Shown here: piece by piece, positions 1-36,106 of the stretch
Layout of the letters: each line of letters opens with the position of its first letter
How positions within the stretch are numbered: the stretch's first letter is position 1
Notes under the pieces: generated by a model
Told to the model about the DNA's origin: nothing
The model's database searches: none
What the model saw: the letters and a program-made list of their open reading frames with translations, nothing else
Position numbers and translations under genes: made by a program
From: a virus
DNA length: 36,106 nt
Virus record (IMG/VR): IMGVR_UViG_3300032287_004047
Coordinates: 1-36,106 of that record
Reading direction: 5' to 3' (one strand)

Positions 1-1
1 C

Positions 2-1753
2 AATCCTGAAAATGTAAAGAGAAGAAACATGATGGCTATCAACCAAAAAGGTGGAAGTATCAGTTTCAATGGAACAGACAATGAGGAATCACTGAGCATT
101 GCACATGATGGTGGCTCTTATACGCAATTTACAAACTCTGGAAGGCACTCTCTTTCAATGGTCCAAAGCAGTGAACTTGTTAAGGGACCATCTTATACGA
201 CAATAGATGATAGACATTCATTTCATTGCGGAGATGAATCTGATGTATCGGTTCAAGGTGATATCAAGATTCAAGTTGGAAGTGCAAATTATGCAGCGGC
301 ACAGAGATGGAAAGATGCCGCATCAAATATTCATGCTGTAAAGAGCCTTCCAGAGATTCAACACTCAGGAGGAGACTCGTTATATTCTTCACCTCTTGCC
401 AAAAAAGGAGCAGATAATGGCCCATGTCCAGCATGTAGTCAGGGAAAAAGCAGAAAGACTCTTACTGGTGGAAATGGAGATGAGAAAAATAATAAAAAAA
501 TAGATGAAGGTCAAACATCATTCTTTGATAGTTTGAAAAGCAACTTCCTTTCATTTCTTGGACAAAAAAGTAAACTAGAAATAGAAGATGCAAAGGATGA
601 ACAATACCCGAAAACAGCTGATTGCAAGGTGTGTGGTGGAAGTGGAAAATCTCCATCATCGATGGGAGGAAGTTTTCCCAAAGAAACAAGAAAAGAAGAA
701 ATTGGAAATCTTTATTTGAATTCTGCACAAGATTTCTTTGAAGCTGAAAATGATCTTGGAAATGGAGGAAGCATCACGATGAATGTCACGAAGGATGTTT
801 TCTTGAGTATTGGGTGTGCATCGAATGACTTGGATAGTATTAGAGTCAATCCGCAGGGATCGGCACATGATATTGGAATAAAATTGGACGGAGAGAAGGG
901 ATTGTATCCATCACAAGTGGTGGGATCGGTGGTGGAGAAGGTTCACGTTGATAAGTTTCCAGGCGGGCAGTTTACGGTGGATGCTCAAAACGGAATCAAT
1001 CTTCTTGGAGGCTCTGGTGGAATCGATTTTAGTAGCACAGGATCGATGAGTATACACGGCACAATAGCCGAGATCACAGGAGAACAGGTCAACATAAGCT
1101 CGAAAAGCGGAATGAATATTGCAACAGAAGATGTTCTTTCCATTAAGTCGCCAAACATAGCCATACAATCTGATAATCAGGTTTTTGTGAAACCAAATCT
1201 CGCCGTGGAAGGAAATATTGTATGTAGTGGAGGAATCATGAGCCAAGGTGAACTCTTCGTTCAACACGTTACCGCTCCAATGTCCTTACAGGAAACAGAG
1301 TTTCAGTCGGAATTATACGGAAGAGCATACGGGGAAAAACCAATGATTATGGGATTCATACGACTTAATGAAGCTATAAATTGTAGAATAAAAGTGAGTG
1401 GATTAGGTTTAGTTGCCGGAATAGTTCCGGTGACAGGAGAGGATGTCAATTGTACTGTTACTTTGAACGGGACAGTCCCAATATATACAACAGATAGCGG
1501 TCAAAAGGCGGAAGACGGCAGCATTTATGTTTATCCACACCAACACTTGTTTAGAAACCTCCCATTATCACTCACAACGACATACGAGGCAATGAGAGGA
1601 AGTGCATCCGGAATCGATGGAGGCTCTCCAATTGTATCTAAAAAAATAGAAAACGGATTAACCTGCCCAGAGGTTAAAGGAACAACAAAAGAAGCAAGTG
1701 TTGGATTACAAAACCAACTCGGATCAAAGAAATTCACCCCACTTGAAGTTTAA
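2..1753 (+). CDS. Beta-helical baseplate/tail spike-like protein (5' partial)
   Basis: The frame is open from the left edge, so the gene probably starts upstream; the first ATG pair is at 29 and 32. Numbered from ATG 29, about residues 245-420 are short alternating strands rich in Gly, Ser, Ile and Val, with IS/IN/IAI periodicity. This is the look of an intertwined beta-helix such as the gp5 C-terminal or gpV tail spike. Two CxxC pairs (C133/C136 and C199/C202), each followed by a Gly-rich stretch, bracket a Lys/Asp-rich linker and could hold one zinc ion, as in DnaJ-type or rubredoxin-type knuckles. The C-terminal 150 residues look like a separate beta-rich domain. No lysozyme domain is visible in this part. 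It is probably a baseplate hub/spike component; the family assignment is inferred from fold character and neighbours, not from a firm motif. Confidence 0.6.
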   Translation, partial: NPENVKRRNMMAINQKGGSISFNGTDNEESLSIAHDGGSYTQFTNSGRHSLSMVQSSELVKGPSYTTIDDRHSFHCGDESDVSVQGDIKIQVGSANYAAAQRWKDAASNIHAVKSLPEIQHSGGDSLYSSPLAKKGADNGPCPACSQGKSRKTLTGGNGDEKNNKKIDEGQTSFFDSLKSNFLSFLGQKSKLEIEDAKDEQYPKTADCKVCGGSGKSPSSMGGSFPKETRKEEIGNLYLNSAQDFFEAENDLGNGGSITMNVTKDVFLSIGCASNDLDSIRVNPQGSAHDIGIKLDGEKGLYPSQVVGSVVEKVHVDKFPGGQFTVDAQNGINLLGGSGGIDFSSTGSMSIHGTIAEITGEQVNISSKSGMNIATEDVLSIKSPNIAIQSDNQVFVKPNLAVEGNIVCSGGIMSQGELFVQHVTAPMSLQETEFQSELYGRAYGEKPMIMGFIRLNEAINCRIKVSGLGLVAGIVPVTGEDVNCTVTLNGTVPIYTTDSGQKAEDGSIYVYPHQHLFRNLPLSLTTTYEAMRGSASGIDGGSPIVSKKIENGLTCPEVKGTTKEASVGLQNQLGSKKFTPLEV

Positions 1754-1755
1754 AA

Positions 1756-2487
1756 ATGAGATCATTTTCATCTTACATCATGGAATCAACTTCCTCTCAA
1801 TTAAGAAAAAATATTGAAAGCACAATTCAATTTTTGGAATCAAAGAAAAAAGTATTGTTTTTAACGACATCCAATCGCTATGATAAAAACGTGGATGATA
1901 TTCCAAAAAGCACACAAATCGCATATTATATCCAAGAAATGGTTGGAATGAAAAAAATAGAAATTATAGAAGTTCCAAAATTAAACATATATAATTGTGA
2001 AGGAAATGTGAGCAGTGCAAGTGGAAATGGATGCGGAAAAAAAGAAGCAATTTTAGAGGACAAAGTGAAAAACCCATCAGGACTTCATCGTTGCTGGTGC
2101 TCAAAACACCATAATGACGATGAACTTTGGAAGATTTCTAGATCGCTTTTTGAATCCGATTGTGTATTGTTTTTTGGTTCTGTGAGATGGGGTCAGACTA
2201 ATTCCATATACCAAAAACTCATTGAAAGATTGTGTTGGATTGAAAATAGACACACAACACTCAAAGAATCCAATATTGTCAAAGACATCTGTGCTGGAAT
2301 TGTTTTAACTGGACAGAATTGGAATGGAGAAAATGTCATAGAAACACAAAAACAAGTTTTGAAATTCTATGGATTCGATGTGAAAAACGAAATTTGTTGG
2401 AATTGGCAATATACAAACAATGCAAATGATGAAACAAAGGATTCCTACAAAGATGCAATTAAGGAATTTCACAATCAAATAATCTAA
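1756..2487 (+). CDS. Flavodoxin-fold NAD(P)H-dependent FMN reductase-like protein
   Basis: 243 residues, starting two bases after the preceding stop, so it is likely co-transcribed with the spike gene. After a helical N-terminus a parallel beta/alpha fold begins at KKVLFLTTSNRYDKN (31-45), the position of the flavodoxin phosphate loop. The segment VLFFGSVRWGQTNS (137-150), followed by a helix IYQKLIERL, matches the second FMN-contacting loop of WrbA/iron-sulfur flavoprotein-type reductases. Between them is a Cys-rich insertion (C81, C93, C113, C115) that could bind a metal or a cluster. Family members transfer electrons from NAD(P)H to FMN or quinones. In a phage it would be an auxiliary metabolic or redox gene. 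The fold call is moderately sure; substrate and cluster are unknown. Confidence 0.6.
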   Translation: MRSFSSYIMESTSSQLRKNIESTIQFLESKKKVLFLTTSNRYDKNVDDIPKSTQIAYYIQEMVGMKKIEIIEVPKLNIYNCEGNVSSASGNGCGKKEAILEDKVKNPSGLHRCWCSKHHNDDELWKISRSLFESDCVLFFGSVRWGQTNSIYQKLIERLCWIENRHTTLKESNIVKDICAGIVLTGQNWNGENVIETQKQVLKFYGFDVKNEICWNWQYTNNANDETKDSYKDAIKEFHNQII

Positions 2488-2490
2488 ATA
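2483..2490 (+). promoter_or_regulatory. T4-type late promoter box (TCTAAATA)
   Basis: TCTAAATA overlaps the stop codon of the reductase gene and lies 6 nt before ATG 2497. It resembles the T4 late consensus TATAAATA read by the gp55 sigma factor. The predicted transcription start falls at or beside the ATG. Confidence 0.6.
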
Positions 2491-2496
2491 TTAATT

Positions 2497-3534
2497 ATGA
2501 ACAAGTTTGACAAGTCGGTAAATATTCTTTTGGAAAATCTTATTTTTGAGCAAGATCAGAACGAAATTCAAAAAGCACAAGAAATCGTAGATAAAGCTAG
2601 AGAAGATATTAAAACTCAATTTAATGCTGATCCTAAAACATTTATACAAAATGCCAACAATAAAATAGCATCTTATGATTATTTAGCCGATGCATTCGTG
2701 GATTATGTTACAAAAATCAAAGACTCTTCCATAAAAACAATTCAAGACACTTCAAGTATAAAAGAACAGACCGACGATACACTCCAAGATGTAACATCCA
2801 AGGTAAAGGATTTCGCTCTTCAATTTGGTAAAAAGGCTGGAAGTATGATTGGTGGAGCATTTGAAGAAGGACTTGATTTTGTCACAGATGAACTTGTTGA
2901 AAAAGCACCATCGATCATGAAAGGACTTATGGGATCGGAAACATACGATAAAGTTAGAGCGGAAGTTGATCAAATGGAAGATAGTTTTTTGTATAAAATG
3001 TTTGCATTTTTGGACCCAACAGGCGTATTGTCTTGGACATATTTGGAGGAAGCTAAAGCTCTTTATGAAAAAAACCTTGGAACAGATAACGAAGATATAT
3101 ATACATTGAATCTTTTAGCAGCGGCAGTGGCCGTGATACCTGGCGTCAGTGCATTGAAAATATTCACAGTTCCTTTTAAAATATTATCTCCATTGACAAA
3201 AATTTTTGGTGTTGGAAGAGCGGAGAGAATAGCTAAAGCCGTTGCAAATGAATTTAAAACGGCATTTAATTTGGGAGGAAAGATGCAAAAAGCAACAACA
3301 CTTGGAGGAAAAATTGGATCATTTGCGAAACATATTGCAAAACCAATTAAACCTATTGGGAAACTTGTTGCATCCGGAGGAAAAGCCGCCACGATTGTTT
3401 CTTCTGGCGACATCCCACAAACATGGAAAGACTGGACGGAAGCTGGAAAGAAATCATTGGAAGACGCAAAGCCAAGAGAAAGAACGCTTGGAAAATTCCC
3501 AAGCTTCAATAACTTATCAACGCAACGTTTTTAG
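2497..3534 (+). CDS. Unknown virion-region protein with pretoxin-like hydrophobic core
   Basis: 345 residues. The first 130 residues are helical and charged. At about 168-235 comes a segment that starts DPTGVLSWTYLEEA, continues through a Tyr-containing helix, and reaches a hydrophobic LLAAAVAVIPGVSALKIF run. This DPTG...IPGVSALK layout recalls the pretoxin region that precedes effector domains in polymorphic toxins, and the membrane-active parts of phage internal proteins. The remaining C-terminus is basic, Gly/Lys-rich and probably flexible. There is no signal peptide and no recognisable catalytic motif. A late box lies 6 nt upstream. Its end overlaps the convergent Nudix gene by 18 bases. 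It could be an ejected internal protein or a tail component; the function is not established. Confidence 0.55.
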   Translation: MNKFDKSVNILLENLIFEQDQNEIQKAQEIVDKAREDIKTQFNADPKTFIQNANNKIASYDYLADAFVDYVTKIKDSSIKTIQDTSSIKEQTDDTLQDVTSKVKDFALQFGKKAGSMIGGAFEEGLDFVTDELVEKAPSIMKGLMGSETYDKVRAEVDQMEDSFLYKMFAFLDPTGVLSWTYLEEAKALYEKNLGTDNEDIYTLNLLAAAVAVIPGVSALKIFTVPFKILSPLTKIFGVGRAERIAKAVANEFKTAFNLGGKMQKATTLGGKIGSFAKHIAKPIKPIGKLVASGGKAATIVSSGDIPQTWKDWTEAGKKSLEDAKPRERTLGKFPSFNNLSTQRF

Positions 3535-3942
3535 GGCTTTTAAAATATCTGGAAGACAAATTTGAAAAATCTTTGATATTTTTATTTTATCCAAGTTTTC
3601 AATTTTAACCCAAGAATAATCTATATGTTCTTCCGATAATGTAATATCGTGGAATGGTTCTTTTACTTTGAAAATATAGGTGAAATATTTGTTTCCTCTA
3701 AGTTTGAATTCCAGTTCTTTCTTTTTTTCACCATGTATTGTCCCAATTTCTTCTTTTGTTTCTCTTTTGGCTGTATCCAAAGGCGTTTCTTCCTCAATTG
3801 GTTTACCACCAACAAATCCCCATTTTTTGTTTGGTTTTTTTACAAGAAGAATTCTCTCCCCATCGTAAAAAACAATACCAGCACCACTGAATCTATTTAC
3901 ATTGGATTCCTTGATGATCTTGTATGCATCGAAAATATTCAT
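3517..3942 (-). CDS. Nudix hydrolase
   Basis: 141 residues with a complete Nudix box at about 46-68: G46, then E52, then R60-E61, E64-E65 and G67, fitting GX5EX7REUXEEXGU. The catalytic glutamates that bind Mg2+ are present. Nudix enzymes hydrolyse nucleoside diphosphates linked to another moiety, such as oxidised dNTPs, ADP-ribose, NAD or capped RNA ends; T4 itself encodes one (NudE). The N-terminal strand GAGIVFYDGERILLV and the WGFVGGKP approach are typical of MutT-like members. The gene faces against its neighbours. Its ATG sits 5 nt from a reverse-strand late box, so it appears to be expressed late. The substrate cannot be read from the sequence. Confidence 0.9.
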   Translation of the reverse strand: MNIFDAYKIIKESNVNRFSGAGIVFYDGERILLVKKPNKKWGFVGGKPIEEETPLDTAKRETKEEIGTIHGEKKKELEFKLRGNKYFTYIFKVKEPFHDITLSEEHIDYSWVKIENLDKIKISKIFQICLPDILKALKTLR

Positions 3943-3947
3943 AGAAG

Positions 3948-3955
3948 TATTTAGA
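3948..3955 (-). promoter_or_regulatory. Reverse-strand late promoter box for the Nudix gene
   Basis: On the reverse strand this reads TCTAAATA, 5 nt before the Nudix ATG. It is divergent from a second box at 3962-3969, so one 32-bp gap carries two back-to-back late promoters. Confidence 0.6.
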
Positions 3956-3961
3956 AATCCC

Positions 3962-3969
3962 TCTAAATA
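3962..3969 (+). promoter_or_regulatory. Late promoter box (TCTAAATA)
   Basis: TCTAAATA lies 5 nt before ATG 3975. The 16-mer tctaaataatcatatg, including the start codon, is identical to the one at 14169-14184 in front of an unrelated gene, which supports a functional constraint. Confidence 0.65.
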
Positions 3970-3974
3970 ATCAT

Positions 3975-4403
3975 ATGCTATTCGATCAATTCGTCAATAA
4001 AATTCTAAAAGAAGCTTTGGTTTCTTCTATTGCACCCTCAACTGCACCAAAAGAAAAGGAAGCCCCAAAAACAAATCCTCCTGAGCCAAAAACTTTATCT
4101 TCTGTAATTGGACAACCAACACAGCAACAGAAACAAGTCACGCCCACAGGAACTCCTGCACAACAACCACAAGATAATCAACAAGATTCTTCTAATCAAG
4201 ATGTCGATTCATCTGATGCAATTAAAGGATTGGCTGATGCGATTGAAAAAGGAAATAAACAACAAGAAGACTTTTATAAAAAAATAATAGCTACAATGAC
4301 GGCACAAAAAGGACAAGCATCGACAACAACCCCAGCAACGACAGCCCCTCAAACAAATATTCCAAATGCACAGCAAATAATAGCTGGTTTGAGTAAAATG
4401 TAA
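3975..4403 (+). CDS. Low-complexity Pro/Gln/Thr-rich protein
   Basis: 142 residues. A short amphipathic N-terminus (LFDQFVNKILKEALV) is followed by about 75 residues dominated by Pro, Gln, Thr and Lys that are likely disordered. A predicted helix follows (DAIKGLADAIEKGNKQQEDFYKKIIATM), then a Thr/Ala/Pro tail ending in AQQIIAGLSKM. No domain is recognised. It is the first of three consecutive low-complexity genes directly upstream of the scaffold and capsid genes. That position suggests a small prohead core or virion accessory protein, but this is inference from location and composition only. The start is fixed by the late box 5 nt upstream. Confidence 0.6.
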   Translation: MLFDQFVNKILKEALVSSIAPSTAPKEKEAPKTNPPEPKTLSSVIGQPTQQQKQVTPTGTPAQQPQDNQQDSSNQDVDSSDAIKGLADAIEKGNKQQEDFYKKIIATMTAQKGQASTTTPATTAPQTNIPNAQQIIAGLSKM

Positions 4404-4413
4404 ATGGGTTTTG

Positions 4414-4421
4414 CATAAATA
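4414..4421 (+). promoter_or_regulatory. Late promoter box (CATAAATA)
   Basis: CATAAATA lies 7 nt before ATG 4429, in the 25-bp gap after the preceding stop codon. Confidence 0.6.
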
Positions 4422-4428
4422 ATTTATT

Positions 4429-5229
4429 ATGGGTCAAAATTCAGACATAAACAATATTTTCAATTCTTATCGCAATAATGTGCTTTTGAATGAGGCGGTA
4501 AAACCAACAGAAGAAACAGGAACCGCGACTTCTCAAGCAGAACAGGATCCTAATTGGGTAAAAGCCAAAACAGCTTGGGAGAATTATACTGGTAAAAAAT
4601 TCGATGAATTACCATCAGCCCAAAGAATAAGTGTTAGCCAAAAGCATCTTCGTCCAGCGGCCAAACAAGGATATTTAATCGATCCCAGAACGAACAAACA
4701 GATACCATTGGATGGCGGATCAACTGCCCCACAAACCACTCAACCGCAACAACCAGTTGCGGCTCAACCTGCTCCTCAACCTGCTCCACAACCAACGCCT
4801 CAACAGCCAGCACAAACAGAAGCAGATGATGAGTCTGGATACGAGGAAGTTGAGACTACTACTCAAAATGTAACAAATACGCAATCACAAACTCAACCTC
4901 TTGTCACATCAGACGATGGAACATCATATACAGCGGACGATATTAAAAAAATGATCAACGATCTAAAAATGGAACCTGTTGCATCTGCTGATAATGAGCA
5001 AAACGATGAGGAAAATGAGGAAAAAGATAGTGGCTGGGAAGAAGTTGGAACAGCTGAAAGAGAAAATGTCACAGACCAAGCAAAAAAAATTTCAACGGTT
5101 GCTGAAAAACACAATATTGCTAAATTTCTGAAGTGCTTATCTGAAAAAAATTATTCTTTAGCTAATAAATATCTCAGCAATATTATTAAAAATAAAGTAA
5201 AATCAAAAATTTCTGGAGAAATCAAATGA
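4429..5229 (+). CDS. Low-complexity acidic protein with shared C-terminal module
   Basis: 266 residues. The N-terminal third (to about residue 95) looks ordered, with a segment around DPNWVKAKTAWENYTGKKF. A Pro/Gln/Ala tract (PAPQPAPQP type) and a strongly acidic stretch (NEQNDEENEEKD) follow. The last about 40 residues contain EKHNIAKFL, LSEKNYS and ANKYL, almost matching the C-terminus of the next protein (EKNNISKFL, LSEKNYS, AHKYL). The two genes therefore share a C-terminal module. The stop codon overlaps the next start (ATGA), so the two are translationally coupled. A prohead-core or virion-targeting role is a guess from the position just before scaffold and capsid genes. Confidence 0.65.
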   Translation: MGQNSDINNIFNSYRNNVLLNEAVKPTEETGTATSQAEQDPNWVKAKTAWENYTGKKFDELPSAQRISVSQKHLRPAAKQGYLIDPRTNKQIPLDGGSTAPQTTQPQQPVAAQPAPQPAPQPTPQQPAQTEADDESGYEEVETTTQNVTNTQSQTQPLVTSDDGTSYTADDIKKMINDLKMEPVASADNEQNDEENEEKDSGWEEVGTAERENVTDQAKKISTVAEKHNIAKFLKCLSEKNYSLANKYLSNIIKNKVKSKISGEIK

Positions 5230-6302
5230 ATCTATTCGAACAAATAATATTGGGAGCAGGCGAAGAAGCAGCAGAAATTGAAAAATTAAAAAAATCATCT
5301 GCAAGTGCTAGTAAAATTCAAGAAATTATAGATAAGCTACCAGAGGGTAAAGACAAACAAGAAGATCAGAAAGAACTTGATTCTGCAATTAAAGATTTAA
5401 GTGCAAGAGAGCAAAAAACCCCTCCCGCAGCAGATCAATCTAAAACACAAGGCCAACAAGCTCCAGCACAAGGCCAACAACCAGCACAAGGCCAACAACC
5501 AGCACAAGGCCAACAACCAGCACAAGGCCAACAACCAGCACAAGGCCAACAACCAGCACAAGGCCAACAAGCTCCAGCGGCCCAACCTCAAGCTCAATCT
5601 GAACCAAGTGATGAAGAGAAGCAAATGCTTCAAAAGCTACACAATTCACCATACGATCCAAAGTCTAAATCAGATAAAAGAAATTTAGACATACTCAGAC
5701 AAGCAAGACAACAAGTTGGAAAAGATGCTAATTTAAAAACACTTTCTAAAACAGTATATGGTATTCAGTATGCTAAACCCACTGATCAAAATAAAGCAAC
5801 ACCTTCTCAAGCCAAGGCACCAGCAGCAGCACCAGCAGCACCAGCACAACCCACACAACAAGTAGCACAGCAAGCATCAGCACCTCAAAAACCAGTTACA
5901 ACAACTGGAGGTATCACTATAGGAAATCCATCAGGAAATGCAGCACAGCAAGCATCAGCACCTCAAAAACCAGTTACAACAACTGGAGGTATCACTATAG
6001 GAAATCCATCAGGAAATGCAGCACCAGCAGCACCACCAGTTAAAGCTGGAAATGTCACTGTAGGAAATCCATCAGGAACATCCCCACAATCTAAAAAAGA
6101 AAAAAGTGAAGCAAATGAAGAAAAAATTAAAAAATGTAAAGATTGCGGACTAAATAAAATCACAGTGCAAGAAAAAAACAACATTTCTAAATTTTTAATG
6201 CATTTATCTGAAAAAAATTATTCGTCCGCGCATAAATACTTGAAAGCAATTGTAAATTCCAAGATAAATAAAATTGTCTCGGAAAGAATTGACAAAATTT
6301 AA
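5226..6302 (+). CDS. Repeat-rich Pro/Gln/Ala protein with shared C-terminal module
   Basis: 358 residues. The start overlaps the previous stop, and GGAG lies about 9 nt upstream, one of the few clear ribosome sites in the window. Order: helical N-terminus (1-60); a tract of PAQGQQ hexapeptides; an ordered-looking middle segment (about 120-185); an Ala/Pro tract; two copies of a 26-residue repeat containing VTTTGGITIGNPSG plus a shortened third; a KCKDC pair of cysteines; and the C-terminal EKNNISKFL / LSEKNYS module shared with the upstream protein. The many repeats suggest a flexible spacer between ordered ends. No enzyme motif is seen. It may be a scaffold/core accessory or a decorated virion protein; the function is unknown. 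Confidence 0.65.
   Translation: MNLFEQIILGAGEEAAEIEKLKKSSASASKIQEIIDKLPEGKDKQEDQKELDSAIKDLSAREQKTPPAADQSKTQGQQAPAQGQQPAQGQQPAQGQQPAQGQQPAQGQQPAQGQQAPAAQPQAQSEPSDEEKQMLQKLHNSPYDPKSKSDKRNLDILRQARQQVGKDANLKTLSKTVYGIQYAKPTDQNKATPSQAKAPAAAPAAPAQPTQQVAQQASAPQKPVTTTGGITIGNPSGNAAQQASAPQKPVTTTGGITIGNPSGNAAPAAPPVKAGNVTVGNPSGTSPQSKKEKSEANEEKIKKCKDCGLNKITVQEKNNISKFLMHLSEKNYSSAHKYLKAIVNSKINKIVSERIDKI
5469..5558 (+). repeat. Five perfect 18-bp in-frame tandem repeats
   Basis: The unit caaggccaacaaccagca is repeated five times without a mismatch, with 21-bp variants (carrying an extra gct) at 5448-5468 and 5559-5579. It encodes QGQQPA hexapeptides. Perfect identity at the DNA level implies recent slippage, so copy number may vary between relatives or be mis-assembled. 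Confidence 0.95.
5865..6020 (+). repeat. Two direct copies of a 78-bp in-frame repeat
   Basis: The 78-bp unit at 5865-5942 is repeated at 5943-6020 with apparently perfect identity, giving two copies of a 26-residue unit with the GGITIGNPSG core. A diverged partial third copy (NVTVGNPSG) follows. It lies inside the 5226-6302 gene and keeps its frame. Confidence 0.9.
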
Positions 6303-6309
6303 AACAACT

Positions 6310-7188
6310 ATGGATATCAAAAAGCAACTCAAAAAAGTTACTAAGGAACTTCTCAGCGAAGAAGCCCTAAACGAAATTCAATCTTCTTTTGAAAGAGCAG
6401 TGGAAGAAAAAGCAAAACTTCATGTTGCTTCCGCTCTTGTTAAGCAAGACGAGGACTATGCCAACAAGCTTCAAAATCTTTTAGAGGCTATTGACAAAGA
6501 TCACACCTCAAAACTTAAGAAAGTTGTAAAAGCTATTGATGTCAACCATGGTCAAAAACTCAAGGCCATTGTTGAGAAATACCAAACCGCCCTTGTTAGC
6601 GAGGCTGGGTCTTTCAAATCAAATATCATCAACGATGTTTCCACATACCTTGATGCATATGTTGACGATGCCCTTCCAAAAGCTCAAATTCAAGAAGCAG
6701 TGCAAAATCGCAGAGCACAAGTTGTTCTTGGACAAATCAAAGAATTTTTGGGTGTTGACAGCGCCCTTGCAAAGAAAGCTGTTAAATCTGCCATCATCGA
6801 TGGTAAGAAACAAATAGATGAAGCTAATGAAAAGCTTGAAGCCATTCAGAAAGACCACAGGGTTCTTGTTGAAAAATACAACTCAGTTGCATCCGATCTC
6901 ATTCTTGAGAAAAGAACTACTGGATTAAGCGACAAGAAAAAAGGTTATATCACTCGTATCATGAAAGGTAAGAGCGCAGAGTTCATCAATGAGAACTTTG
7001 ATTATGCTCTCAACCTTTTCAATAAGAATGAAACTGAAAGGCTTCATGACCTTAAGGAAAGTGCCATCAGAAAATCTGTGGCAAACAATGTGGACGTTCC
7101 TCAACTTATTGAGGAAAGAGTATCCCCTTCCCGCAATGTGGAAGAAGTCCAAATGAACCCTTACCTTAAGGAGCTATCTAAATACTAA
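6310..7188 (+). CDS. 22: Prohead core scaffolding protein, gp22-like
   Basis: 292 residues from ATG 6310; an upstream in-frame TTG at 6274 would overlap the previous gene and is less likely. The protein is almost all helical and charged, with heptad-like repeats (LQNLLEAIDKDHTSKLKKVVKAID and similar; coiled coil about 40-110 and 160-215) and few aromatics. The C-terminus ends in a conserved-looking NPYLKELSKY. T4 gp22 is the helical scaffold around which gp23 assembles and which gp21 later degrades. The place directly before the major capsid gene, the size (T4 gp22 is 269 residues) and the composition all fit. No clear Shine-Dalgarno precedes ATG 6310. Its last codons contain the promoter of the capsid gene. 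Confidence 0.75.
   Translation: MDIKKQLKKVTKELLSEEALNEIQSSFERAVEEKAKLHVASALVKQDEDYANKLQNLLEAIDKDHTSKLKKVVKAIDVNHGQKLKAIVEKYQTALVSEAGSFKSNIINDVSTYLDAYVDDALPKAQIQEAVQNRRAQVVLGQIKEFLGVDSALAKKAVKSAIIDGKKQIDEANEKLEAIQKDHRVLVEKYNSVASDLILEKRTTGLSDKKKGYITRIMKGKSAEFINENFDYALNLFNKNETERLHDLKESAIRKSVANNVDVPQLIEERVSPSRNVEEVQMNPYLKELSKY
7177..7184 (+). promoter_or_regulatory. Late promoter box for the capsid gene (TCTAAATA)
   Basis: TCTAAATA lies inside the last codons of the scaffold gene. The nearest downstream start is the capsid ATG at 7261, so a transcript from here would have a leader of about 70 nt, unlike the near-leaderless layout elsewhere. Confidence 0.5.
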
Positions 7189-7197
7189 TTTTAGCTG

Positions 7198-7220
7198 AGA
7201 TATTAAACAACTTAATATCT
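7198..7220 (+). promoter_or_regulatory. 5'-leader hairpin of the capsid mRNA
   Basis: agatattaa and ttaatatct form a perfect 9-bp stem around the loop acaac. It would sit about 8 nt from the predicted 5' end of the capsid transcript and has no T-tract, so it is not a terminator. A 5'-terminal stem-loop can protect an abundant mRNA from decay. AAGGAG follows at 7238-7243, 17 nt from the ATG. Confidence 0.45.
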
Positions 7221-7260
7221 GAATAGTCGAACAAAAAAAGGAGAAACAAAATACACGAAT

Positions 7261-8757
7261 ATGAAATCAATCAGACCTACACAGGCTTATATTGACCAAA
7301 CTCGCGCTGAAGCTCTTCTCGAAAAGTGGAAGCCCGTTCTGAATTATACTTCAGATAAGGTTTCTGCAATCGAAGACGACCATACCCGCCTCAATACTGC
7401 CATGCTTCTTGAGAACCAAGAACGCTGGTGCATCGAGGAGGCCAACGTAGCTGGTGGCGGCTCATCCGTTTTCGGATCAGTCAACGCTGGTGCATACGGT
7501 GGTGCTGGTGCAAACTTCCCCAACAGCTACCCTGCTGGTGACGTTTATGCCCAAGGTGACGCTCGTCTCCCGAAGATCCTCATCCCGATGATTCGCCGTA
7601 CTTTCCCCGAATTGATTACAAACGAAATCGTTGGCGTTCAACCAATGGGTGGACCCGTTGGCCTCGCTTTCGCTTTGCGTTACAAGTACCTCGCCAACCA
7701 ACTCGGTAATGATGGTGTTGACGGTTCTGGCACTAATGCCAATGCCGCTCTTCCTAACCCTCAAGCCCAAGCTGGCGGCAAGGAACTCGGCTACCAATAT
7801 CTCGACACCAGATACACTGGCACCTCAAGTGCTAAACTCTCTGGTGCCAGCGGAGCATATGCTGAACTCTTCCCCATGGTTGGGCAAGATCAAGGTGTTG
7901 CTCAACTCTTGGCCAATTTCGAATTGACAGGTAAAATCCCTCAAATCGAAGTCAGCTTTGAGAAGACCGCTGTTGAGGCTGGCACCCGCCGTCTCGCAGC
8001 CCGTTGGTCCGTCGAGCTTGAGCAAGATCTTAAGAACATGAATGGTATCGACATCGACACTGAGTTGACAAATGCTATGAGCTATGAGCTTCAAGCAGAA
8101 ATCGACCGTGAGATGATCATGCGCATGATCCAAACCTCGCTCAATGCTGGTTTTGGCGTTGGCTACTCCGTATGGAGTCCAGCCTCTGCTGATGGCCGTT
8201 GGCTTGTCGAACGCAACCGTGATTTCTATCAACGTTTAATCATCGAAGCTAACCGTATTGCAATCCGCAATCGCCGTGGTGCAGCAAACTTCATCGTTTG
8301 CACTCCTCGCGTTGCCGCTATTCTTGAAATGCTACCCGAATTCCAATGGGTACCCGTTCAAGGCAATGTTAATACTCAGCCAGTCGGTGTTGCCAAAGTT
8401 GGTAATCTCGGAGGAAGGTTCAATGTTTACCGTGATACTCGCACAGAAGCTCAATTTGAGCAAGGTCGTAGCTCTACCTACCTCTCGCCTGGCCAAGTCC
8501 GCACCAACCGTGTGGAATATGCCTTGCTTGGGTATAAAGGACCAGAGTTCTACGATACTGGTATAATCTATTGCCCTTACATCCCCGTGATGATCCAAAG
8601 GACAATTGGCACCAACGATTTCTCACCCAGAGTCGGTCTTATGACCCGCTATGGTGTTGTAGATAACATCTTCGGAGCTAACCTTTATTACCACACCATT
8701 CTGTTGGCTGGTCTCGGTGAAGGGTTTACACCCGCGAACACTTCGGTCTACTTCTAA
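7261..8757 (+). CDS. 23: Major capsid protein, gp23-like
   Basis: 498 residues (T4 gp23 is 521). The N-terminus has the family pattern ALLEKWKPVL, then LLENQERW. The core contains RRTFPELITNEIVGVQPM, GPVGLAFALRYKY, the helix EAGTRRLAARWSVELEQDLKNMNGID, NFIVCTPRVAAILEM and YALLGYKGPEFYDTGIIYCPYIP, all alignable by eye with T4 gp23. CIEE|A at residues 57-61 fits the gp21 cleavage rule [LI]-x-E and lies close to the known T4 cut after residue 65, so the first 60 residues are probably removed on head maturation. Codon use is visibly more C/G-rich than in neighbours, as expected for the most highly expressed gene. A 70-nt structured leader precedes it and a strong terminator follows. Confidence 0.97.
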   Translation: MKSIRPTQAYIDQTRAEALLEKWKPVLNYTSDKVSAIEDDHTRLNTAMLLENQERWCIEEANVAGGGSSVFGSVNAGAYGGAGANFPNSYPAGDVYAQGDARLPKILIPMIRRTFPELITNEIVGVQPMGGPVGLAFALRYKYLANQLGNDGVDGSGTNANAALPNPQAQAGGKELGYQYLDTRYTGTSSAKLSGASGAYAELFPMVGQDQGVAQLLANFELTGKIPQIEVSFEKTAVEAGTRRLAARWSVELEQDLKNMNGIDIDTELTNAMSYELQAEIDREMIMRMIQTSLNAGFGVGYSVWSPASADGRWLVERNRDFYQRLIIEANRIAIRNRRGAANFIVCTPRVAAILEMLPEFQWVPVQGNVNTQPVGVAKVGNLGGRFNVYRDTRTEAQFEQGRSSTYLSPGQVRTNRVEYALLGYKGPEFYDTGIIYCPYIPVMIQRTIGTNDFSPRVGLMTRYGVVDNIFGANLYYHTILLAGLGEGFTPANTSVYF

Positions 8758-8778
8758 TAGAAGTATAGGCAAAACTTG

Positions 8779-8816
8779 GAAGGCCAAGAAGAAATTCTTG
8801 GCCTTCTTCTTTTTTT
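8779..8816 (+). terminator. Rho-independent terminator after the capsid gene
   Basis: A perfect 12-bp stem gaaggccaagaa / ttcttggccttc closes a GAAA tetraloop and is followed by a T-rich run (ttcttttttt). It should stop capsid transcription before the endonuclease gene. Confidence 0.9.
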
Positions 8817-8863
8817 AAAATAAAATAACTTGACAAAATTTAAGGCGCTGATAAGGTAATAAT

Positions 8864-10420
8864 GTGAAAGAAAAAATTACACAATTCCTAAACGACAAAT
8901 ACAAAGGCACTACAAGGTTTTTAAAACCTAAAATGTTCATAGAAAACTTCGGAAAAGAAGCATTCGAAAAAATAGAATCAACAATAAATTGGATAGAAAA
9001 ACCATTTTCTTTAAAGGTTTTTTGTTATCTTAATGGTATTCTACAAAAACCAACATGTAAAATTTGTGGAAATGATGTCAAGTTTAATCCAACAGAATTG
9101 CATTTTCAAACATATTGTAGCAATTCCTGTAGATATAAGGATCATGAGCATATTAAAACAATAAGAGAAAAGACAAATTTGGAAAAATACGGAGCAGGAA
9201 ATGTTTTCGCATCAAAATATGGAATGGAAAAAATTAAACAAACCAATCTTGAAAAATATGGAGTGGATAATTATTGTAAAACGGATGAATATAAACAAAG
9301 AGTTAAAAGTGGAGAAATCGAAAGACCTTATGTTGGTGACAAGGTAGCGCATTCCATAAAAAAGAATTATTATTTCAATAATTTACCAAACAGATACAGT
9401 AAATTGATTCCTCTCTTTGATTTTGAAGAATATAAAGGAGCGCACGATTACAATGTGGAATATAAGTGGAAATGTAAAAACTGTGGCAATATATTCCATC
9501 ATTGGCTTAATAATAACTATAATATCAGGTGTAAATTATGCGATAAAAGTGGAACGAATATAGAAGTTTTTATTGAAGATTTCTTCAAAAGACATCAAAT
9601 AGCCCACAAGAAGAGGGATAGATTGATTTTGGAAAATTTGGAATTGGATTTTGTAATTCCTTCACATAATATCGCAATAGAATGTAATGGCCTACATTGG
9701 CATAGTGATAAACACAAAGAAAAAAGATATCATTTAATGAAAACTGAAAAATCTTTGGAAAAAGGAATTAAACTTATTCATATTTTCTCAGATGAAATAG
9801 AATCGAAACCAAGACAAGTTGAAAATAGACTTAAGAGTATATTTGGTTTGAATAAAATAAAAATAAATGCAAGAGATTGTGAAATTAAAGAGATAAATCA
9901 CGAATTATCGACAAAATTCCTAATAAAATACCATTTGCAAGGGTCCGATATTGCATCTACTAGATTAGGTCTTTTTAAAGGTAACAGGTTAATTTCAGTT
10001 ATGACATTCGCAAAATCCAGAAAAGCTTTGGGGCAAAATCTTCAAGAAGGAGAATATGAGCTTAGTAGGTTTTGTTCCATGGGAAATGTCACGGTTAATG
10101 GGGGTGCTCAAAAATTATTATCATTTTTCATTAATAAACATAATCCTAAAAGAATCATTAGCTTTTGTGATAGGAGATGGTCTAATGGTGAATTGTATAA
10201 TAGATTGAATTTTAAATTAATTAAAAAGACAGATGTTAATTATTGGTATGTGGATAAAACGTGTAGAAAAAGATTTCACCGATTTAATTTTGCAAAACAA
10301 TTTCTATCTGAAAAATTAGAACAGTTTGATCCAGCACTATCAGAAAGAGAAAATATGATAATTAACGGATATAAGAGAATATATGATTGTGGAAGCCTAA
10401 AATACGAACTAGTTCCCTAA
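8864..10420 (+). CDS. Free-standing homing-endonuclease-like protein (Vsr/PD-(D/E)XK type) with Mom/GNAT-like C-terminus
   Basis: 518 residues from GTG 8864, with AAGG about 8 nt upstream. Order: helical N-terminus; a zinc knuckle (C65, C68, C85, C89); two NLEKYG repeats (106-110 and 128-133), a motif of phage homing-endonuclease DNA-binding regions; a second zinc knuckle (C204, C207, C223, C226); and a nuclease core at about 233-315. In the core, IEVFIEDFF, LELDFVIP, AIECNGLHWH and GIKLIHIFSDE follow the Vsr-like/EDxHD homing-endonuclease pattern. The last 170 residues (LGLFKGNRLISVMTF, YELSRFC, SFCDRRWSNGELY) look like a GNAT fold of the Mom type. It sits between terminators and interrupts the head/packaging genes. 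A perfect TTGACA lies at 8830-8835, but no convincing -10 follows. Nuclease call good, C-terminal call tentative. Confidence 0.8.
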   Translation: MKEKITQFLNDKYKGTTRFLKPKMFIENFGKEAFEKIESTINWIEKPFSLKVFCYLNGILQKPTCKICGNDVKFNPTELHFQTYCSNSCRYKDHEHIKTIREKTNLEKYGAGNVFASKYGMEKIKQTNLEKYGVDNYCKTDEYKQRVKSGEIERPYVGDKVAHSIKKNYYFNNLPNRYSKLIPLFDFEEYKGAHDYNVEYKWKCKNCGNIFHHWLNNNYNIRCKLCDKSGTNIEVFIEDFFKRHQIAHKKRDRLILENLELDFVIPSHNIAIECNGLHWHSDKHKEKRYHLMKTEKSLEKGIKLIHIFSDEIESKPRQVENRLKSIFGLNKIKINARDCEIKEINHELSTKFLIKYHLQGSDIASTRLGLFKGNRLISVMTFAKSRKALGQNLQEGEYELSRFCSMGNVTVNGGAQKLLSFFINKHNPKRIISFCDRRWSNGELYNRLNFKLIKKTDVNYWYVDKTCRKRFHRFNFAKQFLSEKLEQFDPALSERENMIINGYKRIYDCGSLKYELVP

Positions 10421-10430
10421 TTCGGAACAC

Positions 10431-10467
10431 AAAAAAACCCTTGGATTTCTCCAAGGGTTTTCTTTTT
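10431..10467. terminator. Bidirectional terminator between convergent genes
   Basis: A perfect 12-bp stem aaaacccttgga / tccaagggtttt with a TTTC loop has an A-run on its left and a T-rich run on its right. It can end both the forward endonuclease transcript and the reverse-strand transcript of the acidic protein at 10483-11322. Confidence 0.85.
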
Positions 10468-10482
10468 ATATGTCTTTAAATA

Positions 10483-11322
10483 TTATTGATCAAAGAGGCT
10501 CTTACCAGTCTTGAGGCTTCCAACTTTGTTTTTGGAAGGATTGGTGAGTTCTGACTTGTGATCCATTGGGTGCTTGCCAGTTTCGGTACCAACAGTGTCG
10601 GTAACTTTGGCATCAGCCTTACCAGATGAAGCCTTGATGTTTCCAGCGGCATCCATGCCCTTTTGGAGCTTGTGACCAGCGGCATCAGGAAGCTTCTCGA
10701 TGTCGGTGGTCTCATACATACCTTCATCTTCATCTTGATCATCTTGGTCTTCGTAATCTTCGTCGGTATCAACACCGAGATCTTCGAGATCGCTATCTTC
10801 TTCCTTATCTTCACCCATTGAATCGGCGACTTGTTGGAGAAGGTCGATTGCCTTTTGAAGCATCTCTTGGGGAGAACCCTCATCATCATCGCTGTATCTT
10901 TCGGATGTTTCTGTTGATTCAATATCAAGATCCTCGTCATCTCCAGCGGAACCTTCTGGTCCCATGCCGATGCCTGTGTTAATGTCCAATTCGTCATTTT
11001 TCATGACGTCTTCGTAGAGTTTGTCGAATATGCTCATAAAGTTATTTATATCTTCCTTCACAACTTTTTTGGATTTTTGTGAAAATTTTTCATTTTTCTT
11101 TGCTTTGGCCAAACCTTTTACATTTTTAGGTCCACCCTTTTTGAATGTGGATGGCTCTTTTACGGCCTCTCCAGACTTTTTAAATGTATCTTTTGGAAAT
11201 TTAGCATTGACTTTTTGGCTCTTCTTACTATCAACTGATTCGTTGAGTTGTGTTGCAGCCGCCATTTGCATGGTGCGGTAGATATTGCCGATGTCTTTAA
11301 TTGAGCTTGATCTGTTCATCAT
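10483..11322 (-). CDS. Acidic virion/prohead-core-like protein
   Basis: 279 residues from the first of two adjacent ATGs (11322 and 11319). The N-terminal 95 residues are strongly basic (KKSQKVNAKFPKDTFKK, AKAKKNEKFSQKSKK). A short helix FMSIFDKLYEDVM follows, then about 90 very acidic residues (runs of D and E around DTDEDYEDQDDQDEDEG). The rest is polar and ends GKSLFDQ. The basic-then-acidic, low-complexity composition resembles small prohead core proteins of T4-like phages (gp67/gp68 class), and it lies between capsid and terminase genes, but there is no decisive motif. It is on the opposite strand, with its own late box 9 nt upstream and a shared terminator downstream. Function inferred only. 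Confidence 0.7.
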   Translation of the reverse strand: MMNRSSSIKDIGNIYRTMQMAAATQLNESVDSKKSQKVNAKFPKDTFKKSGEAVKEPSTFKKGGPKNVKGLAKAKKNEKFSQKSKKVVKEDINNFMSIFDKLYEDVMKNDELDINTGIGMGPEGSAGDDEDLDIESTETSERYSDDDEGSPQEMLQKAIDLLQQVADSMGEDKEEDSDLEDLGVDTDEDYEDQDDQDEDEGMYETTDIEKLPDAAGHKLQKGMDAAGNIKASSGKADAKVTDTVGTETGKHPMDHKSELTNPSKNKVGSLKTGKSLFDQ

Positions 11323-11331
11323 AATTTGAAT

Positions 11332-11339
11332 TATTTAGT
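11332..11339 (-). promoter_or_regulatory. Reverse-strand late promoter box (ACTAAATA)
   Basis: On the reverse strand ACTAAATA lies 9 nt before ATG 11322. It is divergent from the terminase promoter in a 41-bp gap. Confidence 0.55.
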
Positions 11340-11350
11340 GTTTGATGATA

Positions 11351-11358
11351 ACTAATTA
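11351..11358 (+). promoter_or_regulatory. Degenerate late promoter box for large terminase (ACTAATTA)
   Basis: One mismatch from CTAAATA, 5 nt before the terminase ATG at 11364. The spacing equals that of the best boxes in the window, which is why it is listed despite the mismatch. Confidence 0.35.
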
Positions 11359-11363
11359 TTGAA

Positions 11364-13568
11364 ATGGCAGCAAAAAAAGGACCAAAAGAGAAATTTTATT
11401 TGGGTAATAGTAATCTTCCCACAGCAAATACGGAATACGACTACACTCCTGATATGATCAAGGAGATTGCAAAGTGTAGGAAAAACATTCTACACTTTGC
11501 AAGCAATTATTTTTACATTGTCAATGTGGATGAGGGTAGACAGAAGATTAAACTGCATAAGTTTCAGAAAAGAGTTTTAAAATCTTTAAGTGAAAATCGA
11601 TTTAATATATTATTAGCAAGTCGTCAAGTAGGCAAAGCCTTGGCACTAGATACTCCAATTAAAACACCAAATGGTTGGACAACAATGGGAGAATTAAAAG
11701 ATGGTGATCAAGTATTTGGTTTAGATGGAAACCCCTGTAATGTTGTAAAAGCCCATGAAGTTTTACACAATAGAAAATGCTATGAGATAGAATTTGAAAA
11801 CGGGGAAAAGATTGTTGGAGATGCCGATCATCGTTGGTTTACTCAAAATTCAAAAGAAAGACAACGTAAAATGAATGGGAGCGTTAAAACAACCGAAGAG
11901 ATATTTAAAACATTATACAGAAATAAAACTGAACCAAATCATAGAATACCTTCATGTTTCACTGGATTAAACCACGAAGAAAAAAATCTAATCATTCCAC
12001 CTTATGTGTTGGGATTGTGGCTTGGCGATGGTTCAAATGAAAGCTCTAGAATTACAGTTGGGAAAAGAGATATAGATGAAACTCTGGAAGTCTTAAAAGA
12101 ATATACGCAATACAAAGTAACTTGTAAAAAATGGAAACAGCAAGCGTATAGTTTAAATTTGGGAATGTTAAGTGGAAGATATGGAATGAGAAAGGAAACA
12201 TCTTTGAGTGAAGAGTTGAGAATCATGAATCTGTTTAACAATAAACATATACCGAATGAATATATGTATTCTTCCAGAGAACAGAGACTGGAATTGTTAA
12301 AAGGTTTAATGGATTCTGATGGATATATTGACAAAAAAGGAATAGGTATTTTTTATAACACAGATTTAAAATTAGCTATACAAGTCAAAGAATTAATAGA
12401 AAGTTTAGGATATAAAACAACTTACAAAACATTTATTCCAACATTAAACGGAATAGATTGCAGTGAATGTGCTGAAGTTATTTTTAAACCAAGAGAATTA
12501 GTGTGTAAGCTTTCTTTCAAAACATCCAGAATTGAGATTAATAAAATTGAAAAACCAGAGTCGAATAAAAGAAATCAATGGCATTATATAAAAAATATAA
12601 AAGAAATTGAATCCATTCCAGTTCGATGCATTACTGTGGATTCTTCAGATAGTTTATTCTTGGCTGGAAAAACTTTAATACCAACATCTAATACAACGCT
12701 TATGACAATTTATGGATTATGGGTTGCATTATTTGAAGAAGATCAAAGAATTCTGATTGTGGCAAACAAAGAACAAACTGCAAAGATGATTCTTAAAAGA
12801 ATTAAAACAGCATTTGAAATGATGCCAAATTTTATTAAAGCTGGTGCTGTGGAATACGGTCAAACTAATATTACACTTTCTAATGGTTCTTCTATCGGTA
12901 TATCCACAACAAGTAGCGATGCGGGTCGTGGAGAATCCGTCAATCTTTTAATTTTGGATGAGTTGGCATTCCTTGATGCTGGACTGTTGGAAAACTTTTG
13001 GAAATCTGTTTATCCAATCATTTCATCCGCCAAAAAGTCCAAAATTCTCGCAGCATCGACACCAAATGGTATAGGGAACTTATTTCATGATCTTTGGGAG
13101 GGTGCGATAAAAAAAGGAGAAGAATGGAACGGTTGGCACGGTGAAAGAGTTGACTGGTGGGACGTACCAAGCAGAGATGAAAAGTGGAAAAATGAAACAA
13201 TACGAACGCTTGGTTCAAAAGAAGCATTCATGCAAGAATTCGAGAACGCTTTCCTCACATCCGGAGAAATGCCAATCGACAAAGACGTTTATGATATGTT
13301 GGAAGCTGGATGCAAAGACCCAGAATACATATTCGATGATGGACAATATGTGGTATGGGAAGAACCAAAAGAAAAGTCATTTTATGCAGTTGGTGTGGAC
13401 GTTGGAGAGGGTCTGAATCAGAATGCCACAGTTGCACAGATTCTAAACCTCACGGACCTCACAAACATCACACAGGATGCCATATACTATACTAAAAAAA
13501 TATCACCTTATCATTTCACACAAAAATACACGATCTTCTCCAACAATGGGGAAGACCACCAGTTTTAA
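11364..13568 (+). CDS. 17: Large terminase gp17, ATPase part with in-frame intein
   Basis: 734 residues as read. The gp17-type packaging ATPase begins here: SRQVGK (86-91) is the first half of the P-loop. It is cut by a 352-residue intein (92-443) and resumes with TT (444-445), so splicing would restore SRQVGKTT, the same as T4 SRQLGKTT apart from one residue. Walker B is LLILDE (528-533), the coupling motif is STPNG (565-569), and the nuclease domain begins with the metal-binding aspartate in YAVGVDVGEG (D679). From about codon 721 the reading frame is wrong (TIFSNNGEDHQF, then stop). The correct continuation lies in the -1 frame and leads into the 13607-14167 open frame. The motor cuts concatemeric DNA and pumps it into the prohead through the portal. 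Confidence 0.95.
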   Translation: MAAKKGPKEKFYLGNSNLPTANTEYDYTPDMIKEIAKCRKNILHFASNYFYIVNVDEGRQKIKLHKFQKRVLKSLSENRFNILLASRQVGKALALDTPIKTPNGWTTMGELKDGDQVFGLDGNPCNVVKAHEVLHNRKCYEIEFENGEKIVGDADHRWFTQNSKERQRKMNGSVKTTEEIFKTLYRNKTEPNHRIPSCFTGLNHEEKNLIIPPYVLGLWLGDGSNESSRITVGKRDIDETLEVLKEYTQYKVTCKKWKQQAYSLNLGMLSGRYGMRKETSLSEELRIMNLFNNKHIPNEYMYSSREQRLELLKGLMDSDGYIDKKGIGIFYNTDLKLAIQVKELIESLGYKTTYKTFIPTLNGIDCSECAEVIFKPRELVCKLSFKTSRIEINKIEKPESNKRNQWHYIKNIKEIESIPVRCITVDSSDSLFLAGKTLIPTSNTTLMTIYGLWVALFEEDQRILIVANKEQTAKMILKRIKTAFEMMPNFIKAGAVEYGQTNITLSNGSSIGISTTSSDAGRGESVNLLILDELAFLDAGLLENFWKSVYPIISSAKKSKILAASTPNGIGNLFHDLWEGAIKKGEEWNGWHGERVDWWDVPSRDEKWKNETIRTLGSKEAFMQEFENAFLTSGEMPIDKDVYDMLEAGCKDPEYIFDDGQYVVWEEPKEKSFYAVGVDVGEGLNQNATVAQILNLTDLTNITQDAIYYTKKISPYHFTQKYTIFSNNGEDHQF
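11637..12692 (+). other. Class 3-type intein with LAGLIDADG endonuclease in the terminase P-loop
   Basis: 352 residues, from Ala (ALALDTPIKTPNGW, block A) to Asn (LIPTSN, block G), with Thr as the first residue of the C-extein. The usual Cys/Ser at position 1 is Ala. Class 3 inteins replace it with a Trp-Cys-Thr set, and all three are present: W after H-R in block B (GDADHRW, W158 of the precursor), C in block F (VRCITVD, C422) and T in block G (T441). The penultimate His is Ser (S442), which is unusual and may slow Asn cyclisation. The centre holds two LAGLIDADG motifs, VLGLWLGDG (215-223) and LKGLMDSDG (312-320), so it is a likely homing intein. Boundaries are exact because the exteins rejoin into a perfect P-loop. 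Confidence 0.93.
13521..13527 (+). other. Frame change in the terminase gene at an A-run
   Basis: The run caaaaat (five A) is where the coding frame must move by -1. Adding one A gives QKIHDLLQQWGRPPVLIER, continuous with the conserved nuclease segment. The options are a single-base deletion, a homopolymer sequencing error, or ribosomal slippage on AAA. Confidence 0.7.
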
Positions 13569-13606
13569 TTGAAAGAAATGGATGTGGTGCTCAAGTAGTC
13601 GATTCC

Positions 13607-14167
13607 TTGAAAATGAATTATGGTTATGAAAACATAGTCACATGGGGGACCAGAGGCGCAATAGCTAATGATTTCAAGGCAACAAACAAGGCTGGTATTA
13701 TAAGTCACCAAAATTCCAAGATAGAAGCCGTCACAAACATGAGATACTTTCTTAATGAAATGAGATCCGTAAAAATCAGGGATATTAAGACACTCCAAGA
13801 AATCAAAGACTTTATTAGACACCCAAATGGAACTTGGAGCGGAAGAACCGCAAATACACTAGATGATAGGGTTATGTCACTCGTTTGGACTCTTGCTGTT
13901 CTTCAAAACGATATTTGTAGAAAATATTTTGAACTCATTTCAATGGATGACAACCAAAGACCTCTCAAAATAAAAGCAATTGATTATGGGGTTACAGACA
14001 TAATGACACCAAGTAATATATATGTCAATGAAAAGGATGCCCAAGCATTCATGCCCCTTCCAACCTTATTCAGCGATCCAGTTGGAATGTCAGATGATGA
14101 ATTCTCCAATATTCCAGATTATGAGATATTAAAAAAACAAGGATGGGACGTTTTCAATAAGAGTTGA
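13607..14167 (+). CDS. 17: Large terminase gp17, nuclease C-terminal part (displaced frame)
   Basis: The open frame from ATG 13607 gives 186 residues, but homologous coding begins upstream at about 13526 in the same frame (IHDLLQQWGRPPVLIERNGCGAQ). The second acidic nuclease residue is E in VLIERNG, matching E458 of T4 gp17 (VYIELNS). The third is in the TLDDRVMSLVWTLAVLQ segment, matching the T4 HDDLVMSLV motif (D542). The segment therefore completes the RNase H-like nuclease that makes the packaging cuts. It has no promoter or ribosome site of its own at 13607, which fits a broken-off 3' part rather than an independent gene. It ends 14 bp before the ATG of the tube-like gene. Confidence 0.9.
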   Translation: MKMNYGYENIVTWGTRGAIANDFKATNKAGIISHQNSKIEAVTNMRYFLNEMRSVKIRDIKTLQEIKDFIRHPNGTWSGRTANTLDDRVMSLVWTLAVLQNDICRKYFELISMDDNQRPLKIKAIDYGVTDIMTPSNIYVNEKDAQAFMPLPTLFSDPVGMSDDEFSNIPDYEILKKQGWDVFNKS

Positions 14168-14168
14168 T

Positions 14169-14176
14169 TCTAAATA
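14169..14176 (+). promoter_or_regulatory. Late promoter box (TCTAAATA)
   Basis: Lies 5 nt before ATG 14182, directly after the terminase stop. It fixes that ATG as the start in preference to the upstream TTG at 14164. The 16-mer is identical to the one at 3962-3977. Confidence 0.65.
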
Positions 14177-14181
14177 ATCAT

Positions 14182-14760
14182 ATGTCCAATCTTTCAATAT
14201 ACCAGTCTCCTTTTAATAAACAAAGAAAGGACAAGTTCATAATGGTTTTTGATTTGCCAAAGATATTGAAACCCCAAAAATCTGTACTTGTCAGGGCAAA
14301 CAACAAGGTCATGCCAGATTCTGTTCAATTTTCAATATACGGAACAGTCATTCCAAGTTTAGCAATACCAGAAGTTAAGGTTCCATATGGTGGTCAGGTT
14401 CCAAAAGTTACATCTTATAATAGACCTTCTTTTGAAAATATGACTGTTAATTTCACAATTGATAACCTTTTTAACAACTATTGGGTCATGTACAGGTGGT
14501 TAAACTCTTTTAATGATGGAAAAAAGGGAATATATAATAGTCCCTTACCATCAAAAGGATTCATGCCCGACTATCAGACCAATATTACAATATATGGCAG
14601 GGACGAATACAATAAAAATATTATAAAATTTAATTTTCTACATTGTTTTCCCGTTAATTTGGGTGGTGTTAGTTATTCAGACAGGGATGCAGGAGAAATG
14701 GAATCTTCATTTCAGTATGCATATCATCAGTTTGAGGCCGAATTATTGCCAGAGCAGTAA
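14182..14760 (+). CDS. Tail tube-fold protein (gp19-like paralogue)
   Basis: 192 residues. The layout follows the gp19/Hcp-like tube fold: an early strand (FIMVFDLPKIL), a central SFENMTVNFTIDN strand followed by YWVMYRWLNSFNDG, the analogue of the tube helix and loop, then FNFLHCFPVNLGGVSYSDRD and a closing strand FQYAYHQFEAEL. This order matches gp19-type proteins, where a 'fP..vg.l' turn precedes the final 'f.v.f.y..w' strand. The true tube protein is at 17243, so this copy could be a tube terminator or neck-proximal component (gp3-like) or a second tube protein. It lies between terminase and sheath. The start was chosen by late-box spacing. Confidence 0.6.
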   Translation: MSNLSIYQSPFNKQRKDKFIMVFDLPKILKPQKSVLVRANNKVMPDSVQFSIYGTVIPSLAIPEVKVPYGGQVPKVTSYNRPSFENMTVNFTIDNLFNNYWVMYRWLNSFNDGKKGIYNSPLPSKGFMPDYQTNITIYGRDEYNKNIIKFNFLHCFPVNLGGVSYSDRDAGEMESSFQYAYHQFEAELLPEQ

Positions 14761-14799
14761 ACTTTTCTTAAAATTATTTAAAAAACGCACTTGAAAAAA

Positions 14800-14807
14800 C
14801 ATAAATA
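14800..14807 (+). promoter_or_regulatory. Late promoter box of the sheath gene (CATAAATA)
   Basis: CATAAATA lies 6 nt before ATG 14814, in the 53-bp gap after the tube-fold gene. Confidence 0.65.
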
Positions 14808-14813
14808 GTTTAT

Positions 14814-17225
14814 ATGGCTCGTACAATTCAATCACCAGGCGTCGAAATCAAAGAAATCGACTTGACACTCAGACCAGTAACCATTGAAGGAACCTCAGTT
14901 TTTATAGCTGGTTTTGCTGCTCAAGGTCCAATCGATGAAGTATTGGAACCAACAAGTATTTCAGAATTCGAACAAATTTACGGAACCCCAACAAATTCCG
15001 CCGAAAGATACTTCTACCACACTGTAAGAAACGTGGTCAATTCCTCGCCGGGCCGCATATTGGTAACTCGTCTTCCCTACGGAAACAATAAAGGCGATGG
15101 TTTTGCTTCTTGGAGATACAGCGCACTTGCTTATCCTGTTAAGGCTTTATCCGCTAACATGGCTAACCCCACATTCCCAACCCTAGCCACAACCCTTTCA
15201 GACGCTCAAACATATTTCATTGGAAAACCGACCCACATCGAACTCAGTTCCGAGCAATATCAATGCTTGATGGAAGGAAATATCGACTGGAACGACGATC
15301 CAACCTCGATTTCTTTCGATTATAATAGCTTGGGAGATGCTGCACTTATTGTTCTCAACAAGTCACAAACCACAGTAAACAACAAATTCGAAGGCTATTA
15401 TGTAGGTTTTGCTGATAACACTAACTTAAACCCAGCGACTCCCTTTAATTCCGTCCTATCAGTTGAGGGTGTCCAATCAGCTAGTGATGCGATTTACAAT
15501 TACATCACGGTCCCATCCACAAGACTCAACTTTTCTCTTTCTGCTACAAAATTTGGAAGCGGAAATTCTATATCTGAAGTCATGGAGAACCTCTCCCAAT
15601 TTGACATTTCAGAAACCGCATTCCAAGACAGTATTTCTTTGGCAGTATTTAAACTTCGCCAAAGTATCTTCACACCAGATACAATTTCTCTTGATTATGT
15701 TTTAAACGAGACATATACAGGATCGCTCGATTACCACAGACAAGTTGGAGACAAAAATGGTGGACCAGCCAGAACTTTCAATCTTTCCAGACTCGCCGAA
15801 GACTCAAACAATATCGATGTTCTCACCAACCCATATGTTAGCAGCAGATTCGGAAACACTTGGCTAGATGATAATGGAATCCCAACCAAGAAAGTTAGAT
15901 TCCTAACAAGAGGATTGGAGACAATGTATTCTACAAACGGATATGTTGATACTCTTTCATCTTATGTCGCAAGAGTTGGTGCTCCATCATCTGTAGTTTC
16001 TAGTATTGCTGATGACTATGGATATGCAGATGCTCTCTTCCCGCTTGGAGTTTACAGTACCACAGTTACAGTAAACAAGACAATCGGTGCTCTTCCACAA
16101 AAATTGGATCGTGCTCTTGAACTCGTTGAAAGTGACGAACTCTATCCAATCGACATTGCATTGGAAGCTGGTCTTGGGACAATCTATGTAAATGCTATCG
16201 AGCAATCCGGATTCAGCACAGAGAGCGATTATCAATCTGCTGGTGAATACGTTGACAGCACTCCATTGAATGCACTTTCAGGATTCTACACAACAAATCT
16301 TGAAAATCTCACAGAAGAAGGTCTCAGAATCCGTGGAAATTATACATCAATTTCCAACATATTCATCAATTATGCTGAGAAAATTAGAAAAGACTTCTTG
16401 GTAGTTCTCGATCCCCTCAGAAACATTTTCGTTCAAGGTGCAAATAGCAAAATAATCAATGCTAAAAAACTCTGGTCCCCAAATGCAGGAAACGATCCAA
16501 ATCCAACTGCGGCAGGATATGTAACAGCAAACTTCTCCCAACACGTTTATTGGCCCCTTAGACACTTGTTCGCAACGACAAATTGCTCCTATGCCACAAC
16601 ATATGCGACATGGGCACAAGTTTTGGACCCACAGAGCAATCGCCAAATTTGGGTACCATTCTCAGGATTTGCTGGAGGGCTAATGGCAAATACCGATGCC
16701 AACTTCCAGCCTTGGTTCGCACCAGCTGGTTTCACTAGAGGCGTTCTTGTTGGTGTTAATGATTTGGCAATTTATCCAAAACAAAAACAACGTGATCAAC
16801 TCTACAAGATTTCGATGAATCCAGTTGCATTCTTCCCGAATGAAGGATTCGTTGTTTTCGGTCAAAAGACGATGCTCAAGAAACCATCAGCATTTGACAG
16901 AATCAACGTTCGCAGACTTTTCCTAAACCTAGAAAAGGCCACAAAGCAAACAGCGAAGTTCTTTGTATTCGATCCGAATACTCTCTTTACAAGAACCCAA
17001 GTTGTCAATGTATTGAGTCCTATCTTCGAAAACGCAAAAAACACAGAAGGCGTTTACGATTACAGAATTGTATGCTCGGAGTTAAACAATACTCCAGAGG
17101 TTATCGACAACAACGAGTTGAAGATCGACATCTACATTCAACCTGTAAGAGCGGCAGAGTTCATTCTTGTGAACTTCTATGCAACTAGAACTGGAACCAA
17201 CTTCGATGAATTGATCGGAGGATAA
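14814..17225 (+). CDS. 18: Contractile tail sheath protein, gp18-like
   Basis: 803 residues, about 140 longer than T4 gp18. The N-terminus (SPGVEIKEIDLT, then GTSVFIAGFAAQGPIDEVLEPTSI and EQIYG) is the classic start of contractile sheath proteins. The C-terminal third contains the conserved assembly domain: GFAGGLMANTDANFQPWFAPAG, GFVVFGQKTM, NVRRLFLNLEKATKQTAKFFVF and, at the end, IYIQPVRAAEFILVNFYATRTGT. Sheath subunits wrap the tube in a strained helix whose contraction drives the tube into the cell. The extra length lies in the middle (about 130-480), where T4-like sheaths carry variable surface domains. Codon use is moderately G/C-enriched, consistent with high expression. The tube gene follows 17 bp downstream. 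Confidence 0.96.
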   Translation: MARTIQSPGVEIKEIDLTLRPVTIEGTSVFIAGFAAQGPIDEVLEPTSISEFEQIYGTPTNSAERYFYHTVRNVVNSSPGRILVTRLPYGNNKGDGFASWRYSALAYPVKALSANMANPTFPTLATTLSDAQTYFIGKPTHIELSSEQYQCLMEGNIDWNDDPTSISFDYNSLGDAALIVLNKSQTTVNNKFEGYYVGFADNTNLNPATPFNSVLSVEGVQSASDAIYNYITVPSTRLNFSLSATKFGSGNSISEVMENLSQFDISETAFQDSISLAVFKLRQSIFTPDTISLDYVLNETYTGSLDYHRQVGDKNGGPARTFNLSRLAEDSNNIDVLTNPYVSSRFGNTWLDDNGIPTKKVRFLTRGLETMYSTNGYVDTLSSYVARVGAPSSVVSSIADDYGYADALFPLGVYSTTVTVNKTIGALPQKLDRALELVESDELYPIDIALEAGLGTIYVNAIEQSGFSTESDYQSAGEYVDSTPLNALSGFYTTNLENLTEEGLRIRGNYTSISNIFINYAEKIRKDFLVVLDPLRNIFVQGANSKIINAKKLWSPNAGNDPNPTAAGYVTANFSQHVYWPLRHLFATTNCSYATTYATWAQVLDPQSNRQIWVPFSGFAGGLMANTDANFQPWFAPAGFTRGVLVGVNDLAIYPKQKQRDQLYKISMNPVAFFPNEGFVVFGQKTMLKKPSAFDRINVRRLFLNLEKATKQTAKFFVFDPNTLFTRTQVVNVLSPIFENAKNTEGVYDYRIVCSELNNTPEVIDNNELKIDIYIQPVRAAEFILVNFYATRTGTNFDELIGG

Positions 17226-17231
17226 TAAATA
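17224..17231 (+). promoter_or_regulatory. Late promoter box of the tube gene (AATAAATA)
   Basis: AATAAATA overlaps the sheath stop region and lies 11 nt before ATG 17243, a longer spacing than most. Confidence 0.45.
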
Positions 17232-17242
17232 ATTAAAATATT

Positions 17243-17794
17243 ATGGCAGCAACAAAACAAACTATCCAAGACTTCTACAGAGTAGCGGCAGAACGTGATT
17301 TCGCACGTGATGTGCAATTCAGAGTATTAAGTATTTCACCACAAGGAACCACAATCAAATTCGATGAAAATGATTTGGTTTATGCTACCACAGCCACTCT
17401 TCCATCTAGGGCAATCAGCAACGTTAATGCGAAATATATGGGATTGACGTTCAATTTACCAGGCGTGGCGACTTATCCGAATTCCAATGCATATAAATTG
17501 ACTTTTTATTGCAGTGCAAATTCCGATTTACGTCAAAAGTTCATGGACTGGACTAGAGACACCTTTGATGATGCCGATAGTACTGGAAATTATTTAACAC
17601 CTACTCAAAACTCAACAATCGACCTCATTCAATTAGATAATAATTTTGAAAGAATCAATCAATATCAATTAGTCGGCGTAAGCATTCAGAGTGTTGGTGA
17701 CATATCATATACAATGTCCGAAGGAACTGGTGCTGTAAGAACATTTGATGTGACTTTCGCTTATCATTACTGGAGAGACGTAAGAAAGAACTAA
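17243..17794 (+). CDS. 19: Tail tube protein, gp19-like
   Basis: 183 residues (T4 gp19 is 163). Alignable features: DFARDVQFRVLSI near the N-terminus (T4 DFARPNLFQVEI), the TTATLPSRAISNVNAKYMG segment (T4 KATALPAG...), SDLRQKFMDWTRD (T4 DARQKFVDWQS) and the terminal RTFDVTFAYHYWRDV (T4 QTFEVTLALDYWE). Hexameric rings of this protein stack to form the inner tail tube through which DNA passes. It lies right after the sheath gene, as in T4. It has its own late box and another late box just after it, so each tail gene may be expressed at its own level. Confidence 0.93.
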   Translation: MAATKQTIQDFYRVAAERDFARDVQFRVLSISPQGTTIKFDENDLVYATTATLPSRAISNVNAKYMGLTFNLPGVATYPNSNAYKLTFYCSANSDLRQKFMDWTRDTFDDADSTGNYLTPTQNSTIDLIQLDNNFERINQYQLVGVSIQSVGDISYTMSEGTGAVRTFDVTFAYHYWRDVRKN

Positions 17795-17806
17795 AATTCC
17801 CTCCAC

Positions 17807-17814
17807 CATAAATA
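17807..17814 (+). promoter_or_regulatory. Late promoter box (CATAAATA)
   Basis: CATAAATA lies 6 nt before ATG 17821. Confidence 0.65.
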
Positions 17815-17820
17815 ATTAAA

Positions 17821-18744
17821 ATGGCTGGATTGAACGATGCATTCAATAGTGCATTAAATGCATTTAAAAATGTTGGAACGGGTTTAAATCCGTTAACACA
17901 ACCAAATTTTGGAGAACTTCTTGGATTTAATATTCAAGGCACTCCTCTTATATCCACAAGAGATTATTTCCTTCTTCAGCTAGAGTCTTGGTTGACTGCA
18001 ATTCCTCTTCAATCTCAATGGATTGTGTTAATTCAACCATTTCCTGTATGTGTTAATACCAGCATTATTCAAGGACTGGAAAGAACTGGTGGCGATTATA
18101 AAAACTATAATATAGATTCAGCTAAAAACAAATTAACAGCATATCCTTTCCAAAAAGTTAATGGTTGTTTATTTGCTCAAGGAGTTAGCTTACCCCCTGA
18201 AGAATACGGTGTCACACAGGCTCCAATACCGAATACCAGAGGTTTTTTACCAGGCATTTTGGCAGGGGATCGTAAATCACCAAATACATTAAGCATAGAT
18301 TTCCTAGAAACAAATACATCATTTACAGACTTCGTAATAAGACCTTGGGTCATTGCAGCGGAACACTTTGGATTTGTTGCTAGGGAAGGTGATTCTGATA
18401 GGAAAAGAGATTACAGAAATGTTAAATCCACCGTATATATTCTGGAATACACTAGAACATTCCAACACGTATCAATGATTCCAAGAAAAACTTGGGTATT
18501 TTTTAATTGTGCTCCCGTATCCGTTAGCAGCAGAAATCTCACATATGATGAGCCGAATAGTGCTCCAACAATGAAAACAACTTGGACATATACTGATTAT
18601 ACTATTTCAAATTCCCTATATCTTCCTCTCCCAAACATTATAAATAGAATAGCTGGAGCTTTTAGTGGAAGCCTTCCAAGAATAAGCCCTTTTCAAAAGG
18701 GAAACGGTAAAGGCTTACCTCAAAATCTCACAGGTTTTTTCTAA
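17821..18744 (+). CDS. Tail tube initiator-like protein, gp54-like
   Basis: 307 residues (T4 gp54 is 320). After a helical start the protein has strands typical of the tube fold: SQWIVLIQPFPV, a PFQKVNGCLFAQGVSLPPEEYGV turn, then NTLSIDFLETNTSFTDFVIRPWVIAAEHFGF, the fold's main strand-helix, and a TWVFFNCAPVSVSSRNLTYDEPN ... WTYTDYTI close. T4 gp48 and gp54 have gp19-like domains that cap the hub and start tube growth. The position in the tube/hub cluster fits, but direct similarity to T4 gp54 is weak, so it could also be gp48-type. The Gly/Pro-rich C-terminus appears flexible. Confidence 0.55.
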   Translation: MAGLNDAFNSALNAFKNVGTGLNPLTQPNFGELLGFNIQGTPLISTRDYFLLQLESWLTAIPLQSQWIVLIQPFPVCVNTSIIQGLERTGGDYKNYNIDSAKNKLTAYPFQKVNGCLFAQGVSLPPEEYGVTQAPIPNTRGFLPGILAGDRKSPNTLSIDFLETNTSFTDFVIRPWVIAAEHFGFVAREGDSDRKRDYRNVKSTVYILEYTRTFQHVSMIPRKTWVFFNCAPVSVSSRNLTYDEPNSAPTMKTTWTYTDYTISNSLYLPLPNIINRIAGAFSGSLPRISPFQKGNGKGLPQNLTGFF

Positions 18745-18747
18745 AAA

Positions 18748-19407
18748 ATGGATTTCTATACAAAATGTTATATTCCTAGTCTTGGAGAAGAGATTGGAGT
18801 TAACAAACTTCAATTTGGGGATTACATTCAACTTAACTCCTATATTCAATCTGAAGACATAGAAAACGCGCATATGTTATTTGAAAAAATATGCGAAAAG
18901 TCTTTAAAGAATATTGAAAATTATACAAATTTTGACAAATTTGTTTTACTTATTCATTTACATTTAAATTATTTAGGAAATATTTTAAAGTTATCAGCTA
19001 AAGACGAAGAATCCAATAAAATAACATACGAAGTATTTTTGAAAAATATAATCAAAGATTCTAAAAAGTATAAAATAAATGGATTTAGATTGCCAAAAAA
19101 ACTATATTATTCTGATGTTTCTGAGATTCTAGAAGAAACCGGAGAAAGCGAAGATGACATTAAAAAACACATCGAATACAACAAAATTTTAATGTTTGAG
19201 TGTCCAGATAACATCAAGGGTATTCCTAAAGTGTATTTTAACTGTTTCGATAATACATTGTTTCATTTTATAAAATTCATATACTCGACAGATATGAAAA
19301 ATCTTTATAAAAAAATAAAAACTTTAAAAAAAGAATATAATTTCTTGTTGTCTGAAATATACGAAATGAGTCCAAAAGAGATGGATTTGTTTTTGCAATC
19401 TAAATAA
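18748..19407 (+). CDS. Baseplate hub assembly protein/chaperone, gp26-like
   Basis: 219 residues, Lys/Asn-rich, 3 bp after the preceding stop and with no promoter of its own, so co-transcribed. The N-terminus (FYTKCYIPSLGEEIGVNKLQFGDYIQLNSYI) matches the pattern of T4 baseplate-hub proteins of the gp26 family ('...lPS.g..v.v..l...e.k.ll'). The C-terminus (FIKFIYSTDMKNLYKKIKTLKKEYNFLLSEIYEMSPKEMDLFL) ends like tail-assembly chaperones, with a helix before a 'l.p.E...yl' motif. T4 gp26 helps assemble the hub and may not stay in the virion. The assignment rests on pattern and location, not on a catalytic motif. Confidence 0.55.
   Translation: MDFYTKCYIPSLGEEIGVNKLQFGDYIQLNSYIQSEDIENAHMLFEKICEKSLKNIENYTNFDKFVLLIHLHLNYLGNILKLSAKDEESNKITYEVFLKNIIKDSKKYKINGFRLPKKLYYSDVSEILEETGESEDDIKKHIEYNKILMFECPDNIKGIPKVYFNCFDNTLFHFIKFIYSTDMKNLYKKIKTLKKEYNFLLSEIYEMSPKEMDLFLQSK
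19399..19406 (+). promoter_or_regulatory. Late promoter box (TCTAAATA)
   Basis: Overlaps the preceding stop codon, 10 nt before ATG 19417. Confidence 0.5.
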
Positions 19408-19416
19408 TTACTGCAA

Positions 19417-20601
19417 ATGAATCCTGAAGAATTTTTTAAAATCAAAGATAGTAATCCCGAAAAATTACCTGAAAGGAATATTCAGGAAAATAAATCTTCG
19501 GATCAAAAATCAGAAGATGTTGATATAAAATCAGAACAAAAAGAAACCACAATAGACGATGTGATGTCTTTTTTAAAGGATAATAAAATCCAAGCCGATC
19601 AGAAAACTATACAAAATTATTATAATCAAATTGTAGAAAATAAAAAAATAATAAATGAGTATAATCAAACTATAAATGAGTTACAAAAATCGAAACCGGA
19701 TTATGCTTCAAATGAAAAGTCAAAGTCACCTATTCCAGAATCCACTAAAGATAAGTTAGCTGAAATAAACACTTTAAAAAGAGAAAAGGAAGATGAAATA
19801 AAGTCAACGATAAACAACATTTTTAACGAAAATAAATCTGAAGATAATAAAAACGTTAGTTTTGAGACAAAGAATAATTTTTTGAATTTGGTAATGAAAG
19901 ACTCCCCAAAAGAGGAGAATATCACAAAGGTTCCAGAAAAGGTAGAAGAGAAAAAGGAAGACAATATCACAAAGGTTCCAGAAAAGGTAGAAGAGAAAAA
20001 GGAAGACAATATCACAAAGGTTCCAGAAAAGGTAGAAGAGAAAAAGGAAGAGAATATTACAAAGGTTCCAGAAAATGAGAAAGAGATATCCTCTTTTCTC
20101 GGAGAAGAAAATCAAACAGAAATAAAGAAAACAGAGAAAGAACTCCCTGTTTCTTCAGAAAACTCCATATCTTTAGAAAAAAATACAGAAGAACCTAATG
20201 TTGAGAAAACTGAAGAAAAACCTCAACCTTTTTCTGATTTAAAAAAAGAAGAAAATTCAGAGAATACTCAAAAAGAATCTGATGATTTACAAAGCTCTTC
20301 TAGTAAAGAAGATGGATTTGCAAAGTTATCTGAAAGTATGCAAAAGGGGTTTGAGAGCGTTTTAAATGCTATAAAAGGCATGCCTTCTGGTCAAAAAGAG
20401 CCAACAAAAACAGAACAAAAAGAAGAACCCCCCAGTCCTCAAAGGCAACAAACTAAACCCCAAGAAAATGCATCAAAAACTCCTCAAAAAAATTATATAG
20501 ATGAATACAGAGACACTTTAAGATCAAATGCCCCATTAAAAGGTTACGCAGGAATTAAGGGAATAGAGCTAAAAGCCAATAACATAGGTTCGTATCTCTA
20601 A
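19417..20601 (+). CDS. Charged, repeat-containing coiled-coil/disordered protein
   Basis: 394 residues, very rich in Glu, Lys, Ser and Asn. An N-terminal helical part (about 40-115) contains NQIVENKKIINEYNQTINELQKSK, a probable coiled coil. Residues about 168-220 are 3.5 copies of a 15-residue unit, NITKVPEKVEEKKED. A long Glu/Ser/Lys-rich disordered part follows, then a helix (FAKLSESMQKGFESVLNAIKGM). The last 30 residues look ordered (NYIDEYRDTLRSNAPLKGYAGIKGIEL). It lies between hub-assembly and tube-cap-like genes, where T4 carries its tape measure gp29, but it is shorter and has no hydrophobic transmembrane region. A tape-measure or hub-linker role is possible but unproven. Confidence 0.55.
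   Translation: MNPEEFFKIKDSNPEKLPERNIQENKSSDQKSEDVDIKSEQKETTIDDVMSFLKDNKIQADQKTIQNYYNQIVENKKIINEYNQTINELQKSKPDYASNEKSKSPIPESTKDKLAEINTLKREKEDEIKSTINNIFNENKSEDNKNVSFETKNNFLNLVMKDSPKEENITKVPEKVEEKKEDNITKVPEKVEEKKEDNITKVPEKVEEKKEENITKVPENEKEISSFLGEENQTEIKKTEKELPVSSENSISLEKNTEEPNVEKTEEKPQPFSDLKKEENSENTQKESDDLQSSSSKEDGFAKLSESMQKGFESVLNAIKGMPSGQKEPTKTEQKEEPPSPQRQQTKPQENASKTPQKNYIDEYRDTLRSNAPLKGYAGIKGIELKANNIGSYL
19918..20075 (+). repeat. 45-bp in-frame tandem repeat, about 3.5 copies
   Basis: Units begin at 19918, 19963 and 20008, with a partial fourth at 20053. Each starts aatatcacaaaggttccag. The first three are almost identical at the DNA level and encode NITKVPEKVEEKKED. Confidence 0.93.
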
Positions 20602-20604
20602 ATA
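20597..20604 (+). promoter_or_regulatory. Late promoter box (TCTAAATA) before a GTG start
   Basis: Overlaps the previous stop and lies 7 nt before GTG 20612. The spacing supports GTG as the true start. Confidence 0.55.
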
Positions 20605-20611
20605 TTTTTAC

Positions 20612-21907
20612 GTGAAAAATCTTTTTCAATTTGAAAATTTATCCACAGGAGACACGCCAACTGGCTCTCCAAGACTGGTTCCTTCTAATGGAGGAATATT
20701 GCGAAATCTATCTAAAAATTTCTTAAAAAACGACTCTATAAACAATTCGACAAATGGAATGATAGATGTTGTTAATGGTTTTTATTGGACAACATCCCAA
20801 CAAAGCAGCAGACAAGATGTTCCTTATGGAATGATAAAAGAAAAAAGACTAAAAAGCAATGCTCTTATCGCACAACTAGCATATTATTCAGCTATAGCCA
20901 GCGAAAAAGGAGGCACATTGTTAGGTAGAGCAGCTAATCTTATTTCAAATTCAGGAGCAGCATCTGGACCACTGGGAGGCTCTTTGGTCAATTCCGCTGG
21001 AAGATTGTTTAGCGGAGCGGGTCAAAAACTAGTAGGAGCAGTATCAAGTTTCGGAAAAGGATTTTTAGGCACAGGAATTCTTCAAACATTAACCGGAAAA
21101 AGCGCAGAGGGTATTATTGGCAGCTTCACTGGAGAATTGGCATCATCCGATGTACTGTCACCATATGAGGGCTTATATATTACAGAAGACACAAAATTTG
21201 TATATAAATTTCCATATTTTGATAATCAACTTCTAGCATTACAAAATGCATTTAGTAGTGATAATTCGACAACCGGAGGTTCCCTTGGAAAATTAGGTGC
21301 CGATGCATTAGGAGTAGCTGAAAATATCATATCATCCATTGGCATCATGGAACCGGGCGTGTATATAGAAAAACCAAAAATGTTTAATTTTGCATCTGGT
21401 GGTGATAGCGTTACATTCAGTTTTCCACTTATAAACACAGGATGGTCAACATTCGAAGATGTTCAAAAAAATTGGCAATTGATATATCTTTTAACATATC
21501 AAAATAGACCAAATAGAAGGACAAGAGATTTGATAGACCCCCCTTGCTTATATGAAGTCATGTTGCCTGGTGTGAAATACATGCCTTATGCATATATAAG
21601 CAGAATGAGTGTCAATTTCTTAGGATCTAGAAGAAGTTATTATATTAAAATTCCAAGCGTTGGTGGTGGAACAAGCAGAATACAAACAATTATCCCAGAT
21701 GCATATGACATAAGTATAACTTTTACGAGTCTTATTGCTGAGAGTCAGAATTTCTTGTATCATATGTTATATGAGAATCAAAATAAAGTCAACGTGAACG
21801 ATGGACCAGTTGGAATTGTTGAAACATTCTTAAACGGTTTGACAAGAGGAATGTCTAACAACAGCATGTCTGATGTCGCAAGAAGAACAAACAAGGAGAC
21901 GCAATGA
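20612..21907 (+). CDS. Baseplate tail-tube cap-like protein, gp48-like
   Basis: 431 residues from GTG. The N-terminal 100 residues are polar. A Gly/Ala/Ser-rich, mildly hydrophobic stretch follows (about 100-180: GGTLLGRAANLI, GAGQKLVGAVSSFGKG). The C-terminal half has tube-fold features: KFVYKFPYFDN, DSVTFSFPLINTG, WQLIYLLTYQNRP, YEVMLPGVKYMPYAYISRMSVNFLGS and a closing IPDAYDISITFTSLIAES. T4 gp48 has the same layout, with a low-complexity N-terminal half and a C-terminal gp19-like domain, and sits on top of the hub beneath gp54 and the tube. The stop overlaps the next start. Family assignment is moderate. Confidence 0.5.
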   Translation: MKNLFQFENLSTGDTPTGSPRLVPSNGGILRNLSKNFLKNDSINNSTNGMIDVVNGFYWTTSQQSSRQDVPYGMIKEKRLKSNALIAQLAYYSAIASEKGGTLLGRAANLISNSGAASGPLGGSLVNSAGRLFSGAGQKLVGAVSSFGKGFLGTGILQTLTGKSAEGIIGSFTGELASSDVLSPYEGLYITEDTKFVYKFPYFDNQLLALQNAFSSDNSTTGGSLGKLGADALGVAENIISSIGIMEPGVYIEKPKMFNFASGGDSVTFSFPLINTGWSTFEDVQKNWQLIYLLTYQNRPNRRTRDLIDPPCLYEVMLPGVKYMPYAYISRMSVNFLGSRRSYYIKIPSVGGGTSRIQTIIPDAYDISITFTSLIAESQNFLYHMLYENQNKVNVNDGPVGIVETFLNGLTRGMSNNSMSDVARRTNKETQ

Positions 21908-22296
21908 TAATGTCATATACAGATGGATTATCGGCTCTTGGTGATTTTCAAAAAGACGTATTGAGCCTTCAAAGACCAAGCGAATTTCAATATGAAAACT
22001 TCTTCAGAATGTATCTTACAGAAGATTCTCAATATTTTTACAATCTTCTTTCATTTTCCGTATATGTATTGGACGAATTAGACCCATCCACATATTACGA
22101 GATAACTATAGATAGAAAACTACCTTGGACGGCAATAAGTTATAATGAATATAGAAACATAGACTTGTGGTGGCTTATAATGGTAGTAAATAAAATATAC
22201 AATCCTTTAAGTTTTCCAGATCAAGGATCAAAGATAAAAATAATATATCCTCAATATGTAAAAAAGATTTTAACAAAGTTGAAAAATGAAAACTAA
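21904..22296 (+). CDS. 53: Baseplate wedge protein with LysM-like domain, gp53-like
   Basis: 130 residues. ATG 21904 overlaps the previous stop; an alternative in-frame ATG at 21910 lies 13 nt after GGAG, a plausible ribosome site. After a helical start the protein has SQYFYNLLSFSVYVLDELDPSTYYEITI, then the LysM-like gp53 signature: LPWTAISYNEYRNIDLWWLIMVVNKIYNP followed by GSKIKIIYPQYVKKIL. T4 gp53 (196 residues) joins the baseplate wedges into a ring around the hub. Many phages carry a short gp53 form of about this size. The gene overlaps the next by 11 bp, suggesting coupled translation. Confidence 0.75.
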   Translation: MIMSYTDGLSALGDFQKDVLSLQRPSEFQYENFFRMYLTEDSQYFYNLLSFSVYVLDELDPSTYYEITIDRKLPWTAISYNEYRNIDLWWLIMVVNKIYNPLSFPDQGSKIKIIYPQYVKKILTKLKNEN

Positions 22297-23944
22297 AAGC
22301 AATATTTCAAATTTCATGGGTTCCGAGGATGGCCAAACAACCGGACGTGTTATAAAAATAGGAGATAATAATTACTCTTTCGATGTATTTCTTTTTAATG
22401 GTGAAACTAGAACCGGAATAACATTCGCAGCTATAGAGGAATTAAGTATTGTTGACGATTTGAGATATTTTTTCTCATATGGTTATATTGTGTTCAACGA
22501 CAGCAACGATGTTTTAGAGAGCTTCAATGGAATTGATGGAGGCGGCAGTGTGACTCCTTATACATTCAGAGGAGACGGTAGAGACTATCTTGAGATAGAA
22601 ATCATGCCTCAATTAAAACCAGATGACGATCTTGTCAGTTCCGTCTCCGAAAAAGACAAAGAAGAATTTTGTTTAAAACATACATTTTCTATATATAAAA
22701 TACAAGAAGAGTTAACAGAACAAAAAAATGTTAAGTACAAAAGATTATATTTTTGGGATGTTGATTATCAATTTTTAAATGAAATTGATTCTAGATTCAG
22801 CACCTCCGAAGTTCCATTAAAAATGGAAAAAGGAAAAACATCATCAGTAGAAAGTAACACACTTTCAAATGCATCCACGAATAACAAAAAAGTAAAAAAT
22901 ACGGATGATTTCAAAAGATATACTGGAGAATCTATAAAATTTCTTTTAGATAAATGTTTGAATAAAATAACAACAATAGGATTTAAAGCATCAAAAGAAT
23001 GGGATATTGGTGGGACGACATTGGAATACCACACTCAATCTGGAAATAAAGCGATAGATGACATTCAATATTTGCTTCAGTATCACGTGAGCGACAAGGC
23101 ATATAATCACGTTCCTTGTTTATTAAAAAAAATAAGATATACCGAAGAATATAGTTTAATACCGATAACAGTTTACTTACAAAACAGTGTAATGAAAAGT
23201 ACCGGAGGTGGCTTAGGTGCAATAGCATCAGGATTTTCTGGATTACTTGGAACATCTAGAAGCCTTACAGAAGATATGTTTCTTGGAAAAATGGATACAG
23301 GTGGAAGCGGCATGGGCGCTAGAATGAATTTTTCTTCTAAGAGTTCTCAAAATGCATTCAATGCTATAAATTATAACATTATAGAGAATTATGCTTTTTC
23401 TAAAGCAGACGCCGATATTGTACAGAAAGACATATCAACGCACTTTGTACACTCCTATGATCCGAATGGTTTTTTCACATGTTCTATAAAATCCAATAAT
23501 TTCAAAAACTCCACAACATCTGTTTTCAACGATAATGTTAAAAATCAATCAGAATCGCCTGAGACACAAACGCACAACATATTACCAGCAAATCAACTGA
23601 GAGAAGATAATAATAATGTTCAACATGTGTATACATCTGGTCTTGGAACAGGTCAAGATTTTCAAAAATTAAATTTTGGAAGAAATAAAGCATTGATGGC
23701 ATCAATATTTAAAAATTCAGCTATTTATTTTAAAGTAAAAGGATTAACTAGAAGAAAATCTGGAACATTTTTCAATGTTAACAGAACAGACAATCAACTC
23801 GCAAACGAACACGATAAAAATCTTTTAGGTAAATATTTTACAACAATGGTTATACATGAATTTAAAAAAGGATCATATTTTAATCACATATATGGTACAA
23901 AATCATCCTCTTCCGAAAAACAAACTTTTGCAAAAATGATTTAA
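22286..23944 (+). CDS. 27: Baseplate hub protein, gp27-like
   Basis: 552 residues (T4 gp27 is 391). The N-terminus contains a hub-type strand-rich domain: ITFAAIEELSIVDDLRYFFSYGYIVFND, then a long beta-rich region DYLEIEIMPQL ... LKHTFSIYKIQEE with KYKRLYFWDVDYQFLNE. The middle has a helical part (SIKFLLDKCLNKI) and a Gly/Ser-rich insertion (about 300-350). The C-terminus has the second hub domain: ALMASIFKNSAIYFKVKGLTRRKSGTFFNVNR followed by LLGKYFTTMVIHEFKKGSYFNHIYGTK, a pattern seen in gp27/gpD-type hub proteins. The hub is a trimer that adapts the sixfold tube to the threefold spike. Assignment is by domain pattern, helped by the adjacent gp53-like gene. Confidence 0.65.
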   Translation: MKTKSNISNFMGSEDGQTTGRVIKIGDNNYSFDVFLFNGETRTGITFAAIEELSIVDDLRYFFSYGYIVFNDSNDVLESFNGIDGGGSVTPYTFRGDGRDYLEIEIMPQLKPDDDLVSSVSEKDKEEFCLKHTFSIYKIQEELTEQKNVKYKRLYFWDVDYQFLNEIDSRFSTSEVPLKMEKGKTSSVESNTLSNASTNNKKVKNTDDFKRYTGESIKFLLDKCLNKITTIGFKASKEWDIGGTTLEYHTQSGNKAIDDIQYLLQYHVSDKAYNHVPCLLKKIRYTEEYSLIPITVYLQNSVMKSTGGGLGAIASGFSGLLGTSRSLTEDMFLGKMDTGGSGMGARMNFSSKSSQNAFNAINYNIIENYAFSKADADIVQKDISTHFVHSYDPNGFFTCSIKSNNFKNSTTSVFNDNVKNQSESPETQTHNILPANQLREDNNNVQHVYTSGLGTGQDFQKLNFGRNKALMASIFKNSAIYFKVKGLTRRKSGTFFNVNRTDNQLANEHDKNLLGKYFTTMVIHEFKKGSYFNHIYGTKSSSSEKQTFAKMI

Positions 23945-23946
23945 TT

Positions 23947-24780
23947 ATGAATACAATTGATGGAAACATACTATATCAGGCAATAGACCCTTTAACAAAA
24001 ACAGTTTCTCCCACATTTTATCAGCAATTTGAAAGCGTGGGGGAAGAAGTCCTTAATTTGTTTATAGAGTTAAAAACTGCGATGACTTCTAATTTTACAA
24101 GAAGAAACGAGAACATAGTTAATTTTTTTAGAAAATTAGACGGACAACTTCCAACTCTCCCAACTCCTTTTCAAAATTGGTTTAAAAAATTCTACAAAAA
24201 TAGATTGAGTCCTGAAGTTAAAGCATTAATACTAGAACAAGGACCGTTGAAATCATTGGATAAAAATTTCGCATTTGATTCAATGGCGGGAGTAGCGGAT
24301 GCTCTTAACTGGTACACCCCAAACAGCCTTCCACCGTGCAATACTTTTGGTCAAAAAGTACCATGCATAGGATCTGTTCCGAAAAATGTAAATAGTTCGG
24401 ATTTGGCACTATATGCATCTAAAATGACGAAGATAAGAATATGTAAAGATAGGGCCGTAAGCGCAGTTATTCCCAAAATAGCAACTCCAGATAAAGCCCA
24501 CGGACAACCTCTTGTGGGCGATTATGAGTTTCCAAAAAGAATGGCTAAAGTTGCGACAGAATACATGGGAAAAATACAAAAATTATTAGGGGAAAATTCG
24601 AAATATGTCATGGACAATTTCAAATTCAAACCAGCATCCAACAACCTTCAAACTGGTGCTCCCAACATTAAAATACCAACTCAAGTTGGGGACAAGGTTG
24701 TTAATACAACAATATTTGGTCAAACCGAAAAACAACTTATAGCTGGAAACCCATTCTTGCCTAAGAAGACGCTCGGCTAA
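23947..24780 (+). CDS. Unknown protein in the hub operon
   Basis: 277 residues, 2 bp after the hub-like gene and without a promoter, so part of the same transcript. The first 110 residues are mostly helical (EEVLNLFIELKTAMTSNFTRRNENIVNFFRKLDGQLPTLP and NWFKKFYKNRLSPEVKALIL). The middle has C132, C140 and C166 in a Pro/Asn-rich stretch. The C-terminus is polar with IKIPTQVGDKVVNTTIFGQ. I recognise no domain. Location suggests a baseplate hub-associated or hub-assembly protein (T4 gp28/gp29 occupy similar places), but nothing in the sequence proves it. The last 20 bp overlap the convergent small-terminase-like gene. Confidence 0.55.
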   Translation: MNTIDGNILYQAIDPLTKTVSPTFYQQFESVGEEVLNLFIELKTAMTSNFTRRNENIVNFFRKLDGQLPTLPTPFQNWFKKFYKNRLSPEVKALILEQGPLKSLDKNFAFDSMAGVADALNWYTPNSLPPCNTFGQKVPCIGSVPKNVNSSDLALYASKMTKIRICKDRAVSAVIPKIATPDKAHGQPLVGDYEFPKRMAKVATEYMGKIQKLLGENSKYVMDNFKFKPASNNLQTGAPNIKIPTQVGDKVVNTTIFGQTEKQLIAGNPFLPKKTLG

Positions 24781-25243
24781 ATTCAGCATCTACAATATCG
24801 CCGCTATCTTTTAGGAGTTTGAATATTTCATCTCTTGTCATCCTCAATCCTTTTGGGGAATCGTCCTCTATTTGAGTCAATTCCTTTTTACTCTCAATAT
24901 CCATTTGTTTTATTTCTTTGGATGTATTGATTTTCATTTTCGCAATTTGAATATCTTTCAAAATATTCATTGCACCGGAAACCCCCTTGAATATCTCTGC
25001 CAATGCTTCCACTTCATCTGATTGTGGATTTAATAATACGGTTTGTTTTATTTCACCTATTGCCTCTATACCACATTCAACAAGTTCTTTAGAATTTCTC
25101 AATATGAATTCTTCCAAGTCTTCGCTATAATTTTCCTTGTTTTCCTTTGCTTTTTCCTTTATAATACCCATCGATTGCTTGATCTTATCTGTCAAATCAT
25201 TTGATCCCAAAAAACCCGATAATGGTGAACCACTTGTAATCAT
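24761..25243 (-). CDS. 16: Small terminase candidate, gp16-like
   Basis: 160 residues from ATG 25243. Another in-frame ATG at 25249 abuts the late box with no spacing, while 25243 lies 6 nt from it, so 25243 was chosen. T4-type small terminases are about 160 residues with a central two-helix coiled coil. Here DLEEFILRNSKELVECGIEAI, a helix with QSDEVEALAEIFKGVSG and then AMNILKDIQIAKMKINTSKEIKQM reproduce the pattern (R-N, helix, EV-A, helix, L--iq---k) seen in gp16 homologues. The N- and C-termini are polar, as expected. gp16 recognises DNA and regulates the large subunit. It is on the opposite strand, about 10 kb from the large terminase. Pattern-based call. Confidence 0.6.
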   Translation of the reverse strand: MITSGSPLSGFLGSNDLTDKIKQSMGIIKEKAKENKENYSEDLEEFILRNSKELVECGIEAIGEIKQTVLLNPQSDEVEALAEIFKGVSGAMNILKDIQIAKMKINTSKEIKQMDIESKKELTQIEDDSPKGLRMTRDEIFKLLKDSGDIVDAEFSRASS

Positions 25244-25249
25244 TTTCAT

Positions 25250-25257
25250 TATTTAGT
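25250..25257 (-). promoter_or_regulatory. Reverse-strand late promoter box (ACTAAATA)
   Basis: On the reverse strand ACTAAATA lies 6 nt before ATG 25243. Its first base overlaps the -35 of the divergent dUTPase promoter. Confidence 0.55.
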
Positions 25258-25284
25258 TGACTGTTCAGGAAAACAATGTATCAT
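25257..25284 (+). promoter_or_regulatory. Sigma70-like promoter of the dUTPase/clamp-loader genes
   Basis: TTGACT (25257-25262), a 16-nt spacer and TATCAT (25279-25284) match the bacterial sigma70 consensus at 5 of 6 positions each. The expected start is about 25291, right at ATG 25292. It differs from the late boxes elsewhere, fitting early or middle expression of replication genes. Confidence 0.5.
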
Positions 25285-25291
25285 ATAGTAT

Positions 25292-25750
25292 ATGGAAAAA
25301 TCTATTCTTGACGATATCGAGAGACCAAAAATGGTTTTTGAGAAAACCCACCAAAATGCACAACTACCAAAAAAAGCACACCCCACCGATGTCGGTTGGG
25401 ATATTTTCGCAGTTGAGGATCAAACAATTCAACCCAATTCCTCTGCTGTTGTTAAAACTGGATTGAAACTCGCCTTCTTGGAAGAGGGGTATTGGATTAA
25501 AATAGAATCAAGATCCGGAATGGCATTTAAACACGATGTTATTGCATTTCAAGGAGTTATAGATAATTCTTATCGTGGAGAGATCGGGTTGAAGCTCTTC
25601 AACTTCTCCAGTAATCCTTATAATATCAAAACGGGAGATAGAGTTGCTCAAATAGCTATCAATTTTTCTCTAGTTGATTTTGGAGTTAGTTGGGGTAAAG
25701 TCGTGAATACTGATAGAGGATCTGGTGGATTCGGATCTACAGGAAAATAA
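25292..25750 (+). CDS. dut: Trimeric dUTP diphosphatase
   Basis: 152 residues with all five dUTPase motifs: DVGWDI (33-38), RSG (74-76), GVIDNSYRGE (88-97) with the catalytic Asp at D91, GDRVAQ (115-120) and the C-terminal RGSGGFGST (142-150), whose flexible arm closes over the active site. The enzyme converts dUTP to dUMP and pyrophosphate, keeping uracil out of phage DNA and supplying dUMP for thymidylate synthesis. It is normal length for a homotrimeric enzyme. It is followed 2 bp later by the clamp-loader gene, so the two form a small replication operon placed among virion genes, with its own sigma70-like promoter. Confidence 0.97.
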   Translation: MEKSILDDIERPKMVFEKTHQNAQLPKKAHPTDVGWDIFAVEDQTIQPNSSAVVKTGLKLAFLEEGYWIKIESRSGMAFKHDVIAFQGVIDNSYRGEIGLKLFNFSSNPYNIKTGDRVAQIAINFSLVDFGVSWGKVVNTDRGSGGFGSTGK

Positions 25751-25752
25751 TT

Positions 25753-26691
25753 ATGGATGTTAACGGAATGTGGTCTGAAAAATATAGACCAAATAAACTA
25801 GAAGATCTTGTATTGTCTGATGATGATAGAAAGATAATGGAAAAATTCATCAAGAATGATGAAATTCCTAATTTGTTGTTTTATGGAAATGCGGGAACTG
25901 GAAAAACAACTACTGGAAAGATATTAATAAGAGAACTTGATGCTGAGGATTTGTTTTTAAATTGTGCCGAAGTTGGAATTGATGAAGTTAGAATCACAAT
26001 TACAAGTTTCAGTAAAACAAAAAGTTTTAATGGTAAAAAGAAAATAGTTTTTCTGGATGAAATTGATTCAGCATCTCCTGCGGCTCAAAGAGGTCTTAGA
26101 AACACAATGGAGGAAAATGCCGCACATTGTAGGTATATTTTAACATCGAATTATATTCACAATGTAATAGTCCCTCTTCAATCAAGATGTCAAACGATTC
26201 AATTATCTCCTCCAATAAATCTAATTGTAAAAAGAATCAAGCATATCTTAGATCAAGAGTCCATTCAAATCGATGACCAAAACAAGGTAAAGCTGGTTCA
26301 TTCTATCAAGAAATTCTTTCCAGACATTAGAAAGACTATCAACGAGGTTCAAAAATACTGTAATAACGGAAAGTTAAACATTCCAGATATTTCCAGAGTT
26401 GATAATTTTGTTGAAAAAATTCTAGATCTTCTTTTCAAAAAGAAAATATTTGAATTGAGGCGTCACATTATCGAAAATGAGAACGATTTCAAAGGAGACT
26501 ACAATCTTCTAATGAAGGGTCTGTTTGATAGTGTTTGCGATATTCCATTATCGGAATCATTCAAAGAATCAAAGAAAAAGATGTGGCTAGTGACAATAGG
26601 AGAGTATATGTATAGATCATCCTTTGTTGTTGACCAAGAAATCAACTTTTATTGCTTGCTTGTTGCCATGAATGGCATTTTAGAAAGCTAA
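25753..26691 (+). CDS. 44: Sliding-clamp loader ATPase subunit, gp44-like
   Basis: 312 residues (T4 gp44 is 319). The N-terminus WSEKYRPNKLEDLVL is the RFC/gp44 hallmark. Walker A is GNAGTGKTT (45-53), Walker B LDEID (101-105), sensor 1 is ILTSNY (129-134) and the arginine finger is in SRC (144-146). All three AAA+ subdomains and the collar helices appear present. Four copies with gp62 load the gp45 ring clamp onto primed DNA using ATP. No gp62 or gp45 gene is next to it here, which differs from T4, where 45-44-62 are contiguous. The stop codon abuts the stop of the convergent reverse-strand gene with no gap and no visible terminator. Confidence 0.95.
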   Translation: MDVNGMWSEKYRPNKLEDLVLSDDDRKIMEKFIKNDEIPNLLFYGNAGTGKTTTGKILIRELDAEDLFLNCAEVGIDEVRITITSFSKTKSFNGKKKIVFLDEIDSASPAAQRGLRNTMEENAAHCRYILTSNYIHNVIVPLQSRCQTIQLSPPINLIVKRIKHILDQESIQIDDQNKVKLVHSIKKFFPDIRKTINEVQKYCNNGKLNIPDISRVDNFVEKILDLLFKKKIFELRRHIIENENDFKGDYNLLMKGLFDSVCDIPLSESFKESKKKMWLVTIGEYMYRSSFVVDQEINFYCLLVAMNGILES

Positions 26692-27309
26692 TTATTTCTT
26701 AGGGAGATAATTCTTTGTATAGTCCTTTTGACGGGAATATACTGAAGGGTCTTTAGCGTCTTCAGAGGGTGAAGATTTTATTTTAGTGTTTTGGCTTGGA
26801 AGGTATGTTTCGGAATTACTGTCCTTACCATTACCCAAATCAGTTGTTCTTGTTTGCCTAAAAGGATCTAGAAGGGCTTCTGCTCCTTTTTTGGTAGTTC
26901 CTAGCTCGGAAATATCAGTGGATGATTTATCGTCATATCTGAGAGAGTCTGGAACTGGTGCGAGATTTACACCAGTATCGAAATGTTCAAGAACCCTAAC
27001 TGGAACGGTGATGAAATCGTAGTATAGACCTGGCGCTTTTTCGAGAACAACATCAGCGATAAATTCGCTTCCCTCGTTGTACACGTTACCAGGTTGGTAG
27101 GAGGGTCTTACAGTCTTGATGCTGGAAATACGAATGTTTAGACCGCTATCAATAAATGATTTTACTTTATCAGCATAATTTGAACTTTGATTTTTGAAAA
27201 AATCGTCATCAAAGATGTTTTTCTTGAACTTAACCAAATCTCCAACAAGCAACCCTCCTCTGGTGAAGCGTTGAATTGCAGATTCATATAATTTTGCGAA
27301 TTTTCCCAT
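26692..27309 (-). CDS. Unknown protein, probably late-expressed
   Basis: 205 residues. The N-terminal 120 residues look folded: KFAKLYESAIQRFTRGGLLVGDLVKFKKN, then NIRISSIKTVRPSYQPG and EFIADVVLEKAPGLYYDFITVPVRVLEHF, a small mixed alpha/beta domain with a possible SH3-like barrel. The C-terminal 85 residues are Ser/Thr/Asp/Lys-rich and probably disordered. No enzymatic motif is seen. It has the best late promoter in the window (TATAAATA, 9 nt upstream), so it is probably a virion or assembly protein. It is convergent with gp44 and divergent from gp25. I do not recognise the family. Confidence 0.6.
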   Translation of the reverse strand: MGKFAKLYESAIQRFTRGGLLVGDLVKFKKNIFDDDFFKNQSSNYADKVKSFIDSGLNIRISSIKTVRPSYQPGNVYNEGSEFIADVVLEKAPGLYYDFITVPVRVLEHFDTGVNLAPVPDSLRYDDKSSTDISELGTTKKGAEALLDPFRQTRTTDLGNGKDSNSETYLPSQNTKIKSSPSEDAKDPSVYSRQKDYTKNYLPKK

Positions 27310-27318
27310 GATTAGAAT

Positions 27319-27326
27319 TATTTATA
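27319..27326 (-). promoter_or_regulatory. Reverse-strand late promoter box, exact T4 consensus (TATAAATA)
   Basis: On the reverse strand this is TATAAATA, the exact T4 late consensus, 9 nt before ATG 27309. It is divergent from the gp25 promoter. Confidence 0.7.
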
Positions 27327-27361
27327 TTTATCGTACATCTTTTTCAATCAAAATCCGCAAT

Positions 27362-27369
27362 CCTAAATA
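27362..27369 (+). promoter_or_regulatory. Late promoter box of the wedge operon (CCTAAATA)
   Basis: CCTAAATA lies 5 nt before the gp25 ATG at 27375. The following gp6 and 1155-residue genes have no box, so this may serve all three. Confidence 0.6.
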
Positions 27370-27374
27370 ATTAT

Positions 27375-27848
27375 ATGGCATCTATTGTAATAACGGATCT
27401 TAACAAGTTTCCAAATGAACGTGACTATACGTATAAGGATCTCGAATTGGATTTAGATATTTCTTATACAAAAAGCAATTCTTTAAATAGCTATAAGGAG
27501 CAGAGCGATATAGCTGGCGATTTGGACGTAGCTGCTATTAAAAACAGTATTTTCAATATATTCACGACCATGCCTGGTCAAAAAATACTTAATCCTGTGT
27601 TTGGATTAAATCTTTTATATTTTCTTTTCGACGGTATATCGTCCTCAAATGCAAGACTTCTTGGAGATACAATGCTCAAAGGTCTAAACAGGTTTGAACC
27701 AAGAATTAGAGTAGATTATATAAACGTCACAACCGATTTTGATAATCAACAATACACTATAGACCTGTTTTTATCCGTCCCATCGTTAAATATTACAGGA
27801 TTACAAGTCAAGGGAACCTTGGCTGAATCAGGATATTACTTCAACTAA
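27375..27848 (+). CDS. 25: Baseplate wedge protein, gp25-like (lysozyme-like fold)
   Basis: 157 residues (T4 gp25 is 132). The core contains DVAAIKNSIFNIFTTMPGQKILNPVFGLNLLYFLFD and the family-defining EPR motif in LNRFEPRIRVDYINV (108-110), then QYTIDLFLSVPS. gp25/gpW-family proteins bind the first sheath disc through a handshake with gp18 and connect it to the gp6 wedge; the EPR residues contact gp6. The gene heads the wedge operon 25-6-(gp7 position), the same neighbour order as in many T4-like and other contractile phages. gp6 starts 4 bp downstream. Confidence 0.95.
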   Translation: MASIVITDLNKFPNERDYTYKDLELDLDISYTKSNSLNSYKEQSDIAGDLDVAAIKNSIFNIFTTMPGQKILNPVFGLNLLYFLFDGISSSNARLLGDTMLKGLNRFEPRIRVDYINVTTDFDNQQYTIDLFLSVPSLNITGLQVKGTLAESGYYFN

Positions 27849-27852
27849 AATT

Positions 27853-29685
27853 ATGGCAGACAACTCAACAACAAACCAGAATTTCCCACTATCATTCAAT
27901 AGTTACGCCGCATTCGATGCTACATCTTTAAAAACATTGATGCAGCAAAGACTTATTGATGGTGGAGTATTTACTGATCAAATCTTTGAAGGTTCTAATT
28001 TTAACAGTTTGTTGGATGTTATAGCATACAGCTATCACGTATTGTTGTTTTATTTGAACAGAACCGCAAGTGAGGCTTCATTTTCAAATGCACAACTCTA
28101 CGAAAACATAAACAGGATTGTTAAACTTTTAAATTACAATCCAATAGGAATACAAACAGCTGTATTATCCTTTTCAGCAGTAGCAACTGATGAATTGGCT
28201 CAATCGACATATACAATACCTAAATACGCGTATTTTACAGTAAATAATGTGAATTATTCTTTTGCAGAAGATATAACTTTCACAAAATCAACAATAGATG
28301 CCCAAACATTAAACGATTTAAATGAGTCTTCGCTCTTATATCAGGGGTCTTTCGTCGAATATCCAATCTACGTAGCGACAGGAGAAGAGTTTGAAGAGTT
28401 TAACATAGTTTCTGTTGATATGGAAGGAAACAATGATTTAATAGATCACAATTTAATACATGTTTATGTGAAATCCAATAATGGAAACTGGAAGCAATAT
28501 TCCAACACAAACAGTTTATATTTGGAAAGTGCGATATCTGAAACATACGAATTAAGGCTTAATGAAAATCAAAGGTATTCTATAAAATTCGGAAACGGTG
28601 TGACTGGAAAAAAATTAAATTCTGGTGATTTTGTTGCTATTTATTTTCTAAAAAGCGATGGTCCAAGTGGAGAAGTGGGGCCGAACGTTTTGGACGGTAC
28701 TAGGCTTTTCTTATATAATTCAGACCTTTATTCTGAAATAATGAACGAGATAAGACCGACAGGAATGAATATGTTGACTTTTAATGATGCCGTTCAATTA
28801 AATTTCACAAACAATCTCCCTTCATCCAAATTCACGTATCAAGAAGACTCGAAAAGTATAAAAAACAATGCAAGAAATACTTATAAAACACAATATAGAC
28901 TTGTAAACGCTTCTGATTTTGAAAATTACATCAAAAAGAATTTTGCAAATTTAATTCAAGATGTTAAGGTTGTCAATAACGAAAGTTACGTCAATGAACA
29001 TTTGGAATACTTGAATAAAATAGGATTATCCAAGCCAAATTTGGATAGCAGAATTCTTTTCAATCAAATTAATTTTTCAAATTCATGTAATTTCAACAAT
29101 GTAAATGTATATTGCATTCCCAAAATTCCACAAAACGAAATTTCCAATATAAACAAATTTTTGAGTATTGGGTTGAAAAATAAAATAAAAAGCTCAATTG
29201 AAACAATAAAAGTACTCACTTCTGAAATTGTATTTCAAGATCCCGTATATATGGCCTTTGGTTTGGGAGTTTCTTCTCTGGAAGAATTAAACAATAAAAA
29301 TCTTTATCCCGAAATAGTCGATGAAACTATTCTTAAAATTAAAAAGAAAACACAAGCATTTACGAGCGATAGTTTAATGATAGAGAATATTGTTAATATA
29401 TTCAAAAATTATTTCGATGACCAAACATTAGGTAAGAAAATAGACATAGAATATCTCACCACTCAATTATTCTCAGTTAATGGAGTGGATTCTTTTTCAA
29501 CCGAAAGATCAGTAAACGGCCAAACGATAAGCGTCAACGGAATAAGTTTTCTCTCATATAATCCGATATATTTTGGACCAGATGAAGATATTTCTATAGT
29601 AACCCAATCTCTTGTCCTCCCATTCTTCAAAGCGGCTTACTTTGTTGATTACGAAAAATTAAAAAATAGCATTTCTATTGAATAA
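27853..29685 (+). CDS. 6: Baseplate wedge protein, gp6-like
   Basis: 610 residues (T4 gp6 is 660). The N-terminal NFNSLLDVIAYSYHVLLFYLNRTASEASFSNAQLYENINRIVKLLNYNP is the characteristic helical start of gp6/gpJ-type wedge proteins. It is followed by a beta-rich region with YTIPKYAYFTVNNVNYSF and NQRYSIKFGNGVTGKKLNSGDFVAIYFLKSDG, the 'f.G.g..G..p..G..i...y' gpJ motif. The middle contains YRLVNASDFENYIKKNF, also family-typical. gp6 dimers form the continuous inner ring of the baseplate that holds the wedges together. It lies between gp25 and the large PKD/propeller protein, in operon. Confidence 0.93.
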   Translation: MADNSTTNQNFPLSFNSYAAFDATSLKTLMQQRLIDGGVFTDQIFEGSNFNSLLDVIAYSYHVLLFYLNRTASEASFSNAQLYENINRIVKLLNYNPIGIQTAVLSFSAVATDELAQSTYTIPKYAYFTVNNVNYSFAEDITFTKSTIDAQTLNDLNESSLLYQGSFVEYPIYVATGEEFEEFNIVSVDMEGNNDLIDHNLIHVYVKSNNGNWKQYSNTNSLYLESAISETYELRLNENQRYSIKFGNGVTGKKLNSGDFVAIYFLKSDGPSGEVGPNVLDGTRLFLYNSDLYSEIMNEIRPTGMNMLTFNDAVQLNFTNNLPSSKFTYQEDSKSIKNNARNTYKTQYRLVNASDFENYIKKNFANLIQDVKVVNNESYVNEHLEYLNKIGLSKPNLDSRILFNQINFSNSCNFNNVNVYCIPKIPQNEISNINKFLSIGLKNKIKSSIETIKVLTSEIVFQDPVYMAFGLGVSSLEELNNKNLYPEIVDETILKIKKKTQAFTSDSLMIENIVNIFKNYFDDQTLGKKIDIEYLTTQLFSVNGVDSFSTERSVNGQTISVNGISFLSYNPIYFGPDEDISIVTQSLVLPFFKAAYFVDYEKLKNSISIE

Positions 29686-29687
29686 TT

Positions 29688-32600
29688 ATGTTAAGCGAAT
29701 CTGATGTAAGAATAGTTTGCAAAGTATTTGATGATGCTAAGGCACCGGAATATTTCGAGGCTTATACTGTAGATGCCACTAGCTTCTACTTTTCATTAAG
29801 CTGGAGTCCTAATTACACAAATAGAAACTTTTATACAAATAATAATGTAATTTGGGATTTCGGAGATGGTACGAATTATACTGGTGCATCCGCTAAACAT
29901 TTTTATAAATTCTCAGGTCTTTACAATACAACTGCCACTCTTTTTGATAAAAACGGAGAATCTCAAACCATATCTTTATCCGAACAATTAACAGCAAACA
30001 ATGTGTTTCCAGATTACATATATCTTCACCCATTGGACTCCGAGGGTTATTCCTATTTTCTTCAATCCGGAAAACCCAGTAATCAAATAGTTGTAACAAG
30101 ATATAATTCTTGGCAAAATGAACATTTTCTAGCTCAAAATAATTATACGATTAATTTATATGCATCGGGATGTAATAGCGGATACATGTCACTATCGTCT
30201 TATTATTCACAAAAATACAGCCATTTGAAACCTTATCATGGATTTGTGAGTGTATTCACAAACGAAAACAATTATCTTCAAACAAAGATGGTTGAAAGTA
30301 CAAGAACAAATTCCGTATCTGTTTATGCTGTTCCTTATAACACCGGAAGGTTAAATGAAGACTGGAGTATAAAATTTAATTTTTATAATCAATATGTTGA
30401 AGGCTCTTCATTTGTGGGTTCAAGTGGAACCAATAAAGATTTGGATTATGTTTATTTTATAGATCAAAAACCATCTGGAAGTAGACCAAATCAAGTAGAC
30501 ATACTTTACGCTTCTTTTGATTCTAAAAATTTCAATGATAGAGATATTGATAGAAAAGAATTAAGCGGTCTTTTTAAAAAATATGATCAAGGATATTTAA
30601 ATTTGCCGTGGTCCGCTCAAATATTGAAATCTATTTTTAATCCAGTTGGAAGTTTGAGAATAACAAGCAACGGTATATCTGTTGAAGGCAATAACACTAC
30701 AATTGGAAGTGTGTCTGGACAATTAGTATACCCCTTCGATATATATCCGATTAAATGGGCCGATACAAATATTCCATTTGTTATAACATTCAAGGATTTG
30801 GAAAATTATAGCGTTAAGACTTACGATCCCATTTACAATTATCACTCTGGAACATTCAACGATAAATTAAACGATGTTAATTTAAAACTTGTAAAAATAG
30901 TCAACGGGCAATTAAGCGCGGTTGAATTAAAAGATGCGGTTTTCAAGAAAAACGATAAAGTTCCACAATATAATAATTCTCCATATTTCGCAGGTACAGT
31001 TTCTTATCCATATGATACAAGTGTTGTTGCTATTTCCGCTACAATTAAAGTTTTAGACACTCCTGTTCCTAAAAACTTCACCATATATGGATATTTAGCA
31101 CAACTTGGACTTCCCAAAATAAAAAGATACGAAAAAATAAACGTGTTTGATCATTGCGGAACATCTGAATTAGAGTTTTATTACGACAAAAACCTATCGA
31201 CACTAACAGAAACATCCACAGCAAATATGCATGTTTGTTTTTCTCCATACAAATTTTTGGATAAAAGCAAAGAAAACTACGTGTTTATATTGGATCCGGA
31301 TAATGAAAGAATATTCAAAACCGATGTTGCAGGAAACATGGTATCTACAATAACACTTTCGTCGATTCAATATCAACCTAATTCTTTAAATGCTCCTGTT
31401 CAATATTCTTTATTAAGCGAATATGGTGTGGCTTCACCATCATGGTGCTGCACAGATAAAAACGGAAATGCATATGTTACGTTGGCGGATAACATATCCG
31501 CTATTAAAATAAATTATTCCACAGATATTGTTAGTAGGCTTTATGTTCCTCCTTTACAAAACATGGAATTATATAATAGCGAATATTATATGAATTCAGC
31601 GTATATGGGATTTGTTGGGGAGAACACGATAATTCCAAGCAGCATAGATGTTGATGATGAAGACAATGTTTACGTCGCATACACCCACCCTCTTTCAAAT
31701 TTCATATGCAAATATTCCAACAACGGAGCACTGTTGAATGAAATATATTTTAATAAAATGGAAGTTCCACAAGAAATAATAGTGGATGCTAATAAAAATA
31801 TTTGGGTAGGAATTGAAAATATAAATTCATCATCTTCTATTAATTCTGAAAGAGATGATATTGTTTATTTTATAAACGGAAAAACCTTTCAAAAAACAAT
31901 TGTGAGAGGAATAGAGGGATTCGGAACAATGACAATAGATTCCAATCAAAACGTTTACGTTCTTCACAAAACAAATACCGTGTCGAAAATAGATTCCGTA
32001 ACAAAGGTAAAAACTGATTATATTTTTGGATCGATTGGAGATCAGGATTATTATTTAAAAGATATCGGAGCTATCGCAACAGATACTTCCGGTGAACTTT
32101 GGGTCGTTAACAACGTAGATGGCATGTTGTATTTTGCAGATACATATAATTTAACAAAATCATTATCATCTCTCCCGTCCGAGAAATTAAAAGATTTGAG
32201 TCTAAGACCGATTCAAAACATGCAAGCAGTCTATGCGACACTTGGAGATTGGACTGGATTTAGATGGATAAACAAATTTATTAAAACAGAAATACCTGAA
32301 CCAAGAACCGTTACAGGATTAAGTACATATTTCGATATATCAAAACCAACTCCAACCGTAATAAAATATGGAGAAGAATTTGACAATCTAACACAATTGA
32401 AATCATATATCCTTCAAGAATCATTATTCGATAAGAAAGTATTACTAGATGATTTTGTTGGGCAAATTTTAGGAAAAGATCAAAATGTGGAAGAAATTGG
32501 AAAAGTTATATATGAAAAAATAACAAATTTTGTAGAAAATAATGCCGATATAGATACTTGTAATTTGCAGCAACTTATGTCATTTGCGGACGAGACAGGA

Positions 32601-33155
32601 ACAGAAGTAAATGACTATCTATACTCCTATCCACCATCTGTGAGAAGAGCATTGGATATACTTTCAATTTGCCATAGAAAACTTTTCGGAACAGCGAATT
32701 CTTACAACAGAAACTTTGCATTATCAGCATATCAATATTTGGAAAATAATAATTTAGGTAGAGAGATACAAATAGAAAATGGAACATTTATCGCTGGAAA
32801 TCCGATTGTAACATACGAAGAATTTTCCGAAAAATACAAATTAATAACAAACACAATAGTTCCGAATTATAATTTTGGAGATAATGTTCCATTATCATCT
32901 GTTAATTACAATTGGGGATGGGAGCTTGTAACTGGAACAAAGGAACAATCTGGAGTTGAGATTAAAGATTATTATAAGTTTTACGAATACGTTCCTAATA
33001 AAAAATTGGATATAAAGGACAATATAATCAATTTTGATTCCGAATTGACAACAATAACACCTTATCAGTCATCTTTTGATGATTGGTCAAAGTTTGGTGG
33101 ATATATGGACAAGATTCTATCTTATAGTCTCTATAAAGGGTTTAAAATGATTTGA
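29688..33155 (+). CDS. Large baseplate/tail protein with PKD domain and NHL-like beta-propeller
   Basis: 1155 residues, in the place where T4 has gp7 (1032 residues), but I see no gp7 similarity. Residues about 34-90 form a PKD domain with the signature WDFGDG (56-61) and HFYKFSGLYN. Residues about 90-520 are beta-rich and aromatic. From about 531 to 825 short repeats appear: YVFILDPDNERIFKTD, DKNGNAYVTLAD, DDEDNVYVAYTH, DANKNIWVGIEN, DSNQNVYVLHKT and DTSGELWVVNN. These read as blades of an NHL/SMP-30-like beta-propeller. The C-terminal 300 residues are partly helical (TCNLQQLMSFADETGTEVNDYLYSYPPSVRRALDIL) and may anchor to the baseplate. It is probably a peripheral wedge or host-surface-contacting protein. 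Confidence 0.75.
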   Translation: MLSESDVRIVCKVFDDAKAPEYFEAYTVDATSFYFSLSWSPNYTNRNFYTNNNVIWDFGDGTNYTGASAKHFYKFSGLYNTTATLFDKNGESQTISLSEQLTANNVFPDYIYLHPLDSEGYSYFLQSGKPSNQIVVTRYNSWQNEHFLAQNNYTINLYASGCNSGYMSLSSYYSQKYSHLKPYHGFVSVFTNENNYLQTKMVESTRTNSVSVYAVPYNTGRLNEDWSIKFNFYNQYVEGSSFVGSSGTNKDLDYVYFIDQKPSGSRPNQVDILYASFDSKNFNDRDIDRKELSGLFKKYDQGYLNLPWSAQILKSIFNPVGSLRITSNGISVEGNNTTIGSVSGQLVYPFDIYPIKWADTNIPFVITFKDLENYSVKTYDPIYNYHSGTFNDKLNDVNLKLVKIVNGQLSAVELKDAVFKKNDKVPQYNNSPYFAGTVSYPYDTSVVAISATIKVLDTPVPKNFTIYGYLAQLGLPKIKRYEKINVFDHCGTSELEFYYDKNLSTLTETSTANMHVCFSPYKFLDKSKENYVFILDPDNERIFKTDVAGNMVSTITLSSIQYQPNSLNAPVQYSLLSEYGVASPSWCCTDKNGNAYVTLADNISAIKINYSTDIVSRLYVPPLQNMELYNSEYYMNSAYMGFVGENTIIPSSIDVDDEDNVYVAYTHPLSNFICKYSNNGALLNEIYFNKMEVPQEIIVDANKNIWVGIENINSSSSINSERDDIVYFINGKTFQKTIVRGIEGFGTMTIDSNQNVYVLHKTNTVSKIDSVTKVKTDYIFGSIGDQDYYLKDIGAIATDTSGELWVVNNVDGMLYFADTYNLTKSLSSLPSEKLKDLSLRPIQNMQAVYATLGDWTGFRWINKFIKTEIPEPRTVTGLSTYFDISKPTPTVIKYGEEFDNLTQLKSYILQESLFDKKVLLDDFVGQILGKDQNVEEIGKVIYEKITNFVENNADIDTCNLQQLMSFADETGTEVNDYLYSYPPSVRRALDILSICHRKLFGTANSYNRNFALSAYQYLENNNLGREIQIENGTFIAGNPIVTYEEFSEKYKLITNTIVPNYNFGDNVPLSSVNYNWGWELVTGTKEQSGVEIKDYYKFYEYVPNKKLDIKDNIINFDSELTTITPYQSSFDDWSKFGGYMDKILSYSLYKGFKMI

Positions 33156-33179
33156 TCACTTTCAAATCGCTAAAAATGC

Positions 33180-33187
33180 CTTAAATA
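33180..33187 (+). promoter_or_regulatory. Orphan late promoter box (CTTAAATA)
   Basis: CTTAAATA is not followed by a start codon in the usual distance; it faces the 3' end of the reverse-strand TnpB gene. It may have served the gene now at 34521 before TnpB was inserted between them. Confidence 0.3.
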
Positions 33188-33208
33188 ATTCAATAATAGT
33201 TCCACATT

Positions 33209-34429
33209 TTATTGAAAAATATGTTCAGAAAATGTTACTTTTCTTGGGCTAACTACAAAGCCCTCTATTGAGTTCGATGTAAAAACATCATTCCCAAATG
33301 CTTTTCTTAAAATATTACCAGAACCATTTATATCAGCATTTATTTTTTTGTTTTCTTTTGTCTGAAACAAACCTCTTTTTATTCTTTTACCAACATAAGT
33401 ATCATGCTTTTTGATAGACTCCATGTCAATTAAAGAACATTTAGACGTGTATGCCTCATCAACTTGAACAAAAATAATGCCATTCAATTCACATTTATAT
33501 TTCAACATATGTATTAACCTACTATGTGGTATGCTTGTGAATGCTTGATTATTCCTTTTTCCTATGTTTATATCACTTTTCCATTGTTTATTATAACCGC
33601 ATACAATTGTATTGATTTTATTTTCAATTGCCATGTTCACAATATATTTTGAAATATTATGAAGATGGTGTTTGATTTTATCATTTCTTTTGTTTGTTAG
33701 TCTAATAATTTTATCAGATGTATGAACATTTTTAGGAAGTTCTGATTGATATTTCGCTTTCTTTTTATTGTAGAATTGATTTATGCTTTTCAATGTTTTA
33801 CCGTTAATCAGTCTTGGATTGAATCCAGCACGATTTGATGTTATAGCGCAGAGATTATTAACGCCTAAATCGATTGATAAAAAGTTTCCGTTACATTTAT
33901 TTTTTGGTTTTACTTCTTTTTCATATACTATTTCTATTACATATTGTTTATTTTTTGGTATGATTCTCACTTCCATTACATTTTGTTTATCGAATGGAAT
34001 TTTGAGATTGGTTTTGGAAGGAACTATAAATCCTTTTTTTAATTCCTTCTTGGAAAATGCTTGATTATTATAAATTAAAATGTTTCTACCTTTTGTTTTG
34101 TGTTTATATTTTGGAAGAGATGGTTTTCCTTTGAATTTATCTGGACATTTTTTCCATTCTTTAATCGCCTTGAAAAATGATTTCCAATTTCTATCAAGAT
34201 TCAATAAAATAGATTGAGAAACTTTTCTCGGAAGTGCTTGAAAATCCGCATGATTTTTCAAATCAAATGTTAATTGGTAATATCTTATCCATTTTCCGTT
34301 ATTAACGAATTCGTTTCTTATGATATAGTTTCCAACATTATAAAGGTTTTTGGACAAAAAACACAATTGATCCATTTCTCTATAAAGAGAATTTGAAGTT
34401 TTTATTGTTGTTTGTTGAGTTAAAAACAT
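33209..34429 (-). CDS. tnpB: TnpB-type RNA-guided nuclease (IS200/IS605-like, no TnpA)
   Basis: 406 residues, full length for TnpB. RuvC residues are all present: D187 in SIDLGVNN, E325 in VQVDEAYTSK and D366 in INADINGSGNILRK. The zinc finger is degenerate: only TSKCS remains, and the second CxxC is replaced by a GKRIKRGLF segment, typical of a known TnpB subgroup. The N-terminal part (FLSKNLYN, then GKPSLPKYKHK) is the normal wedge/REC region. TnpB uses a right-end RNA to cut DNA next to a short motif, and helps its element persist. No TnpA transposase is nearby, so this is a lone tnpB. It lies between two baseplate-region genes, opposite in direction, and does not interrupt either frame. 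Confidence 0.95.
   Translation of the reverse strand: MFLTQQTTIKTSNSLYREMDQLCFLSKNLYNVGNYIIRNEFVNNGKWIRYYQLTFDLKNHADFQALPRKVSQSILLNLDRNWKSFFKAIKEWKKCPDKFKGKPSLPKYKHKTKGRNILIYNNQAFSKKELKKGFIVPSKTNLKIPFDKQNVMEVRIIPKNKQYVIEIVYEKEVKPKNKCNGNFLSIDLGVNNLCAITSNRAGFNPRLINGKTLKSINQFYNKKKAKYQSELPKNVHTSDKIIRLTNKRNDKIKHHLHNISKYIVNMAIENKINTIVCGYNKQWKSDINIGKRNNQAFTSIPHSRLIHMLKYKCELNGIIFVQVDEAYTSKCSLIDMESIKKHDTYVGKRIKRGLFQTKENKKINADINGSGNILRKAFGNDVFTSNSIEGFVVSPRKVTFSEHIFQ
33211..33222 (+). repeat. Left copy of a 12-bp inverted repeat flanking tnpB
   Basis: attgaaaaatat, inside the last codons of tnpB. Its exact reverse complement lies at 34502-34513 on the other side of the gene. A/T-rich, so chance is possible. 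Confidence 0.4.
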
Positions 34430-34501
34430 TGTATATATACAATTATTTATTTTTGAAGAATCAACTTTTTTAGATAAAATGAAAAAATTCTATAAAATTA
34501 A

Positions 34502-34513
34502 ATATTTTTCAAT
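34502..34513 (-). repeat. Right copy of a 12-bp inverted repeat flanking tnpB
   Basis: atatttttcaat, the exact reverse complement of 33211-33222. It abuts the late promoter of the next gene. Confidence 0.4.
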
Positions 34514-34521
34514 TATAAATA
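34514..34521 (+). promoter_or_regulatory. Late promoter box, exact T4 consensus (TATAAATA)
   Basis: TATAAATA overlaps the first base of ATG 34521. An in-frame ATG at 34539 is 17 nt downstream, so a transcript starting about 6 nt past the box would lack the first ATG and use the second. Confidence 0.55.
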
Positions 34522-36106
34522 TGAAAGAATTACAATACATGGAATTCTCATTTTTACCATACAGCATTGCAAACGATTCCGAGAATCCGAAGGATTATGC
34601 ATCACCATATTCCTTTCTTGCATTCATGCAGTATCAGAATTTTTCCAATTCAGATATAAATGAAGAACTGAGATCCTATCAAAGATATATAAACATTTGG
34701 GCAAGCAAAAAAAACTTAAAGAAATCTGACGAAAAAACAATAGTAAGAGACGCATATGTTAATCTTTTAAGAGAAATAACTTTAACATTCTCTACAGAAG
34801 AGGAAAAAAGATTCATTCTTAATGCTGATTTCACAGACGATTCTGATCTCGATATTATAATACCATTTTTCATAGAAAAGTTAAAGCAAATATCTCTTTA
34901 TTACAAAAATAAAAGAAAAGACATTAAAAGTAGCGCAATTCGTTATAATTTAAAAGGAAGTAATCTTGGAGTCGAAACTATCGTTAAAAAACTCATTCAC
35001 GAATACGTGGAAAGCAGCATAGGAACTGGAGGAACTGGTGCGAAAATATACAACAATTTTGATGTTTCTGTGGTTGAAATGTATTCAGATTCGGATGTTT
35101 TCTATGACAAAAAAGAAGATAGCGATCACACATATGCGAATAAAATAGATCCTAACATTTTTATAAACTTCAAACAATCCATCATAGATGCAATATCAGC
35201 ATACCCATTTTATTTAAAATCATCCGAATCAAAACACATATCCAATTTTACATATAATCCTATATTAAGTGGAAGTGAATTGCAATATTTAAAGGCTAGA
35301 GATTTTATAGATTATATTCAAACAGGTGAAGATAATTTGAAAATAAATTTATTCAAAACTCTTTATCCAAAATATATCGGAACTAGTTATTATTATCTTT
35401 CAACTAATTCTGAGAATCAAAGTATATCTGGAATATTGTTCGATGCTGAGAATTTCGATGGGCAATATTTAAACAAACACTTTCCGACTATTATATCCAC
35501 GCAATCTTTGGAAAACATTCATACTATATATGAATTGGGTGGTTTTTTTGTCCCTCAAAATCAAGGAATATTGATTTATAATACCCCAAAGAAAACATAT
35601 GAAATAAACACATCCGGTTTAGAATCCGATAAGGTTTATGTTTTTCCAGATCCAGATAAAATAGGAAACACCATATATACTTCTGAACAAGAAAATGAAA
35701 ATGTCCCTTTAACATATCTAATAGATGTTGAATGGAATAGAACCAAAATTTCAGATGGATATAGATTCAATGATGTAATAAGCAACAATTACAATCAATT
35801 GTTTTATGGATATCAAAGTAGACAGCAAAACACGAAAGTATCCACAGAAGGAATAGCTAAAGTAACGGACAATGTGACTTTTTGGGGAGGAGACATAGAT
35901 CAAATATGGAAAGGAACATTTGATGCGAACATTTATCCGATAGAAAATAATAAAAATAAATTACTTCTTGATCAAGGAATTGTTGTTGATTGGTATTGTG
36001 ATGAATCTAGCAATGAATTTGGGTTGTATAAGAGAATAGGAGAAGTTCCGTTATTGCCTTCACGAACACCGACCCCTACACCAACTGTAACCCCCACACA
36101 AACCCC
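34521..36106 (+). CDS. Large virion (baseplate/tail fibre region) protein, 3' partial
   Basis: The frame is open from ATG 34521 to the right edge without a stop: 528 codons and continuing. The alternative start ATG 34539 (MEFSFLPYSIAND) fits the promoter position better. The first 180 residues are helical and charged (FSNSDINEELRSYQRYINIW, YVNLLREITLTFSTEEE, FFIEKLKQISLYYKNKRKDI). The rest is beta-rich and aromatic with several DxDxxG-like turns. At the edge a TPTPTPTVTPTQT repeat begins, a Pro-Thr spacer common in environmental phage tail proteins. Composition resembles the preceding 1155-residue protein, suggesting another large baseplate or fibre-adaptor component. No named family is recognised. 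Confidence 0.85.
   Translation, partial: MKELQYMEFSFLPYSIANDSENPKDYASPYSFLAFMQYQNFSNSDINEELRSYQRYINIWASKKNLKKSDEKTIVRDAYVNLLREITLTFSTEEEKRFILNADFTDDSDLDIIIPFFIEKLKQISLYYKNKRKDIKSSAIRYNLKGSNLGVETIVKKLIHEYVESSIGTGGTGAKIYNNFDVSVVEMYSDSDVFYDKKEDSDHTYANKIDPNIFINFKQSIIDAISAYPFYLKSSESKHISNFTYNPILSGSELQYLKARDFIDYIQTGEDNLKINLFKTLYPKYIGTSYYYLSTNSENQSISGILFDAENFDGQYLNKHFPTIISTQSLENIHTIYELGGFFVPQNQGILIYNTPKKTYEINTSGLESDKVYVFPDPDKIGNTIYTSEQENENVPLTYLIDVEWNRTKISDGYRFNDVISNNYNQLFYGYQSRQQNTKVSTEGIAKVTDNVTFWGGDIDQIWKGTFDANIYPIENNKNKLLLDQGIVVDWYCDESSNEFGLYKRIGEVPLLPSRTPTPTPTVTPTQT

Follow-up and report, generated by a model that had tools for sequence, protein, structure and literature searches.

A probable homing class 3 intein with a penultimate serine at the Walker A motif of a T4-like phage terminase

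We analysed a stretch of 36,106 nucleotides of the viral record IMGVR_UViG_3300032287_004047 (hereafter the window). The sequence is very probably that of a T4-like phage whose gene for the large terminase subunit (TerL) carries a mobile class 3 intein with a LAGLIDADG domain. We give this reading a probability of roughly 0.87, taken jointly with the order of splicing proposed below, with homing, and with the view that splicing is compatible with the serine found in place of the penultimate histidine. The element is of a known kind, with a real, repeatedly evolved and testable variant of its active site.

Boundaries and insertion site

The TerL precursor is encoded by the open reading frame at 11364-13568 (+), with the intein inside it (Table 1). 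What it encodes is the ATPase portion of a T4-type TerL (Pfam Terminase_6N, E 2.2e-11), and the gene has the layout of gp17, i.e. a Terminase_6N ATPase domain and then a nuclease domain. An in-frame insert of 352 residues follows TerL residue 91 and is flanked by the Lys and the Thr of the Walker A motif (SRQVGK/TT). Among the matches listed, nine related TerL genes have these two codons adjoining in an uninterrupted SRQ[IS]GK-TT, and the boundaries of the intein are therefore exact, just between Lys and Thr as the first-pass annotation had placed them. It is a sound expectation that packaging should require splicing at Walker A to be completed. Relatives come from viral scans, with the best 80 loci per scan, and some of the records nearest to the window may be missing from them; a scan of genome contigs returned only two relatives, one of them weak.

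Table 1. Coordinates of TerL and intein features in the window.
Feature	Position	Strand	Basis
TerL (T4 gp17-like) N-extein, 91 aa, ends SRQVGK of Walker A	11364..11636	+	empty-site homologues
Class 3 intein, 352 aa, ALALDTP...LIPTSN	11637..12692	+	alignment, numbering check
Block B H65-R66-W67: catalytic His N3:10, Arg N3:11 (proposed His stand-in), WCT Trp N3:12	11829..11837	+	alignment
LAGLIDADG motif 1 YVLGLWLGDG, acidic residue D131	12003..12032	+	alignment, model
LAGLIDADG motif 2 LLKGLMDSDG, acidic residue D228	12294..12323	+	Pfam LAGLIDADG_3 E 2.9e-7
Block F Cys331 (precursor C422), proposed first nucleophile	12627..12629	+	aligned to 6rix Cys124; invariant
Ser339 at C2:13, position of the block F His in many inteins	12651..12653	+	alignment
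Block G Thr350-Ser351-Asn352: WCT Thr, Ser for penultimate His, cyclising Asn	12684..12692	+	alignment, numbering check
TerL C-extein, starts TTLMT, +1 Thr completes Walker A, up to frame loss	12693..13522	+	homologue comparison
Rest of TerL nuclease domain, other frame, one base shorter than relatives	13523..14167	+	comparison with relatives

Assignment to class 3

A letter-by-letter check confirmed the precursor numbers first given for the key residues (W158, C422, T441 and S442) and provides the intein numbering used here: A92 is residue 1, H156 is 65, W158 is 67, C422 is 331, T441 is 350, S442 is 351 and N443 is 352, with T444 at +1. The top phmmer matches among PDB sequences are the class 3 DnaB inteins 6rix, 6riy and 6bs8 (E 3.7e-26 to 2.4e-25), and the alignment to 6rix and 6bs8 spans the splicing parts of the insert from the first to the last residue. 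It places H65, W67, C331, T350 and N352 on H65, W67, C124, T143 and N145 of the M. chimaera DnaB1 intein (6rix), where Cys124-His65-Thr143 plus Trp67 make up the WCT active site (PMC7664689). Hence, the alignment that had been suggested as a check of the class assigns W158, C422 and T441 to the WCT triplet. The intein starts with Ala and has no Cys, Ser or Thr nucleophile at position 1; its WCT triplet consists of W67 (N3:12), C331 (C2:4) and T350 (C1:5); and it ends with Asn (N352) followed by Thr at +1. Across 51 aligned inteins among the matches listed, A1, H65, W67, C331, T350 and N352 are invariant, and on these alignments a chance correspondence of the WCT residues is excluded. The penultimate His, part of a THN end that is common in class 3 inteins without defining them, is absent: its place in 6rix aligns with Ser351 (codon TCT).

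The predicted fold agrees with this assignment. An AlphaFold model made from 51 sequences (mean pLDDT 94.5, pTM 0.91) has a class 3 Hint domain and a LAGLIDADG nuclease. Its Hint part superposes on 6bs8 and 6rix with Z 21.8, an rmsd of 1.3-1.4 Å and 42-44% identity over 127-130 residues (1.3 Å across 127 residues for 6bs8), as the class 3 fold would have it. The entire model matches PI-SceI with Z 27.9, and Foldseek also pairs it with I-DmoI. The presence of a LAGLIDADG endonuclease, claimed from the outset, is upheld by these fold matches, by the Pfam hit and by the two motifs of the LAGLIDADG (DOD) type, whose acidic residues are nearly invariant in the 51 aligned inteins. Together, the WCT alignment, Ala1 and the fit of the model to both folds identify a class 3 intein with a LAGLIDADG endonuclease.

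The intein shares Ala1, the block B His, the WCT residues and the C-terminal Asn with the mycobacterial DnaB1 class 3 inteins (6rix of M. chimaera and 6bs8 of M. smegmatis). The solved DnaB1 chains are mini-inteins with a penultimate His and Gln at N3:11, whereas the window's intein has an endonuclease, Ser351 and Arg66. The mycobacteriophage TerL1-a inteins separate the invariant P-loop residues Lys and Thr of TerL, as ours does, but in another TerL family and phage group; the phage terminase inteins of that report bear LAGLIDADG domains and belong to classes 1 and 3, and the loss of the penultimate His is reported there for class 1, not class 3 (PMC5050341). The TerL inteins of Escherichia phage kvi and Synechococcus phage B23 have the WCT residues, the K/TT site in a T4-like TerL and the LAGLIDADG domain in common with the window's, to which they are 34.7% and 37.6% identical, but keep the penultimate His.

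Distribution and origin of the penultimate serine

Class 3 inteins are usually described as ending in Thr-His-Asn. Among the 108 distinct class 3 inteins in the matches listed, 89 have a penultimate His, 18 a Ser and one a Lys, and all 11 relatives read from cultured phages end in THN (0/11 have Ser). The SN end had been called unusual, and in this sense it is rare. It is also fixed in the window's clade and has evolved repeatedly, which the word unusual does not convey. All 10 clade members among the matches listed have Ser351, including three mini-inteins of 140-146 residues that lack the endonuclease. When a tree of the 108 inteins was made with the last three residues left out, 8 changes were required to explain Ser, of which well supported branches make at least 6 unavoidable. 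Because these intein trees were computed quickly and contain several long branches, the count is approximate; on this estimate Ser originated some six times or more in related TerL inteins. Two of the mini-inteins have a dN of 0.034 for a dS of 0.46 (L018/L019), hence Ser-bearing inteins remain constrained even without an endonuclease. This repeated arrival at Ser, followed by its conservation, argues against a simple defect, and as judged from these comparisons the penultimate Ser is real, fixed and repeatedly evolved rather than a private defect of the window. In the literature searched, no paper brought together a penultimate serine and asparagine cyclization in inteins of this class.

Proposed splicing without the penultimate histidine

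We infer the splicing chemistry from the sequence. Class 3 splicing has to begin with the Cys of block F, through a branched thioester. Here, Cys331 of block F would attack the Lys-Ala bond with the assistance of His65 and Thr350, Trp67 having a structural role. The N-extein would then be transferred to Thr+1 and the intein released by cyclisation of Asn352. Joining Lys to Thr would restore Walker A, and hence the packaging ATPase. At the C-terminal scissile bond, Arg66, which is next to His65, may partly replace the missing His. We regard this compensation as the leading explanation for Ser351, at odds a little short of even.

A parallel in active-site residues is the AceL NrdHF class 3 intein, where both histidines are absent and splicing takes place within minutes; its Arg69 (N3:11), proposed to help with the last step, lies close enough to the C-terminal scissile carbonyl for a hydrogen bond, and R69A makes splicing slower without stopping it (PMC7891396). 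The window's intein has the same set, with Arg at N3:11 (R66) and no His at C2:13 (S339) or C1:6 (S351). Otherwise the two are distant (6zgq: Z 14.9, 14% identity): AceL NrdHF is split, has MCT instead of WCT and a penultimate Gly, and its host gene encodes a ribonucleotide reductase. Placing a His at its penultimate position (G145H) abolishes splicing (PMC7891396). Similarly, the class 1 RDF intein of a mycobacteriophage splices completely with its native Gly and is strongly slowed by G316H (PMC5050341). Since restoring His costs both inteins splicing efficiency, we expect, by analogy, that S442H would harm splicing rather than help it.

These precedents bear on the earlier proposal that Ser makes splicing slow or conditional. 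In its fullest form, Ser would slow the last step, TerL would be activated late or conditionally, and the intein would act as a packaging timer. The absence of both histidines involved in Asn cyclisation (C2:13 and C1:6) could indeed slow that reaction, and conditional splicing is reported for DnaB class 3 inteins (PMC6195587, PMC8557812 and PMC7360933). Yet in their native forms AceL NrdHF splices within minutes and RDF splices completely, and purifying selection acts on Ser-bearing mini-inteins of the window's clade. Moreover, close relatives differ in whether their TerL is empty or has an intein, which gives no sign of a conserved function as a timer. We thus find slow or conditional splicing unsupported, and consider a timer improbable.

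The distribution of residues across relatives is consistent with compensation by Arg66. Arg66 and Ser351 occur together in 10/10 members of the window's clade, and the sister group has neither, with Asn66 and His351 instead. Among the 108 listed inteins, Arg66 is found in 11 of the 18 with Ser (in two lineages, the window's clade and L190) vs 3 of the 89 with His, and these three HN inteins are distant ones. The Ser lineages L039, L058 and L119 have a His at C2:13 (His339) instead of Arg66. One or the other residue is thus present in 14/18 Ser inteins vs 13/89 His inteins, and both are missing from the Ser lineages L101/L103, L113 and L253. When we considered independent pairs, about 4.2 of 6 agreed and essentially none disagreed (median p 0.125), and a coupling of Ser351 to a compensating residue is suggestive only. 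Arg66, Asp22 and Lys38 are among the best candidates in a search for columns that track Ser351, none of them significant with 5-6 independent pairs.

Alternatively, the change from His to Ser could be neutral drift, with a dispensable penultimate His and a coincidental presence of Arg66 or His339. The three Ser lineages devoid of both candidate residues, the non-significant paired test and the residual splicing of the AceL NrdHF R69A variant (PMC7891396) all fit this possibility, which we rate as appreciable but rather doubtful. The pattern of replacement speaks against it, as the sole other non-His residue found is a single Lys. Moreover, a His codon (CAY) cannot become a Ser codon by one base change, and still Ser recurred. 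It was also kept through synonymous codon changes: most lineages use TCN, L101/L103 use AGT, and both TCT and TCA occur in the window's clade. We retain compensation by Arg66 as the preferred explanation. Its extension to the whole group is more tentative: His and Ser plus Arg may be two exchangeable solutions to the last step, TerL class 3 inteins having repeatedly swapped His for Ser and rewired Asn cyclisation through the block B Arg (N3:11) or the block F His. The relatives form a natural series in which His gave way to Ser repeatedly at a single insertion site, whether or not an endonuclease is present, and simple swaps within it would show what the penultimate His contributes.

Selection and mobility

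The median dN/dS, taken over seven full-length close relatives, is 0.10 in the Hint domain, 0.076 in the endonuclease and 0.03 in the exteins. Both intein domains are under purifying selection, and selection on the endonuclease suggests that homing continues. In this process, the LAGLIDADG domain would cut intein-free terL at the Walker A codons, and the intein would be copied in. Synonymous distances in the window's own pairs are 0.30-0.68 for the Hint domain vs 1.5-1.8 for the N-extein (five pairs with a computable N-extein). With L003, for example, they are 0.32 for the Hint domain, 0.46 for the endonuclease and 1.49 for the N-extein. This lower divergence of the intein is as expected for horizontal transfer with co-conversion, and it fails in some pairs of relatives, e.g. 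L001/L003.

On a TerL DNA tree made away from the insertion site, the window groups with a relative carrying an endonuclease-free mini-intein (L020) and with one whose site is empty (L033), with support 99/100. Full, mini and empty alleles are intermixed on this tree among the matches listed. Given such alleles in close TerL relatives, the window's intein looks like an active homing element. Their presence side by side offers a view of the stages of homing in nature, at a position where packaging should depend on splicing. In another close TerL relative (L039, 94% identity across the matched part of the C-extein), this P-loop site is occupied by a distinct class 3 intein (1975-3000), which is 46% identical to the window's and likewise ends in TSN.

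Frame break downstream of the intein

The TerL frame is lost after ~13,522, and the continuation in the other frame begins KIHDLLQQWGRPPVLIERNG. At 13500-13560 the window has one base fewer than its relatives, beside an AAAAA run, and both parts of TerL are in a single frame in the close relatives that cover the break point. As a consequence of the break, the copy as printed could not make full-length TerL. Comparison with the relatives indicates that this is probably an assembly or sequencing error; were it real, this copy of terL would be broken and the intein untouched. A break ~830 bases downstream of the intein is also what one might see if the intein were decaying, no longer spliced, and the record were a pseudogene. 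We find this most unlikely, because the break is a single base private to the record, is not shared by the relatives checked and lies beyond the intein, whose residues are intact and whose dN/dS is low.

Other inserts in TerL and neighbouring genes

Some relatives have a second insert in TerL. Near Walker B, L002 (1560-2100) and L034 (2500-3120) have a class 1-like mini-intein that starts with CFS and ends with HHN/C; in L002 it occurs together with a P-loop class 3 intein. In L004 (4300-6010), L020 (790-2560), L033 (1340-3080) and L035 (1370-3080), a stretch of ~1.2 kb that is out of frame interrupts the second intein at the Walker B site. A naturally split TerL intein whose halves flank a free-standing gene would be expected to look like this. 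Both L004 and L020 combine this interrupted intein with a class 3 P-loop intein (full or mini). Inserts near Walker B in L008 (3200-3800), L009 (3200-4760) and L030 (1-800) have intein-like halves in different frames, and are possibly other split inteins. An Rfam search of the window and of the relatives with a second TerL insert matched no intron family; for this reason we rejected an intron reading and interpret these inserts as inteins.

The window has other genes of note. A free-standing homing endonuclease gene (8864-10420, +; 518 aa) separates the major head protein gene from terL, and matches phrog_3339 (E 1.2e-107) and Pfam DUF7487, Mom-like, with MTES_1575 below threshold. A TnpB-like gene (OrfB_IS605 plus Cas12f1-like TNB) is present in this phage record at 33209-34429 (-). 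Finally, three tail-tube-like genes (phrog_45; 14164-14760, 17243-17794 and 17821-18744, +) surround one tail sheath gene.
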